From Actinomycetota bacterium (GTDB taxonomy: Bacteria > Actinomycetota > Actinomycetes > S36-B12 > CAIYMF01): a stretch of 64,000 nucleotides of DNA. Every line of letters starts with the position of its first letter. The stretch's first letter is position 1. A program made the position numbers and the translations under genes. Positions 1 to 64,000 of the stretch are shown here, piece after piece. Location: contig JAPLAU010000012.1 in the NCBI GenBank assembly GCA_026393115.1, forward strand, positions 1 to 64,000, given 5' to 3'. The notes under the pieces are model-generated. The model did not search any database, was not told the DNA's origin, and saw only the letters and a list, made by a program, of their open reading frames with translations.

Positions 1-84
1 CGCGATCTGGTTCAACGGAGCCCTGCCCTGACGGGCCACGGCCACGACATCGTCGCGGAACTCCTGGGGATACGGCTTCGGCAT
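1..84 (-). CDS. IS3-family transposase OrfA, N-terminal fragment (window edge)
   Basis: Twenty-eight codons are visible, starting MPKPYPQEFRDDVV and ending at the window edge. This is the characteristic N-terminus of the helix-turn-helix OrfA of IS3-family elements, which binds the element ends and is normally extended by frameshifting into an OrfB DDE integrase domain. A GGAAGG ribosome site lies about 9 bases before the ATG. The remainder, including any OrfB, lies outside the window, so whether the element is intact is unknown. Confidence 0.75.
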   Translation of the reverse strand, partial: MPKPYPQEFRDDVVAVARQGRAPLNQIA

Positions 85-146
85 GGTCGACATCCTTCCA
101 GCGAGGACGAATCCTCACAGGTCAGGTGTCAACCAAACTCTAGGCA
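1..146 (-). mobile_element. End of an IS3-type insertion sequence (runs off the left edge)
   Basis: The start of a transposase OrfA reads leftward from position 84 and leaves the window. Its upstream side ends near 146, where the minus strand begins TGCCTAGAGTTTGG; IS3-type elements typically start with TG. The open frame of an EAL domain begins directly after this point and the TAG at 141-143 closes that frame, so the boundary is inferred from both sides. A target duplication cannot be checked because the other end is outside the window. The exact end is uncertain by several bases. Confidence 0.65.
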
Positions 147-794
147 GACCCCACCGACACTCTCTCGCAGAGCGCGCTGCCCCTCGACCGACTCATCACC
201 GCACTCGAAGAGCGGGGCCTGGGAACGCAGCTCACCGAGTGGGTGCTCGATCACGCCCTCGCTGACGCTGCTCACTGGCGAACACTGGGCTGGGATGGAC
301 GGGTGAGTATCAACGTCTCAGGCCGAGCATTGGGAGAGGGAGACCTCGTGGCACAGGTCGCGCACGCGCTACGTCGTCACGACCTTCCGGGTGAAGCGCT
401 CACCTTGGAATTCCCAGAGTCTGGACTCAAAGGCCTGCGAGAAGGATCGGCGCGTGTGCTCGACCGCCTGCGCGACATGGGCGTCCGCGCCACCCTCGAC
501 GACTTCGGCTCGGGTACCTCGTCGCTCGACCTGCTGCGTCGCTTTCCTTGGGACTACCTCAAGGTTGAACGGTCGCTCGTGACCGACGACGCCGGGCTCG
601 CCATTCCTCTGGCTCGCCTATGTGGCGAACTCGGCCATGTGGTGATCGCCGAAGGTATTGAGACCAACGATCAACTCGATGAGCAGCGCCTCGCGGGCGT
701 GCGCCGTGGGCAGGGCTACCTGCTGGCAGCCCCCTTGCGACCTGAAGACCTGCAAGTGGTGTTGGCTGTCGGTTCCGTCGTGCTCCCAGCGTGA
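147..794 (+). pseudogene. EAL-domain (cyclic-di-GMP phosphodiesterase-like) gene, 5'-truncated
   Basis: The reading frame is open from 144 with no proper start until GTG 243, and the peptide upstream of that GTG still matches an EAL domain (PLDRLITALEERGLG, then TEWVLDHALAD). The retained part contains the later EAL motifs: INVS, TLEFPES, DDFGSGTSSL, the lysine of DYLKVERSL, AEGIET and GQGYLLAAPL. The defining E-x-L motif and first metal ligand of the N-terminal part are missing. The break coincides with the end of the IS3-type element, so the gene was probably cut by that insertion. A product from GTG 243 (183 aa) would lack the active-site start and is unlikely to hydrolyse c-di-GMP. Confidence 0.75.
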
Positions 795-802
795 CCCTGC
801 GC

Positions 803-808
803 TATAGT
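803..808 (+). promoter_or_regulatory. -10 box of the ilvBNC leader promoter
   Basis: TATAGT stands 6 nt before an in-frame GTG (815) of the leader peptide. This spacing puts transcription start on or next to the start codon, the arrangement of leaderless actinobacterial mRNAs. No convincing -35 box was found. Confidence 0.55.
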
Positions 809-814
809 GACGGT

Positions 815-853
815 GTGAGCATGAGTCTCGTAGTAATCGCGCAGCGCGCCTGA
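815..853 (+). CDS. Leader peptide of the ilvBNC attenuator (Leu-Val-Val-Ile)
   Basis: A 12-codon frame from GTG 815 (10 codons from ATG 821) reads MSMSLVVIAQRA and stops at TGA 851-853. It contains consecutive Leu, Val, Val, Ile codons, exactly the end products of the ilv pathway, and is followed 3 nt later by a terminator hairpin. This is the standard layout of ribosome-mediated attenuation: stalling at these codons when charged branched-chain tRNAs are scarce should favour an alternative fold. GCGCGC copies around 844-849 and 866-871 could form the competing pairing. Comparable ilvB leaders have been described in Actinobacteria. Confidence 0.85.
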   Translation: MSMSLVVIAQRA

Positions 854-856
854 CCA

Positions 857-907
857 CCCGGTCCTGCGCGCGCCCCTCGTCGTCCCACTCGGACCGGGGG
901 GCTTTTC
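857..907 (+). terminator. Attenuator terminator before ilvB
   Basis: CCCGGTCC (857-864) pairs perfectly with GGACCGGG (891-898) and is followed by a short T-rich tract (CTTTTC). It sits between the leader peptide and ilvB, so it would stop transcription unless the leader ribosome stalls. Confidence 0.8.
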
Positions 908-946
908 ATTCCCCGCCCGCGTCTTATACCGACCAAGGACCACACC

Positions 947-2689
947 ATGACCGACCAGATCACCGGAGCACAGAGCCTGATCCGTTCGCTTGAGGCTGCC
1001 GGTGTCGACACCATCTTCGGAATCCCAGGTGGAGCGATTCTGCCGGCCTACGACCCGCTGATGGACTCGCGCCAGATCCGCCACATCCTCGTGCGCCACG
1101 AGCAGGCCGGCGGCCACGCCGCTGAGGGCTACGCGCTCGCTACCGGCCGCGTGGGCGTCTGTATGGCCACGTCGGGTCCGGGTGCCACCAACTTGGTCAC
1201 GCCGATTGCTGACGCGCACATGGACTCCGTTCCGATGGTTGCGATCACCGGTCAGGTTCCCAGTGCCGCCATCGGAACTGATGCATTCCAGGAAGCTGAT
1301 ATCCGTGGCATCACGATGCCCATCACCAAGCACAACTATTTGGTCACCAACGCCGACGACATACCGCGTGCCGTCGCTGAGGCGTTTCACATCGCCTCGA
1401 CCGGCCGACCCGGCCCGGTGCTGGTCGACGTGTCGAAGGACGCCCTGCAGGCGATGACCACGTTCACGTGGCCTGAGTCGATCAACCTGCCCGGCTACAA
1501 GCCCACCACGCGCCCGCACGCCAAGCAGGTGCGCGAAGCGGCGCGACTCATCCTCGATTCCAAGCGCCCCGTGTTGTACGTCGGCGGTGGCGTCATCAAG
1601 GCGGGTGCCTCGCCTGAGCTGCGCCGCCTCGCCGAACTCACCGGCATTCCGGTGGTCACCACGCTGATGGCCCGCGGCGCGTTCCCTGATAGTCACCCGC
1701 AGCACCTGGGCATGCCCGGCATGCACGGAAGTGTGGCGGCGGTCGGTGCGCTGCAGAAGAGCGACCTGCTGATTGCGCTCGGAACGCGCTTTGACGATCG
1801 GGTCACTGGCCACTTGCCGAGCTTCGCTCCCGAAGCCCTGATCATTCATGCTGACATCGATCCCGCCGAAATCTCGAAGAACCGCGCGGCTGATGTTCCG
1901 ATCGTGGGTGACGCACGCGAAGTCATTGCCGACCTCATCGCCGTGCTCGAAACCGAGCAGGCCGCCGGTCGCGTTGGCGACTACGAGTCGTGGATTGCGT
2001 TGATGGCGGGTATGAAGGCAACGTACCCGCTGGGCTACGACATTCCTGCTGACGGGTCGCTGTCTCCGCAGTACGTGATTGAGCGCTTGGGTGACATCTC
2101 CGGACCTGACTCGATCTACGCAGCGGGCGTTGGCCAGCACCAGATGTGGGCCGCGCAGTTCATCAAGTACGAGCGCCCCGGCACGTGGCTCAACTCTGGC
2201 GGTCTCGGAACGATGGGATTCGCTGTTCCGGCGGCAATGGGCGCGAAGGTAGGTGCGCCCGATCGCGTCGTATGGGCCGTCGATGGCGACGGCTGCTTCC
2301 AGATGACCAACCAGGAACTCGCCACGTGCACCATCAACGAGATTCCAATCAAGGTGGCGCTGATCAACAACTCCTCACTCGGAATGGTGCGTCAGTGGCA
2401 GACGCTGTTCTACAACGAGCGCTACTCGAACACTGACCTGCAGTCGCACAGTTTCCCCGACTTCGTAAAGCTCGCCGATGCCTACGGCTGCCACGGACTG
2501 CGTTGTGACAGCGCCGATCAGGTCGATGTCACGATTGAGAAGGCGTTGTCGCTCAACGATGCACCGGTCGTGATCGACTTCCAGGTTCACAAGGACGCCA
2601 TGGTGTGGCCGATGGTCGCCGCGGGCACCTCAAATGACGAAATCAAGATCGCTCGCGATCTTGCCCCCTCGTGGTACACGGAGGACTGA
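947..2689 (+). CDS. ilvB: Acetolactate (acetohydroxyacid) synthase, large catalytic subunit
   Basis: The 580-aa product condenses two pyruvates to acetolactate (valine/leucine) or pyruvate with 2-oxobutyrate to acetohydroxybutyrate (isoleucine), using ThDP, Mg2+ and FAD. The N-terminal ThDP domain has the catalytic glutamate in [14 protein letters not shown] (about residue 47). The central FAD region follows, and the C-terminal domain shows the ThDP motif from [11 protein letters not shown] to INNSS. Length is normal for the family. ATG 947 has an AAGGAC ribosome site and lies after the attenuator. ilvN starts 3 nt after its stop, so large and small subunits are co-translated. Confidence 0.97.
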
Positions 2690-2692
2690 CCG

Positions 2693-3217
2693 ATGGCCCG
2701 TCACACGCTGTCTGTACTCGTTGAAGACCAACCTGGTGTGCTAGCGCGCATTGCGGCACTCTTCTCGCGTCGAGGCTTCAACATTGAATCCCTTGCTGTG
2801 GGTCGCACCGAGACCGAGGGCGTGTCGCGCATGACCATCGTGGTCAACGTCGACGAGCTGCGACTCGAGCAGGTCACCAAGCAACTCAACAAGTTGATCA
2901 ACGTGCTCAAGATCGTTGAACTCGACGTTGAGAATTCGGTACAGCGCGAAATCGTGCTGATCAAGGTGCGTGCCGATGACTCGACACGTTCAAGCATCAT
3001 CGAGACCGTCGCGCTGTTCCGGGCGAAGGTCGTCGACGTGGCTCCCGATGCACTCACCATCGAGGCGACGGGTGCGGCCGACAAACTCGATGCATTGATG
3101 AGAATGCTCGAGCCGTTCGGAATCCGCGAACTCGTGCAATCGGGCATGGTCGCCGTCTCTCGCGGCGGACGTGCCATTGGCGAACGTGCCGTTCGCCCCG
3201 CCGACCGCTCGGCCTGA
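2693..3217 (+). CDS. ilvN: Acetolactate synthase, small regulatory subunit
   Basis: The 174-aa protein has an N-terminal ACT domain (MARHTLSVLVEDQPGVLARIAALFSR begins it; RGFNIESLAVG follows) and a C-terminal ALS-associated domain with the VQREIVLIKV motif. It binds IlvB, raises its activity and gives feedback inhibition by valine in known family members. It follows ilvB by 3 nt and is followed 66 nt later by ilvC in the same direction, so the three probably share one transcript controlled by the upstream attenuator. Confidence 0.97.
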   Translation: MARHTLSVLVEDQPGVLARIAALFSRRGFNIESLAVGRTETEGVSRMTIVVNVDELRLEQVTKQLNKLINVLKIVELDVENSVQREIVLIKVRADDSTRSSIIETVALFRAKVVDVAPDALTIEATGAADKLDALMRMLEPFGIRELVQSGMVAVSRGGRAIGERAVRPADRSA

Positions 3218-3283
3218 CCGAGTCGATACCCTCCATTTACTCTCAGATTCCCTTATTCCACGCAAGTCAAGGAGCGATTTCCC

Positions 3284-4312
3284 GTGGCCGACCTCTTCTA
3301 TGACAAAGATGCCGATCTGTCGATCATCCAAAACCGGGTGGTTGCTGTACTCGGATACGGATCACAGGGGCACGCTCACGCGTTGTCGCTGCGCGACTCG
3401 GGTGTCGACGTGCGCGTCGGCCTGTCGCCCGATTCCAAGAGCCGCGCCAAGGCTGAGGCCGAGGGTCTGCGTGTTGTTGACCCCGCCACGGCATCGGCTG
3501 AAGCCGACCTGATCATGGTGCTCGTGCCCGACCCTGCGCAGCGTGGTCTCTACGCAGAGGCCATCGCCCCCAACCTGCAAGAGGGCGACGCGCTGTTCTT
3601 CGCACACGGATTCAACATCCGTTACGGCTACGTCAAGCCTCCGGCAACCGTCGACGTGTGCATGGTGGCCCCCAAGGGCCCCGGTCACCTCGTGCGCCGC
3701 GAATACGCTGCGGGTCGTGGCGTTCCGGCCATCGTCGCCGTTGAGCAGGACTTCACCGGCGAGGCATGGCCATTGGCGCTCTCGTACGCCAAGGGCATTG
3801 GTTCGCTGCGTGCCGGTGGTATCCAGACCACGTTCACCGAAGAGACCGAGACCGACCTGTTCGGCGAGCAGTCAGTGCTCTGTGGTGGCGCGTCGGCGCT
3901 GATCATGGCTGGCTTCGAGACTCTCGTTGAGGCCGGCTACCAGCCCGAGGTTGCGTACTTCGAGTGCTTGCACGAACTCAAGCTCATCGTCGACCTCATG
4001 TACGAAGGTGGCATCGCCAAGCAGCGCTGGAGCGTTTCCGACACTGCCGAGTACGGCGACTACGTGTCGGGCCCCCGCGTCATTGACCAGCACGTCAAGG
4101 ACAACATGCGCGCGGTGCTCACCGACATCCAGAACGGCGCCTTCGCCAAGCGTTTCATCGACGACCAGGACGCCGGCGCCCCCGAGTTCAAGCGCCTGCG
4201 TGCCGAGGGTGAAGTTCACCCGATCGAGGTTGTGGGTCGTGAACTGCGCGGCATGATGTCGTGGGTCGACAAGCGCGATGACGATTACGTTGAGGGCACC
4301 GCTACACGCTGA
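3284..4312 (+). CDS. ilvC: Ketol-acid reductoisomerase, class I
   Basis: The 342-aa enzyme isomerises and reduces acetolactate or acetohydroxybutyrate to dihydroxy acids with NAD(P)H and Mg2+. The N-terminal Rossmann motif is GYGSQGHA (residues 24-31); the loop after the second strand has serines (SPDSKSR) as in NADPH-using enzymes. The C-terminal knotted domain contains the metal ligands in ETDLFGEQ and [17 protein letters not shown]. The short class I length fits. GTG 3284 is the start, preceded by AAGGAGCG. The next step, dihydroxyacid dehydratase (ilvD), is not in this window. Confidence 0.97.
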
Positions 4313-4333
4313 GCGAGCGCTTTTACTTCACGA

Positions 4334-4385
4334 CTGCCCGTCTGTGCACGATTGAGCACCCTGTCAATCGTGCAGAGGTGGGCAG
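4334..4385 (+). repeat. Intergenic palindromic element, copy 1
   Basis: The outer arms CTGCCCG (4334-4340) and TGGGCAG (4379-4385) enclose a perfect 10-bp inner stem, GCACGATTGA with TCAATCGTGC (4346-4355 and 4364-4373), and an 8-nt loop. A second copy with the same geometry lies at 6903-6955. It may act as the ilvC transcription terminator, although there is no T-run. Confidence 0.75.
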
Positions 4386-4428
4386 TTGCATGTCCGCTCG
4401 CAAAATCACCGTTGCGCGACAGACCCTC

Positions 4429-4442
4429 GTGAAACCTTTCAC
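4429..4442. promoter_or_regulatory. Palindrome upstream of serA, possible operator
   Basis: GTGAAA and TTTCAC are perfect inverted arms separated by CC. It lies 13 bp before a TAGGCT -10-like box (4455-4460) and 52 bp before the serA start, a suitable place for a repressor or activator. The binding protein is unknown. Confidence 0.4.
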
Positions 4443-4493
4443 AAGCGCGGTCGATAGGCTGCACACTCACCCACTGCACGGAAGGCATTCGCT

Positions 4494-6080
4494 GTGACTA
4501 AGCCGATCGTCCTCATCGCTGAGGAGCTCTCGCCCGCCACCATTGACGCTCTCGGACCCGATTTCGAGATTCGTGAGTGCGACGGAGCCGATCGTGCATC
4601 GCTCCTTCCTGCGATCGCGGAGGCCGACGCCATTCTGGTGCGGTCGGCAACGCTGGTTGACGCAGAAGCCATCGCGGCTGCTCCTCACCTCAAGGTCATC
4701 GCGCGTGCTGGAGTGGGCCTGGACAACGTCGATGTGAAGGCCGCCACCAACGCTGGCGTCATGGTCGTGAATGCGCCTACCTCGAACATCACATCGGCCG
4801 CCGAACTCGCGGTGGCGCTGCTGCTGGCCAGTGCCCGCAAGATCGCACCCGCGAGTGAATCGCTCAAGGCCGGTCAGTGGAAGCGCTCGAAGTACACCGG
4901 CGTCGAACTGTCGGAAAAGGTAGTCGGCATCGTCGGCCTGGGCCGCATTGGTCAGCTTGTCGCGCAGCGTCTTGCCGGGTTCGGCGTCACGCTCATCGCC
5001 TACGACCCCTACGTGCAGCCTGCCCGTGGCGCCCAGATGGGCATTCGCATGGTCACGCTCGATGAACTGCTTGCCGAGAGCGACTTCATCACCGTGCACC
5101 TGCCCAAGACCCCCGAAACCCTTGGCCTCATCGGCGATGCGGCCCTGCACAAGGTCAAGCCCACCGTGCACATCATCAACGCCGCGCGCGGTGGCATCGT
5201 CGACGAAGAGGCGCTGGCCAGTGCACTCACCGATGGCCGTGTCGCTGGTGCAGGTATCGACGTGTACGTCAAGGAGCCCTGCACCGACTCACCACTGTTT
5301 GCCTTCGAGCAAGTTGTCGTGACGCCGCACCTGGGCGCTTCCACTGACGAAGCACAGGAGAAGGCGGGCGTCGCGGTCGCGAAGTCGGTGCGACTGGCGC
5401 TTGCTGGTGAACTCGTTCCTGACGCTGTGAATGTGCAGGGGGGCGTGATCGACCCCGACGTGCGCCCCGGAATTCCGCTGGCGCAAGAACTCGGCGCGAT
5501 TGCTGCGGCACTCACCACTGACCCCATCGCTGCTATCGATGTTGACGTCCGAGGTTCCATTGCCGAACACGACGTCAACGTGCTCAAACTCGCCGCCCTC
5601 AAGGGTGTATTCGCCGCGGTCGTGAACGAGCCCGTGTCGTACGTCAACGCGCCCGTCCTGGCCGAACAGCGCGGCGTAACGGTCGGACTCACCACCGACC
5701 TTGAAAGTCCCGACTATCGCAACCTCACCACCGTGCGCATCACGCAGGCTCACGGATCGATCGTCACCGTCAGCGGAACGGTCAGCGGACCGCGCTTGGT
5801 GCGCAAGATCGTGTCGGTCAACGGCTACGACGTCGACGTTCCGATTGCACCGCACCTGGCGTTCTTCACGTACAACGATCGCCCGGGCATCGTGGGCAAG
5901 GTAGGTCGCCTGCTCGGTGAATCTGACATCAATATCGCGTCGATGCAGGTGGGTCGCAAGGGCGATGAGGCGCTCATCGTGTTGACGGTCGACAGCGGTA
6001 TTCCTGCAAACGTCGTGCAGTCGATCGCTGAGGCGATCGGCGCGAGTTCAGGTCGGGCTGTCGACCTCGAAATCGAGTAG
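4494..6080 (+). CDS. serA: D-3-phosphoglycerate dehydrogenase, long ACT-containing form
   Basis: The 528-aa enzyme oxidises 3-phosphoglycerate to 3-phosphohydroxypyruvate with NAD+, the first step of serine synthesis. The NAD motif is GLGRIGQLVAQRL (about residues 148-160). The catalytic set is visible: Arg in NAARGGIVDE, Glu in VKEP and His in TPHLGAS. An intervening substrate-binding (ASB) domain and a C-terminal ACT domain (FFTYNDRPGIVGKVG) give the long, serine-regulated actinobacterial type. GTG 4494 follows GGAAGG. The next gene begins 2 nt after its stop, so they are probably co-transcribed. Confidence 0.96.
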   Translation: MTKPIVLIAEELSPATIDALGPDFEIRECDGADRASLLPAIAEADAILVRSATLVDAEAIAAAPHLKVIARAGVGLDNVDVKAATNAGVMVVNAPTSNITSAAELAVALLLASARKIAPASESLKAGQWKRSKYTGVELSEKVVGIVGLGRIGQLVAQRLAGFGVTLIAYDPYVQPARGAQMGIRMVTLDELLAESDFITVHLPKTPETLGLIGDAALHKVKPTVHIINAARGGIVDEEALASALTDGRVAGAGIDVYVKEPCTDSPLFAFEQVVVTPHLGASTDEAQEKAGVAVAKSVRLALAGELVPDAVNVQGGVIDPDVRPGIPLAQELGAIAAALTTDPIAAIDVDVRGSIAEHDVNVLKLAALKGVFAAVVNEPVSYVNAPVLAEQRGVTVGLTTDLESPDYRNLTTVRITQAHGSIVTVSGTVSGPRLVRKIVSVNGYDVDVPIAPHLAFFTYNDRPGIVGKVGRLLGESDINIASMQVGRKGDEALIVLTVDSGIPANVVQSIAEAIGASSGRAVDLEIE

Positions 6081-6082
6081 TC

Positions 6083-6895
6083 ATGGCCGTCGAGTCGCGC
6101 ATGATCGACATTGGGGGAGTGGCAACCCACGTGACGCACGCCGGTGACGGTGTTGCGGTGCTGCTGCTCCACGGTTCGGGTCCCGGAGTTTCGGCGGCGG
6201 CGAACTGGCGGCTCGCGATTCCGGCACTGTCCGAGCGTTTTCGCGTGATCGCGCCCGACCAATTGGGCTTTGGTCTCACTGGTCCGCCTGCTGACGGCGT
6301 GTACTCAATGCAGGCGTGGGTGGCGCACGTGGTCGCGGTGCTTGATGAACTCGGAATTGAGCGCGCGCATGTGGTGGGCAACAGTTTCGGTGGTGCGGTG
6401 GCATTGCACCTGGCTGTGCATCACCCCGAGCGTGTCAATCGCCTGGCGTTGATGGGTGCGGTCGGATTGTCGTTTCCCATTTCTGACGGCCTTGACGCTG
6501 TGTGGGGTTATGAGCCATCAGTGGCCGAGATGCGTCGGCTGCTCGAGATCTTCACCTACGAACCCTCGCCGCAGATCGACGAGCTCGCGGTGTTGCGCTA
6601 CGAGGCGAGCATCGTGCCGGGAGTGCAAGAGCAGTTTTCCGCGATGTTCCCCGCTCCTCGTCAGCGCTGGGTCGACGCGATGGCGCTTCCGGAAGATCGA
6701 GTGGCCGCGATCGAACACGAAACGCTCATCCTGCACGGCCGAGAAGACCGCGTGATTCCGCTCGACGTATCGCTTCGGTTGCACCACTTGATTCCACGCT
6801 CGCAACTGCACGTGTTCGGTCAGTGTGGGCACTGGACCCAGGTTGAGCACCCCGATCGCTTCCACCGACTCGTGGGTGACTTCTTCGCTGAGTAA
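6083..6895 (+). CDS. Alpha/beta hydrolase, meta-cleavage-product hydrolase-like
   Basis: The 270-aa protein has the oxyanion motif HGSGPGVSAAANW (about residues 30-42), typical of the XylF/DmpD/BphD/MhpC group that cleaves C-C bonds in ring-fission products. The nucleophile elbow is GNSFGG (about residue 101), an acid is likely in GREDRVIP, and the histidine is in QCGHWTQVEHP. Its start is 2 nt after serA, which is an odd partner; no other aromatic-degradation genes are adjacent. The family also contains hydrolases with other substrates, so the reaction is uncertain. Confidence 0.8.
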   Translation: MAVESRMIDIGGVATHVTHAGDGVAVLLLHGSGPGVSAAANWRLAIPALSERFRVIAPDQLGFGLTGPPADGVYSMQAWVAHVVAVLDELGIERAHVVGNSFGGAVALHLAVHHPERVNRLALMGAVGLSFPISDGLDAVWGYEPSVAEMRRLLEIFTYEPSPQIDELAVLRYEASIVPGVQEQFSAMFPAPRQRWVDAMALPEDRVAAIEHETLILHGREDRVIPLDVSLRLHHLIPRSQLHVFGQCGHWTQVEHPDRFHRLVGDFFAE

Positions 6896-6902
6896 TGCAC
6901 GA

Positions 6903-6955
6903 CTGCCCGCCTATTGCATGAGTGACGTGGTGCTCACTCATGCACAGACGGGCAG
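6903..6955 (+). repeat. Intergenic palindromic element, copy 2
   Basis: Outer arms CTGCCCG (6903-6909) and CGGGCAG (6949-6955) and a perfect 10-bp inner stem, GCATGAGTGA with TCACTCATGC (6916-6925 and 6934-6943), with an 8-nt loop. The inner stem differs from copy 1 at paired positions so that pairing is kept. It lies between the convergent hydrolase and leuA and could terminate both. Confidence 0.75.
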
Positions 6956-6972
6956 TGCGGGTAGTCGTGTGC

Positions 6973-8721
<1,749 letters not shown>

Positions 8722-8760
8722 CTAGATGAGGGGGTCGGTTCGACCAGCGCGCACAACTCA

Positions 8761-8798
8761 CCGCAGCGGGGAGGCCGGTCTTTCAGGCCCCGCTGCGG
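8761..8798 (-). promoter_or_regulatory. leuA leader hairpin (LEU-type attenuation element)
   Basis: A perfect 11-bp stem (CCGCAGCGGGG with CCCCGCTGCGG) overlaps the last five sense codons and the stop of the leader peptide and lies 49 nt before the leuA start. There is no T-run after it, so control may act on translation of leuA or through alternative pairing rather than by simple termination. LEU elements with short Leu-rich peptides before leuA have been described in Actinobacteria. Confidence 0.75.
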
Positions 8799-8827
8799 CA
8801 GCGAAGAAGCAAGCGCGCGAACGACAT
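8783..8827 (-). CDS. Leader peptide of leuA (Leu-Leu-Leu)
   Basis: The 14-codon frame MSFARLLLRCRSGA has three consecutive leucine codons, followed by Arg-Cys-Arg, and overlaps the left arm of the leuA leader hairpin. Ribosome stalling at the Leu codons would leave the hairpin free to form or refold. The ATG lies 6 nt after a TACCCT box on the minus strand, so the transcript is probably leaderless at this peptide. The match of Leu codons with the first gene of leucine synthesis makes chance very unlikely. Confidence 0.87.
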   Translation of the reverse strand: MSFARLLLRCRSGA

Positions 8828-8832
8828 GGATA

Positions 8833-8838
8833 CAGGGT
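8833..8838 (-). promoter_or_regulatory. -10 box of the leuA leader transcript
   Basis: TACCCT on the minus strand, 6 nt before the leader-peptide ATG, the same spacing as other leaderless starts in this window. Confidence 0.5.
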
Positions 8839-8920
8839 AGCACCGGGAGTTGTCGGGTAACGCCGACCGCGCTGCCGCGGGGGTTTAGCTCCGGAAGTGG
8901 ACGTCTCACCGGGGCATCTC

Positions 8921-8965
8921 TTGACCAAAGAAGCCCCAGACGGGCACCGATTGACCGAAGAAGCC
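8921..8965 (+). repeat. Two 15-bp direct repeats 30 bp apart between leuA and leuB
   Basis: TTGACCAAAGAAGCC (8921-8935) and TTGACCGAAGAAGCC (8951-8965) differ at one base and start exactly 30 bp apart, close to three helical turns. They lie in the divergent leuA/leuB control region (8828-9041), which otherwise holds only the two promoters. They could be binding sites of a transcription factor. Confidence 0.6.
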
Positions 8966-9028
8966 GGGTTTGGGCCCAGTGAGCGACGGCAGCGGGCGAC
9001 CTTGATGCTGACGTCAAAATCGGCCCCC

Positions 9029-9034
9029 TAGGCT
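9029..9034 (+). promoter_or_regulatory. -10 box of leuB
   Basis: TAGGCT lies 7 nt before the leuB ATG, and no ribosome site precedes the start, so leuB is probably translated from a leaderless mRNA. Confidence 0.5.
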
Positions 9035-9041
9035 TACCGCC

Positions 9042-10088
9042 ATGGCTACCAACTACCGCATTGCTGTTATCGCCGGCGACGGCATCGGAACCGAGGTCGT
9101 CGATGAGGGCCTCAAAGTGCTGCGCGCAGCAGGTACTCCCGCGGGTCTGACGTTTGAGACCACCGAGTACGACCTGGGCTCCCGGCGCTACAACGCCACG
9201 GGCGAGACCCTGCCTCCGGCAGTGCTTGAGGAATTGCGAGGACACGATGCGATTCTGCTCGGTGCCATTGGTGACCCCAGCGTTCCGCCTGGTGTGCTTG
9301 AGCGTGGACTACTGCTCGCGCTGCGCTTCGCACTTGACCACCATGTGAACCTGCGCCCGGTGAAGTTGTACCCAGGTGTGATCTCTCCGCTGGCGGGCAA
9401 GGGGCCGGCCGACATCGACATGGTGGTGTGTCGCGAGGGCACCGAAGGTCCGTACGCGGGCGCGGGTGGTTCGCTGCGTAAGGGCACACCGCATGAGGTG
9501 GCCATCGAAGACAGTCTCAACACCCGCTTCGGGGTCGAGCGCATCGTGCGCGATGCGTTTGCGCGTGCCGAGCGTCGGCCGCGCAAGAAGGTGACCCTCG
9601 TGCACAAGACCAATGTGATCGTCAACGCGGGTGATCTCTGGCAGCGCACCTTCAACGAGGTGGCTGCCGAGCACCCTGGCATCGCTACCGACTACCTTCA
9701 CGTCGATGCCGCGGCAATGTTCTTTATCACCAACCCCGAGCGTTTCGACGTGGTCGTCACCGACAACCTGTTCGGCGACATCATCACCGACATCGGCGCG
9801 GCGATCGCCGGCGGAATTGGGCTTGCCGCGAGTGGCAACCTCGACCCCAGTCGCGCGAACCCCAGCATGTTCGAGCCGGTGCACGGTTCGGCGCCCGACA
9901 TCGCCGGACAAGGTAAGGCCAATCCCACCGCCACGGTGCTCAGCGTCGCGATGATGCTCGATCACCTCGGTGAGCCAGAGGTTGCAGCGACGGTTGAGGC
10001 GGCGGTGTCGGCCGACCTCGCCAGCCGCAGTGGCGTACGCAGCACCACTGAGATTGGTGATGCATTGGCCGCTGCAGTTGCAGGCTAA
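9042..10088 (+). CDS. leuB: 3-isopropylmalate dehydrogenase
   Basis: The 348-aa NAD-dependent oxidative decarboxylase starts [16 protein letters not shown]. Substrate arginines and catalytic residues of the isocitrate/isopropylmalate dehydrogenase family are present, with the metal site in [17 protein letters not shown] and NAD loop [14 protein letters not shown] (about residues 285-298). It acts in leucine synthesis and, with LeuCD, can convert citramalate derivatives to 2-oxobutyrate for isoleucine. ilvE follows 30 nt later, so the two are likely co-transcribed. Confidence 0.96.
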
Positions 10089-10118
10089 CCGCCTGCCCGA
10101 AAGGAGTACCGTCACCTC

Positions 10119-11264
10119 ATGAGTACCTCAGGTTCTATATCCGACGAGATTTCAACCGCGGGTTTGTTGGCATCGGCCATCGAGGTTCGACCGAGCGCCG
10201 CACGCGCCAGCGACGAACGGCGCGCCGAGATTCTGGCCGACCCCGGCTTCGGTCGTTTCCCCACCGATCACATGGTGCGCATCAAGTGGTCAGAGCAGCA
10301 TGGCTGGCACGAGGCCGTTCTTGAGTCGTACAGCCCGCTCGTATTCGACCCGATGACCAACTTCATTCACTACGGACAGTCGATCTTCGAAGGCCTCAAG
10401 GCGTACCGTCACGCCGACGGACACATCCGCACGTTCCGACCGCTTGCCAACGCCACGCGATTCCAAAAGTCAGCGCGCCGGTTGGCGATGGCCGAGTTGC
10501 CGCACGAGTTGTTCATCGGCTCGCTTGAGGCGCTGGTCAATGCCGACAGTGCGTGGGTGTCCGACGACCCCGAGAAGTCGCTCTACTTGCGCCCGTTCGA
10601 GTATTCGACTGAGGTCGGGTTGGGTGTGCGTCCGGCCAACGCGTACGAGTATGTGCTGATCGCGTCTCCCGCCGGTGCGTACTTCAAGCACGGGGTCAAG
10701 CCGGTGAGCGTGTGGCTTTCTGACGACTACGTGCGTGCGGTTCCGGGTGGAACGGGTGAAGCGAAATGCGCGGGTAACTACGCCGCCTCGCTGCTCGCGC
10801 AAGCTGAGGCCGCGGCCCACGATTGCGATCAGGTGGTGTGGCTCGACGGAATCGAGCGCCGCTGGGTTGAGGAAATGGGCGGAATGAATCTGTGCTTTGT
10901 GTACGGCACGGGCGACTCGGCCCGGCTAGTCACTCCGCCGTTGACCGGATCGCTGCTTCCGGGCATTACGCGCAACTCACTGCTCACGCTGTCGACCGAT
11001 CTGGGCATGCCGGCGAGCGAAGAGGCAATCAGCGTTGAGATGTGGCGTGAGGGTAACGAGTCGGGCGAGATTAGCGAGGTGTTTGCGTGCGGAACGGCAG
11101 CTGTCATCACGCCCGTCGGTCACGTGAAGTCGCGCGCCTTCGGAAATTGGACCATGGGTGATGGTGAGCCGGGTCCAGTCACGATGAAGATGCGCAAGGC
11201 GCTGCTCGATATTCAGACCGGCCGAGGTCCCGACAAGCACGCATGGATGCATACCTTGGTTTAA
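10119..11264 (+). CDS. ilvE: Branched-chain amino acid aminotransferase
   Basis: The 381-aa class IV PLP enzyme transfers the amino group from glutamate to the 2-oxo acids of leucine, isoleucine and valine, the last common step. The PLP lysine is in GGTGEAKCAGNYAAS (about residue 215), and the cofactor motif EEMGGMNLCFV follows. Length matches the BCAT-II type found in Actinobacteria. ATG 10119 follows AAAGGAG. It follows leuB and precedes cimA, keeping the pathway genes together. Confidence 0.95.
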   Translation: MSTSGSISDEISTAGLLASAIEVRPSAARASDERRAEILADPGFGRFPTDHMVRIKWSEQHGWHEAVLESYSPLVFDPMTNFIHYGQSIFEGLKAYRHADGHIRTFRPLANATRFQKSARRLAMAELPHELFIGSLEALVNADSAWVSDDPEKSLYLRPFEYSTEVGLGVRPANAYEYVLIASPAGAYFKHGVKPVSVWLSDDYVRAVPGGTGEAKCAGNYAASLLAQAEAAAHDCDQVVWLDGIERRWVEEMGGMNLCFVYGTGDSARLVTPPLTGSLLPGITRNSLLTLSTDLGMPASEEAISVEMWREGNESGEISEVFACGTAAVITPVGHVKSRAFGNWTMGDGEPGPVTMKMRKALLDIQTGRGPDKHAWMHTLV

Positions 11265-11308
11265 GCCCTGGTCTGGTGTTACTGCTGTACACGTGGCAGA
11301 CTAAGCCC

Positions 11309-11353
11309 ATGCACAGCAGCAGCATCATTATTAGAGAGCGCGTCGACGTCTAA
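11309..11353 (+). CDS. Leader peptide of cimA (Ile-Ile-Ile)
   Basis: A 14-codon frame reads MHSSSIIIRERVDV and has three consecutive isoleucine codons (ATC ATT ATT). A CAGACT hexamer (11297-11302) stands 6 nt before the ATG, matching the leaderless spacing seen elsewhere with one consensus mismatch. A hairpin whose 8-bp stem is GCGCGTCG with CGACGCGC (11338-11345, 11362-11369) overlaps the peptide's end, and a strong terminator follows. Stalling at the Ile codons should allow transcription of cimA when isoleucyl-tRNA is scarce. Confidence 0.85.
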   Translation: MHSSSIIIRERVDV

Positions 11354-11372
11354 ACTGACGACGACGCGCACA

Positions 11373-11401
11373 CCCCTTCGCCAATTGGCGAGGGGGTTTT
11401 T
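11373..11401 (+). terminator. Attenuator terminator before cimA
   Basis: CCCCTTCGCC pairs with GGCGAGGGGG around an AATT loop (11373-11396, one G-T pair) and is followed at once by TTTTT. It lies between the Ile leader peptide and the cimA ribosome site, as expected for a transcription attenuator. Confidence 0.88.
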
Positions 11402-11426
11402 CATTGCCCAGTTAGCGGAGGACCCG

Positions 11427-13004
11427 ATGGACAGCCCCGACGAATCGTTCCACGTCTACGACACCACGTTGCGCGATGGCGCGCAGCGCGAGGGCATTTC
11501 GTACTCGGTTGAGGACAAGCTCACCGTTGCGCGTCTGCTCGACGGCTATGGCGTTGGTTTCATTGAGGGCGGTTGGCCGGGCGCACTTCCAAAGGACACT
11601 GAGTTCTTCGCGCGTGCCGCCACCGAGTTGAACCTCGTGAATGCTGAACTCGTGGCATTCGGTGCCACGCGCAAAGCGGGAATCGCGGTTGCTGACGATG
11701 CTCAGGTGCAGGCGCTGGTCGATTCCGGTGCGCCCGTCATCACCCTCGTCGCCAAGAGTGACGTGCGGCATGTGACTGAGGCCTTGCGCACGACGCTCGA
11801 CGAGAACATTGCGATGGTCACCGACACGGTGGCGCATCTGGTGGCTCTGGGGCGTCGAGTGTTTGTCGACTGTGAGCACTTCTTCGACGGCTACTTGCAC
11901 GACCCCGACTACGGCGTGCGGTTGTTGAAGGCCGCCTTCGAGGCGGGCGCAAGTGTGGGCGTGCTGTGCGACACCAACGGCGGCATGCTTCCCAGTGGCA
12001 TCTCGCGCATCGTGACCGACGTGTCAGCGCGCACGGGCGGGCGACTGGGCATTCACTGTCAGGATGACACCGGGTGCGCGGTGGCGAATTCCATTGCTGC
12101 GGTTGAAGCGGGTGTCACGCACGTTCAGGGCACGGCGAATGGTTATGGCGAGCGCACGGGTAACGCCGACCTGTTTGTGGTCGTTCCTGACCTAGAACTC
12201 AAGCTCGGCATGAAGGTGATACCCGACGGCAAGTTGCGCGAGACCATGCGCATTGCTCATGCGATTGCAGAGATTGCCAACCTTGCTCCCAACACACATC
12301 AGCCGTATGCGGGTGTGTCGTCGTTCGCGCACAAGGCAGGCCTGCACGCCTCTGCGTTGAAAGTGAACTCGGATTTGTACAACCACATCGACGCCACCGA
12401 GGTCGGCAACGATATGCGCGTACTCGTCACTGAGATGGCGGGCCGGGCTTCCATCGAACTCAAGGGACGCGAGTTGGGGTACGACCTCACCGAAGATCCG
12501 GAGGTTGTGAGCCGGGTGGTCGAACGCGTCAAGTCACTTGAGGCGCAGGGGTGGACCTTCGAGGCGGCCGATGCGTCGTTCGAGTTGATCTTGCAGGACG
12601 AACTGCAAGGTGGTCGGGTGCGCCCGTTCGAGGTTGAGTCGTGGCGCACGATCGTTGAGCAACGTCCCGACGGCGAGGTCGTGAGCGAAGCGACGGTCAA
12701 GGTGCATGCGTTAGGTGAGCGCATCATTGCGACCGGCGAGGGCAACGGCCCCGTGAATGCACTCGACAAGGCATTACGTGCTGCCTTGGTACAGATCTAC
12801 CCGGCGCTTGCGAAGTTGCAGTTGATTGACTACAAGGTCCGCATCCTCGAAGGAGCACAGGGTACGGGTGCGGTCACTCGCGTGTTGATCGAGACGCGCG
12901 AAGGCGAGCGCACGTGGAACACCGTGGGCGTGCATGAAAACGTCATCGCCGCGTCGTGGTGGGCACTGCGCGATTCACTCGAGTATGGATTGCTCGAACG
13001 GTAA
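11427..13004 (+). CDS. cimA: (R)-citramalate synthase, CimA family
   Basis: The 525-aa protein resembles LeuA but belongs to the distinct citramalate synthase group: it begins with FHVYDTTLRDGAQREG and has the FIEGGWPGALPKD motif, then the metal histidines (IHCQDDTG region) and a C-terminal LeuA-type regulatory domain. It condenses pyruvate with acetyl-CoA to citramalate, which LeuCD and LeuB turn into 2-oxobutyrate for isoleucine. The start is ATG 11427 with GCGGAGG before it; a TTG further upstream in frame lies inside the terminator. The Ile leader peptide supports this function over 2-isopropylmalate synthase. Confidence 0.93.
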   Translation: MDSPDESFHVYDTTLRDGAQREGISYSVEDKLTVARLLDGYGVGFIEGGWPGALPKDTEFFARAATELNLVNAELVAFGATRKAGIAVADDAQVQALVDSGAPVITLVAKSDVRHVTEALRTTLDENIAMVTDTVAHLVALGRRVFVDCEHFFDGYLHDPDYGVRLLKAAFEAGASVGVLCDTNGGMLPSGISRIVTDVSARTGGRLGIHCQDDTGCAVANSIAAVEAGVTHVQGTANGYGERTGNADLFVVVPDLELKLGMKVIPDGKLRETMRIAHAIAEIANLAPNTHQPYAGVSSFAHKAGLHASALKVNSDLYNHIDATEVGNDMRVLVTEMAGRASIELKGRELGYDLTEDPEVVSRVVERVKSLEAQGWTFEAADASFELILQDELQGGRVRPFEVESWRTIVEQRPDGEVVSEATVKVHALGERIIATGEGNGPVNALDKALRAALVQIYPALAKLQLIDYKVRILEGAQGTGAVTRVLIETREGERTWNTVGVHENVIAASWWALRDSLEYGLLER

Positions 13005-13017
13005 CTCTTATTCTGAG

Positions 13018-13296
13018 TTAGTCAGCGATTTCTTCCCACCACTGACACCACCACTCGAATCCCACCGGGATTCGTAGCTTGGGGTGCCAGCAGTAGGCGA
13101 TGTCCTTGTCAGTGTCGAGGTAGTACAGGCAGTTGCCGCACTTCTCGTCCTGGTAGGGCCGACCGCGCAGGATGGCGTCCTCAATCAGCAGGCCGAACTT
13201 CATGGCCAATTCCTCATCGACCTCCTGGGGCTCAGGGGCGCTGATGACCTGGTCGTAGATATCTTCGGCGGGTCCGCCATGCGGGTTTTCAGTCAT
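13018..13296 (-). CDS. Small Cys/Trp-rich conserved protein of unknown function
   Basis: The 92-aa soluble protein has an acidic N-terminal half and a C-terminal motif CGNCLYYLDTDKD, then YCWHPKLRIPVG, then WWCQWW. The four cysteines (C-x2-C, C-x13-C and C-x15-C spacings approximately) could bind zinc or a small iron-sulfur cluster; the pattern recalls HiPIP-like small subunits, but that is only a resemblance from memory. It is convergent with cimA, 13 bp away. A TAGGAA box 6 nt before the ATG suggests a leaderless start. No function is assigned. Confidence 0.75.
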   Translation of the reverse strand: MTENPHGGPAEDIYDQVISAPEPQEVDEELAMKFGLLIEDAILRGRPYQDEKCGNCLYYLDTDKDIAYCWHPKLRIPVGFEWWCQWWEEIAD

Positions 13297-13347
13297 GGGA
13301 TGTTCCTACCACCGCCGGGTCCGGACTGCCACTAGGGGCTGGTTCAT

Positions 13348-13400
13348 GGGGTAAGAAAACTGCGTCTATGCGTGCTGAATGTCCCCCCATGCGGAAGGGG
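13348..13400 (-). repeat. Dispersed ~53-bp repeat, copy A
   Basis: This copy is on the minus strand between the small Cys/Trp protein and the FAH-family gene. It shares with copies at 31679-31732 and 37092-37145 the blocks GCATGGGGGGACA and CACGCATAGACGCAGTTTT, with CCCC at both ends. It ends 20 bp before the -10 box of the next gene. Confidence 0.9.
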
Positions 13401-13420
13401 AGGGGGTGGGGGAGGGCGGG

Positions 13421-13426
13421 TAGGGT
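13421..13426 (+). promoter_or_regulatory. -10 box of the FAH-family gene
   Basis: TAGGGT lies 6 nt before ATG 13433 with no ribosome site between, which predicts a leaderless mRNA. It would also drive gltX. Confidence 0.5.
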
Positions 13427-13432
13427 GACGGC

Positions 13433-14233
13433 ATGAAGATTGCTCGGTTTGCGCACCGTGACTCCAGCGTCGGCGACGTGTCGTTCGGAATCGTTGAAGG
13501 ACTCGACGAACACGACGAACCCACCCCCTCGACTCAGATTTCCGAACTCGACGGCCACCCATTCGGCACCACCGATCTCACCGGCGTGGTGTTCCCGTTC
13601 AGCGATGTACGCCTTCTGGCGCCGGTTATTCCGAGCAAGATCATTGCCGTGGGCCGCAACTATGCCGCTCACATCGAGGAGATGGGCAGCACCGTGCCCG
13701 ACGAGCCGATGATCTTCCTCAAGCCGAGCACTTCGATCATCGGTCCGGGCGACACCATCCGACTGCCCGCCTCGAGCAGCGAAGTCGACCACGAGGCCGA
13801 ACTCGCCGTGGTCATCGGCCGCCTGTGCCGCAATGTTCCGGTTGAGACTGCCCTCGATGTAGTGCTGGGCTACACCTGCTCCAACGACGTCAGTGCGCGC
13901 GATCACCAGCGCAGCGACGGTCAGTGGGGTCGGGCGAAGGGCTTCGACACCTTCTGCCCGCTCGGTCCGTGGATTGCCACCAACGTCGACCCCGCCGACC
14001 TGCGTATCACCTGCTCGGTCGGCGACGACCTGCGTCAGGACTCCACCACTGCGTTACTGCTGCGCGATGTTGCCACACTCGTCTCCTGGATCTCGGGAGT
14101 GATGACGCTGCTGCCCGGTGACGTGATTCTTACCGGAACTCCGGCGGGCGTGGGTCGCATCACAGCAGGCGATGTTGTCCAGGTGTCGATCGACGGCATT
14201 GGAACTCTTGAGAATCCGGTTGATCATGGCTGA
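13433..14233 (+). CDS. Fumarylacetoacetate hydrolase-family protein
   Basis: The 266-aa protein has the FAH fold: [17 protein letters not shown] (about residues 64-80), metal ligands in [11 protein letters not shown], and the active-site stretch NDVSARDHQ followed by [15 protein letters not shown]. Members hydrolyse or isomerise/decarboxylate 2-oxo acids such as fumarylpyruvate, hydroxyhepta-dienedioate or acylpyruvates; the closest functional group cannot be settled by eye. Its stop overlaps the gltX start by 8 bp, a gene pair often seen in Actinobacteria, so the two are translationally coupled. Confidence 0.88.
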
Positions 14234-15704
14234 GCCATCGTCCGTACGCGTTCGTTTCTGTCCCTCACCCACAGGTCACCCACACGTTGGTCTGGCTCGC
14301 ACTGCCTTGTTCAACTGGGCCTACGCCCGTCACACGGGCGGAACCTTCGTGTTCCGCATCGAAGACACCGACAGTGCGCGCGACAGCGAAGAGTCGTATG
14401 AGGCGTTGCTCGACGCGCTGCGCTGGCTCGGTCTCGACTGGGATGAAGGCCCCGAAGTCGGTGGACCACATGAGCCGTACCGGCAGTCAGAGCGCATGCC
14501 GATCTACTCCGATGTCGCCGCGCGTCTGGTTGAGGCGGGCTGGGCCTACGAGGCCTTCTCGACAGCCGACGAAGTCGAGACGCGTCGCAGGGCCGCGGGC
14601 CAAGACCCCAAACTCGGTTACGACAACTTTGACCGCAACCTCACCGACGAGCAGAAGGCCGCGTTCCGTGCCGAGGGGCGCGATCCCGTGCTTCGGCTGC
14701 GCATGCCCGACCGCGATTGGACTTGGACTGATCTCGTGCGCGGTGACGTGACGTTCGCTAACGATCACGTGCCCGACTTCGTGATCGTGCGCGGCAACGG
14801 CGAGCCGCTCTACACCTTGGTGAACCCCGTCGACGACGCGCTGATGGGAATCACGCACGTGCTGCGCGGTGAAGATCTGCTGTCGAGCACTCCGCGCCAA
14901 CTGGCCATGTACGAGGCGCTCGCCGCAATCGGCGTCACCGACGGCCTCGTCCCACTGTTTGGTCATCTGCCGTATGTGATGGGGGAAGGCAACAAGAAGC
15001 TTTCCAAGCGCGATCCCGAGTCGAACCTGTTCTGGTACCGCGACAACGGGTATCTGCCCGAAGCGCTCGCGAATTACTTGGCACTGCTTGGCTGGTCGAT
15101 CGGTGACGATCGCGAGTTCTTCAGTCTCGCCGACATGGGTGAGGTGTTCGATGTCGCACGCGTCAATCCCAACCCGGCACGCTTCGATATCAAGAAGTGC
15201 ACAGCGATCAACGGTGACTGGATTCGCACGCTCACGTGCGACGACCTCGGTGCGCGATTGCTCCCGTTCCTTCAGCGCCAGGGCGTACTGCCGGTCGATC
15301 CGTCGCCCGAGCAGGCCGCGATGCTGTCGGCGGCCGTTCCGTTGGTGCAAGAGCGCATGGAGAACCTCGTTCAGGGTGCGAACATGCTGGGCTTCCTGTT
15401 CGTCGACGAGGCCGATTTCGCGCTCGACGATGATGCGCGTGCCGCTGTGGCCGGCGCGGGCGAACCGCTCGTCGCCGCTCGCGCTGCGCTCGCCGAACTG
15501 CGCAGTTGGGTCACGGCCGACATTGAGGGCTCGCTGCGCGCGGCACTGATTGAGGGCCTTGGGCTCAAACCGCGGGTGGCATTTGGTTCCGTGCGCGCCG
15601 CCCTCAGTGGCCGTCGAGTGTCTCCGCCCTTGTTTGAATCGATCGAATTGCTCGGTCGCGAGCGCACGTTGGCGCGTCTTGATCGAGTGATCGACGGGGC
15701 TTAG
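14226..15704 (+). CDS. gltX: Glutamyl-tRNA synthetase
   Basis: The 492-aa class I synthetase charges tRNA-Glu. The HIGH-equivalent motif is [14 protein letters not shown] (about residues 17-30) and the KMSKS-equivalent is [10 protein letters not shown] (about residues 259-268). The C-terminal anticodon-binding domain is present. ATG 14226 is preferred because [17 protein letters not shown] gives the normal N-terminus; it overlaps the upstream stop. tRNA-Gln and tRNA-Glu genes follow directly, a fitting neighbourhood. Whether it also charges tRNA-Gln (with GatCAB elsewhere) cannot be told. Confidence 0.97.
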
Positions 15705-15735
15705 ACCTCGGTTCGAACGACGCCACGCTGACGGG

Positions 15736-15741
15736 TATGCT
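15736..15741 (+). promoter_or_regulatory. Probable -10 box of the tRNA operon
   Basis: TATGCT stands about 57 bp before the first tRNA; the upstream TTCGAA (15712-15717) is a weak -35 candidate at an 18-bp spacing. Confidence 0.35.
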
Positions 15742-15798
15742 GAGTCGGCATTGTCAGACCGGAAAGCACCTCGTCAAAGGCGCAGTTCGGTCTGGTAG

Positions 15799-15870
15799 TG
15801 GGGTATGGGGTAATTGGCAGCCCGCCTCGCTCTGGACGAGGTAGTTCAGGTTCGAGTCCTGGTACCCCAG
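15799..15870 (+). tRNA. tRNA-Gln (anticodon CUG)
   Basis: The 72-nt cloverleaf has acceptor arms TGGGGTA and TACCCCA with discriminator G, anticodon stem CCTCG/CGAGG with loop CTCTGGA (anticodon CTG), and a T arm with loop TTCGAGT. CCA is not encoded. Confidence 0.95.
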
Positions 15871-15931
15871 CGCTGCAGGAAGTGATTCCTGTCTGCGTTT
15901 GGGAAACTGTGTGCGTTTGGAAAAGCAGTAC

Positions 15932-16004
15932 GGCCCCGTTGTGTAGTGGCCTAGCACGCCGCCCTCTCAAGGCGGTAGCGCGGGTTCGAATCCCGTCGGG
16001 GCTA
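15932..16004 (+). tRNA. tRNA-Glu (anticodon CUC)
   Basis: Acceptor arms GGCCCCG and CGGGGCT (first pair G-U), discriminator A, anticodon stem CCGCC/GGCGG with loop CTCTCAA (anticodon CTC), and T loop TTCGAAT. CCA is not encoded. It lies 61 nt after tRNA-Gln, probably in one transcript. Confidence 0.95.
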
Positions 16005-16012
16005 CGCGAAAT

Positions 16013-16041
16013 GGAGGGCTCGGGCATTGCCCGGGCCCTCC
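16013..16041 (+). terminator. Hairpin after the tRNA genes
   Basis: GGAGGGCTCGGGC pairs with GCCCGGGCCCTCC (one mismatch) around ATT. It follows tRNA-Glu by 8 nt and has no T-run; it probably ends the tRNA transcript. Confidence 0.65.
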
Positions 16042-16089
16042 TGCCATGTCTGAACCGGTAACGTCACGCTTGAGACGCGGGAGGTTTAG

Positions 16090-18054
16090 ATGGCAACAGA
16101 AATTGTCGGACGTGCACAGCAGGTGGGTCTTGTGATGGCTGCCGCGGCGGTGCCGGGCACCTTTGAGCGCTCATTGTCAGATCGCACCTGGATCGATCAG
16201 GGCCTGATAACGGGCCTTGCCACGGGCACCCACTTCCTGTTGAGCGTGATGACGCAGGACGCCATTGACACCGCGGGTGTCGCGCTGTCGACGGCCCTGC
16301 CCCTTCCGACCCGGTGGAGCGACACCCAACGGGCCGACGTGATGACGTTGGCTCTTGACCTCGCAGCTATTCCTCTGGGTCTTGCTGCCTTTCGACTGGT
16401 CAAGCGCGAGGAGCACGAAACCTGGCCTCGCGGCATCGCCCGACAATCAGCGTGGCGACTGTGGGTCACCGGCCTCGGCGGCGCCATTCTGGTCGGCTCC
16501 ACCGCTGCAGCGCGTGTGGTCGACCATCGACTCGGAGCGAACGGAAAGATCGCCCGCCTGCCGGTGGCCATTCCCGTGGCGATCGGGGTTGACCTCGCCC
16601 TTGAGCGGCTCAGCCAGCGAGCGTGGCCGGCCGAGCACCGTACCGATCCGGCAGGTCGCGGTCCCCTCCTCGGCCTGGCAGCCGGCACGGGTGTGGTGTT
16701 GGTTCTTGCGGGCGGCACTGCGGCCGAGTCGTGGGCAGCTAGGCAATTGGGCTCGATCGGTTATCGGGTGCTGCCGATTTCTGAAGATCTCTGGCGTCGG
16801 GCCGGCCACGTGGTGGCACTCGGAGCCGCGGCTGCCATCACCTCCATGCTCTGGAACCGGGCGATGGGCGGCATTGAGTCAGGCACCTCCCAGTTCGACG
16901 AGGGGATGGATGAGTCAGTGCCAGGACTGTGGACCACTCCGATGGTCAGCGGCCATCCGGAGAGCCTCGTGCCGTGGGCATCGATGGGTCGCGAAGGGCG
17001 TCGGCATGTGGCCACCAGCGTGCGGCCGGTGCCATTCGGCGACGGCCCCACCGCACTGCACGGTGTGCCACGCCCCGAACTATCGATTCGCACCGTCATG
17101 GAAGAAGATGCCCGGGCGGTGCCGATCTCAGTGTTCGTCGGACTCGACACTGCTCCCACCGCTACCGAACGGGTCGACATCGCACTGGCTGAGATGGACC
17201 GTACCGACGCATGGTCGCGTTCGCTCCTCATGCTCATCTCGCCGACGGGTACCGGCTACGTGAACTATGTGGCGATGGCTGCGGCGCAATACATGACGCG
17301 CGGCGACATGGCGTCGATCACGTTGCAATATTCTAAGCGCCCGTCGCCGTTGTCGCTCGGAAAAATTGGTGATGCGCGTGAGCAGAACCGGTTGCTGTGG
17401 TTGCGCATCCTCGAGCGCGTGCGTGCGATGGCGCCGGAAGACCGGCCACGCGTGGTCGTGTTCGGTGAGTCACTGGGCGCGCACACGAGCCAAGCCGCCT
17501 TCGAAGGGTGGGGAACCCTTGGGCCAGAAGCGCTCGGAATCGACCGGGCGCTGTGGATCGGAACTCCCGCCGCGTCGAAGTGGCGCCGCGAAGTAACGGG
17601 CGCCGATCGGCCCGATGTCGATCGCGCGCTGGTGTGTGAAGTCAACGACTACGAAGAGTTCCGCGCGCTGGGTGATGCCCGCGAGAAGGTGCGGTATTGC
17701 CTGCTCAATCACGACAACGACGGAGTCACCAAGTTCGGCCCCAGTTTGCTGGCGCACAGGCCGTCATGGTTGAACCCGGGCCGCCCAGCGATTGAGGAAG
17801 TCCCGGGACGGTCGCCGCGCGGTGTACCTGCGTCGATGCGTTGGCGTTCGGGTACGACGTTCTTTCAACTATTGATCGATATGAAGAATGCGCAGATTCC
17901 CGGTTCGTACCGCGCGTGGGCGCACGACTATCGACCCGACCTGCCCGAATTCATCCGCGACATCTTTGGACTCGAGTGCAGCGACGAGCAGCTCGAACGA
18001 ATCAAGGTTGCGTGTGAGCAACGCGAGGAATTCCGCGAGGCAGTGTTCTCGTAG
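16090..18054 (+). CDS. Membrane-anchored alpha/beta-hydrolase (Abhydrolase_9 family)
   Basis: The 654-aa protein has an N-terminal half with several hydrophobic segments (for example LPVAIPVAIGVDLAL and GLAAGTGVVLVLAGG), as in the Abhydrolase_9 N-terminal membrane region, and a C-terminal alpha/beta-hydrolase with the nucleophile elbow GESLGAHTS (about residue 460) and a conserved NHDNDGVTKFGP stretch that may supply the histidine. Related proteins in mycobacteria and other Actinobacteria are uncharacterised lipase/esterase-like enzymes. ATG 16090 follows GGGAGGT. It is alone between the tRNAs and the convergent IclR gene. Confidence 0.85.
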   Translation: MATEIVGRAQQVGLVMAAAAVPGTFERSLSDRTWIDQGLITGLATGTHFLLSVMTQDAIDTAGVALSTALPLPTRWSDTQRADVMTLALDLAAIPLGLAAFRLVKREEHETWPRGIARQSAWRLWVTGLGGAILVGSTAAARVVDHRLGANGKIARLPVAIPVAIGVDLALERLSQRAWPAEHRTDPAGRGPLLGLAAGTGVVLVLAGGTAAESWAARQLGSIGYRVLPISEDLWRRAGHVVALGAAAAITSMLWNRAMGGIESGTSQFDEGMDESVPGLWTTPMVSGHPESLVPWASMGREGRRHVATSVRPVPFGDGPTALHGVPRPELSIRTVMEEDARAVPISVFVGLDTAPTATERVDIALAEMDRTDAWSRSLLMLISPTGTGYVNYVAMAAAQYMTRGDMASITLQYSKRPSPLSLGKIGDAREQNRLLWLRILERVRAMAPEDRPRVVVFGESLGAHTSQAAFEGWGTLGPEALGIDRALWIGTPAASKWRREVTGADRPDVDRALVCEVNDYEEFRALGDAREKVRYCLLNHDNDGVTKFGPSLLAHRPSWLNPGRPAIEEVPGRSPRGVPASMRWRSGTTFFQLLIDMKNAQIPGSYRAWAHDYRPDLPEFIRDIFGLECSDEQLERIKVACEQREEFREAVFS

Positions 18055-18771
18055 TTACTCTGCAGCGGCGAGCGCAGCGGTGAGTTGCGCCGCCGCCTTC
18101 ACCACCGGTTCGGCATAACGGTGTCCGGGAACCCGCGTCAGGCGCTCGGTGGGACCGCTCACTGACACCGCAGCGACCACTCGTCCGTCGGGTGCTCGTA
18201 CTGGTGCCGACACACTGGCCACTCCGGGTTCGCGCTCGCCCACGCTCTGCGCCCAGCCGCGGCGTCGCACCTGTGCCAATGTCACGGCGGTGAACGTGGC
18301 GCCATGGACAGCGCGGTGAAGGCGGTCGGCGTCTTCCCACGCGAGCAGCACCTGGGCGGCTGAACCGGCCTGCATGGTCAGCGCCGCGCCGACGGGAACG
18401 CTGTCGCGCAATCCGGTCATGCGCTCTGCCGCGGCGACGCAGATGCGGTGGTCTCCTTGACGTCGGTAGAGCTGCGCGCTTTCGCCCGAGGCGTCGCGCA
18501 GGGTAACTAGGACGGACGAGGCGGAAGTGAGCAGGCGATCTTCGCCGGAGACGGCGGCCAGTTCGCGAAGTCGTGGGCCGAGAGTGAATCGGCCGCTGAG
18601 ATCGCGGGCTACGAAACGGTGAACCTCAAGCGCGCAGGCGAGGCGGTGGGCGGTCGGTCGGGGCAGTCCCGTTGCCTGAACAAGTCCCGCGAGCGTGAGT
18701 GGAGTGCCCTCAAGCGCAGCGAGCACCGCCGACGCTTTGTCGAGTACGCCGACTCCGCTACTGTTGTCCAT
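18055..18771 (-). CDS. ndgR: IclR-family regulator of leucine genes (NdgR/LtbR-like)
   Basis: The 238-aa protein has an N-terminal winged helix-turn-helix (LVQATGLPRPTAHRLACALE, about residues 28-47) and a C-terminal IclR effector domain. It lies divergently next to leuCD, the conserved position of NdgR (Streptomyces) and LtbR (Corynebacterium), which control leuCD and other amino acid genes. ATG 18771 (MDNSSGVGVLDKASAVL) is preferred to an upstream in-frame start because it leaves the shared operator intact. Symbol by context and family; the target set here is inferred. Confidence 0.87.
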   Translation of the reverse strand: MDNSSGVGVLDKASAVLAALEGTPLTLAGLVQATGLPRPTAHRLACALEVHRFVARDLSGRFTLGPRLRELAAVSGEDRLLTSASSVLVTLRDASGESAQLYRRQGDHRICVAAAERMTGLRDSVPVGAALTMQAGSAAQVLLAWEDADRLHRAVHGATFTAVTLAQVRRRGWAQSVGEREPGVASVSAPVRAPDGRVVAAVSVSGPTERLTRVPGHRYAEPVVKAAAQLTAALAAAE

Positions 18772-18784
18772 GCACTGATACTTG

Positions 18785-18803
18785 CGTCTCACATAGCGAG
18801 ACG
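18785..18803. promoter_or_regulatory. Operator between ndgR-like and leuCD
   Basis: Inverted arms CGTCTC and GAGACG are separated by 7 bp. On the minus strand they lie in the spacer between TTGACG and an AAGTAT box; on the plus strand between TTGCGT and CAACTT. A regulator bound here would control both directions, as known for NdgR/LtbR sites. Confidence 0.6.
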
Positions 18804-18838
18804 TCAACTTGAGTACTGACCGACCAAGGAGTAGACGC

Positions 18839-20245
18839 ATGGGGCAGACGCTGGCCGAGAAGGTTTGGAATGAGCATGTGGTTCGTCAGGCTGAAGGTGA
18901 GCCTGACCTGTTGTACATCGACCTGCATCTCATTCACGAAGTCACCAGTCCGCAGGCCTTCGACGGGTTGCGCGATGCTGGCCGAGTGGTGCGTCGTCCT
19001 GATTTGACGATGGCAACAGAAGACCACAACATTCCGACGGTCGACATCGACAAGCCCCTCGCCGATCCGATTGCGAAGGCGCAGGTTGAGGCACTCACAC
19101 TTAACTGTCGTGAGTTTGGTGTCACCTTGTATCCGCTGGGAAATATCGATCAAGGAATCGTGCACGTTGTCGGCCCGCAGCTCGGCCTTACTCAGCCAGG
19201 CATGACAGTCGTGTGTGGCGACTCGCACACGTCGACGCACGGTGCCTTCGGTGCGCTAGCTTTCGGCATCGGAACCAGTCAAGTTGAGCACGTGCTCGCC
19301 ACGCAGACTCTTCCGCTCAAGCCGTTCAAGACTCTGGCAATCAACATTGAAGGCCACCTGCCGGAAGGCGTGACCGCGAAAGACCTCATCCTCGCCGTGA
19401 TCGCCCAGATCGGAACAGGTGGTGGACAGGGTTACGTCATCGAGTACCGCGGTCAAGCAATTCGCGACCTGTCGATGGAAGCGCGCATGACCATCTGCAA
19501 CATGTCGGTCGAAGCCGGCGCGCGCGCGGGAATGATCGCGCCCGACGACGTGACTTTCGACTATCTCGAGGGCCGGCAGTTCGCGCCCAAGGATGAACTG
19601 TGGTTCGAGGCAGTCAAGCACTGGCGCACATTGGTGACTGACGACGACGCCGTGTTCGATGCCGAGGTCACGATCGATGCTTCGTCGCTCACTCCGTTCG
19701 TGACGTGGGGCACCAACCCCGGCCAGGGCATTCCGCTGGGCGACTCCATTCCGAACCCAAGCGACTTCGATGATCCCAAGGCGCGTGCCGCTATTGAAAA
19801 GGCGTTGCTGTACATGGGTCTTGAGGCCGGAACGTCGATGCGTGATGTGCCGGTCGACACCGTGTTCGTGGGTTCGTGCACCAACGGCCGTATTGAAGAC
19901 TTGCGTGTCGTGGCTGAGATTCTCGACGGGCGTCAGGTTGCCGACGGGGTGCGATTGCTCATCGTTCCTGGCTCGGTGCGAGTGCGACTCGAAGCCGAAG
20001 CTGAAGGCCTCCACGAGATCTTCCTTGCGGCGGGTGCCGAATGGCGTCACGCCGGATGTTCAATGTGTTTGGCCATGAACCCCGACAAACTCACTCCCGG
20101 CGAGCGCAGTGCGTCAACCTCGAACCGCAACTTCGAAGGGCGACAGGGCCCAGGTGGTCGCACACATTTGGTGTCGCCCCAAGTTGCTGCTGCCACAGCA
20201 GTGATTGGCCGTTTCGCCTCGCCCGCCGACCTCACGTCCGTCTGA
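18839..20245 (+). CDS. leuC: 3-isopropylmalate dehydratase, large subunit
   Basis: The 468-aa aconitase-family subunit carries the 4Fe-4S cluster. Cluster cysteines are in [13 protein letters not shown] and in [12 protein letters not shown] (C-x2-C), and the family motif [12 protein letters not shown] is at about residues 135-146. With LeuD it isomerises 2- to 3-isopropylmalate and, for isoleucine, citramalate to 3-methylmalate. ATG 18839 has AAGGAG 7 nt upstream; a more upstream frame start would overlap the promoter. leuD follows 14 nt later. Confidence 0.97.
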
Positions 20246-20259
20246 TCAGGAGACCTGTC

Positions 20260-20859
20260 ATGGAACCGTTCATCGTGCACACCGGCACCGCGGTGCCTTT
20301 GCGACACAGCAATGTCGATACCGACCAGATCATTCCGGCCGAGTACCTCAAGCGCATTTCACGTCACGGCTTTGGCGATGCGTTGTTCGCCGCGTGGCGC
20401 AAAGATCCGAACTTCGAACTCAATCAGCCGAAGTATTCCGGGGCCTCGATTTTGGTTGCCGGACACGACTTCGGCACCGGCTCGTCGCGTGAGCATGCGG
20501 TGTGGGCGTTGCAGGACTACGGCTTTCGGGTGGTTTTGTCGAGTCGATTCGCCGACATCTTCCGCGGAAATTCAGGAAATGTGGGCCTGCTGACCGCCAT
20601 TGTTCCCGAGGACTTCATTGAGCAATTGTGGGACGCGATTGAAGCAGATCCGACGCTTGCCGTCACTGTCGACCTGCAGCAGCAGACCGTGACTGCTGGC
20701 GACCTGTCGAGCGCCTTCGAGGTCGACTCGCATGTGCGCGGCCGCCTTCTGAAAGGTCTCGACGACATCGGAATCACACTGTCGTACGCGGATGCCGTCA
20801 CAGAATTCGAGCAGCGTCGTGCGGCGTTCCTGCCGCGCATTGCGGCGCCTGCCAGCTGA
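20260..20859 (+). CDS. leuD: 3-isopropylmalate dehydratase, small subunit
   Basis: The 199-aa swivelling-domain subunit begins [14 protein letters not shown] with the [15 protein letters not shown] motif and has the substrate loop [17 protein letters not shown] (about residues 72-88). It pairs with LeuC. ATG 20260 is preceded by CAGGAGA; the frame is open further upstream but overlaps leuC. Normal family length. Confidence 0.97.
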
Positions 20860-20905
20860 CGTTCAACCCGGTTGTCCCCTTGGGGTCGCGCCAATCAGTG
20901 AAAAA

Positions 20906-20920
20906 CGTTGTGGCACAACG
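20906..20920. promoter_or_regulatory. Perfect 15-bp palindrome between leuD and hupB
   Basis: CGTTGTG and CACAACG flank a single G. It lies 47 bp after leuD and 38 bp before a TAGGTT -10-like box (20958-20963) of hupB. It could be an operator for hupB or part of the leuD terminator. Confidence 0.4.
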
Positions 20921-21014
20921 CACAGCGGTGTTCCGCCGTTGCGGGCCATTCATCAGGTAGGTTGTTCTCAGACCGGCGAGACTGTCGGTTTCCCAACATC
21001 TTCGGAGGCTTTTC

Positions 21015-21461
21015 GTGAGTGTGAACAACGTAAACAAGGCAGAGCTGATCGATCGTATTGCCGCTCGTCTTGAGTTCAGCAAGAAGGAGGCCGCTGAGGT
21101 CATCGATGCAGTCATCGACGAAATCACACAGGCCGTTGCTGCTGGCGAGAAGGTTGCCCTCACCGGCTTCGGTGTCTTCGAGAAGGCATTCCGTGACGCG
21201 CGCCTCGGCCGCAACCCCCGTACCGGCGAAGCCGTGAAGATCAGCGCCACCTGGCTGCCCAAGTTCCGCCCGGGCGCCGAGTTCAAGTCCAGCGTTGCTG
21301 GTGCCAAGAAGTCCCCGGCCAAGAAGGCTGCCGCCAAGAAGGCTCCGGCCAAGAAGGCTGCTCCCGCCAAGAAGGCCGCTCCCGCCAAGAAGGCCGCACC
21401 GGCCAAGAAGGCTCCGGCCAAGAAGGCTGCCGCCAAGAAGGCTCCGGCCAAGAAGAAGTAG
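21015..21461 (+). CDS. hupB: Nucleoid protein HU with lysine-rich tail (HupB type)
   Basis: The 148-aa protein has a typical HU/IHF domain ([42 protein letters not shown]) in residues 1-93 and a C-terminal tail of Ala-Lys-Lys-Ala-Pro repeats as in mycobacterial HupB. The tail binds DNA and is a known modification target in relatives. GTG 21015 follows CGGAGG; a second in-frame GTG lies 6 nt downstream. The repeated tail makes the DNA locally repetitive, which is coding, not a separate repeat element. Confidence 0.96.
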
Positions 21462-21476
21462 TTTTTGCGCTTCACC

Positions 21477-21508
21477 AGTGGCTCGGCCCCTCACGGGGCC
21501 GGGCCACT
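21477..21508 (+). terminator. Hairpin between convergent hupB and fbiD
   Basis: AGTGGCTCGGCCCC pairs with GGGGCCGGGCCACT (one mismatch) around TCAC. It starts 16 nt after hupB and 13 nt from the convergent fbiD stop, so it may serve both genes. Confidence 0.75.
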
Positions 21509-21520
21509 GTGCGTTGAAGG

Positions 21521-22156
21521 TCAGGATTCGGGAGGGGTCAACACCGCGGCCGTTGCCACACCGACGCCTAAGGCGATGACTGCTTCGAGATCGGCAGGGG
21601 TATCGACGTCGCGTCGAAGGCCCGGGCAGTCGTCGACGTCGAGCAGATAGGCACCTGACGCGAGGTGTTCATCGGATGAGCCGACGCCGAATGAGGCGTT
21701 GAGTCCGATACCGGGTCGCGCGGTCAGCATCGAGGTGCCGACTCCGTCAGCGTCGGCGACGTAACACCGGCGCCGATCCCACGCTTGAGTCAGAGCCCGC
21801 TGTAACTCGTCGCTCGTGAGCGCGGGAAGATCGCCGGCCAGCGCGACCAATCCGATGTCGGGCGTTCGGATTCGAGCCGCGGTTGCACCGTGTTCGAAAG
21901 CTGCATTCAATCCTTGGCCGACGTCAGACACCACGCGGGCGCCATCGCTGCGAAGCACGGCGGTTGCCCGAGGATCATCGGTGACCACAACAACCTCAGC
22001 GACGCCGGGGCAGGCGAGGGCGGCTGTTACTACATCGCGGGCAAAGGCGAGGGCGAGTTCGGAACGACGTGCTTCAGCGCCCAATCGGCTCTTGCCGCTA
22101 TCGAGGGGCTTCAGTGGAACGATCACTGCCCACTGCTGCTTTCCACCGGCTCCCAT
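21521..22156 (-). CDS. fbiD: Phosphoenolpyruvate/2-phospholactate guanylyltransferase (F420 synthesis)
   Basis: The 211-aa nucleotidyltransferase begins WAVIVPLKPLDSGKSRLG, the CofC/FbiD signature for GTP binding, and has the VVVVTDDPRA and GLNAAFEHGA motifs. In Actinobacteria this enzyme activates phosphoenolpyruvate with GTP for coenzyme F420 synthesis. The other fbi genes are not in the window, so F420 production is inferred from this single gene. It is transcribed away from plsC and is convergent with hupB. Confidence 0.88.
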   Translation of the reverse strand: MGAGGKQQWAVIVPLKPLDSGKSRLGAEARRSELALAFARDVVTAALACPGVAEVVVVTDDPRATAVLRSDGARVVSDVGQGLNAAFEHGATAARIRTPDIGLVALAGDLPALTSDELQRALTQAWDRRRCYVADADGVGTSMLTARPGIGLNASFGVGSSDEHLASGAYLLDVDDCPGLRRDVDTPADLEAVIALGVGVATAAVLTPPES

Positions 22157-22257
22157 GACCCCATCCTCGCAGGGTTGTCTTGAGCCGACTGCGCCACCAT
22201 GCGGTCGACAGCGTGGGACGATTGTGTAGGGGTAGATATCGGCAGGCGGGAGGCATC

Positions 22258-23034
22258 GTGGCTCGGGTTCAACTCAGCAACCGAGTGCGGGTCTCGGGCT
22301 ACTACCGAATGGCGCTCGTCACTCTGAGGCCCCTCCTCGTCACCTTCACGCGGCAGGAGTGGCGAGGTGCCGAGAATCTTCGAGTCGATGGGTCACTAGA
22401 CCCGGGCATTGTCGTCGCGGCCAACCACATTTCCTGGGCTGATCCCTTTGTTTTGGCACACTTCCTCTACGACAACGGGCGGCTGCCACGATTCCTTGCC
22501 AAGGAATCGCTGTTCACTGTGCCCTTCATCAAGAATGTGATGAAAGGTGCCCAGCAGATTCCGGTACATCGCGGAAGTTCGGATGCTGCACGTGCACTCG
22601 AGTCGGCCGTTGAATCGGCGCGCGATGGTGAATGTGTGTTGATCTACCCTGAGGGCACGGTGACGCGCGCCCCGGATATGTGGCCGATGGCAGGCAAGAC
22701 CGGAGCCGTGCGCACCGCCCTTTCCAGTGGCGCAGCGTTGATTCCGGTGGCGCAGTGGGGCGCCCACGAACTCATGCGGCCCTACACCGCGGAATTGAGG
22801 TTGCTGCCCCGCAAGACGATGCACGTCTGGGCCGGGCCGCCCATTGATCTCGACGATCTTCGCGGTCGACCACTTGATCAAGCGATTCTCGATGAGGCCA
22901 CCGATCGATTGATGAGCGCGATCACTGCCATGCTGGAGCAAATCCGTGGTGAGATCGCTCCAACGGAGCGGTACATCAACACTCGACCCGCGGGAGAGCG
23001 CCCGAAGCTCGCTCGTCCACGAAAGGCAGGATAG
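22258..23034 (+). CDS. plsC: 1-acyl-sn-glycerol-3-phosphate acyltransferase
   Basis: The 258-aa membrane-associated acyltransferase has the H-x4-D motif in NHISWADPF (about residue 62) and the substrate motif YPEGTVTRAPD. It acylates lysophosphatidic acid in phospholipid synthesis. GTG 22258 with GGGAGG is preferred over an upstream TTG because no family similarity precedes it. The next gene, gpsA, begins 4 nt after its stop; the pair supplies and uses glycerol-3-phosphate. Confidence 0.9.
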   Translation: MARVQLSNRVRVSGYYRMALVTLRPLLVTFTRQEWRGAENLRVDGSLDPGIVVAANHISWADPFVLAHFLYDNGRLPRFLAKESLFTVPFIKNVMKGAQQIPVHRGSSDAARALESAVESARDGECVLIYPEGTVTRAPDMWPMAGKTGAVRTALSSGAALIPVAQWGAHELMRPYTAELRLLPRKTMHVWAGPPIDLDDLRGRPLDQAILDEATDRLMSAITAMLEQIRGEIAPTERYINTRPAGERPKLARPRKAG

Positions 23035-23038
23035 GCGG

Positions 23039-24043
23039 ATGACGCGAGTAGCGGTGATGGGAAGCGGGTCGTGGGGAACGGCGTTCGGCATGGTGCTGGC
23101 CGATGCTGGCTCTGACGTCACGATGTGGGCGCGCGAATCGTCGCTCGCCGACGTGATGAATCGCGATCACGTCAACCCGACCTATCACCCGGGCATCATC
23201 CTGCCCGCCTCACTGCGTGCCACGGCAGACGTGGCGCAGGCACTCGAGGGTGCTGAAATCGTGGTGCTCGCCATTCCGTCACAGACCTTGCGTGACAACC
23301 TTTCGGCCTGGCGACCTCTGTTGCCTGAGGGCTCGACGCTGGTTTCATTGATGAAGGGTATTGAGCTCGGTACGACACTGCGGATGAGTCAGGTGATGGC
23401 CGAGGTCGCGCAGGTGGGCGACGATCGGGTAGCTGTGGTTTCGGGGCCGAATCTCGCCCGCGAAATTGCTCAGCGTCAACCGGCTGCGACCACGGTGGCA
23501 TGCGCCGATGAAATGGCAGCCAAGCGACTACAGGATGCGTGCACCACCGGCTACTTCCGGCCCTACTGGACCACTGACATGATCGGCACCGAGATCGGTG
23601 GCTCGGTGAAGAATGTGATCGCGCTTGCCAATGGCATGGCCGTCGGAATGGGTTTCGGGGAGAACTCCCAAGCCTCACTCATCACGCGTGGGCTCGTTGA
23701 AATGACGCGACTCGGAATCGCGCTCGGCGCCGAGGCGGAGACCTTCCTCGGGCTCGCCGGAATCGGTGACCTCATCGCCACGTGTTCATCGAGCCTGTCG
23801 CGCAACCGAACCTTTGGCGAAAACCTCGGCCGTGGCCTGACGGTGGACGAAACGATCGCCGCAACGAAGCAGACGTGCGAGGGGGTCAAGAGTTGCCAGT
23901 CAATTCTCGATCTCGCGCGCAAGCATGGGGTCGATGTTCCGATCACTGAGCAGGTAGTCAACGTCGTGCATCACGGAATGCCGCCGGCCCACATGCTGCA
24001 AGCCTTCATGAGTCGCGAGACCAAGGCCGAGGGCATCGACTAA
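23039..24043 (+). CDS. gpsA: Glycerol-3-phosphate dehydrogenase [NAD(P)+]
   Basis: The 334-aa enzyme reduces dihydroxyacetone phosphate to sn-glycerol-3-phosphate. The nucleotide motif GSGSWGTAFG is at residues 8-17; the catalytic lysine lies in GSVKNVIALANGMA and the signature GLAGIGDLIATCSS follows. ATG 23039 is 4 nt after plsC. Normal length. A large palindrome ends the unit. Confidence 0.96.
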   Translation: MTRVAVMGSGSWGTAFGMVLADAGSDVTMWARESSLADVMNRDHVNPTYHPGIILPASLRATADVAQALEGAEIVVLAIPSQTLRDNLSAWRPLLPEGSTLVSLMKGIELGTTLRMSQVMAEVAQVGDDRVAVVSGPNLAREIAQRQPAATTVACADEMAAKRLQDACTTGYFRPYWTTDMIGTEIGGSVKNVIALANGMAVGMGFGENSQASLITRGLVEMTRLGIALGAEAETFLGLAGIGDLIATCSSSLSRNRTFGENLGRGLTVDETIAATKQTCEGVKSCQSILDLARKHGVDVPITEQVVNVVHHGMPPAHMLQAFMSRETKAEGID

Positions 24044-24055
24044 CGGTCGTTTCTG

Positions 24056-24124
24056 GAAAATCTGCCGGGTTTGCGGTCTCGGGTGCCGATTTCGGTGCTG
24101 AGACCACCACCGCGGCAGATTTTC
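24056..24124. terminator. Long two-part palindrome between convergent gpsA and the PLP enzyme
   Basis: A perfect 12-bp outer stem (GAAAATCTGCCG with CGGCAGATTTTC) encloses an inner GGTCTC/GAGACC stem (24075-24080, 24100-24105). The A-run on one side and T-run on the other make it a bidirectional terminator. Its two-tier architecture resembles the elements at 4334 and 6903, but the sequence differs. Confidence 0.8.
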
Positions 24125-24134
24125 GACTCTGTGA

Positions 24135-25244
24135 TTAGCCGCCGCGTAGAGCCGCGTCGAGATCGTGCCAGAGGTCGAGCGGGTTTTCGATTCCCACCGA
24201 CAGTCTCAGCAGTCCCTCGGGAACCGTGGTCGCTTCTGCTGGCCATCGGCGGCGACGCTCGATCAGCGACTCAACCCCGCCCAAACTCGTGGCGTAGGTC
24301 CAGAGTTGAACGCGTAGGCAGACTTGGTCGGCGGCCTCAGCCCCACCTCGCACGATGATCGACAGCATCGAACCAAAGCCCACGCTCTGGCGCGCAGCAA
24401 CCTGGTGACCGGGGTCGCTCGGCAGGCCGGGGTACAGCACTCGTTCGACATTGGGATGTGACATCAGCGATTGAGCCAGGCGCATCGCCGTACCCTCGGC
24501 GCGATCGAGACGGAGGGCGAGAGTGCGGGCGCCGCGAACTGCGAGGTAGGCCTCAAGTGCACCTGGGGCCGCGCCGAGCAACACCCTGCGAGTGCGCAGG
24601 AACTCAGCGAGGTTGGCATCGCCAGTGATGAGCGCACCCATGAGCAAGTCCGAGTGACCACCGATGAACTTGGTCACGCTGTGCAGGCTGATGTCGGCGC
24701 CCAAGTTCAGCGGAAGTTGGCGTAGGGGAGTGGCGAAGGTGTTGTCGACCAGGACGAAAGCGCCGGCGGCGTGTCCGGATCGCACGGCGGCCGCGATATC
24801 GGTGACTTCCATCGTGGGATTGATGGGAGTTTCAATCCACACCAGCGCCGCACCGGGGCAGGCCGCGGCGAGCGCGCTGGGGTCATCAGCGGCGTAGGTG
24901 CGCAGCCTGATGCGACCGACGGAGTCGAGTTCGCGCAGCCGCACAGCGGTTCCGGTGTAGCTACGGGTGGGCGCAACGACAACACCGCCGGCGGGTACCG
25001 CGTCGAGTGCGGCGTTGACCGCGGCCATTCCCGACGAGAAGGCGACGGCGGTTCCACCTTCCAGGTCGCCCAGCAGTGATTCGAGCGCGGCGACTGTCGG
25101 CGTGCCTTCGCGCGCGTACTCGAGTGGCCCTTCGGCATGGAAGGACGAGGCGGGCACGATGGGCGTGTTGAGCGGCGCGTCGGGCACTCGCGGTGGTCGA
25201 CCGGAGGCCACCACCCGCGAGTCCGGGGCCCACTCGGAAGTCAT
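24135..25244 (-). CDS. Cys/Met-metabolism PLP enzyme (cystathionine gamma-synthase-like)
   Basis: The 369-aa protein belongs to the Cys/Met-metabolism PLP family: AVAFSSGMAAVNAALD near the N-terminus, the PLP aspartate/asparagine region FVLVDNTFATP, and the Schiff-base lysine in SVTKFIGGHSDLLMG (about residue 190). Members include cystathionine gamma-synthase, beta- and gamma-lyases, which cannot be separated by eye. ATG 25244 is 7 nt after a TAGCGT box, suggesting a leaderless transcript, back to back with ddl. Confidence 0.87.
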   Translation of the reverse strand: MTSEWAPDSRVVASGRPPRVPDAPLNTPIVPASSFHAEGPLEYAREGTPTVAALESLLGDLEGGTAVAFSSGMAAVNAALDAVPAGGVVVAPTRSYTGTAVRLRELDSVGRIRLRTYAADDPSALAAACPGAALVWIETPINPTMEVTDIAAAVRSGHAAGAFVLVDNTFATPLRQLPLNLGADISLHSVTKFIGGHSDLLMGALITGDANLAEFLRTRRVLLGAAPGALEAYLAVRGARTLALRLDRAEGTAMRLAQSLMSHPNVERVLYPGLPSDPGHQVAARQSVGFGSMLSIIVRGGAEAADQVCLRVQLWTYATSLGGVESLIERRRRWPAEATTVPEGLLRLSVGIENPLDLWHDLDAALRGG

Positions 25245-25251
25245 AGGTCAA

Positions 25252-25279
25252 ACGCTATCGCCGGTGCTCCCGATAGGGT
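25252..25279. promoter_or_regulatory. Back-to-back leaderless promoters for the PLP enzyme and ddl
   Basis: On the minus strand TAGCGT (25257-25252) is 7 nt from ATG 25244. On the plus strand TAGGGT (25274-25279) is 7 nt from GTG 25287. Neither start has a ribosome site. Confidence 0.55.
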
Positions 25280-25286
25280 CTTAGGC

Positions 25287-26405
25287 GTGGCCGAGACAGT
25301 GAATGAACGCATCAGAGTGGTGGTGCTTTTTGGGGGTCGTTCCAGCGAGCACGCCATCTCATGCATCTCGGCAGGAAGCGTGTTAGCGGCGCTCGACCGC
25401 GACCGATACGAGGTAGTTCCGATCGGCATTACCCCTGATGGGCGTTGGGTCCGAGTGCCCGATGACCCGCAACTTCTGATGATTCGCCAGGGCGAATTGC
25501 CGTCAGTTAATGGCAGTGGTCTCGAAGTGGCATTGCGGCCCGCCGACGGAGCGTCAGTACTTGCTGACCTTGCAGCACCGAGTGATGGCAGCACCATTGA
25601 TGTCGTCTTTCCAGTACTGCACGGACCATGGGGTGAAGACGGGACGATTCAGGGGCTACTCGAACTCACGGATGTGCCCTACGTCGGATCGGGAGTGTTC
25701 GCGTCAGCTGCCGGTATGGACAAGGGTCATATGAAGCGGCTCTTCCTCGCAGCGGGCTTGCCGACGGGTCCTTTCGAGGTCATCACCGATCGCGAGTGGA
25801 CCACTGATCGGCAAGCGGCACTCGCACGCTGTTGGGCTCTCGCCCAACCTCCCGGGCATCCCCTCTTCGTGAAGCCGGCACGCGCCGGCAGCAGTGTGGG
25901 CATTACTAAGGTGCGCACTTTCGATGAACTGACCGCGGCGATCGAGTTCGCACGCGAGCACGATCGGAAAGTCATCGTCGAGGCAGCCATCGAGGGGGCC
26001 CGCGAGATCGAATGCGCGGTACTCGTTGACGACGGCGTTCCGCGTGCGAGTCGTTGTGCCGAAATCGTGGTGAAGGGCGATCACGAGTTCTACGACTTTG
26101 AAGCCAAGTACCTTGACGACGCGGTCGATCTCATTGTGCCGGCGGTACTTGGCGCTGACGTTGAGGCGCGAGTGCAGCGCACCGCCATCGAAGCCTTCGA
26201 GTCGCTCGACTGTCGTGGCCTGGCGCGCGTTGATTTCTTCGTATTGCCCGACGGGTCGGTACTGCTCAACGAAATCAACACCATGCCCGGATTCACCTCG
26301 ATTTCGATGTTCCCGCGGCTGTGGGCCGAGAGCGGAATCGTGTACCCGCAACTGATCGACACGCTCATCAATGACGCACTGCGTCGCGGAACGGGGCTGC
26401 ACTAG
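25287..26405 (+). CDS. ddl: D-alanine--D-alanine ligase
   Basis: The 372-aa ATP-grasp ligase makes D-Ala-D-Ala for peptidoglycan. It starts VAETVNERIRVVVLFGGRSSEH, the usual N-terminus with the GGRSSEH motif; VFPVLHGPWGEDGTIQG and the C-terminal NEINTMPGFTSISMFP metal/ATP motif follow. GTG 25287 is chosen because it follows the TAGGGT box at the leaderless spacing; the frame is open 150 bp further up but overlaps the divergent gene. thiL begins 2 nt after its stop. Confidence 0.96.
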   Translation: MAETVNERIRVVVLFGGRSSEHAISCISAGSVLAALDRDRYEVVPIGITPDGRWVRVPDDPQLLMIRQGELPSVNGSGLEVALRPADGASVLADLAAPSDGSTIDVVFPVLHGPWGEDGTIQGLLELTDVPYVGSGVFASAAGMDKGHMKRLFLAAGLPTGPFEVITDREWTTDRQAALARCWALAQPPGHPLFVKPARAGSSVGITKVRTFDELTAAIEFAREHDRKVIVEAAIEGAREIECAVLVDDGVPRASRCAEIVVKGDHEFYDFEAKYLDDAVDLIVPAVLGADVEARVQRTAIEAFESLDCRGLARVDFFVLPDGSVLLNEINTMPGFTSISMFPRLWAESGIVYPQLIDTLINDALRRGTGLH

Positions 26406-26407
26406 CC

Positions 26408-27373
26408 GTGGACGAGCGCACCCTGGCAGACGTGGGCGAGTTCGGTCTGATCGACTTGATGGCGCCCTCGCTCACATCGAGCGGTCGCGAGGGAGAGGTC
26501 GGAGTCGGAGACGATGCTGCGGTGATCGCGGTAGCAGGTAATCGCGTGGTGGCGGCAGTTGACCAAATGGTCGAGGGTCGCCATTTCCGACGCGACTGGT
26601 CATCGGCCTACGAGGTCGGACGCAAAGCGGCCGCTCGGGCGATGAGTGACATCTCGGCGATGGGAGCTGTGCCGTCTGCTCTGCTGGTTTCGCTCGCGGC
26701 TCCGGCTGATACCACCGTGACGTGGGCACTCGATCTCATGCGCGGGCTCGCCGACGAGGCTTCTGTGGTGGGTGCGCACATCGTGGGCGGCGACACGGTC
26801 GAAGCGCCCGAGGTGGTGATCTCGGTGACGGCGCTGGGGGACTCCGGTGACCACGGGCCGGTCCTGCGTTCGGGAGCCCAGCCCGGCGATCAGGTGTTCA
26901 TCGCCGGAACGCTCGGGCGCGCGGCGGCCGGTCTGGCCGTGTTGATGCGTGGGCACCGGCAGCCCAAATCGCTGGTCGCAGCGCAGCGAACCCCCGAACC
27001 TCCCTATGCGGCGGGCGTAGCAGCGGCGAGCGCCGGCGCGACGGCGATGATCGATATCAGTGATGGCTTGCTGGCCGATGCGGCCCATGTGGCTCGCGCG
27101 TCGGGAGTGGTGATTGCGATTGAGCGCAGTCTGCTTGCCGGCGACGACGAGATTGAGGCAATGGCGCGCAACTTCGGGGTGGATCCGTGGGACTGGGTAC
27201 TGACCGGCGGTGAGGACCACGCCCTACTCGCTTGCTTTCCGCGCGATTCAACTCCACCGGCGGCCTTTCGGCACATCGGTGCAGTGCTGAGTGGCGGCGC
27301 GGGTCAACCTGAGGTCACCATCGATGGAAAGCCCACGTCAGGGGCAGTGGGGCACGAGCACTTTCGGTCGTAG
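26408..27373 (+). CDS. thiL: Thiamine-monophosphate kinase
   Basis: The 321-aa enzyme phosphorylates thiamine monophosphate to the active cofactor ThDP, which IlvB uses. Family motifs are GVGDDAAVI (about residue 33), DQMVEGRHF with GRKAAARAMSDISAMGA, and DISDGLLADAAHVAR. GTG 26408 is 2 nt after ddl, a conserved actinobacterial pair. Normal length. A 13-bp tandem repeat begins at its stop codon. Confidence 0.95.
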   Translation: MDERTLADVGEFGLIDLMAPSLTSSGREGEVGVGDDAAVIAVAGNRVVAAVDQMVEGRHFRRDWSSAYEVGRKAAARAMSDISAMGAVPSALLVSLAAPADTTVTWALDLMRGLADEASVVGAHIVGGDTVEAPEVVISVTALGDSGDHGPVLRSGAQPGDQVFIAGTLGRAAAGLAVLMRGHRQPKSLVAAQRTPEPPYAAGVAAASAGATAMIDISDGLLADAAHVARASGVVIAIERSLLAGDDEIEAMARNFGVDPWDWVLTGGEDHALLACFPRDSTPPAAFRHIGAVLSGGAGQPEVTIDGKPTSGAVGHEHFRS

Positions 27374-27433
27374 ACGACCGGGTGAGACGACCGGGTGAGA
27401 CGTCCGGGTGAGACGACCGGGTGAGACGACCGG
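27373..27433 (+). repeat. 13-bp tandem repeat, 4.7 units, between thiL and rpmB
   Basis: Units of GACGACCGGGTGA run head to tail; the third unit has one change (GACGTCCGGGTGA) and the fifth is partial. They fill the whole 65-bp gap between the convergent genes thiL and rpmB. No hairpin terminator was seen there. Confidence 0.92.
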
Positions 27434-27438
27434 ATCGG

Positions 27439-27630
27439 TCAGACGGCGCGAGTGACCTTGCCGGCCTTGAGGCACGAGGTGCACACATTGAGGCGCTTGG
27501 GCGTGCCGTTGGTGACGGTGCGCACCTTCTGGATGTTCGGGTTCCAGCGTCGCTTGGTGCGCACGTGGGAGTGCGAGATTGAATGCCCGAAGCCTGGGCC
27601 CTTGCCGCAGACGTCGCAGTTGGCAGCCAT
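27439..27630 (-). CDS. rpmB: Ribosomal protein bL28, zinc-binding form
   Basis: The 63-aa protein begins [20 protein letters not shown] and ends with [16 protein letters not shown], so it has two C-x2-C pairs, the zinc-containing (C+) type. It is part of the large ribosomal subunit. ATG 27630 is chosen from the family's normal start; the frame stays open far upstream only as an antisense shadow of fakA. Actinobacteria often carry a second, cysteine-free L28 controlled by Zur; none is visible here. Confidence 0.97.
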
Positions 27631-27667
27631 GGTCGCGCTCCTCATTGCCGTGGGTGGTGATATCTGT

Positions 27668-27683
27668 TGTTTCAGGTGAAACA
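27668..27683. promoter_or_regulatory. parS-like 16-mer between rpmB and fakA
   Basis: TGTTTCAGGTGAAACA matches the ParB-binding consensus TGTTTCACGTGAAACA at 15 of 16 positions; the difference is in the central CG step. It lies in the divergent gap 27631-27831, 38 bp before rpmB. It may be a secondary ParB site, or a palindromic operator for the divergent genes. Confidence 0.5.
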
Positions 27684-27831
27684 GCCGAGCGTCAGAGGGT
27701 AACCAGAAGCTCTCCTGTGACCGACGCACAACGATACCCGACGGTGTCCCTGAGCCCAAACTGTGGGTCCCGACGGCTAAGGTCACGGGGAAAGACACTG
27801 TTGGCGAGGTGCAAGAGCGGCGGGAGGATGT

Positions 27832-29448
27832 ATGGCGACTCACGTGCGCATGGACGATGCCGCCCTGCGTGGCTGGGTCGCCATCGGTCTTGACGCTTTG
27901 GGCGTGGCCAGGGCCGAAATCGATGGTCTCAACGTGTACCCCGTGCCCGATGGCGACACCGGAACCAACCTCTATCTGACCTTTGAGCAGGCCGCCGATT
28001 CCGTGACGGAGGCCGAACCAGGAAACGTCGCCACTACGGCCCGAGCCCTCGCCCGCGGCGCGCTCTTGGGTGCCCGCGGAAACTCCGGGGTGATTTTGTC
28101 GCAACTGCTTCGCGGCATGGCCGACGAACTGGCGGCCGCTGGGCCTGACGGAATCGGCGGCGCCACGATTGCGGCCGCGTTCACTCGTGCATCCGAACTG
28201 GCCGATGCTGCAGTCGACCGGCCGGTTGAGGGCACGATTCTGACGGTCGCGCGCGAGGCAGCGGCCGGCGCCTGTGCGGCCAACCCTGACGATTTGGCTG
28301 CTGTGATTGTGGCGGCGGCCGAGCGCGCACGCAGCGCACTGGCGCGTACGCCTGAGCAACTCCAGGCGTTGCGGCGTGCGGGCGTCGTTGATGCTGGCGG
28401 TCGCGGTTTCGTCGTGCTTCTCGACGCGATGGTACAAACCCTCACCGGTAAGAGACCCCCGATCACGGTTACGCGCATCGAGCCCGAACCGGCTCCGTTT
28501 GGCGAACCCGACAGCGACGGAATCTATGCCGGACCCGCGTTTGAAGTGATGTTCATGCTCGAGAGCGACGATGCGCGTGTTGCTCACATGCGCACGGCGC
28601 TTTCGGGCCTGGGCGATTCCTTGGTCATCGTGGGTGGCGATCCGCTGTACAACGTTCATGTTCATGTCGACGATGCCGGTGCCGCAGTCGAGGCGGCTAT
28701 CACTGCTGGGCATCCCTCACGCATTCGCATCACGCACCTTCGACAGGCAGAAGACCTTCGGGTGGCCGGACGCGGTGGTGAATCGGGAACACGAGCGCTA
28801 GTTGTTGTCGCACATGGCCCTGGCATTCGTGAGGTGTTGGAAAGTGGGGGAGCCACGGTGGTGATGGCCCGACCACGTCAGCGCCCGAGCACCGCCGAGA
28901 TTCTCGATGGCATCGATCGCTCGGGTGCACACGAAATCGTCGTGCTGCCCAGCGACAAGGACACTCTGCCTGTTGCGGAGGCCGCCGCGGAAGAGGCTCG
29001 TGACCGAGGGTTGCGCGTCAGCGTGATTCCTTCGCGTTCTGTGGTGCAGTCACTGGCTGCCGTTGCTGTGCATGATTCGGCCCGCCTGTACCCCGACGAC
29101 GTGGTGACGATGACGCGTGCGGCGGGGGCGACTCGTTATGGCGCGGTCACGATCGCTGCCCGTGAAGGCATGACGTCAGCCGGAATCTGTCAGGTGGGTG
29201 ATGTGCTCGGACTCGCACAAGGTGACATCGTCGAGATTGGCGAGTCGGTCAGCGAGGTTGCCACTCGACTCATCGCACGATTGTGTGATTCGGGAAGCGA
29301 ACTCATCACGATCGTCACGGGTTCGGAGTGCACTGACGAAGATCGCGCTGACGTCGCCGATTACCTACGTTCACATTTTCGACTACTCGACATCGTCGAA
29401 TACGCCGGTGGCCAGCCATACTGGCCGTTCATCATCGGGGTTGAATGA
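27832..29448 (+). CDS. fakA: DAK2/FakA-like kinase
   Basis: The 538-aa protein has an N-terminal DhaL kinase domain with [19 protein letters not shown] (about residues 27-45) and [15 protein letters not shown], a middle domain, and a C-terminal DegV-like/FakA domain. FakA phosphorylates fatty acids held by FakB proteins in Firmicutes; actinobacterial proteins in this position between rpmB and recG are usually annotated only as DAK2-domain proteins. A TAAGGT box (27778-27783) and GGGAGG support ATG 27832. recG follows 6 nt later. The symbol is by family; the substrate is unproven. Confidence 0.85.
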
Positions 29449-29454
29449 GGCGTC

Positions 29455-31665
29455 ATGCCGCGACTTGATGATGCGCTGTCGAAGGCTGTCGGTGGTGCAA
29501 GCGCCACGGCCCTGAAGAAGGCCTTCGGCATGGTCACCGTTGAAGATCTCTTGCGGCACTATCCGCGCCGGTATGCCCAACGCGGTGAACTGACCGATAT
29601 TTCCTCGCTACAGATCGACGAGCACGTCACCGTCATGGCTGAAGTCAAGGACGTGTCGTCACGCCGCATGCGCGAGCGCAAGGGATTGCTGGTCGAAGTC
29701 ACCGTCACCGATGGTCGCGGCGATCTCAAGCTCACGTTCTTCAATCAGCCGTGGCTTGCCGACAAACTCAAGCCCGGCCGGCGGGGACTTTTCTCCGGCA
29801 AGGTCACCGAGTTTCGGCACGTACGCCAACTCACACAACCCGATCACGTATTGCTTCCTGACGATGGCGATGAGGTTGATTCCGATTCGGTTGCCGCGTT
29901 CGCGCGCGCTCTGATTCCCGTGTATAGCGCCACGTCTTCTGTCTCGTCGTGGCGTATTGCCCGAGCCGTGTCTGCGGTACTCGATGGTCTCGAAGTCGAC
30001 GAAGCTGATGATCCGCTGCCCGTATCGGTACGCACCGGGCGCGGACTGCGAGCCTTGGGTGATGCGCTGGTGGCAGTGCATCGTCCCGACACTCTCGACG
30101 ACGTCACCGGCGGTCGCGAGCGCTTGCAGTGGGATGAAGCATTTGTGCTTCAGGTGGTGCTCGCTCAGCGCCGCCTTGAAGCGCGGGCACTTCCCGCTGT
30201 GCCGCGACCAGCCCAAGCCGGCGGACTTCTCGAGCAGTTTGATGCGGCACTTCCCTTCACGCTCACCGCCGGGCAGTGCGCCGTGGGTGAGGTGCTGTCA
30301 ACCGATCTGGCGCGCAGTCATCCAATGCATCGGTTGTTGCAGGGTGAGGTTGGAAGTGGCAAGACCGTCTGTGCGTTGCGCGCGATGCTTGCCGTCGTCG
30401 ACTCCGGTGGTCAGGCCGCGCTGCTCGCACCGACCGAGGTGCTCGCGGCACAGCATGCCCGCTCGATTACCGCGATGCTCGGCCCGCTTGCGCAGGGTGG
30501 CTTGCTCGGGGGCAGCGTCGACGGAACGCGAGTGGCACTGCTCACCGGTTCCCAGAACACCGCACAACGACGAGCGTCACTGCTCAACATCGTCAGTGGT
30601 GATGCCGGCATCGTCATCGGAACGCACGCGCTGCTGCAGGAGTCAGTGGAGTTTTATGACCTCGGACTTGTTGTTGTCGACGAGCAACACCGATTCGGTG
30701 TTGAGCAGCGCGCGGCGCTGGCGGCGAAGTCGCGTGATGGCAATCGACCGCATGTACTGGTGATGACGGCGACGCCTATTCCGCGCACCGTCGCGATGAC
30801 AGTATTCGGTGACCTTGAAGTGTCGACGCTCGATGAACTTCCAGCCGGTCGTTCGCCGATCGCCACTCATGTCGTGGCACCGCAAGAGAACCCTGCACAT
30901 TTGTCTCGGGCTTGGCAGCGCATTCGTGAGGAAGTCGACGCGGGCCATCAGGCGTATGTGGTGTGCCCGCGAATAGGTGAAGCGGCCGGCGACGACGATG
31001 CCGAAGCGCCAGCCGATGATTCCGAAACCGAACGCCGCCCGCCGCTGGCCGTTCTTGATGTTGCGCCTCGACTTGCGCAGGGTCCGCTGGCTGGGCTACG
31101 CGTTGGCGTCTTGCATGGTCGGCTCCCTGCTGATGAGAAAGACGACATCATGCGCCGGTTTGCTGAAGGCGGCGCTGCTGCTGACGGCATCGATGTACTG
31201 GTGGCGACCACGGTGATTGAGGTCGGAGTTGATGTGGCCAACGCGACTGTGATGGTCGTGATGGACGCCGATCGATTTGGAGTGTCGCAACTGCACCAGT
31301 TGCGCGGACGCGTGGGACGAGGGTCTGCGCCGGGGTTGTGTTTGTTGGTCAGTGATTCACCGGAAGGTTCACCGGCGCGCGAGCGCTTGGCTGCGGTGGC
31401 TGCGACCACCGATGGTTTCGAGTTGTCGCGAATCGACTTGATGGCGCGTCGCGAGGGTGACGTGTTGGGTGCCTCGCAGTCTGGACGGCGTTCGAGCCTG
31501 CGACTGCTCTCGGTGCTGCGCGATGAGGCCGTCATCGTCGCCGCGCGCGATGTGGCAACTGAGGTGGTCGCTACAGATCCGACCCTGGCAGGGCAACCTG
31601 CTTTGCGCCGAGCAGTGTCGGCGCTGGTCGACGAGGAGCAAGCCGAGTTCCTCGAGCGCTCCTAA
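29455..31665 (+). CDS. recG: ATP-dependent DNA helicase RecG
   Basis: The 736-aa helicase reverses stalled forks and processes branched DNA. It has an N-terminal wedge/OB domain, Walker A GEVGSGKTVCALRA (about residues 300-313), the RecG-specific DEQHRFGVEQR, MTATPIPRT and the helicase C-terminal QLHQLRGRVGRG. A short acidic insert (GDDDAEAPADDSE) sits between the helicase lobes, which is common in Actinobacteria. ATG 29455 is 6 nt after fakA. Confidence 0.96.
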   Translation: MPRLDDALSKAVGGASATALKKAFGMVTVEDLLRHYPRRYAQRGELTDISSLQIDEHVTVMAEVKDVSSRRMRERKGLLVEVTVTDGRGDLKLTFFNQPWLADKLKPGRRGLFSGKVTEFRHVRQLTQPDHVLLPDDGDEVDSDSVAAFARALIPVYSATSSVSSWRIARAVSAVLDGLEVDEADDPLPVSVRTGRGLRALGDALVAVHRPDTLDDVTGGRERLQWDEAFVLQVVLAQRRLEARALPAVPRPAQAGGLLEQFDAALPFTLTAGQCAVGEVLSTDLARSHPMHRLLQGEVGSGKTVCALRAMLAVVDSGGQAALLAPTEVLAAQHARSITAMLGPLAQGGLLGGSVDGTRVALLTGSQNTAQRRASLLNIVSGDAGIVIGTHALLQESVEFYDLGLVVVDEQHRFGVEQRAALAAKSRDGNRPHVLVMTATPIPRTVAMTVFGDLEVSTLDELPAGRSPIATHVVAPQENPAHLSRAWQRIREEVDAGHQAYVVCPRIGEAAGDDDAEAPADDSETERRPPLAVLDVAPRLAQGPLAGLRVGVLHGRLPADEKDDIMRRFAEGGAAADGIDVLVATTVIEVGVDVANATVMVVMDADRFGVSQLHQLRGRVGRGSAPGLCLLVSDSPEGSPARERLAAVAATTDGFELSRIDLMARREGDVLGASQSGRRSSLRLLSVLRDEAVIVAARDVATEVVATDPTLAGQPALRRAVSALVDEEQAEFLERS

Positions 31666-31678
31666 CCCCCTTTTCAGC

Positions 31679-31732
31679 CCCCTTTTCGCATGGGGGGACA
31701 TTAGGCACGCATAGACGCAGTTTTTCAGCCCC
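31679..31732 (+). repeat. Dispersed ~53-bp repeat, copy B
   Basis: This copy starts 14 bp after the recG stop and has the same core blocks as copies A and C, ending in TCAGCCCC. The bases before it repeat CCCCCTTTTC twice. It may act as a recG 3' element. Confidence 0.9.
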
Positions 31733-31745
31733 ACGCGCCTCGAGC

Positions 31746-31765
31746 GATCGCCGATCCTTCGGCGA
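31746..31765 (+). other. Small hairpin before the hydrolase gene
   Basis: ATCGCCGA and TCGGCGAT form a perfect 8-bp stem with loop TCCT. It lies between repeat copy B and the hydrolase start; it may be a terminator remnant or part of a leader. Confidence 0.4.
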
Positions 31766-31782
31766 TGCGGCAGGGTGTAGCC

Positions 31783-32670
31783 ATGGAGCAAGCATTCAGC
31801 GAGGTCGCCCTGTCCGGTGGTCGTGTCGTGGAAATCTCGGTCGCAGGCGATCCCAGTGATCGCACGGTGGTGTACCACCACGGAACGCCCACCGGCCGCC
31901 GAATTCCCACCGACTTCCTTGAGGCAGCCGCATCGCGCGGGCTCCGTCTGGTCGCCTATAACCGACCTGGGTACGCAGGAAGCAGTGCCAACCCGGGCCG
32001 CAGCGTCGCCGATGATGCGGCACTTCTCACCGAACTACTCGACGCATTGAGCATCGGCGAGTTCGCATCTGTCGGTTGGTCCGGTGGAGGCCCGCACGCC
32101 TTGGCGGCGGCTGCACTGCTTCCCGGTCGCTGCCGCGCAGCCACGGTGATCGCCGGAGTCGCGCCCTTCCAAGCAGCCGGACTCGACTGGTTCGCTGGTA
32201 TGGGTGAAGACAATCTCGCTGAATTCGGTGCCGCAGTTGAGGGCGAAGAGCCATTGCGCGCGTTCCTCACCGAAGCAGCACGCGGACTGCGCACTGTCAC
32301 CGGTAACGACATCATTGAGGCGCTCGCGAGTTTGCTTCCAGAGGCTGACCGCCGCGTTCTCACCGGCGATTATGCCGAAGAAATGGCGGCCGACATGCGC
32401 GACGCGGTATCCCTCGGAATCGACGGCTGGTGCGAAGACGACCTCGCGTTCGCGCGGCCGTGGGGATTCGAACTCGACTCGATCGCAACCCCGCTGGCGT
32501 TGTGGCAGGGAAGCGACGATCTGATGGTGCCGCTCGCCCATGGGCGCTGGTTGGCCGCCGCGATGCCGCAAGCGCACGCGCGCGAACTCGCGGGCGAAGG
32601 CCACCTCTCGTTGGTACACAACCGCATGGGCGAACTGTTCGACGAACTTGTCGGCTTGGCGGGTTGGTAA
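31783..32670 (+). CDS. Alpha/beta hydrolase
   Basis: The 295-aa protein has the oxyanion stretch VVYHHGTPTGRRIP, the nucleophile elbow VGWSGGGPHALAAA (about residue 97), an acidic residue likely in GSDDLMVP, and the histidine in GEGHLSLVHN near the C-terminus. This is a complete catalytic set; the substrate is unknown. ATG 31783 is preferred (6 nt after CAGGGT, resembling the leaderless pattern); ATG 31765, 18 nt up, is the alternative and overlaps the hairpin. It ends 4 nt before rsmD. Confidence 0.82.
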   Translation: MEQAFSEVALSGGRVVEISVAGDPSDRTVVYHHGTPTGRRIPTDFLEAAASRGLRLVAYNRPGYAGSSANPGRSVADDAALLTELLDALSIGEFASVGWSGGGPHALAAAALLPGRCRAATVIAGVAPFQAAGLDWFAGMGEDNLAEFGAAVEGEEPLRAFLTEAARGLRTVTGNDIIEALASLLPEADRRVLTGDYAEEMAADMRDAVSLGIDGWCEDDLAFARPWGFELDSIATPLALWQGSDDLMVPLAHGRWLAAAMPQAHARELAGEGHLSLVHNRMGELFDELVGLAGW

Positions 32671-32674
32671 CGCC

Positions 32675-33247
32675 GTGACTCGCATCATCGGCGGAATCGC
32701 CGGCGGCCGGCGTCTGGCCGTTCCTCCGCGCGGTACGCGTCCGACGTCCGACCGAGTGCGTGAGGCACTGTTCAACTCCCTTGATCATCAAATCGGTGAG
32801 TGGCAGACCTGTCGGGTACTCGACCTGTATGCCGGTTCGGGGGCATTGGGACTCGAAGCGGCTAGCCGAGGTGCTGAGCACGTGCTCATGGTCGAACAGG
32901 CGGCCGCGGCGGTAGCCGTCATCAGGGCGAATATCGAGGCGGTCGGTCTTGGGACGGCGCGCGTTCATTCCGGCGAGGTGACTCGCCTCGCCGCTTCAAC
33001 GCCACCCGCGGTTGCCATGGCGCCCTACTCGCTCGTGCTGCTTGACCCGCCGTACGACGTCGCTGCCCCGGCGGTAGGGCGGGTGTTGACGACGCTCGGC
33101 GCACACGGCTGGCTCGAGCCCGACGCGCTGGTGGTGGTCGAGCGTTCCGCGCGAGATGACTGGGCGTGGCCCGAGGGCTTCGCAGCAATTCGCGAAAGGC
33201 GATACGGCGACACGGCCCTGTGGTTCGGCGAGAAGGGCCCGGCCTGA
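32675..33247 (+). CDS. rsmD: 16S rRNA (guanine966-N2)-methyltransferase
   Basis: The 190-aa SAM methyltransferase starts with TRIIGGIAGGRRLAVPP and has the SAM motif LDLYAGSGALGLEAASRGA (about residues 48-66) and catalytic motif LLDPPYD. It methylates 16S rRNA during 30S assembly. GTG 32675 fits the family N-terminus and lies just after the hydrolase stop. coaD follows, the usual actinobacterial arrangement. Confidence 0.94.
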   Translation: MTRIIGGIAGGRRLAVPPRGTRPTSDRVREALFNSLDHQIGEWQTCRVLDLYAGSGALGLEAASRGAEHVLMVEQAAAAVAVIRANIEAVGLGTARVHSGEVTRLAASTPPAVAMAPYSLVLLDPPYDVAAPAVGRVLTTLGAHGWLEPDALVVVERSARDDWAWPEGFAAIRERRYGDTALWFGEKGPA

Positions 33248-33299
33248 GAGACTGTGGGAGGGACCAGACCCGACGTGAGCTATGTGGAAGGAAGCACCG

Positions 33300-33791
33300 A
33301 TGCGCAGTGCCGTGTGCCCCGGATCCTTTGACCCGGTGACCAACGGTCATCTGGACGTGTTCATTCGAGCCTCGGCCCTGTTCGACGAGGTAGTGGTCGC
33401 GGTGCTCATCAACAAGAAGAAGAAGTCACTGTTCACCGTTGACGAGCGCATTGAGATGTTGACGCAGGTCGTTGCGCCGCTGGGCAACGTGAAGGTTGAT
33501 GCCTTCCACGGTCTGCTGGTCGACTTTTGCCGCGACCGCAAGATTCCCGCCATCGTCAAGGGTCTGCGTGCTGTCACCGACTTTGACTACGAGTTGCAGA
33601 TGGCTCAGATGAACCATCAATTGGCTGGGGTCGAAACGCTGTTCGTTTCTACCAATCCCTTGTACAGCTACCTGTCCTCAAGTTTGGTCAAGGAGGTGGC
33701 CACCCACGGCGGAGATGTTTCCAAGTTGGTGCCGCCGGGAGTCCTCGACCAACTCCTTGCCACGATCGCCGCACAGCAGGAGGAGAAGTGA
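33300..33791 (+). CDS. coaD: Phosphopantetheine adenylyltransferase
   Basis: The 163-aa enzyme makes dephospho-CoA from phosphopantetheine and ATP. The nucleotidyltransferase motif is [12 protein letters not shown] (residues 8-19), with [12 protein letters not shown] and the C-terminal [16 protein letters not shown] 33300 follows GGAAGGA. Its stop overlaps the next start (GTGA). Confidence 0.97.
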
Positions 33792-34300
33792 ACGTCCACG
33801 AAAGGCTCGATGAGCTCGGCGACATGATCACCCAGGCGCGCTCGATGCCCATGTCGGCTTCGTGCATCGTCAACCGCAGTGAGGTGCTCGACATCATCGA
33901 GGACATTCGCGCCTCCCTCCCGCAGGAGATTCAAGAAGCCGATCGACTCCTTGACGACCGCGAGCAGGTATTGGCCGATGCCGACACCGAGGCCGAGCGC
34001 ATTTTGGAATTGGCAAGAGCCGATGCGGCTCAGCTCATCACCCAGGAGTGGGTCTACGCCGCGGCGATTCGCGAGGCCGAACTCGTGCGACGCGAAGCCG
34101 AAGACGACTCCAACCGCATGCGGCAGGAAATCGATGACTATGTCGACGCCAAGCTCGCCGGCTTTGAGATTGCGCTCAACAAGACCCTCTCAGCAGTCGC
34201 CCGTGGCCGTGACAAACTACGCGGAACGGACATGAGTCCTCAGGTGTTCGAGGAGACTGGCCCCGTACCCGCTGTCGACGACGGACGTCGCGACTACTAG
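33788..34300 (+). CDS. SepIVA-like (DivIVA-related) coiled-coil protein
   Basis: The 170-aa protein has an N-terminal conserved part ([20 protein letters not shown], residues 5-24) and a predicted coiled coil rich in Ala, Glu and Asp, ending [21 protein letters not shown]. This matches the family of mycobacterial SepIVA (Rv2927c), a septation factor located next to the DUF177 gene there too. It is shorter than the mycobacterial protein (about 245 aa), mainly in the coiled coil. GTG 33788 overlaps the coaD stop. Confidence 0.82.
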
Positions 34301-34402
34301 GTCTGAGCACCCGTGTTTGGGGAGTTGAGGCTCCCTCCGATACCCTTGGGGCTTGGTTACGTGCCATCCGGCCGAAGCCCGACTGCTTACCTGTGAAGGA
34401 CC

Positions 34403-34990
34403 GTGTCCAGACTCGACCCCAGCGCGCCGCTCGTGCTCGATGTACGCGGGCTCGGACGACGCGCGGGGGCCATGATCACGGTCCAGCGCACGGCACAAGC
34501 ACCGTCGGATCTCGGCACGGTCGTAATCAGCGTCCCTGAGGGCACCGATATCGAACTGGATCTCCAGCTCGAGTCGGTGGTTGAAGGGGTGTACATCACC
34601 GGAACCGCGACGGTTCGGGCGGTGGGGGAATGTTCCCGCTGCCTCGACCCGATGGTGAGCGAGACTGTTGTGGGGTTGCAGGAGCTGTACCGGTACCCCA
34701 ACGACGATCACCGCAGCGGCGACGACGATGATGAACTACCTGAGCTTGAGGACGATCTACTCGACCTTGAGCCCACATTGCGCGACGCAGTAGTGCTTGC
34801 ACTGCCGCTAGCGCCGTTGTGTCGCGACGACTGCCCGGGGCTCTGTTCCGAGTGTGGCGTTCGACTGGCGGAGGAACCAGAGCACGCGCACGATCAGTTC
34901 GACCCGCGGTGGGCCGCCCTTGGGCAACTCACCGAAACCGATGACCTTCCCGGCGACGCCGGCGATGAACGACCGAGAGAAGAGGGCTAA
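34403..34990 (+). CDS. DUF177/YceD family protein
   Basis: The 195-aa protein belongs to the DUF177 (YceD) family found beside rpmF in nearly all bacteria and thought to act in 23S rRNA accumulation or ribosome assembly. It has C-x2-C (GECSRCLDP, about residue 75) and a second cysteine group (CRDDCPGLCSECG), with an acidic stretch DDDDELPELEDD between. GTG 34403 follows AAGGA. rpmF starts 3 nt after its stop. Confidence 0.93.
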   Translation: MSRLDPSAPLVLDVRGLGRRAGAMITVQRTAQAPSDLGTVVISVPEGTDIELDLQLESVVEGVYITGTATVRAVGECSRCLDPMVSETVVGLQELYRYPNDDHRSGDDDDELPELEDDLLDLEPTLRDAVVLALPLAPLCRDDCPGLCSECGVRLAEEPEHAHDQFDPRWAALGQLTETDDLPGDAGDERPREEG

Positions 34991-34993
34991 CCA

Positions 34994-35167
34994 GTGGCCG
35001 TTCCCAAGCGGAAGATGTCGCGCTCCAACACGCGCAGCCGCCGCTCGCAGTGGAAGACGACTGCGCCCGCGCTCGTCACCTGCGACCGTTGCAAGAGCCC
35101 CAAGCTTGGGCACACTGCGTGCCCCACCTGCGGCACGTACAACAAGCGCCAGGTGCTCGACGTCTGA
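34994..35167 (+). CDS. rpmF: Ribosomal protein bL32
   Basis: This 57-aa gene starts at GTG 34994 ([20 protein letters not shown]) and has two C-x2-C pairs (residues 30/33 and 43/46) for a zinc ribbon. It is a large-subunit ribosomal protein. Its place between DUF177 and plsX is the conserved order. The next gene starts 7 or 31 nt after its stop. Confidence 0.97.
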
Positions 35168-35174
35168 GTGTCGG

Positions 35175-36200
35175 GTGTCTCCGGCCTCAGAAGTTCCCGT
35201 GCGCGTCGCTCTCGACGCGCTCGGTGGTGATCATGCCCCGCACGTCATCGTGCAAGGGGCGTTGCAGTCATTGGTGTCGCATCCCGCGCTGACCGTGGTG
35301 TTGGTGGGTCGCACCGACGAACTCACGCAACTCGTGGAAGCCAGCGGCGGCATTCCCGATCGACTTGAAATCGTGCACGCAGCCGAAGGTGTTCCGATGG
35401 ACGCCGACCCGGTGGCCGCGGTGCGTGCCCGTCGAGGTACCTCAATTCGGGTAGCCGCCGAGCTACTCAAGCGTGGTGATGTGCAGGCCACGGTCTCCGC
35501 CGGACAAACAGCAGCTGCACTGGCTGCAGCGACTTTCGTGGTCGGGCGACTTCGCGGAATCACGCGGCCAGCCTTGGCTGTGGTGCTGCCTTCACTGGCA
35601 GGACCCGTGGTGCTGCTCGATGCCGGTGCGGGTACGGGACTGTCGGCCGATCTGTTGGCTCAGCACGCACTCGCCGGATCGTGTTACGCCGAAGCACTGG
35701 GCATCGCAGAACCTCGGGTCGGACTGCTGACGGTCGGCGGCGAGTCGGGCAAGGGCGACGAGGCGCGACGCGAAGCCCATGGCCTGCTTGCGGCCCTCCC
35801 GGTCAACTACATCGGACCGGTCGAGGGACATGACCTCGCTATCGGCGGTCCCGCCGACGTCATCGTGACCGACGGTTTTACGGGCAACGTGGCATTGAAG
35901 GCACTGGAGGGTGCAGTCGCGTGGTCGGCGCGCCGCCTCGGCGAAAGATATGGCGACCCGGGACCTGCGCGTGCGCTCGTCAAGGAAACGGCACATTCAT
36001 CGTTCGCCGGTGGAATGTTGGTGGGTGTGAACGGTGTGAGCGTGGTCGCTCATGGAGCCGCCGATGGTCCGGCGGTGGCAGCGGCGATCGACTTAGCGGT
36101 GCTTGCCGTGAGGCGCGATCTCGTGACGCACACGGCCACACTGCTTGCCGAGCTAATCGCCACACGCCGCCGCTCGCTGGGATTGGGGGAACTGACATGA
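35175..36200 (+). CDS. plsX: Phosphate acyltransferase PlsX
   Basis: The enzyme (341 aa from GTG 35175, 333 aa from GTG 35199) makes acyl-phosphate from acyl-ACP for phospholipid synthesis. The family start [16 protein letters not shown] and the motifs [23 protein letters not shown] and [12 protein letters not shown] are clear. GTG 35199 gives the minimal family N-terminus; neither GTG has a good ribosome site, so the start is undecided. Its stop overlaps rnc (ATGA). Confidence 0.93.
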
Positions 36201-36895
36201 GGCCCGGTGCACACGCGCAATCCTCGGAACTTGCGCTGCGACTGGAAGTTCCGGTCGACCCCGCGCTGCTCGACTTGGCGCTCACTCACCGATCGTGGGC
36301 CTACGAGAACGGTCGGGTTCCGACTAACGAGCGACTGGAATTCCTTGGCGATGCGGTTCTGGGCATCGTCGTCACCGACACGCTGTACCACCAGCATCCC
36401 GATTCACCCGAGGGACAGTTGGCGAAATTGCGTGCGGCCGTTGTCAATGCGCGGTCGCTGGCCGATGTGGCACGCGGCCTTGGTATCGGAGAATTCCTGC
36501 TGCTCGGTCGCGGCGAGGAAACCTCCGGTGGGCGTGACAAGTCGTCGATCTTGGCCGATACCTTCGAAGCGGTGCTCGGAGCCGTCTACCTCAGTGGAGG
36601 TATCGAGGTGGCCACCGAATTGGTGCATCGACTGATCGATCCGCTGATCGCGACCGCTGCCCGCCTTGGTGCAGGACTGGACTGGAAGACGTCGCTGCAG
36701 GAACTCACGGCCGGTCTGTCGTTGGGAGTTCCCGAGTACGTGGTCGAAGAGAGCGGCCCAGATCATTCCAAGGAATTTCGGGCACAAGTGCGCGTGGGGG
36801 ACGCGCTCTACGGAAATGGTGCCGGCCGCAGCAAGAAGGAAGCCGAGCAGCAGGCCGCTGCCACTGCGTACGACGCACTGAGTTCACGGGACTAG
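36197..36895 (+). CDS. rnc: Ribonuclease III
   Basis: The 232-aa endonuclease cuts double-stranded RNA, including rRNA precursors. The signature [13 protein letters not shown] is at about residues 41-53, and a C-terminal dsRNA-binding domain ([12 protein letters not shown], then [16 protein letters not shown]) is present. ATG 36197 overlaps plsX by 4 bp; mutM begins 2 nt after its stop. Normal length. Confidence 0.96.
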
Positions 36896-36897
36896 TA

Positions 36898-37818
36898 GTG
36901 CCTGAACTTCCCGAAGTGGAGGTGGTGCGGCGAGGACTCGATCGCTGGGTAACCGGTCGCACAATCGAGTCGGTCGAGGTGCTCGATGTGCGCTCCATCC
37001 GTCGCCACATTCCTGGGTCGGTCGATTTCACGACCCGACTACGCGGCGCCACCGTCGTGGGCGCCTCCCGCCGCGGAAAGTTCCTCTGGCTCCCCATTTC
37101 GCATGGGGGGACACTCAGCACGCATAGACGCAGTTTTGCTTCCCCAGCAACTGCTGACTATGCACTCGTGGCGCACCTCGGCATGAGTGGGCAACTGCTG
37201 GTGGTCGACCCGGGTGCGGCCGCCGAACGTCACCTGCGAGTGCGCATCGGCTTCGACGATGGAAACCACGAACTGCGCTTTGTCGATCAACGCATCTTTG
37301 GCGGCCTGGCGATCGATGACCTCGTCGACGATGGACGTGGCGGGCGTATCCCCGCATCAGTCGCGCACATCGCGCGCGACCCTCTCGACCCTGAATTCGG
37401 CGAGGCTGCGTTTTCGCGAGCGCTTCGACGCCGGCGCACGGGCCTCAAACGCGCGATGCTCGATCAGAGTTTGATTTCGGGAATCGGCAACATCTACGCC
37501 GACGAGGCGCTCTGGCGCTCAAGGCACCACTGGGCGACGGCAACCGATCGAATGACCGCCGGTCAGGTGAAGGCACTGGTGAATCACGCCCGCGACGTCA
37601 TGGTTGAGGCGCTGGCCCAGGGTGGCACGTCGTTCGATTCGCTGTATGTGAACGTCAACGGAGAGAGTGGCTACTTTTCGCGCGCACTTGCCGTGTACGG
37701 CCGCGAAGACGAACCCTGTGATCGTTGCGGCCAGCCGATTCGGCGCGAGGCATTCATGAACCGCTCGTCCTACCGGTGTCCGCGCTGTCAACGCACGCCG
37801 CGCGAACCTCGTTGGTAG
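36898..37818 (+). CDS. mutM: Formamidopyrimidine-DNA glycosylase carrying an in-frame repeat
   Basis: The 306-aa enzyme removes 8-oxoguanine and cuts the abasic site. The catalytic N-terminal Pro-Glu ([14 protein letters not shown]), the lysine of RRGKFLWL, the LGMSGQLL loop and the C-terminal zinc finger ([13 protein letters not shown], then RCPRC) are intact. Residues about 66-83 are encoded by copy C of the ~53-bp repeat, placed in the variable turn between two strands before VAHLGMSG, where relatives have a short loop. The frame is kept, so the enzyme is probably functional. GTG 36898 gives the required Pro2. Confidence 0.95.
37092..37145 (+). repeat. Dispersed ~53-bp repeat, copy C, inside mutM
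   Basis: Same core blocks as copies A and B. In the mutM frame it reads [12 protein letters not shown] in its centre. The same frame of copies A and B is also open (HGGTFSTHRRSF and HGGTLGTHRRSF). CCCCAT and ATGGGG form a small 6-bp hairpin at its left end. Confidence 0.92.
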
Positions 37819-37822
37819 GTGG

Positions 37823-39217
37823 TCAGTCGTTGAGGAAGCGTTGAAGACGAGTGGCCGCGGCAGTATGACGTGACACCTCTGCCCCAACATCGACGCCAAC
37901 AAGCTCGCCTCGCTGAACGATTGGCCGTCCCCCGACGTAGGTTGCCCAGGCGTTGATGGGACCGCCGTGGAGTAGCCCGACGACTGGATCCCGCAGTGCT
38001 CCGGCATGAGCGACTCCGTCCATGCGCCAGAGCACGAAGTCGGCATTCGTTCCAATCGCGAGCTGTCCGATCTCGCCTGAGCGGCCGATCGCTGTTGCCC
38101 CGCCCCGTGTAGCCAGAGAGAGCGCCTCACGGGCGGTCATCGCCGCTGTCGTTCCACCACGAAGGCGGGCCAGCAGCATGGCGAACTTCGTCTCCCAGAT
38201 GATCGATTGGTGGTCGGCCGCTGTTGCTCCGTCGCACCCAATCGCCACCGTGACTCCTGCGTCGAGCATCTCGCGTACTGGTGCGGGACCGCCTGGGATG
38301 CCGCCGTCAATCACCATTGCACTGGGACAATGGACTACGGCGACCGATCGCTCGGCTAGCAACGCGCGCTCTGACTCATTGGGATACACCACGTGAGCAA
38401 GCCAGGTTCCTGGCCGGAGCCAACCGAATTCATCGAGAACCTGGATGGGTCGCTTCCCGTAGCGCTCGAACACGTACCTCTCTTCGTCGGGATCGTCTGC
38501 TGCATGGGTATGAAGTCGCACTCCCAATTGAAGGGCGAGATCGGCCGAGTCCCGAAAGATGGCGTCGCTGGAACTCATCAGAGTGCTGGGTCCCAAGGCG
38601 ATGTGGGTCATCGAGTCGGGATTCGCGTCGTGCCACTCATGAACCAGCCGTGCGGACTCATCCAGGACGAACTGATCCGACTCGGCCATGCCAGTTGGAC
38701 ACACGCCGCCGTTTGCCTCGTCCAGAGTCATGGAACCGCGAACAGCGGTGAATCGAAGTCCGACATCGCGGGCTTCCTGCACTTGGGCATCGATCCAGCC
38801 GGGCTCGCGGTGGATGTAGAGATGATCAACGCTCGTGGTACAGCCGGAGAGAGCCAACTCCATCAGTCCGATGCGCGTGGACGTTCGAATGGCCTCCTCG
38901 TTCATGTGCTGCCACATCGTGAAGTACGTCCAGAACCAACTCGTGAGGGAACCGCCGAAATCGGGAGTCATGGAACGAGTCAGGCTCTGGTAGAGGTGCT
39001 GGTGTGCGTTGATCAATCCTGGTGTGACCAGACACCCGCTCGCGTCGACGATTTCCTGGGCTTTCGGTCGCGGGTCGGTGGCGCCGCCGAACCCGACGAC
39101 ACGTCCGTCATCGACGGCCATCCACCCGTCGTTGATCACGCGGCCGTCATCGTCCATCGTGCTGATCTGTCGTGCTCCAGTCACGAGCAGGTCGACCCGC
39201 TGGGTGCTGCTTGTCAC
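37823..39217 (-). CDS. ATZ/TRZ-like amidohydrolase (aminohydrolase)
   Basis: The 464-aa metal-dependent hydrolase has the H-x-H motif in LVTPGLINAHQHLYQS (about residues 67-82), a third His in LHTHAADDPDEE, AHVVYPNESE, and the catalytic Asp in VAIGCDGAT. This is the group of guanine, 8-oxoguanine and triazine aminohydrolases. The motif CPSAMVIDGGIPGGPAPV replaces the more usual CPxSN form, so the substrate may be unusual. GTG 39217 overlaps the gntR stop (GTGA), so the two form an operon divergent from a second deaminase and a transporter. Confidence 0.85.
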   Translation of the reverse strand: MTSSTQRVDLLVTGARQISTMDDDGRVINDGWMAVDDGRVVGFGGATDPRPKAQEIVDASGCLVTPGLINAHQHLYQSLTRSMTPDFGGSLTSWFWTYFTMWQHMNEEAIRTSTRIGLMELALSGCTTSVDHLYIHREPGWIDAQVQEARDVGLRFTAVRGSMTLDEANGGVCPTGMAESDQFVLDESARLVHEWHDANPDSMTHIALGPSTLMSSSDAIFRDSADLALQLGVRLHTHAADDPDEERYVFERYGKRPIQVLDEFGWLRPGTWLAHVVYPNESERALLAERSVAVVHCPSAMVIDGGIPGGPAPVREMLDAGVTVAIGCDGATAADHQSIIWETKFAMLLARLRGGTTAAMTAREALSLATRGGATAIGRSGEIGQLAIGTNADFVLWRMDGVAHAGALRDPVVGLLHGGPINAWATYVGGRPIVQRGELVGVDVGAEVSRHTAAATRLQRFLND

Positions 39218-39894
39218 GACGCCGTGGCCTGGTGCGAAGCCAATTGCTCGTCGAGAATCGCCGCGGCCGCTGCCGATGCACCCGCGGAATCGCCGTCGCC
39301 GACCCGGGTCAGCAGGTCGAGGTGTGCGGCGTCACCCGCGCGAAAAGAATTGAGGCAACGATCGGACTCCAACGTTTGTGCGATCACATCGACGAGGGCT
39401 CCGTACAGGTCGACAAGAAGAGCGTTGTGCGACGCAGCCGCAACGGCCCGGTGAAAATCGATGTCGGCAGCAGCGAAGGCGCGCACATCGCCGCTGCGCG
39501 CAACGTCGCACCGGCGGTCGTATGTGGCTCGAAGGTTGGCTACATCGGCATCGGTTCGCCGCACCGCGGCCAGCGATGCGGCGGTGAGATCGAGCGCTCG
39601 GCGGACCTCGAGCACATCTTGAGTCTCCGCTGACGCCAAACGTCTGGCCAATGCCACGGAAGCGGCGTCGCTGGCGACCACGAACGTGCCGTCGCCCTGA
39701 CGAGTATCCAACAATCCCGAATGCGCCAGAGCGCGCACAGCTTCGCGCACCGAGGCGCGGCTGAGGTCTAACTGTGCGCACAGTTCGGCCTCAGAGGGGA
39801 TGCGTGCGCCTACCGGCCAGCGCCCTGAGGTGATCGCGGCCGACAACTGGTCAATGGCGGAGTCAACCAAGCTGACTCGGGTGATTCTTTCCAT
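39214..39894 (-). CDS. GntR-family regulator, FCD (FadR) type
   Basis: The 226-aa protein has an N-terminal winged helix (VGARIPSEAELCAQLDLSRA, then SVREAVRALAHSGLL, residues 26-61) and an all-helical FCD ligand-binding domain with metal-ligand histidine/aspartate positions (AAADIDFHRAVAAASHN). It probably represses the divergent deaminase-ABC operon and its own amidohydrolase operon in the absence of substrate. A 15-bp palindrome lies 15 bp before its start. Confidence 0.9.
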   Translation of the reverse strand: MERITRVSLVDSAIDQLSAAITSGRWPVGARIPSEAELCAQLDLSRASVREAVRALAHSGLLDTRQGDGTFVVASDAASVALARRLASAETQDVLEVRRALDLTAASLAAVRRTDADVANLRATYDRRCDVARSGDVRAFAAADIDFHRAVAAASHNALLVDLYGALVDVIAQTLESDRCLNSFRAGDAAHLDLLTRVGDGDSAGASAAAAAILDEQLASHQATAS

Positions 39895-39908
39895 GGAACC
39901 TCTTCCCT

Positions 39909-39923
39909 AGATGTCAGACATCT
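39909..39923. promoter_or_regulatory. Operator for the GntR/FCD regulator
   Basis: AGATGTCAGACATCT is a perfect palindrome around one A, in the gap between gntR and the divergent deaminase gene. The TGTC-A-GACA core resembles sites of FadR-subfamily regulators. It could control both directions. Confidence 0.65.
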
Positions 39924-39974
39924 GATAATCATATGACCAGTGGCGTGACCTTCGCCACACCTTAGGGAGTGATG

Positions 39975-41150
39975 ATGTCCGTCCTAGTGCGCGAGGTTCG
40001 CCCGTGGGGTGGGCCCTTGACCGACATGGGAATCGTCGACGGGGTCTTCGTGTCGCCGGAACTCGTGGAGCCGGGGAGTGCGGTCATCGAGGGGGAGGGG
40101 CGCATCGCGCTGCCCACCGCCATCAACTCGCATGTGCATCCCGACAAGACGATGTGGGGTGAGTCGTGGCTTTCGCGGCCGCCTATGCGTGAACTGACGG
40201 AATTGATTGACTTTGATGTCGAGGCACGACGGGGTCTCGGCGACACTGTGGCAACTCGAGCGGGCCGACTCATGCGTGACGCCGTTGCCACCGGCACCCG
40301 CGCGATGCGCGCGCACGTTGATGTTGCTCCGGTGTACGGCCTCGACAACGTCGTAGGCACAGTTGAGGCAGCGACAGCGTTATCTCAGGCGCTAGACGTT
40401 CAGGTGGTGGCATTCCCACAGTTGGGTGTCATGCGTGCACCCGGAACAGCGGACGTCATGCGTCAGGCGATGACAGCAGGAGCTGACCTCGTGGGCGGTC
40501 TCGATCCGTGGAGCCTCGATGGTGACGCCGAGGGTCAAATGTCGGTCCTGTTCTCGCTGGCGCACGAGTTTGACGCTGGCATTGACCTGCATCTGCACGA
40601 TCACCGCGATGAGGGTGCGCTGATGGTTCGAACACTTGCAGAACGCGCGTTGGCTGAAGGCTTGTATGGGCGTCTCACGATCAGTCATGCCTTCGCCCTA
40701 GGCGAAATCTCGTCGGATCTGCTGGTATTGGTGATTGATGCGTTGCTGGCTGGCGGGGTATCGCTCACCACGTGCGCTCACGGCGATGCGCCACTGCTGC
40801 CGCTCCGTGAACTGATAGCGGCAGGCGTCCCTGTAGGGCTTGGAACCGATGGCATTCGTGATCCGTGGTCGCCGTACGGATCACCCGACATGGTGGAGCG
40901 TGCATGGCTCACCGCCTACCGGCTGGGAGTCTCATCAGACGAGGAAGTAGCCGATCAGTACCGACTTGCCGTTGACGCAGCGTCGCACTTCCTCGGCTTG
41001 GCTCCGAGCCGTTTGCACATGGGTGATCCTGCGGACTTCATGCTCGTGAGGGGTGAATGTCCCGCTCAAATTGTTGTGGACCGTCCACCGAGAGACCTTG
41101 TTCTTCGTCGCGGCGAGATCGTCGCCGTCGACGGCAAGTGCCTGCTGTAA
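39975..41150 (+). CDS. Cytosine deaminase-like amidohydrolase
   Basis: The 391-aa protein resembles CodA/AtzC-type hydrolases: metal motif NSHVHPDKT (about residue 53), HLHDHRDEGALM, the histidine of TISHAFALG, and GTDGIRDPWSPYGSPDM, which aligns with the GHDDVFDPW motif of cytosine deaminase and keeps its catalytic Asp. The substrate is unknown; N-alkyl or amino groups on nitrogen rings are plausible. ATG 39975 is 5 nt after AGGGAG; GTG 39969 and ATG 39972 are alternatives. The transporter follows 20 nt after the stop. Confidence 0.85.
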   Translation: MSVLVREVRPWGGPLTDMGIVDGVFVSPELVEPGSAVIEGEGRIALPTAINSHVHPDKTMWGESWLSRPPMRELTELIDFDVEARRGLGDTVATRAGRLMRDAVATGTRAMRAHVDVAPVYGLDNVVGTVEAATALSQALDVQVVAFPQLGVMRAPGTADVMRQAMTAGADLVGGLDPWSLDGDAEGQMSVLFSLAHEFDAGIDLHLHDHRDEGALMVRTLAERALAEGLYGRLTISHAFALGEISSDLLVLVIDALLAGGVSLTTCAHGDAPLLPLRELIAAGVPVGLGTDGIRDPWSPYGSPDMVERAWLTAYRLGVSSDEEVADQYRLAVDAASHFLGLAPSRLHMGDPADFMLVRGECPAQIVVDRPPRDLVLRRGEIVAVDGKCLL

Positions 41151-41170
41151 GACCTGACCCAGGAGGAAAC

Positions 41171-42814
41171 GTGCATACTGCAAAGCCGCTCGCGATCGCA
41201 GCAACCCTCGCCCTCACAGCATCCTTGGCAGCGTGCGGGGGTAGTGGGGGAGGTGGGGGAGGTAGCTCAAGCAGTAGCCAGTCAGCCTCCGGTCTCACCT
41301 TGACCCAGGTGACTCGGGCTGCGGTAGGGGATATCGATGCGGTGGCATGGAACCTGCCGTACGAGCCCAGCACCATTGATCCGTCACACAGTTTCAACTA
41401 CTCGGAGAACACGGTCATCGCGAACATGTGCGAAAGTCTGTTGCGGCAGAACCCCGATTTCTCAACGTCACCCGCGCTCGCGAAGTCAGTCGATCACCCG
41501 AACCCCACGACGTGGATCTACCACCTCCAGGAGAACGTGAAGTTCTGGGACGGCAAGCCCATGACTTCACAAGATGTGGCCTACAGCCTGAACCGAGGAC
41601 TTGACCCCGATGTCGGCTCGTACTTTGGCTCGTACTTCACGAACGTCAAGGACATCAAGGCCACCGACGCGTCAACCGTGACTGTCACGATGAAGGCCCC
41701 AGACGTGCTGTTCAATCAGGCAATGTCGACGGCTGCCGGAGCCGTGGTACAGGAGGCCTACACGAAGTCTGCCGGCAAGGACTTCGGTTCACCGAGCAAG
41801 GGTGTGATGTGTACTGGTCCGTTCACCTTTGATTCGTGGAAGTCGGGTGACTCGCTGGTGATGTCGCGCAACGACGCGTACTGGGATTCGCCACTCAAGG
41901 CCAAGGCCGGCAAGCTCACATTCCGGTTCATCAGCGACGAGACAACTGCTGTCAACGCATTGCAGTCGGGCGAGATCGACGGTGAGTTCTTCTATCTTCC
42001 TCCGGCGGGCTTAAGTTCGCTCAAGAGTTCTGATGCCGGCACTCTCTACTACGGCGACTCGCTCATTTTCTGGGCCCTCCTGGGTTCAGCGGAGACAGGC
42101 CCCATGGCGGACCCGAAGGTGAGACAGGCCTTCTCCTTGGCCGTCGACCGTCCGGGTATGGCCAAAGTGGTGTTCCAGGATGCGGCGGAGCCGGCGAAGG
42201 CTCTCACAAACCCCGCCTACTTCACTTACGGCAAGCCGATCTTCCAGGCGGCCTACGATGCTTTGCCCTCGATCAAACCTGACCTTGAGAAGGCACAGCA
42301 ACTGCTTAAGGAGGCGGGCTCGCCTACGCAGCCCATCACGATTGCGATTCAGGGCAGTTCGGCGGTGCACGAGCAGACTGGAGCTTTGCTCAAGGCGGCT
42401 GGCGAGGCGCTCGGACTCACTGTCAACATCAAGTCCATCCCGGTTGAGCAGTACGGCGCCATTTACTACGACCCGAAGGCGAGGGAGGGCATCGACGCCT
42501 TCCTCTCGACGTGGTACGGCAACGTCCCTGACCCGTTGGACGTCTACGCGGCTTTCGTCAAGGGCGGTCCGAACAACTTCAACAACTACGACGCGGTGTC
42601 GAGTCAGGTTGAGAAGGCGCGAACCATCGACAACGATGACGAGCGTGCAACTCAGGTATCTCAGATCATGACCACCGTTACCAATGACGCTCCTTGGGTG
42701 CCGCTGGAGACGCTGCCGGTGCTCGCGTTCCTGAACAAGCGCGTTACGGGTGCCACAGTGTCGTCGGTTTACCTCTACTACCCGTGGGCTGCAGCGCTGG
42801 GCAAGTCCGGCTGA
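41171..42814 (+). CDS. ABC transporter substrate-binding lipoprotein (family 5)
   Basis: The 547-aa protein has a signal peptide with lipobox LAAC (Cys 22) followed by a Gly/Ser linker (GGSGGGGGGSSSSS), then the family 5 (peptide/nickel/oligopeptide) fold with SYLNRGLDPD-like elements such as SQDVAYSLNRGLDP and FSLAVDRPGMAKVVF. It captures the substrate outside the membrane and delivers it to the two permeases. GTG 41171 follows AGGAGG. The context with two deaminases suggests a nitrogen compound rather than a general peptide. Confidence 0.92.
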   Translation: MHTAKPLAIAATLALTASLAACGGSGGGGGGSSSSSQSASGLTLTQVTRAAVGDIDAVAWNLPYEPSTIDPSHSFNYSENTVIANMCESLLRQNPDFSTSPALAKSVDHPNPTTWIYHLQENVKFWDGKPMTSQDVAYSLNRGLDPDVGSYFGSYFTNVKDIKATDASTVTVTMKAPDVLFNQAMSTAAGAVVQEAYTKSAGKDFGSPSKGVMCTGPFTFDSWKSGDSLVMSRNDAYWDSPLKAKAGKLTFRFISDETTAVNALQSGEIDGEFFYLPPAGLSSLKSSDAGTLYYGDSLIFWALLGSAETGPMADPKVRQAFSLAVDRPGMAKVVFQDAAEPAKALTNPAYFTYGKPIFQAAYDALPSIKPDLEKAQQLLKEAGSPTQPITIAIQGSSAVHEQTGALLKAAGEALGLTVNIKSIPVEQYGAIYYDPKAREGIDAFLSTWYGNVPDPLDVYAAFVKGGPNNFNNYDAVSSQVEKARTIDNDDERATQVSQIMTTVTNDAPWVPLETLPVLAFLNKRVTGATVSSVYLYYPWAAALGKSG

Positions 42815-42830
42815 AAGGAGGCGTCAACGC

Positions 42831-43784
42831 ATGTCATGGCCGCGATTCCTCGTCAAGAGGGTCTTGGCGTTGTTGGTGGTCCTACTGGTCGCGAGCCTGC
42901 TCGTCTACGGATCGCTCTACCTCGCACCAGGTGGGCCGCTCTCCTTCTTGGTCGGAACTCGTAGTGCGACCCCGGAACTGATCGCCCAGGTGACTGCGCA
43001 GTATCACCTGAACGATCCATTCCTCGTGCGCTACTTCACTTGGCTTGCTGACGTGTTACATGGCGATCTGGGACGTTCGCTCGTGTACCGGGAAGCGGTG
43101 TCGAGTCTCATCGCCTCCCGGTTTCTCACCACTCTGCTTCTGGTGGTGTACGCGACGGTGCTGATTCTGCTGGTCGGCTTGGGCACGGGCATTTGGGCGG
43201 CGCTCCGGCGCGGCGTGGCGGGTCGAGTTGTCACCGGCTGGAACGCCGCGTCGTTGTCGACGCCAGCATTCGTGCTCGGAGCGTTGCTCATCGTTGTGTT
43301 CGCGCTCGGGCTGGGCTGGTTTCCGGTGTACGGGTCCGGAAGTGGATTCGGTGATCGCCTGTGGCACCTCACCCTCCCTGCGATTGCGTTGGCGCTGAGC
43401 TCGGCCGCCTATCTGTCGCGAATATCGAGCGCATCGATCACCTCGGAGATGGGCAAGGAACATGTCGAGACCGCAATGAGCCGCGGACTACCGCGCAAAC
43501 TCGTGGTTAGACGGCATGTATTGAGGAATGCGTCTATCCCGGTGATCACCGTGGTTGGACTGACGATTGCGGGCCTTGTTGCCGGAACAGTTGTGGTCGA
43601 GAACGTCTTCGCACTGGACGGGCTTGGATCGCTGTTGGTGCGGGCGATCTTGCAGCGTGACTATGCGGTCGTTCAGGCGATAGTCCTGTTATTGACTATT
43701 GTGTTCGTGCTGGTCAATCTCATCGTCGACGTCCTCTATTCGCTAGTCGATCCGCGACTTTCGCTCGATGGCGATGCTCTATGA
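42831..43784 (+). CDS. ABC transporter permease, DppB type
   Basis: The 317-aa membrane protein has an N-terminal helix (VLALLVVLLVASLLVYGSLYLAPG) and about five further membrane segments, with the coupling motif region HVETAMSRGLPRKLVVRRHVLRN (EAA loop). It forms the pore with the next protein. A strong AAAGGAGG site precedes ATG 42831. Its stop overlaps the next start (ATGA). Confidence 0.93.
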   Translation: MSWPRFLVKRVLALLVVLLVASLLVYGSLYLAPGGPLSFLVGTRSATPELIAQVTAQYHLNDPFLVRYFTWLADVLHGDLGRSLVYREAVSSLIASRFLTTLLLVVYATVLILLVGLGTGIWAALRRGVAGRVVTGWNAASLSTPAFVLGALLIVVFALGLGWFPVYGSGSGFGDRLWHLTLPAIALALSSAAYLSRISSASITSEMGKEHVETAMSRGLPRKLVVRRHVLRNASIPVITVVGLTIAGLVAGTVVVENVFALDGLGSLLVRAILQRDYAVVQAIVLLLTIVFVLVNLIVDVLYSLVDPRLSLDGDAL

Positions 43785-44650
43785 GCGGGGTTGCCACGTC
43801 AATGGATCAGTCGTCTTCCGATCGACCACCGCGTCGCGCGCCATGGTGGCGTCGAGTCGGAATCGCGCCGCTGTGCGCCATCGTCATCCTCGCCGTCATG
43901 ATTCTTGCCGCAGTGTTTGCGCCGTTGGTGGCGCCCTACAACCCGAACTCACCTGACCTGCTCGCTGCTCTGCAGGGGCCGTCGGCCGCTCATCCACTTG
44001 GCACCGACGCGCTCGGCCGCGACACTCTCAGTCGACTCATTTATGGCGGAAGAACCACGCTGCTCGGACCGATTGTGGTCATCCTCTTGTCCACGGTTCT
44101 GGGCTTGCTACTCGGAGTCGCGGCGGCGTGGAGGGGAGGGTCGATCGACACCGTCATCTCGCGCATTGTCGACGTGCTCTTCTCAATTCCGGGAATTGTG
44201 TTTGCTCTGGTGACGGTGGCGATTCTTGGTGCCGGGCTGGGCAGCGTGGTCATCGGTCTCACCATCGCCTACACCCCCTACGCCGCTCGTGTCATCCGTG
44301 GAGGAGCGTTACGTGAGCGACGCATGCCGTACATTTCGGCCGCGTGGATTCAGGGCAGGTCGGGAAGTACTATCGCTCGCCGCCACCTCGTGCCCAATAT
44401 TCGACCGCTGATCTTGGCCCAAGCGGTGGCGGCGCTGGGTTTCGCGGTGATCGACTTGGCATCGATGAGTTTCCTCGGACTTGGAGTTCAGCCACCGACA
44501 CCGGACTGGGGGCTCATGGTGAAGAGTGGCCTCGATAGTGCCGTACGTGGACAGCCCACTGAAGTCATCGTTGCCAGTGTGGCTATCGCTCTGTTTGTGG
44601 GAGCCGTCACTGTCCTCGGCGACAGGCTGTCCACCGGGGTGAACAAATGA
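43781..44650 (+). CDS. ABC transporter permease, DppC type
   Basis: The 289-aa membrane protein has the DppC N-terminus (helix APLCAIVILAVMILAAVFAPLVAPYNPN), the HPLGTDALGRDTLSRLIYGGRTTL motif typical of this class, and the EAA loop near YISAAWIQGRSGSTIARRHLVPN. It overlaps both neighbours by 4 bp, so the ABC genes are translationally coupled. Confidence 0.93.
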   Translation: MSGVATSMDQSSSDRPPRRAPWWRRVGIAPLCAIVILAVMILAAVFAPLVAPYNPNSPDLLAALQGPSAAHPLGTDALGRDTLSRLIYGGRTTLLGPIVVILLSTVLGLLLGVAAAWRGGSIDTVISRIVDVLFSIPGIVFALVTVAILGAGLGSVVIGLTIAYTPYAARVIRGGALRERRMPYISAAWIQGRSGSTIARRHLVPNIRPLILAQAVAALGFAVIDLASMSFLGLGVQPPTPDWGLMVKSGLDSAVRGQPTEVIVASVAIALFVGAVTVLGDRLSTGVNK

Positions 44651-45660
44651 CCGATGCTCTTTTGCAGGTGAGCGATCTCACCATCACCGTGCCCGCAGGT
44701 GAGTACGGTGCCGATCGGCGTCCCGTCGTGTCTGGAGTCAACCTTCAAATCGGGGCGGGAGAAGCGCTCGGACTCGTGGGCGAGTCGGGATCGGGCAAGT
44801 CAATGACAGCGCGTGCCGTCATGCGACTGTTTGCGCCGGGAGTTCAAGCAACCGGCACCGTGGTATTCGATGGCTGCGAAGTTTTTGCGATGGAAGATGA
44901 GCAGTTACGCCTGTTGCGGGCACACCGCATTGCGATGATCTTTCAAGACCCTCGGGCCCACATCAATCCAGTGCGAACTGTGGGTGCGTTCCTCATCGAA
45001 GGGCTGTGCGCCTCAGGTGTCAGCACGCGAGACGCTGAGCGTCGGGTGACGTCATTGCTGGCGGAAGTCGGCATCAGTGACGGGTCGCGCCGAATGGCGC
45101 AGTTGCCACACGAACTCTCCGGAGGGCTGCTGCAGCGCGTCATGATTGCGTCGGCCGTTGCGATGGATCCTGACTTGCTGCTCGCCGATGAGCCAACTAC
45201 TGCGTTAGACGTCACCACCCAGTCTGAAGTGATGGCCATCTTGGCGCAGTTGCGAACCGAACGCGGACTCGCATTGCTCTTCATTACACACGACCTCGAG
45301 CTTGCCGCCGCCACCTGCGATAGCACCGCCGTCATGTATGCCGGCTCGATCGTCGAACGGCAGAGTTCTCGTCAGTTGCTCACGCATCCTTATCATCCGT
45401 ACTCGTCCGGATTGATGGTCTCGCGTCCCGACCTTGACGTCGTTCGCCAGAGGCTGCCCGTCATCGAAGGGCAGCCCATCGCGGCCTTTGAGGCAGGGGA
45501 AGGCTGCGCATTTGCACCCCGGTGTGGGTATTCGCAACCTGCCTGTCTTGCCACCACTCCCGCGTTGGTGGCCGTCCAAGGAGGAGAGGTCGCGTGTCAT
45601 CGCGCCAGCGAGCTCCAGGGGCAGTTGCCGACCGCGATGGAGGGTGGCGGAGATGTCTGA
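44647..45660 (+). CDS. ABC transporter ATP-binding protein, DppD type
   Basis: The 337-aa ATPase has Walker A GESGSGKSMTAR (about residues 46-57), signature LSGGLLQRV and Walker B LLLADEPTTALD, plus the C-terminal oligopeptide/dipeptide extension with cysteines (EGCAFAPRCGYSQPACL) that in relatives can bind an iron-sulfur cluster. It powers the importer together with the DppF-type ATPase. ATG 44647 overlaps the permease stop. Confidence 0.93.
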   Translation: MTDALLQVSDLTITVPAGEYGADRRPVVSGVNLQIGAGEALGLVGESGSGKSMTARAVMRLFAPGVQATGTVVFDGCEVFAMEDEQLRLLRAHRIAMIFQDPRAHINPVRTVGAFLIEGLCASGVSTRDAERRVTSLLAEVGISDGSRRMAQLPHELSGGLLQRVMIASAVAMDPDLLLADEPTTALDVTTQSEVMAILAQLRTERGLALLFITHDLELAAATCDSTAVMYAGSIVERQSSRQLLTHPYHPYSSGLMVSRPDLDVVRQRLPVIEGQPIAAFEAGEGCAFAPRCGYSQPACLATTPALVAVQGGEVACHRASELQGQLPTAMEGGGDV

Positions 45661-46468
45661 GCCGCTCTTGAAAGTCGACGACTTGCGCAAGGTGTTCCCC
45701 GGGCGACGAGGTCATGACGATGTTGTTGCTGTCGACGGAGTGTCATTCGAGCTGGCGCCTGGAGAGTCGCTGGCCATCGTTGGCGAAAGTGGGTCGGGCA
45801 AGACAACCATCGCGCGAATGCTGGTGGGGCTCGAGCGTCCGACATCCGGGTCCATTGCAATGGGCGGCGCCATTCTCGACGTCTCGAGTCGTCGAGCGAA
45901 AGACCGTCGAGCTCGTGCGCGGCGTCTGCAAATGGTCTTTCAAGACCCCTACTCTTCGCTCGATCGGCTACAGACTGTGGAGCAGATTCTCTCGGACGCT
46001 CTGTCGCTCGACCCGGATGCTGTGAGGGAAAGCAGAGCCGAACAGGTGCGCATTTTGCTGACTTCAGTCGGATTACATGAGCGGCATTCGCGCATGAGGC
46101 CGGGTGGGCTCTCGGGAGGCCAGAGACAGCGAGTCGCCATCGCTCGGGCGCTGGCTGTGAAGCCTGACGTAGTGGTTCTTGATGAAGCGGTGGCGGCTCT
46201 TGACGTGTCAATCCAGGCGCAGGTTCTCAATCTGCTCAAGGAGATTAGAGAGACAACTGGCACCGCCTACCTGTTCATCAGTCATGACCTCGCTGTGGTC
46301 AACCAGGTCAGTGATCGTTGTGTCGTGATGCGACAGGGTCGAGTGGTTGAACAGGGGACTACTGCCGAGGTCCTCCACCACCCTCAAGATTCGTACACGC
46401 AGCAGTTGCGGGATGCGGTGCCTCGCCCGGGCTGGTCTCCAACTCGGTCTGCGGAGGCGCCCCGCTGA
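45653..46468 (+). CDS. ABC transporter ATP-binding protein, DppF type
   Basis: The 271-aa ATPase has Walker A GESGSGKTTIAR (about residues 46-57), signature LSGGQRQRVAIARAL and Walker B VVVLDEAVAALDVS. The usual Glu-Pro after Walker B is Glu-Ala here (DEAV). It lacks a long C-terminal extension, as usual for short DppF forms. ATG 45653 overlaps the upstream stop by 8 bp. It is the last gene of the accessory block. Confidence 0.92.
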   Translation: MSEPLLKVDDLRKVFPGRRGHDDVVAVDGVSFELAPGESLAIVGESGSGKTTIARMLVGLERPTSGSIAMGGAILDVSSRRAKDRRARARRLQMVFQDPYSSLDRLQTVEQILSDALSLDPDAVRESRAEQVRILLTSVGLHERHSRMRPGGLSGGQRQRVAIARALAVKPDVVVLDEAVAALDVSIQAQVLNLLKEIRETTGTAYLFISHDLAVVNQVSDRCVVMRQGRVVEQGTTAEVLHHPQDSYTQQLRDAVPRPGWSPTRSAEAPR

Positions 46469-46544
46469 GCCCGCACTCGTCTGACTCGACACCACCGGAT
46501 CGACCTCTCCGCCGTGTCGCGCGTCACCGCCTTGCGCTGCACGT

Positions 46545-46550
46545 TAGGCT
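46545..46550 (+). promoter_or_regulatory. -10 box before smc
   Basis: TAGGCT, the same hexamer as before leuB and serA, is 82 bp before the smc start. No -35 was recognised; the remaining gap 46469-46632 shows no other clear element. Confidence 0.35.
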
Positions 46551-46632
46551 GAGGCTTCTTCCCCGCCGTGTACGGTTGCGCCCTGAGTCCGTGAGGGTGT
46601 GCCGGCGTCTTCCCATGGGGCAGGAGTAGAGC

Positions 46633-49600
46633 GTGTATCTGAAGAGCCTGACCCTCCGAGGGTTCAAGTCCTTCGCCTCGAGCACCACGCTCAATCTTGA
46701 GCCGGGGATCACCTGCGTCGTTGGGCCAAACGGCTCGGGTAAGTCCAATGTCGTCGATGCGCTCGCGTGGGTCATGGGTGAGCAGGGCGCCAAGAGTCTG
46801 CGCGGCGGCAAGATGGAAGATGTCATCTTCGCCGGAACCTCAGGCCGCGCGCCCCTCGGACGCGCCGAGGTGCTACTCACCATCGACAACAGCGATGGCG
46901 CTCTACCCATCGACTACACCGAAGTCACGATCTCTCGCATTCTGTTCCGCAATGGCGGCTCCGAGTACGCCATCAACGGCACTCCGTGCCGCCTGCTCGA
47001 TGTGCAGGAGTTGCTCAGCGACTCCGGAATCGGCCGCGAGATGCACGTCATCGTCGGTCAGGGGCAACTCGATCAGGTACTGCACGCCAGCCCCGAAGAT
47101 CGGCGTGGATTCATCGAGGAAGCTGCGGGAGTTCTCAAGCATCGCAAGCGCAAGGAAAAGGCGCTGCGCAAACTCGAAGCGATGCAGGCTAACCTCACCC
47201 GCCTTCAAGACCTCACCACCGAACTGCGTCGCCAACTCAAGCCGCTAGGAAAGCAGGCTGAGGTTGCTCGCCGCGCTCAGGTGATTCAGGCAGACCTGCG
47301 CGATTCGCGTCTGCGTCTGATTGCCGATGACTTGTTGGCGCTCACCGCCACCCTCGAGCAGGAAGTCGCCGACGAAACGGCACTGCGCGAACGTCAGGCT
47401 GAAGTTGAGGCGGCCATGGCGGCAGCGCAAGCGCGTGAGGCTGTGCTCGAAGCCGAGCTCGGGGCCGATGCGCCACTGCTCGCACGGGCGCAGGAGACGT
47501 GGTACCGACTCTCGGCGCTGCGTGAGCGCATCGATGGAACGATGTCGCTGGCCACCGAACGCATGCGGCTGCTCGGATCCGAGGACGAGGTAGAAGCGTC
47601 CGGCCGCGATCCCGAGGAACTGGAATCACAGGGCCGCGAAGCACGTTCGGAAGAGTTCGACCTGGGGCGCGGTGTCGAAGTTGACCGTGCCGCGCTGGCC
47701 GATGCCGTGCGCAATCGTGCCGAATCAGAAGCAGCACTGGCCACGGAAGAACGGCGCCTTGAGGCTGCCGTGCGAGCGGTGGCCGACCGTCGTGAAGGTC
47801 TCGCGCGACTTGCGGGCCAAGTAGCGGCCGCGCGCGAGCGTTTCCAGACTCGTGACGGTGAAACGCGGCGGCTGGCCGAGCAGGTCGAGGCCGCGCGTTT
47901 GCGCGCGGAAGCCGCAGCCACGGAGTTCAAGGCGCTCGAAAATGAGATTGCCGGACTCGATCAGGGCGAATTCGGGCTCGATGCCGAGCACGAGCAGGCG
48001 GCGTCGGTTCTTGCGGTGGTCGAACAGCGCATAGAAGCGCTGCGCCTTGCCGATCAAGAGGCCGACCGCGACCGCGCCTCGTTGCAGGCGCGCATTGAAG
48101 CATTGGAACTTGGGCTTGCTCGCCGCGATGGCGGTGCCGCTCTGCTCGCTGCCGGTGAGCAGGTCTCGGGTTTACTCGGATCAGTTGCGGCACTCATCCG
48201 GGTGGAGCACGGATACGAAGCGGCGGTGGCTGCAGCTCTGGGTGCCGCAGCCGATGCCATCGCCGTCTCCGATCATGGCTCGGCAGTATCGGCCCTGCGT
48301 CGTTTACGCGCCGAAGATTCTGGCCGTGCCACCCTGCTCGTGGCAGGCAGCTCATCGACCACGGATGAACCGTGGCCGCCCTTGCCCTATGGCGTGCGCT
48401 ACGCGATCGATGTGGTGTCGGCGCCCGATGACTTGCGAGCACCACTCGCCGGCGTGCTCGCGCGTATCGCCGTTGTCGACGACCTCGACCAGGCACGCGC
48501 CCTCGTCGCGTCACACCCCGGAGTCAGCGCTGCTACCCGCGACGGCGACCTAGTCGGGCCGCATACGGCCAGCGGCGGCTCATCAGGCGGTCCGAGCCTG
48601 CTCGAAGTTCAGGCAGCACTTGACGAAGCCCGTGAACGAAACGAAGATGCCACGCATCGCGGCGAGCGCATTCGATTCGACCTTGAACGAGCGGCGGCCG
48701 AACACGCCGATGCCCGTTCTAGCGTGCAGTCAACGTTGGCGCGATTGCACGACAGCGATGCGCGTATGGCGGCAGTCGCCGAGCAACTCGGTCAACTCGG
48801 AAGTGCGGCGCGCGCGGCTGCGGGTGAAGCCGATCGACTTTCGGCTGCCCAGGCGGCGGCCGGCCAAGCCCTCAGCGACGACGAAGTGGCACTCGCTGCG
48901 CTGACGACGCGCCTTGTCGCGGCAGAGTCCGAGCCCGACGAGTTGGCGCCGTCACCCCATGAGCGCGATCGGCTCGCCGAAGCCGGTACTCAAGCGCGAG
49001 CCATTGAAGTTGAGGCTCGACTTGCGGTGCGCACTGGCGAAGAGCGCATCCGTGCCGTTGCGGCCCGGGCCGATTCCCTCGAACGTGCGGCACGCGATGA
49101 GCGAGAGAGTCGTCGCCGAGCCCAAGAACGTCGTGCCCGACGTGAGCGCGAAGTGGTGGCGGCTGCGGCTGTACGAATCGGTGCCGGATACACCTTGGCG
49201 CTCCTGGGTCGATCGATTGCGACTGCCACATCCGAGCGCACCCTCGCCGAGTCGCAGCGTGCTGCCCGTGATGCCGAATTGCAGCAGACTCGCGCGAGGC
49301 TTCGTCAACTTCTCGGTGAACACGAGCAACTCGTCGATGTGGTCCATCGCGATGAAGTAGCGCGTGCCGAGCAGCGGTTGCGCATCGAGCAACTCGAACT
49401 CAAGGCGATGGAAGACTTCGGCATCGACCCCGATGTCTTGGTAGCCGAATACGGACCCGAGCACATGGTGCCGCCCTCGCCGTCGGCCCCTGGTGATGAG
49501 ATCGATCCCAATGCCCCGGCTCCCCAGCCGTACCCCTACGACCGTGGGCAACAGGAGCGCCGGATGAAGTCGGCCGAGCGCGCACTAGCGCTGCTAGGTC

Positions 49601-50208
49601 GGGTCAACCCGTTGGCACTCGAGGAATTCTCGGCCCTTGAGGAGCGGCACCAGTTCCTTACCGAACAACTCGAAGACGTCAAGCGTTCGCGCCGCGATCT
49701 ACTCGAAATCATTCGCGAGGTCGATGAGCGTGTGCAGCAAGTATTCGCTGAGGCGTTCCATGACACCGCTCGAGAATTCGAAGCGGTCTTCGCGAGACTG
49801 TTCCCGGGTGGTGAGGGTCGATTGGTGCTCACCGATCCCAACGACATGCTCACCACCGGTATCGAGGTCGAAGCGCGCCCGCCGGGCAAGAGGATCAAGC
49901 GACTGTCCTTGCTCTCGGGCGGTGAGCGGTCGCTGACCGCCGTTGCGTTCTTGGTCGCCCTGTTCAAGGCGCGTCCGAGTCCGTTCTACGTCATGGATGA
50001 GGTTGAAGCGGCGCTCGACGATGTGAACCTCGGTCGCCTGATTCAGGTGATGGAAGAACTTCGTGAGAAGAGTCAGTTGATCGTTGTGACCCACCAGAAG
50101 CGCACCATGGAAATTGCCGACGCGTTGTACGGCGTCACGATGCGCGGCGACGGTGTCACCACGGTGATCAGTCAGCGACTGCGCGATATCGAAGATCAGT
50201 CCGCATAA
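46633..50208 (+). CDS. smc: Chromosome segregation SMC ATPase
   Basis: The 1191-aa condensin subunit has an N-terminal Walker A (GPNGSGKSNVVDALAW, residues 32-47), two long Ala/Glu/Arg-rich coiled-coil arms, a central hinge near residues 500-660, and the C-terminal signature LLSGGERSLTAVAFLV with Walker B PFYVMDEVEAALDD. It organises the chromosome with ScpA/ScpB and is loaded at ParB-parS sites. GTG 46633 starts YLKSLTLRGFKSFAS, the canonical N-terminus. Confidence 0.97.
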   Translation: MYLKSLTLRGFKSFASSTTLNLEPGITCVVGPNGSGKSNVVDALAWVMGEQGAKSLRGGKMEDVIFAGTSGRAPLGRAEVLLTIDNSDGALPIDYTEVTISRILFRNGGSEYAINGTPCRLLDVQELLSDSGIGREMHVIVGQGQLDQVLHASPEDRRGFIEEAAGVLKHRKRKEKALRKLEAMQANLTRLQDLTTELRRQLKPLGKQAEVARRAQVIQADLRDSRLRLIADDLLALTATLEQEVADETALRERQAEVEAAMAAAQAREAVLEAELGADAPLLARAQETWYRLSALRERIDGTMSLATERMRLLGSEDEVEASGRDPEELESQGREARSEEFDLGRGVEVDRAALADAVRNRAESEAALATEERRLEAAVRAVADRREGLARLAGQVAAARERFQTRDGETRRLAEQVEAARLRAEAAATEFKALENEIAGLDQGEFGLDAEHEQAASVLAVVEQRIEALRLADQEADRDRASLQARIEALELGLARRDGGAALLAAGEQVSGLLGSVAALIRVEHGYEAAVAAALGAAADAIAVSDHGSAVSALRRLRAEDSGRATLLVAGSSSTTDEPWPPLPYGVRYAIDVVSAPDDLRAPLAGVLARIAVVDDLDQARALVASHPGVSAATRDGDLVGPHTASGGSSGGPSLLEVQAALDEARERNEDATHRGERIRFDLERAAAEHADARSSVQSTLARLHDSDARMAAVAEQLGQLGSAARAAAGEADRLSAAQAAAGQALSDDEVALAALTTRLVAAESEPDELAPSPHERDRLAEAGTQARAIEVEARLAVRTGEERIRAVAARADSLERAARDERESRRRAQERRARREREVVAAAAVRIGAGYTLALLGRSIATATSERTLAESQRAARDAELQQTRARLRQLLGEHEQLVDVVHRDEVARAEQRLRIEQLELKAMEDFGIDPDVLVAEYGPEHMVPPSPSAPGDEIDPNAPAPQPYPYDRGQQERRMKSAERALALLGRVNPLALEEFSALEERHQFLTEQLEDVKRSRRDLLEIIREVDERVQQVFAEAFHDTAREFEAVFARLFPGGEGRLVLTDPNDMLTTGIEVEARPPGKRIKRLSLLSGGERSLTAVAFLVALFKARPSPFYVMDEVEAALDDVNLGRLIQVMEELREKSQLIVVTHQKRTMEIADALYGVTMRGDGVTTVISQRLRDIEDQSA

Positions 50209-50215
50209 GTCGCGG

Positions 50216-50965
50216 CTACTCTTCCCCACGCGACACTGTGTTCGCTGGGTTCGCTGTGTTCACTGCGAGCACGAATCCGGTCACGATCATCGCCTGAGCC
50301 ACCGCGTAGGTGACCATCACCGCTGTTGAAAGTCCCGGCGATGATGCCACCCCTGCAAAGGCGCTCAGTGCGATGAGGCCGTCGCTAAGCAGGAACAACG
50401 CGGCGCCGATGGCCACGCGCCAGCCCAAACGTCGGGGCACGCGCAACACGAGGTCGAGAGCTGAGATGGCCATCGCCGCGAGGACCAACCCGTAGATCAG
50501 GCCGGGTATCGCCTTCGCCCCAGACTCATGCCACATCGCGATCGCCAGCAGCAGCCACACGAACGCGTACGGAATGACGGCGAGCGGCCACGCTCGCACA
50601 AGGCCCGGCCCGGGTACTCGGCGGAAGGCGAGGATGTAGAACACCTGCATCACGAGGAACATCAGGATTCCGGTGATGAAGCGCACGTCACCCGTTCCGA
50701 GCAGAGCGATGTCGCCGAACCATGCGAACACCAGACCCACCGCGAGTAGTTTCGTCGGCGTCGGAAGTGGCTGCACCGACGATCCGAGTAACCACACGAA
50801 CAACAGCGGTACGAGCAGCGCAGTCGTGAGGTTGTGAGCAACTGACGAGTCTGCGGCCGTCGAGACGGCGTTGGCCACCGCAACGAGGACGAACAGGCCC
50901 AGAATCACCGACGGGGTGCGGCCGCTGAACCGTGGGGGAGCAGTCGGGCTGGCAAGTGTGGCCAT
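50216..50965 (-). CDS. YhhN-family integral membrane protein (lysoplasmalogenase-like)
   Basis: The 249-aa protein has about eight hydrophobic segments (for example ILGLFVLVAVANAVS and ITGILMFLVMQVFYILAF) and the YhhN pattern LVFAWFGDIALLG. The family includes eukaryotic lysoplasmalogenase TMEM86; bacterial members are mostly uncharacterised. ATG 50965 is chosen because a further upstream extension would run across the divergent ftsY start and is not hydrophobic. It is convergent with smc, 7 bp away. Confidence 0.8.
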   Translation of the reverse strand: MATLASPTAPPRFSGRTPSVILGLFVLVAVANAVSTAADSSVAHNLTTALLVPLLFVWLLGSSVQPLPTPTKLLAVGLVFAWFGDIALLGTGDVRFITGILMFLVMQVFYILAFRRVPGPGLVRAWPLAVIPYAFVWLLLAIAMWHESGAKAIPGLIYGLVLAAMAISALDLVLRVPRRLGWRVAIGAALFLLSDGLIALSAFAGVASSPGLSTAVMVTYAVAQAMIVTGFVLAVNTANPANTVSRGEE

Positions 50966-51005
50966 GACCCCATTCTGACCCACTTTCGGTCTCTGGGAGG
51001 ATCGT

Positions 51006-52157
51006 GTGGTGAACGGGACCCTGTATCTCCTCCTCGGAATTTTCATTCTGGCGCTCATCGTCGCCGTCACCGTCAAGTTGGTGAAGGGTCGCGGCGAGTT
51101 GCCATCGGCGTCGACGAGGGCCGGACTTGATGCTCCGCCGACGGCTGTCACGGGTGATCTGGTTGATGTACCGCCTGAGCTGGCGGGTCTGGAAACCGTT
51201 GAGACACCGGTTCCTACTTCAACCCTCGACGTTCCGGCGCCGACGGCCGGACGACTTGGCCGTTTGCGCGCGCGACTCGCGCGATCGAACTCGGCAATTG
51301 GTCAGGGTCTTCTTGCGCTGTTGTCCGGTGCCACGATTGACGCCGACACGTGGCAGGAGGTCGAAGACACCCTCATCGTCGCTGACCTCGGGGTTGCTCC
51401 CGCTCGCGAGTTGGTTGAGCGGCTCAAGGTGAGGGTGGCTGCCGAAGGCACGGCAGACCCCGAGCGAGTGCGCACGATGCTGCGAGAAGAACTGTTGGCA
51501 GTCGTCGACCCCACGCTCGATCGGTCCCTGTCGACCACCCGTGAAGACGGACTTCCGGCCGTGATTTTGGTGGTCGGTGTGAACGGAACAGGAAAAACCA
51601 CCACAACCGGCAAACTCGCCCGCGTGCTGGTCGCCGATGGGCGCACGGTGGTGCTGGGAGCAGCTGACACGTTCCGTGCGGCTGCGGCCGACCAACTGCA
51701 GACCTGGGGTGACCGTGTGGGTGCCACTGTCGTGAGGGGGCCCGAAGGTGGCGACCCGGCGTCCGTTGCGTTCGACGCGGTGCATGAGGGCATCACAGAG
51801 AACGTCGACACCGTGCTGATCGACACCGCCGGGCGACTGCACACCAAGTCCGGCTTGATGGATGAGTTGGGCAAGGTCAAGCGTGTGGTTGAACGGCAGG
51901 TTCCTGTCAACGAGGTACTGCTCGTGCTTGACGCAACAACCGGCCAGAACGGGCTCACCCAGGCCCGTGTCTTTGCTGAGGTGGTGCAGGTCACAGGCAT
52001 CGTCTTAACCAAGCTCGATGGCACGGCGAAGGGGGGCATCGTGGTTGCCGTACAACGTGAATTAGGTGTGCCCGTCAAGCTTGTTGGCCTTGGCGAAGGC
52101 CCCGATGACCTCGCTCCGTTCGACCCGGAAGCGTTTGTCGACGCCCTCGTCGGCTAA
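51006..52157 (+). CDS. ftsY: Signal recognition particle receptor FtsY
   Basis: The 383-aa GTPase docks SRP-ribosome complexes at the membrane. It has an N-terminal membrane helix (LYLLLGIFILALIVAVTVKLV), an acidic/Pro linker, and the NG domain: G1 GVNGTGKTTTTGKLA, DTAGRLHTK and TKLDGTAKGG. GTG 51006 and GTG 51009 both follow GGGAGG; the difference is one residue. Its partner ffh is at 58480. Confidence 0.96.
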   Translation: MVNGTLYLLLGIFILALIVAVTVKLVKGRGELPSASTRAGLDAPPTAVTGDLVDVPPELAGLETVETPVPTSTLDVPAPTAGRLGRLRARLARSNSAIGQGLLALLSGATIDADTWQEVEDTLIVADLGVAPARELVERLKVRVAAEGTADPERVRTMLREELLAVVDPTLDRSLSTTREDGLPAVILVVGVNGTGKTTTTGKLARVLVADGRTVVLGAADTFRAAAADQLQTWGDRVGATVVRGPEGGDPASVAFDAVHEGITENVDTVLIDTAGRLHTKSGLMDELGKVKRVVERQVPVNEVLLVLDATTGQNGLTQARVFAEVVQVTGIVLTKLDGTAKGGIVVAVQRELGVPVKLVGLGEGPDDLAPFDPEAFVDALVG

Positions 52158-52277
52158 ATCTGCAGGACGTTAGTCCCCGAGGGCTAGGTCCACCGGCACT
52201 GAGAGATTGTGCCCGCATGCCGGACGGTTGAACTATCAACATCGGCCATCCTGGCCGGTCGATAGGGAGGATCTCCG

Positions 52278-52451
52278 ATGCCACCTCTCATTTCAGCCGC
52301 TCTCGACAATCCTGCCACCTACTTCTCTTGGGGTTGGTTGCAGATTTCGGTCGGCAATTTGATTGTGATTCTGGTGATGTTCGTACTTTTCATTCTCGCG
52401 CTGGTGTTGCCCTTCCCGGGCGGACACGACGATGGGGGTGATGGCTCATGA
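52278..52451 (+). CDS. 57-aa single-helix membrane protein of a cytochrome b operon
   Basis: The frame from ATG 52278 (AGGGAGG before it) begins MPPLISAALDNPATYFSWGW and has one strong membrane helix (ISVGNLIVILVMFVLFILAL, residues 23-42) and an acidic tail (GGHDDGGDG). Its stop overlaps the cytochrome b start by 4 bp, so it is surely co-translated. It may be a small subunit or assembly factor of the complex. The upstream gap 52158-52277 contains short inverted repeats (CGGCCA with TGGCCG) but no clear promoter. Confidence 0.8.
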   Translation: MPPLISAALDNPATYFSWGWLQISVGNLIVILVMFVLFILALVLPFPGGHDDGGDGS

Positions 52452-53128
52452 CCGCGGAGGTCGAGTCGCACACCGTCGCACCGGCACCCGGAGATACATG
52501 GACGGGCAAATTGCGCGACCGCGTCGTTCGAGAGTTGCCCCCGGACAAGCTTCTGCCAGATCGCCAACCGTCGTACGTCGGTTCCTGGATCTACGTCTTT
52601 GGTGTCTTGACGATCGCCGCACTCCTGGTCGTCGTCGCCACTGGAGTAGTGCTCACGCTCGAAGGACCTGAGTGGTATCACATCTCCGACGTAGGCCACT
52701 TCTTCAACAGTCTGCACTTCTGGTCGGTGCAGCTGTTCTTCATTTTCATGGTCGTACACCTCTGGGGGAAGTTCTGGATGGCCGCGTGGCGCGGTCGCCG
52801 AGCGATGACGTGGATTACCGGCGTCGTTTCCTTCATCGTGTCACTTGCCACAGCATTCACCGGCTACCTCATGCAGACGAACGCTGATTCGCAGTGGATC
52901 ACCTTCGAGGCCAAGGACGGCCTCAACGCGGTGGGAATCGGTGCGTGGTTCAACGTGACGAGTCTCGGACAAACCATGCTGCTGCACGTGTGCACGTTGC
53001 CACTAGTGGTCGGCCTCATCGTGGTGCTTCACGTGCTGTTGGTGCGTAAGCGTGGAGTGGTGCCTCCGATCGATGCCTTCAAGAACGAACCCGCCGCTGC
53101 GAGCGACACAGCGGAGGTGGCGTCATGA
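52448..53128 (+). CDS. Split cytochrome b, b6-type diheme subunit
   Basis: The 226-aa protein has four hydrophobic segments and two heme-ligand histidine pairs: SLHFWS with VVHLWG (13 residues between) and LLHVCT with VLHVLL (14 between, the b6 spacing). It thus resembles cytochrome b6 and not the fused actinobacterial QcrB of about 540 aa. A PEWY sequence occurs in the first loop (EGPEWYHISD) rather than in the usual quinol-site loop of the C-terminal part. It likely passes electrons from quinol across the membrane; the partner is unknown. Start overlaps the upstream small gene. Confidence 0.88.
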   Translation: MTAEVESHTVAPAPGDTWTGKLRDRVVRELPPDKLLPDRQPSYVGSWIYVFGVLTIAALLVVVATGVVLTLEGPEWYHISDVGHFFNSLHFWSVQLFFIFMVVHLWGKFWMAAWRGRRAMTWITGVVSFIVSLATAFTGYLMQTNADSQWITFEAKDGLNAVGIGAWFNVTSLGQTMLLHVCTLPLVVGLIVVLHVLLVRKRGVVPPIDAFKNEPAAASDTAEVAS

Positions 53129-54126
53129 GTAAGACGAAGAAAGTCGATCCCGCCGCTGCACCGTGGCAAGGTCCTTGGCGCAAGTACGACATCTTGAAGG
53201 AAGGTGTCATCGCGCTTATCGTCGTGGCACTGCTATCGGTTGGTTTGGCAGGCGTCTTCAGCTCACCGGATGAAAAGGCGCTGACCTTCCAAGGGTGGGC
53301 GACCAGCGCACCGGACAACTTCTTCGCCACCACTGTCGGTGAACTCGCCGGAACCACGGAATCGGCGGGCTACGGACCTCCGTACAACGAAGGCGGCGAT
53401 GGGGTCTCTGTCGGACCACTGAATATGCAGAAGCTGATGGGTGTTCGTAACCCTGTGAACCCGGCCGATGATTTCGTGATCACTCCGCTGTCTTCCTCGC
53501 AGCAATCGCAGGAAACGGTGGATGCGCTCAAGGCGTGGAAGGATGCATCTGCCGACCAGCAGGCGGCGTGGGCGACAGCCTTCGACGATGCTGTGCAGGC
53601 GACTGCTGATGAAGAGGGCGTGCTTGACCTCACCAAGGTTGAGGAGGGGGACTACGGCCCCGTTCCGGTGCTGGCCAAAGCACTGACTGACATGGCCACC
53701 TCTGGTGCCTACGACGGCGTTCTGCTGGCGCAGGATCCCAATGGTTTTTACCAGATGGATCACACCAAGCAGATCCTGTTCATGGGCGATGGCTCGTACC
53801 TCGATGACTTCGGCACCGTTCAGAACCTTCAGGGCAACACCTGGGGAATGATGAATGAAACCGGGAGTTACCCGGGTCAGGCATGGCTATGGCTCTACTC
53901 CTTCTGGTACCAACTGCCAGTGTTCAACGCCCCCGATGACGCAGATCCGGCGTCAATGACCGCGCAACTGTCGGGAAGTGCTGACGCCCTGATCTTCTAC
54001 ATCATGGGGCTGCTCACGATTCTGTTGGTGCTGCTGCCATTCATTCCGGGAGTGCGTTCAATTCCGAAGTGGATTCCGCTGCACAAGTTGATCTGGCGTG
54101 ACTATTACCGCAGCATCCGGGGGTAG
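53125..54126 (+). CDS. Two-helix protein with large extracytoplasmic domain, cytochrome b partner
   Basis: The 333-aa protein has a short cytoplasmic N-terminus, helix 1 (KEGVIALIVVALLSVGLAGVF, about residues 26-46), some 230 outside residues, helix 2 (ALIFYIMGLLTILLVLLPFI, about 284-303) and a basic tail (KWIPLHKLIWRDYYRS). By position it stands where subunit IV follows b6, and the ends resemble cytochrome b helices, but PEWY and a third helix are absent. No heme c (CxxCH) or Rieske motifs were seen. It overlaps the cytochrome b stop by 4 bp. Confidence 0.8.
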   Translation: MSKTKKVDPAAAPWQGPWRKYDILKEGVIALIVVALLSVGLAGVFSSPDEKALTFQGWATSAPDNFFATTVGELAGTTESAGYGPPYNEGGDGVSVGPLNMQKLMGVRNPVNPADDFVITPLSSSQQSQETVDALKAWKDASADQQAAWATAFDDAVQATADEEGVLDLTKVEEGDYGPVPVLAKALTDMATSGAYDGVLLAQDPNGFYQMDHTKQILFMGDGSYLDDFGTVQNLQGNTWGMMNETGSYPGQAWLWLYSFWYQLPVFNAPDDADPASMTAQLSGSADALIFYIMGLLTILLVLLPFIPGVRSIPKWIPLHKLIWRDYYRSIRG

Positions 54127-54142
54127 GCCTATCACCGGTCCG

Positions 54143-54189
54143 TTCACACACTCGTAACACCGGCGGCAACATCGTCACCGGTATGAAAC
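54143..54189 (+). promoter_or_regulatory. GlnR-like operator before amt
   Basis: GTCAC, six bases, GAAAC (54174-54189) is an exact GTnAC-n6-GAAAC box of the actinobacterial nitrogen regulator GlnR. A second, weaker pair TTCAC-n6-GTAAC (54143-54158) starts 31 bp earlier. The position before amt-glnB-glnD fits the known GlnR regulon. Confidence 0.72.
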
Positions 54190-54193
54190 ACCG

Positions 54194-54224
54194 CTGCTCC
54201 CCTCGTGCAACACGAGGGGAGCAG
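54194..54224 (+). terminator. Perfect 14-bp hairpin in the amt leader
   Basis: CTGCTCCCCTCGTG and CACGAGGGGAGCAG pair perfectly around CAA. It lies 4 nt after the GlnR-like box and 41 nt before amt. It has no T-run; it may end the cytochrome b operon or shape the amt leader. Confidence 0.6.
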
Positions 54225-54265
54225 TGTCCTTCCAGAAGCCTCCAACTCTCGGAAGGACAAACGCA

Positions 54266-55959
<1,694 letters not shown>

Positions 55960-56008
55960 AGGTACGTCGACTCCTCACCCCGGGGAAGTGAAGAGACCAC
56001 GATTCGGG

Positions 56009-56043
56009 TCCCGGGAACTGCTGCCCCACAGCAGTTTCCGGGA
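56009..56043 (+). terminator. Hairpin between glnB and glnD
   Basis: TCCCGGGAACTGCTG pairs with CAGCAGTTTCCGGGA (one mismatch, G-T) around CCCCA. It lies in the 129-bp gap between the genes, without a T-run; it may reduce read-through from the amt promoter or protect the upstream mRNA. Confidence 0.6.
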
Positions 56044-56088
56044 CTCGCTCGTATTCGTTGACAAGTCCGAGCGCGCGAAAGGACCCAC

Positions 56089-58440
56089 ATGGACCACGAT
56101 GTAGCGGTGAATGGTGATCGTGCGTCGTTGACGTGGCTGGCCTCCCGGCAGGCGTTTCTCTCCGACCCGAACTGGCGCCCGAGTCACCCCTCGCGCCTTG
56201 AACTGGCTCGACTCACCGACGGGTGGCTGGCCAAACTCTTTGCTGAAGCAGGCGGAGTAGGCACTGGCGCCGCATTGGTGGCTGTCGGGGGTTTCGGTCG
56301 GCGTGAACTTGCTCCAGGCAGCGATCTCGACCTGCTGTTACTGCATCCTCCCGGTGTCACGGTCACCTCGGTTGCCGATGCGCTCTGGTACCCCATCTGG
56401 GACGCGGGGCTGCGCCTTGACCACAGTGTGCGCACCGTGGCTGAGGCACGACGCCTCGCCGGTGCCGACCTGCGTGTGATGCTCGGACTACTTGATGCGC
56501 GCACCGTGGCCGGAGACGACGCACTACGCACCTCACTCCTTGGCAGTGTGCTGGCTGACTGGCGTTCTTTGGCTCGTGACCGGCTTCCCCAGTTGCGTGC
56601 CGCGAGCGAGGAGCGCGCTGTTCGGTCCGGTGAACTTGCTCACCTGCTCGAACCTGATCTGAAGGAAAGCCAGGGCGGCATCCGAGACATCGTGGTGTTG
56701 CGGGCCGTGGCCGCGAGTTGGATCGCCGACATTCCGCACGCTCTCGTCGACGAGCCGCATCGGCTTCTTCTCGATGTGCGTGATGCGTTGCACCATGTCA
56801 ATGCACGGGGCTCCGACCGGTTGACGCAACCCGATCAACCAGCGGTCGCCGCGCTCCTCGGAATGGCCGACGAAGACGTCTTGCTGCGTTCGGTGTCAAA
56901 GGCCGCGCGTTCGGTGGCCTATGCGAGTGAACTCACCTGGAGTCGCGTCGAGCGAGTTGCTCGCAAGCCTCAAGGAGTGCGACGTCTCGGTGGTCGAAGC
57001 ACAGCGCCCGGGCGAGTGCCACTCGCAGAAGGTGTGGTGGTGCAAGACGGGGAAGTTGTTCTCGCACTAGAAGCCCACCCCGAGCGAGATCCGGCGCTTT
57101 TGCTTCGCGCCGCGGCCGCCGCTGCGCAAGCGGGTTTACCGATTGCGCCGCATGCCGTTGCACGATTGGTCACCGAATGTCCGCCACTGCCGTTGCCATG
57201 GCCCGATGAAGCGCGCGATTCGCTGGTGTCGCTGCTGGGTGCCGGCCGATCGTCAGTGCGGGTATGGGAGGCCTTCGACCAAGTTGACGCCTGGAGTGCG
57301 CTGATGCCCGAGTGGGCCGTCGTGCGCAGTGCTCCGCAGCGCAATCCGATTCACACGTTCACCGTTGACCGGCATCTGGTCGAAACGTCGGTGTACGCCA
57401 GCGCGCTCACGCGTCGGGTTCGACGTCCTGACCTCCTCCTCGTGGGGGCGTTGTTGCACGACATTGGCAAAGCGCGACCGGGAGATCACACCGAGATCGG
57501 AATTGAACTGGTGGGGCAGATGGCGCCACGGATGGGTTTCAACGAGGCCGATTCGGCGGTTCTTGTTGACCTCGTGCGCCATCACTTGCTCTTGCCCGAC
57601 GTGGCAACTAGGCGCGACCTTGAGGATCCCTCGACGATTGACGCGGTGTCGACGGCAATTTCAGATCCGGACACTCTCGAACTTCTCGCGGCGCTTACCG
57701 AAGCTGATTCGTTGGCTACGGGACCGGCGGTGTGGAGCGACTGGAAGGCGCGTCTGCTCGAACAACTTGTGTCACGGGTACGAACTCAGACCGCAGGTGA
57801 CGCCGCACCCCCGCCGCGCCCGGAGTTGTCGCCCGAGCAGCGAGCCCTTGCCGTCGGTTCGGGAGTGGAAGTGCTGTTGGAAGCCGACGGAGTGGCGACT
57901 CGTGTGACCGTGATGAGTCCCGACCGCGTCGGTCTGTTGGCAACAACTGCCGGCGTGCTGTCGCTGCATCGATTGGCTGTTCGCTCGGCACAAACAGAAA
58001 CACTCGACGATCGAGTGGTCGCTGTGTGGTCGGTGATTCCCTCGTTCGGAGATGTGCCTGCGGTTGAGCGACTCCGAGATGATCTGCGTCGCGCGCTCGA
58101 AGGCAGTTTGGATGTGCCGGCGCTGCTCGCCACACGTGACCGTGACCAATTCGGAGTCGCTGCCGCTGCTGCGACAGTCACGGTGGTCGCGGGGGCCAGT
58201 GCGAGAGCCACGGTGCTTGAGATTCGCGCTCACGATGCCCCCGGATTGCTGTACCGCGTGGCATCGGCCATCAGCGCGTCCGGTGTCGACATCACCGCGG
58301 CACTCGTTTCCACGCTCGGCTCGGAAGTCGTCGACGTGTTCTATCTGCGCTCCCACGAAGGTGCGCCCTTGGCCGACGTCGAAGCCGCCGAAGTGCGCGA
58401 TCGCGTGCTGGCGACGATGCTGCCTCCTACCGCGGGATAG
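56089..58440 (+). CDS. glnD: PII nucleotidyltransferase/deadenylylase GlnD
   Basis: The 783-aa bifunctional sensor modifies and demodifies PII. It has a nucleotidyltransferase domain (GGFGRRELAPGSDLDLLLLH, about residues 65-84), a helical linker, an HD domain (LLHDIGKARPGDH, about 458-470) and two C-terminal ACT domains (VMSPDRVGLLATTAGVLS; EIRAHDAPGLLYRVASAIS) that bind glutamine. ATG 56089 gives the usual length. ffh follows 39 bp later. Confidence 0.96.
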   Translation: MDHDVAVNGDRASLTWLASRQAFLSDPNWRPSHPSRLELARLTDGWLAKLFAEAGGVGTGAALVAVGGFGRRELAPGSDLDLLLLHPPGVTVTSVADALWYPIWDAGLRLDHSVRTVAEARRLAGADLRVMLGLLDARTVAGDDALRTSLLGSVLADWRSLARDRLPQLRAASEERAVRSGELAHLLEPDLKESQGGIRDIVVLRAVAASWIADIPHALVDEPHRLLLDVRDALHHVNARGSDRLTQPDQPAVAALLGMADEDVLLRSVSKAARSVAYASELTWSRVERVARKPQGVRRLGGRSTAPGRVPLAEGVVVQDGEVVLALEAHPERDPALLLRAAAAAAQAGLPIAPHAVARLVTECPPLPLPWPDEARDSLVSLLGAGRSSVRVWEAFDQVDAWSALMPEWAVVRSAPQRNPIHTFTVDRHLVETSVYASALTRRVRRPDLLLVGALLHDIGKARPGDHTEIGIELVGQMAPRMGFNEADSAVLVDLVRHHLLLPDVATRRDLEDPSTIDAVSTAISDPDTLELLAALTEADSLATGPAVWSDWKARLLEQLVSRVRTQTAGDAAPPPRPELSPEQRALAVGSGVEVLLEADGVATRVTVMSPDRVGLLATTAGVLSLHRLAVRSAQTETLDDRVVAVWSVIPSFGDVPAVERLRDDLRRALEGSLDVPALLATRDRDQFGVAAAAATVTVVAGASARATVLEIRAHDAPGLLYRVASAISASGVDITAALVSTLGSEVVDVFYLRSHEGAPLADVEAAEVRDRVLATMLPPTAG

Positions 58441-58479
58441 TCTGGACTCCCGACTAACCGTCCCACCTCGAGGACCCAC

Positions 58480-60012
58480 GTGTTCCAGTCCCTGTCTGAC
58501 CGGCTTGCCGTCACGTTTAAGAACCTGCGCGGAAAGGGTCGTCTTACCGAGGCCGATATTGACCAGACGGTGCGCGAGATTCGCGTGGCACTGCTCGATG
58601 CCGACGTTGCGCTACCTGTCGTGCGTGAGTTCTGCGCGCGGGTCAAGGAGCGCGCGCTCGGTGTGGAAGTCTCGGGCGCGCTGAACCCGGCCCAGCAAGT
58701 GGTCAAGATCGTGCACGAGGAACTCGTCACCATTCTGGGTGGCGAAACCCGCCGACTTCAGTTGTCCAAGACCCCGCCCACGGTCATCATGCTGCTGGGT
58801 TTGCAGGGTGCCGGTAAGACGACTCTGGCCGGAAAACTCGCGGCGTGGCTCAAGCGCAACGGTCATACGCCGTTGCTGGTGGCCGCAGATCTTCAGCGAC
58901 CCAACGCGGTCGATCAGTTGCAGGTGGTGGGCGAGAGGGCTGGCGTGCCGGTCTACGCGCCCGAACCGGGTAGTGGCGTCGGCGATCCGGTAGCCGTGGC
59001 ACGTCAATCGATTGACTTTGCCGTCACCAAATTGCACGACATCGTCATCATCGACACGGCAGGACGTCTTGCGGTCGATGACGACTTGATGGCGCAAGCG
59101 CGCGGTATCCGCGATGCGGTAAACCCCGATGAAGTGTTACTCGTCGTCGACGCCATGATCGGCCAGGACGCTCTCACAACCGCTGAGTCGTTTATGGCCG
59201 GCGTCGGTTTTGACGGCGTGGTGCTTACCAAGCTCGATGGTGATGCGCGCGGTGGCGCGGCTCTGTCGGTGCGTCAGGTCACCGGCCAGCCCATCCTGTT
59301 TGCCTCGACTGGTGAGAAGCTCGACGACTTCGATGTCTTCCATCCCGATCGCATGGCGTCGCGCATCCTCGACATGGGCGATGTGCTCACGCTGATCGAG
59401 CAAGCCGAGCGCGTCTTTGACGCCGATGAAGCAGCTCGGATGGCCGAGAAAGTCTCGAAGGGTCAAGACTTCACCCTCGAAGATTTCCTGCAGCAGATGC
59501 AGGCGGTCAAGAAGATGGGCTCGTTGAGCAAGTTGGTCGGAATGCTTCCGGGTATGGGCGATGTCAAAGCCCAACTTGATCAGCTCGACGACCGCGAACT
59601 CGATCGTGTGGCGGCCATCATCCAGTCGATGACCCCGGCCGAGCGTGAAGATCCCAAGATCCTTAACGGATCGCGACGGGCTCGAATCGCACGGGGTTCC
59701 GGCACTGAGGTGCAGAACGTCAACAGCTTGGTCGAACGGTTCGGCGAAGCGCAGAAGATGATGCGCCAGATGAGCAAAGGCGGCGGCATGCCGGGTATGC
59801 CCGGTATGCCGGGCATGGGTGGCGGAGGCAAGAAGAGCAAGGGAAAAACGGCGCCACCGAAGGCCAAGAAGGGCCGCAGTGGCAACCCTGCCAAGCGGGC
59901 GGCTCAGGAAGCGCGCAGCCTCGACGACATGCTGCCTGGTGCCGTTCCGAGCGCCCCGCCGGCGACCCTCGACGAGTTGCCCGACGAGTTCCGCAAGTTG
60001 CTGGGGGGCTAG
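58480..60012 (+). CDS. ffh: Signal recognition particle protein Ffh
   Basis: The 510-aa GTPase binds signal sequences and 4.5S RNA. The NG domain has GLQGAGKTTLAGKLA (about residues 107-121), DTAGRLAVDD and TKLDGDARGG; the M domain contains the methionine-rich groove and a PGM repeat (GMPGMPGMPGMGGGG) with a Lys-rich tail. GTG 58480 (FQSLSDRL) is the family start. A TAGTCT box overlaps the glnD stop, so ffh may have its own promoter. Confidence 0.97.
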   Translation: MFQSLSDRLAVTFKNLRGKGRLTEADIDQTVREIRVALLDADVALPVVREFCARVKERALGVEVSGALNPAQQVVKIVHEELVTILGGETRRLQLSKTPPTVIMLLGLQGAGKTTLAGKLAAWLKRNGHTPLLVAADLQRPNAVDQLQVVGERAGVPVYAPEPGSGVGDPVAVARQSIDFAVTKLHDIVIIDTAGRLAVDDDLMAQARGIRDAVNPDEVLLVVDAMIGQDALTTAESFMAGVGFDGVVLTKLDGDARGGAALSVRQVTGQPILFASTGEKLDDFDVFHPDRMASRILDMGDVLTLIEQAERVFDADEAARMAEKVSKGQDFTLEDFLQQMQAVKKMGSLSKLVGMLPGMGDVKAQLDQLDDRELDRVAAIIQSMTPAEREDPKILNGSRRARIARGSGTEVQNVNSLVERFGEAQKMMRQMSKGGGMPGMPGMPGMGGGGKKSKGKTAPPKAKKGRSGNPAKRAAQEARSLDDMLPGAVPSAPPATLDELPDEFRKLLGG

Positions 60013-60129
60013 TCGCGCCGGTTCCGAGGGTCGGTTTCGCCCTTGGCGGTCACTTCTGGCAGACTGGCGTTGCACGGTCGAATCGGTGTGGACCCTCTAG
60101 CCCCCGGATCGACCTCCTCGGAACGCGAC

Positions 60130-60148
60130 GGATGCACCCCACGCATCC
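60130..60148 (+). other. Hairpin in the rpsP leader
   Basis: GGATGC and GCATCC form a perfect 6-bp stem with loop ACCCCAC. It lies in the 178-bp gap between ffh and rpsP, where no clear promoter was recognised. Confidence 0.4.
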
Positions 60149-60190
60149 AAGCGCTCCTCCCTTCGTTTTGCGCAAGGAGAACCCACTCAC

Positions 60191-60817
60191 GTGGCTGTCA
60201 AGATCAAGTTGAAGCGTCTCGGCAAGATCCGCAACCCCCAGTACCGCATCATCATCGCCGACGCGCGCTCCAAGCGCGATGGTCGCGCGATCGAGGAGAT
60301 CGGCCTGTACCACCCCAAGGAGGATCCCTCACGTATTGAGGTCAACTCCGAGCGGGCGCAGTACTGGCTGAGCGTGGGCGCCCAGCCCACCGAGCCCGTG
60401 CTCGCCATCCTCAAGGTCACCGGTGACTGGCAGAAGTTCAAGGGCCTTCCCGGTGCCGAGGGAACGCTGCGCGTTGCGCAGGCCCCCGTCGACAAGCGCG
60501 CTGTGTTCGCCGCCGCGGTCGAAGATGGTGTGAAGGCTGCTGACGAGAAGTGGGAGCCGCCGGTCAAGGCCGACGCAGTTACTGAGGCTGTTACTGAGGC
60601 TGTTGCTGAGGTAGTGGCTGCCGAGGTTGTCGCCGAGGTTGTGGCTGAAGAGGTCGCGGCTGAAGAGGTTGTGGCTGAAGATGTCGCGGCTGAAGAGGCC
60701 ATCGCCGATGCGGTAGTCGAGGAAGTCGTGGCTGAGGCTGAGGTTGTCGCTGAGGCCGAGGAGATCGTGGCGGAGGCCGAGGCTGCCGCTGAGGCCCCCG
60801 CGCCGTCGGAGGACTGA
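60191..60817 (+). CDS. rpsP: Ribosomal protein bS16 with long acidic tail
   Basis: The 208-aa protein has the normal S16 core in residues 1 to about 120 ([42 protein letters not shown]). It continues into about 80 residues of Ala/Val/Glu repeats with many VAEE and EVVAE units and ends APAPSED. S16 is usually 80-150 aa; the tail is strongly acidic, which is unusual for a ribosomal protein. AAGGAG precedes GTG 60191. khpA starts 1 nt after its stop. Confidence 0.96.
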
Positions 60818-60818
60818 C

Positions 60819-61064
60819 ATGCTCGAGGAAGCACTCGAGCACCTCGTGCGCGGCATCGTCGATAACCCTGACGATGTGAGTGTGCGTGCTCGTCGTGGCC
60901 GTGACGATCGTGGCCGCACCCTTGAGGTTCGGGTGCATCCCGATGACATGGGACGCGTGATCGGTCGTTCAGGTCGTACCGCAACGGCCCTGCGCACCGT
61001 ATTGAGTGCCTTGTCGTCGGGTCGACCCGTTCGGGTCGACTTCCTCGACCAGCACGAGCGGTAG
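60819..61064 (+). CDS. khpA: KH-domain RNA-binding protein KhpA
   Basis: The 81-aa protein consists of one KH domain with the motif PDDMGRVIGRSGRTATALRT (about residues 41-60, GxxG loop GRSG). Such proteins bind RNA, often with KhpB, and sit between rpsP and rimM in many Gram-positive bacteria. ATG 60819 follows GGAGGA. rimM starts 7 nt after its stop. Confidence 0.94.
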   Translation: MLEEALEHLVRGIVDNPDDVSVRARRGRDDRGRTLEVRVHPDDMGRVIGRSGRTATALRTVLSALSSGRPVRVDFLDQHER

Positions 61065-61071
61065 TTCTGCG

Positions 61072-61593
61072 GTGCGGGTCGTCGTAGGCCGACTCGGACG
61101 CGCGCACGGAATCCGAGGCGAAGTCTCGGTCGATGTGCGCACTGATGAGCCCGATCGTCGCTTTGCGCCGGGTACGGTGCTGTTCACTGACTCACCCACC
61201 ACGACGACTGTTGTCGTCGAGTGGGCGAAGTGGCATTCAGGTCGACTTCTCCTGCACCTTGAAGGGGTCAACGACCGTACCGGCGCTGAGACGTTGCGCG
61301 GGCTTCTGCTTGAAGTCGATGCCGTCGATGCGGAATTGCCCGATGGCGACGATGAGTACTACGACCGACACCTCGTGGGGTTGTCGGTGGTGATGCTTGA
61401 CGGAACGCCGGTGGGCTCGGTGCGCGAAGTGGTACACCTCCCGATGCAAGACATGTTGGTCGTCGGTCGAGATGAGCAGACCGACCTACTCGTGCCGTTT
61501 GTTTCAGACTTCGTGCCAACAGTTGATGTTCCTGGCGGCACCATCGTGATCGATCCACCGCCGGGACTGATTGACGAAGGCGAACCGGTATGA
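61072..61593 (+). CDS. rimM: Ribosome maturation factor RimM
   Basis: The 173-aa protein has an N-terminal RimM domain ([20 protein letters not shown]) and a C-terminal PRC barrel ([26 protein letters not shown]). It binds S19 in the 30S head during assembly. GTG 61072 is the family start; the frame upstream overlaps khpA. Its stop overlaps trmD by 4 bp. Confidence 0.94.
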
Positions 61594-62327
61594 GCGAGTC
61601 GACCGCGTTGCGCCTCGACGTGGTGTCGATTTTCCCCGACTATCTCCTTCCGCTGCGACTATCGCTCGTGGGCAAGGCTGTTGAATCTGGCCTCATCGAT
61701 CTGCGAGTACACGATCTCCGCGAGCACACGCATGACCGGCATCGCACCGTCGACGACTCGCCCTACGGTGGTGGGCCCGGAATGGTCATGAAGCCTGAAC
61801 CGTGGGGTGAGCAACTTGATTCGGTGCTTGCTTCTGGTGCGCCCGCTGTTCCGAGAATCGTGGTGCCCACTCCGAGTGGGCGCCCCTTCACCCAGGCGGT
61901 AGCACACGAACTCGCGGCCGAGCCGTGGTTGGCCTTTGCCTGTGGCCGATATGAGGGCATCGACCAGAGAGTCGTCGACCACTTCTCGACTCGCTGCAGA
62001 GTCGACCAGATCAGTCTTGGCGACTATGTGCTTGCCGGCGGTGAAGCGGCAGTACTGGTGATGGTCGAAGCACTCGCGCGACTACTCCCGGGTGTTCTGG
62101 GCAACGTCGAGAGTGCTGTCGACGATTCGTTCAGCGACGGTCGCGAGGGCGCAGCCCTTGAGGGTCCGGTGTACACCAAGCCGCCGGAATGGCGAGGTTT
62201 GACCGTTCCTGAGGTACTTCGCTCGGGCGATCACGGAGCCATTCGACGTTGGCGGCGTGAACAATCCCTTGAGCGCACTCAGGGAGTGCGCCCTGAGCTG
62301 GTTGGTGGCGACGAGGAGCCTCGTTAG
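61590..62327 (+). CDS. trmD: tRNA (guanine37-N1)-methyltransferase
   Basis: The 245-aa knotted methyltransferase modifies G37 of tRNAs and prevents frameshifting. Motifs: [33 protein letters not shown] (about residues 54-69), [11 protein letters not shown] and [16 protein letters not shown] 61590 overlaps rimM. Normal length. Confidence 0.96.
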
Positions 62328-62364
62328 GAGCCACGCGAGGCTCTATGGCAGACTGTGCCTCAAG

Positions 62365-62412
62365 ACGAACGTGGTCTGCGCCCCGCCGCAGGGGAGCCCG
62401 CCCCTCGTTCGT
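62365..62412 (+). promoter_or_regulatory. Possible structured leader of rplS
   Basis: ACGAACG (62365-62371) and CGTTCGT (62406-62412) pair perfectly and enclose GC-rich segments that can form alternative CCCC/GGGG stems. GAGCC/GGCTC (62328-62343) forms a small hairpin further up. It sits in the 139-bp gap before rplS; an autoregulatory L19 leader is possible. Confidence 0.4.
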
Positions 62413-62466
62413 ACCCCCTGATCGCCGATGGCCGACCTGCGGCTGCCACGAAGGATGTGCCTGATC

Positions 62467-62889
62467 ATGCAGACGCTCGACTTTCTCGATAACGCTTCCA
62501 AGCGAAGCGACATCCCTAACTTCCGCCCCGGCGACACCGTGAAGGTGCACGTCAAGGTCGTTGAAGGTAACCGCTCCCGCATCCAGGTCTTCCAGGGTGT
62601 TGTCATCGGTCGCCACGGCGGCGGCGTGCGCGAGACCTTCACGGTCCGCAAGATCTCCTTCGGTGTCGGTGTCGAGCGCACTTTCCCGGTGCACACTCCC
62701 ATCATCGATCACATTGATGTGGTCACTCGTGGAGATGTGCGTCGCGCGAAGCTGTACTACTTGCGCGAACTGCGCGGTAAGAAGGCGAAGATCAAGGAGA
62801 AGCGCGACGTCGTCGTCCGCACCACCGCGCCTGCTGCTGCAGTCTCCGACGCACCCGCTACCCCCGCCTCCGACGCACCCGCTGAGTAA
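62467..62889 (+). CDS. rplS: Ribosomal protein bL19
   Basis: The 140-aa protein has the L19 core ([57 protein letters not shown]) and an Ala/Pro/Ser-rich C-terminal tail ([20 protein letters not shown]). It lies at the 30S-50S interface. ATG 62467 is preferred to ATG 62455 because the AAGGA site is too close to the latter. Confidence 0.95.
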
Positions 62890-62934
62890 CCACAGCGCGC
62901 CCGATTTCTGGTTGCGTACGGACAGGAGCCCTGC

Positions 62935-63699
62935 GTGAGCGAGTCCGTTGACGACTCCGCAACAAAGCGGGCTAGTGCCAAGCCTTCGGGTGGATTGTTC
63001 CGCGAGGTTGTCATCATCGTCGGTTCGGCGCTCATTCTGTCGATCTTGGTTCGCACCTTCTTGGTGCAGGCGTTCTATGTGCCGAGTGAGTCGATGGAAG
63101 ACACGCTGCAAATCAGCGACCGCATCATCGCCTCCAAGATCACCACGACCATCACCGGAGTCAACCGTGGTGACGTGGTGGTGTTCCGCGACCCAGGTGG
63201 CTGGTTACCTGATCCCGTGCCGGCCACGGGTGCGGCGGGAGTGCTTCGCGAGGGTCTGACGTTCATTGGCCTCCTGCCGAGTAATTCCGGTCAGGACCTC
63301 GTTAAGCGAGTCATCGGTGTCGCCGGCGATCACGTGAAGTGTTGCGATAACAAGGGCCGCATTGTGCTCAATGGTGTACCGCTGAACGAGTCATCGTTTA
63401 TCAAGCCGGGTGACTCCACCGATCAGGTCGACTTTGACATCGTCGTTCCGGAAGGAACGGTTTTCGTGATGGGTGACAATCGCAGTAACTCGCGCGACTC
63501 GCGCTACCACCTCGAAGACAATTCCGGAGGTGTCCCCGTCGGCAATGTCGTGGGCAAGGTTGTGGCAGTCGTGTGGCCGCTGTCGAAGTTCCACACCATC
63601 GGAACGCCGCCGGTTTTCGACAATCCTAAGATTTCGGCCGGTCAAACATCGGCACCCACCGTGGCTGCGACGCCGGGGGAGGCGGGGCAGGGCCCGTGA
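62935..63699 (+). CDS. lepB: Signal peptidase I
   Basis: The 254-aa membrane protease removes signal peptides. One N-terminal helix ([21 protein letters not shown]) is followed by the catalytic Ser motif PSESMEDTL, the Lys motif [14 protein letters not shown], and [15 protein letters not shown] cysteine pair (KCCDN) follows the lysine motif. GTG 62935 follows AGGAG. Its stop overlaps rnhB (GTGA). Confidence 0.95.
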
Positions 63700-64000
63700 A
63701 GCCTCCCACTCTGAGGTTTGAGCGCGAACTCTTGCGCGCTGGGGCACAGCGGGTGGCTGCGATCGACGAGGTCGGTCGCGGAGCGTTGGCCGGTCCCGTG
63801 AGCGTGGGCGTTGTGGTCGTCGACCGGGCCACGAAAGCGGCACCAACTGGGGTGCGCGATTCCAAGTTGCTCACTCCCGATGCGCGCGTGGCCCTTGTTC
63901 CTCGTATCCAACAGTGGAGCGTCGCGTGGGCAGTGGGCTCAGCCGGTTCCGATGAAATTGATGCGCTGGGGTTGACCGCGGCTTTGCGACTGGCAGGCGA
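63696..64000 (+). CDS. rnhB: Ribonuclease HII, N-terminal part (window edge)
   Basis: The visible 101 codons from GTG 63696 include [20 protein letters not shown] with the metal-binding Asp-Glu, and [12 protein letters not shown], both typical of RNase HII, which cuts RNA-DNA hybrids and misinserted ribonucleotides. The gene overlaps the lepB stop and leaves the window on the right without a stop codon. The lepB-rnhB order is conserved in Actinobacteria. Confidence 0.94.

Follow-up and report, generated by a model that had tools for sequence, protein, structure and literature searches.

Cytochrome b6-type cores are usually thought of as parts of Rieske/bc complexes. The described systems closest to the locus reported here are cytochrome b6 (PetB) and the N-terminal half of QcrB, the latter belonging, in actinobacteria, to the QcrCAB-aa3 supercomplex. 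A b6-like protein in a non-bc setting is represented by ExtP (NF040969), the b-type cytochrome of selenite/tellurite reduction operons, whilst CybB superoxide oxidase and cytochrome b561, comparable in working only, are small diheme b proteins that could link the p-side of the membrane to the quinone pool. We analysed a window of 64,000 nucleotides from an Actinomycetota bacterium (assembly GCA_026393115.1, contig JAPLAU010000012.1), in which three adjacent genes, here termed P1, P2 and P3, encode a b6-like protein and two membrane partners.

The b6-like protein, P2, has in common with PetB and the QcrB N-terminal half its four helices, histidine spacings of 14 and 15 residues, and matches to both profiles and PDB entries. 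It differs from them in forming a separate deep clade, in having neither a Rieske protein nor cytochrome f/c1/cc, and in having as its partner P3, which carries an uncharacterised outside domain of 240 residues; neither a subunit IV nor a Qo motif was found. The QcrCAB-aa3 supercomplex occurs in the same genome and likewise contains a diheme b core, but its QcrB is fused and has a Rieske partner, P1-P2-P3 being additional to it. ExtP was the best NCBIfam match of P2, yet at 55.6 bits P2 lies far under the 290-bit cut-off of that family, and no such operon context is present at P1-P2-P3. CybB and b561 are of a different family (PF01292 on P2: E = 0.011, 15.9 bits against a cut-off of 30.1) and come without P1 or P3. 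With respect to Alternative complex III, there is no CxxCH motif, and the membrane part of P1-P2-P3 is b6-like rather than NrfD-like. The core of the set is of a known cytochrome b family, whilst the whole complex lacks the Rieske protein, cytochrome c and Qo motif that define bc complexes. No description of the P1-P2-P3 set was found in the open literature searched, and an earlier description is possible.

The trio (52278-54126) sits on contig C20 of a 3.5-Mb genome (G000). Open reading frame calls agreed with the first-pass annotation of the window, which had described overlapping genes for a 57-aa helix protein, a b6-type diheme cytochrome b and a two-helix protein (Table 1). The P1/P2 and P2/P3 gene pairs each share 4 bp (ATGA), and a GGAGG ribosome-binding sequence is found at P1. 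Judged from their sequences, the flanking genes appear to be housekeeping genes, with smc and ftsY before the trio and amtB, glnK, glnD and ffh after it; ftsY, the only flank gene tested, was tested via the copy in a sister genome and matched SRP54. Flanking genes vary among the P1-P2-P3 loci of relatives, and a plasmid collection yielded no match.

Table 1. Coordinates within the window and predicted architecture of the three genes.
Gene	Coordinates	Strand	Product and predicted features
P1	52278..52451	+	57 aa, one helix; N-out, C-in topology inferred from natural fusions to the P2 N-terminus
P2	52448..53128	+	226 aa, four-helix diheme cytochrome b6-like protein; predicted heme ligands H90/H104 and H180/H195
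P3	53125..54126	+	333 aa; TM 27-45, all-helical extracytoplasmic domain ~46-288, TM 289-307, basic cytoplasmic tail

Searches with P2 returned the Pfam families PF13631 (1.2e-13) and PF00033 (2.9e-9), chloroplast cytochrome b6 amongst PDB sequences (1.3e-11), and a 97% probability against QcrB in hhalign. Its two histidine pairs have the b6-type spacing of 14 and 15, and all four of these residues are invariant (84/84 sequences) and also present in 26 fusions, including divergent Saccharibacteria forms at 27-36% identity. Two b hemes are predicted in P2. Most of the other residues that persist in the divergent fusions belong to the p-side loops (W76, Q149, D157, N160 and Q175); on the n-side R118 and W122 are retained, as are prolines close to the last helix. 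In P1, residues N27, F38, A41 and P45-F46-P47 are each conserved in at least 95% of about 75 relatives. The tetrapeptide PEWY had been pointed out in the first loop of the b6-like protein, and it does sit there, in the AB loop; as a conserved motif it did not hold, since only two of 84 sequences have it, the column mostly reading PAWY, PAWW, PTWW or PSWY. Its reading as a functional quinol/Qo motif was hence rejected and the match regarded as coincidence. The conserved residues around this site are instead W76 (84/84) and H78 (82/84).

The outside stretch of P3, put at ~230 residues in the first-pass annotation and at about 240 here, is acidic (34 D/E against 8 K/R) and lies between basic ends; it was placed outside because this distribution of charge follows the positive-inside rule. 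Residues Y83, P86, Y87, D222, G241, E245, P250, G251, W254 and D287 are kept even in divergent forms. There is no conserved cysteine in P3, and none at all in that of the window, whilst CxxCH occurs in 0 of 90 P3 sequences; with no Rieske or cytochrome c gene in the operon, the absence of all three noted at the outset was borne out. Outside the membrane, no histidine is conserved in most members except at position 234 (65/90). P3 hence has no evident metal or heme site and, for want of conserved redox-cofactor ligands, is unlikely to perform the electron transfer of a Rieske protein or cytochrome c1. An earlier proposal that the domain stands in place of Rieske/c1 thus fits in topological terms, but not as regards that electron-transfer role.

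The AlphaFold model of P3 is confident and almost wholly helical (mean pLDDT 84). When the whole model was compared with the PDB, no match was found (Foldseek best E 3.4; VIA-align best Z 3.5), nor was any relative found amongst PDB sequences; matches to purple acid phosphatase, over 44 residues with E about 0.013, were regarded as fortuitous. Scans of 71 members against Pfam and NCBIfam gave no family except stray weak matches, amongst them NF041076 (SoxC cytochrome b), weakly matched by 2 of the 71 (best 7e-4) and absent in ten re-scanned members. The third protein had been called subunit IV-like, a description that found no support in hhalign, where the probability against QcrB was 0.5%. 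It had also been observed that PEWY is missing from this protein, and a search for P[EDPTV]W[YFT] found only a single PVWT (1/90). No clear homology to a known subunit thus emerged from the Pfam, NCBIfam, PDB sequence or fold searches, and on its sequence and model the outside domain appears to be uncharacterised, without a known homologue found.

Nearly all of about 95 loci have the genes in the order P1-P2-P3, adjacent ones mostly overlapping by 4 bp, and the arrangement is far above chance. There were several instances of fusion between neighbouring genes. All three are encoded as a single ORF in L084, in six of 40 loci of the family f60 (L158, L162-L166) and in 12 loci of the Saccharibacteria class (L174-L185), whilst P1-P2 fusions were found in L107 and four f60 loci (L145, L155, L160 and L161) and a P2-P3 fusion in L108. 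In eight more Saccharibacteria-class genomes (L186-L193) the P2-P3 fusion is divergent, about 460-515 aa long and devoid of a recognisable P1; its P2 part is 27-36% identical, the four heme histidines and P3 E245 are kept, and it may represent a second subfamily. Mirror-tree comparison of P2 and P3 distances gave r = 0.77 (permutation maximum 0.17), a correlation that co-inheritance alone would also produce. The synteny and the single-ORF fusions in f60 and Saccharibacteria indicate that the three proteins form one unit, in keeping with the distinct, dedicated three-subunit module suggested by the first-pass annotation. The model of a natural fusion is moderate (pLDDT 69, pTM 0.59), so a geometry with P3 over the p-side heme is tentative, and a structure search with it gave weak cytochrome b matches only (E 0.07). 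One genome (G153) harboured two P2-P3 copies (L119 and L120) and no COX1, with P1 undetected there by BLAST.

A search of the genome for canonical qcr genes located them on contig C28, where a fused QcrB (571 aa), as anticipated for actinobacteria, lies with the Rieske gene qcrA upstream and an aa3 COX1. P1-P2-P3 is therefore an additional complex and not the sole bc complex of this organism. Of the 31 carrier genomes examined, 28 likewise have a QcrB-like cytochrome b; of the others, G146 and G153 lack COX1 and encode a different type of Rieske/cytochrome b, and in a small Saccharibacteria bin (G455) no canonical cytochrome b was found. Neither the operon nor the fusions contain a Rieske gene, and none recurs amongst the neighbouring genes, that of the window's genome being with QcrB on C28. 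These findings bear on the idea that P2 is an alternative cytochrome b for a conventional Rieske/bc complex, borrowing QcrA and QcrC encoded elsewhere. Such borrowing would be compatible with P2 being a true cytochrome b relative and with the QcrA on C28, but the expected place has no Qo motif, no clear homologous C-terminal half was found, an extra outside domain is present, the genome's own QcrB is still there, and a canonical cytochrome b was not found in the Saccharibacteria bin; we regard it as very improbable.

P3 was found in 16 of 60 relatives and, in a phylum-wide sample of 396 genomes, in 11, most actinobacteria being without it. In a genome collection it was retrieved from 445 stretches, including those of Streptomyces, Kitasatospora, Amycolatopsis, Cryobacterium, Cellulomonas and Actinotalea. 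It is nearly universal in family f60, which includes records titled Acidimicrobiaceae (128/150 genomes), and in the Saccharibacteria class, to which G455 and its locus L084 belong, roughly a tenth of the sampled genomes have it (28/295).

The phylogeny of the b6-like parts, proposed earlier as a check on this subunit, set P2 and the Saccharibacteria triple fusions apart from the canonical cytochromes b, QcrB and b6 included (100/99). Saccharibacteria and f60 fusions grouped together (96/100, 95/82); as far as the tree can be read, this suggests that an already fused gene was passed between the two groups. As the bootstrap was not fully settled and long branches meet, the deeper placements, that of the divergent fusions amongst them, are uncertain. 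A further short protein resembling cytochrome b, of 376-386 aa, was observed in Actinotalea lenta (L196:2056-3183) and Streptomyces actuosus (L197:2511-3668); it lies near a heavy-metal P-type ATPase, forms a separate clade in the tree (100/99), and no Rieske gene was recognised beside it.

In actinobacterial neighbourhoods no recurrent dedicated partner genes were identified, and most actinobacterial copies, including that of the window, adjoin no respiratory gene. In three Saccharibacteria-class genomes (L182, L183 and L184, the last with the fusion at 7597-9375), however, the fusion lies 1.1-3.0 kb from cyo operons encoding a cytochrome bo3 quinol oxidase. Subunit II of the L184 operon is of the quinol type (COX_ARM) and shows no CuA ligands; between the fusion and cyoABCDE lies a polyprenyl synthase gene. 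In L084, near a contig end, the fusion adjoins a polyprenyl synthase gene followed by cyoE (heme O synthase). In both L182 and L183 the interval between the fusion and the cyo operon holds genes for a secreted protein and for a pair of two-component regulators, in identical order, hinting at co-regulation of fusion and operon. Members of an f60 clade (L136, L137, L138, L140-L142 and L157) have P1-P2-P3 beside ctaA and/or ctaB, often with genes for a TlpA-like thioredoxin or ABC proteins, and ctaA and ctaB are also near the trio in L059. The cyo, cyoE and ctaA/ctaB neighbours point to the quinone/oxidase part of aerobic respiration, whilst most actinobacterial copies are unlinked.

The same neighbourhoods could be read as those of a complex that takes part in heme A/O and heme-copper oxidase biogenesis, either in assembly or as a redox partner, for instance an electron partner of heme A synthase, CtaA. 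The f60 operons adjoining ctaA, ctaB, TlpA-like thioredoxin and ABC genes, and the ctaA/ctaB, cyoE and cyoABCDE genes near L059, L084 and L184, respectively, would suit such a function. Most carriers show no such linkage, however, P3 occurs in so few genomes across the phylum, and the set is carried by G146 and G153 without COX1, and we therefore consider this quite improbable. These two carriers also indicate that a heme-copper oxidase is not obligatory for P1-P2-P3.

A second, CuA-type heme-copper oxidase is encoded on contig C9 of the window's genome, together with a membrane cupredoxin and CtaG. The cluster (L116, positions 30000-42000 of C9) encodes, at 1739-9438, CuA subunit II, CtaG, a CopD-like protein and a membrane cupredoxin-like protein, the last of which has a conserved C-x3-C (WxCE[FY]PCG) and no second CuA-type histidine; no cytochrome c gene was recognised beside it. 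This cluster raises the alternative that P1-P2-P3 is a quinol oxidase whose b hemes relay electrons from quinol to the CuA-type oxidase by way of its membrane cupredoxin, in effect a complex III replacement free of Rieske protein and cytochrome c. Across the phylum, the cupredoxin was found in 8 of the 11 genomes with P3 but in just 6 of the 385 without P3 (Fisher 3e-11), and amongst order-level relatives in 9 of 16 carriers against 8 of 44 others (p = 0.008). Within family f60 the association nonetheless vanishes (104 of 128 genomes with P3 and 18 of 22 without; p = 1), hence the link was dropped and treated as shared ancestry or ecology. The CuA oxidase with cupredoxin is, moreover, missing from many P3 carriers, and membrane cupredoxins and TlpA have been described as COX-related partners in iron oxidisers (PMC8239418). 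Such a quinol oxidase seems rather unlikely.

The reading that we prefer, at slightly under even chances, is that P1-P2-P3 is a Rieske-free, non-bifurcating quinone oxidoreductase, in which a p-side site roofed by P3 exchanges electrons with the quinone pool of aerobic chains. The three proteins would form a standing membrane complex of seven helices (1+4+2) around a cytochrome b6-type diheme core, in which two bis-His b hemes would carry electrons across the membrane between the p-side site and the quinone pool. The AB and CD loops of P2 would form this site, with the P3 domain as its roof, and the complex would be attached to aerobic chains upstream of heme-copper oxidases. As P1-P2-P3 has no Rieske protein or cytochrome c, no Rieske-type bifurcating Q-cycle would be possible. 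Since the neighbour in Saccharibacteria is a quinol oxidase, electron flow from a p-side donor into the pool seems more likely than outflow. We infer the quinol-oxidising or quinone-reducing role envisaged by the first-pass annotation, as well as heme occupancy, quinone binding, the p-side catalytic site, the direction and the substrate.

Counted in favour of a quinone oxidoreductase were the synteny, the fusions, the mirror-tree correlation, the invariant heme histidines, the outside position of P3, the co-presence of QcrB and the cyo/cta neighbours, as well as widely kept polar residues on the p-side (P2 Q149, D157, N160 and Q175; P3 D222, E245 and D287). Counted against it were that most actinobacterial copies are unlinked to respiratory genes, that the carriers G146 and G153 have no COX1, that the fusion model is moderate, and that, for as long as no p-side substrate can be named, a transmembrane quinone-quinone reaction would perform no net work. 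An alternative is that the complex is a p-side small-molecule:quinone oxidoreductase, such as a CybB-like superoxide:quinone oxidoreductase, which would supply the oxidase by loading the quinone pool with electrons taken from superoxide or some other diffusible reductant. Its diheme four-helix core with strongly conserved p-side loops, the association with aerobic chains in some lineages and an outside domain that, having no evident cofactors, could form a substrate funnel are consistent with this, but P2 is in the b6 family and not that of b561, and in the superoxide version the acidic outside domain of P3 would repel the substrate; we hold it to be unlikely.

It is possible, though doubtful, that P1-P2-P3 constitutes a separate class of respiratory complex, namely a b6-type quinone oxidoreductase free of Rieske protein and cytochrome c and with its own extracytoplasmic domain. 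This class would have originated in Actinomycetota, some of which came to encode it as one chain, and would later have reached Saccharibacteria by transfer; there, the 590-residue chain and cytochrome bo3 would operate in a minimal pmf-making chain without a canonical complex III. Generation of pmf by yet undescribed protein systems has been suggested for Saccharibacteria (PMC9166423). With a single-chain form encoded beside a quinol oxidase, the question can be put to a direct test through expression of one gene. More broadly, a large conserved group of proteins keeps the diheme b6 core, with the rest replaced by one uncharacterised domain, alongside normal respiration, and P1-P2-P3 is probably an unrecognised route of electrons to or from the membrane quinone pool.
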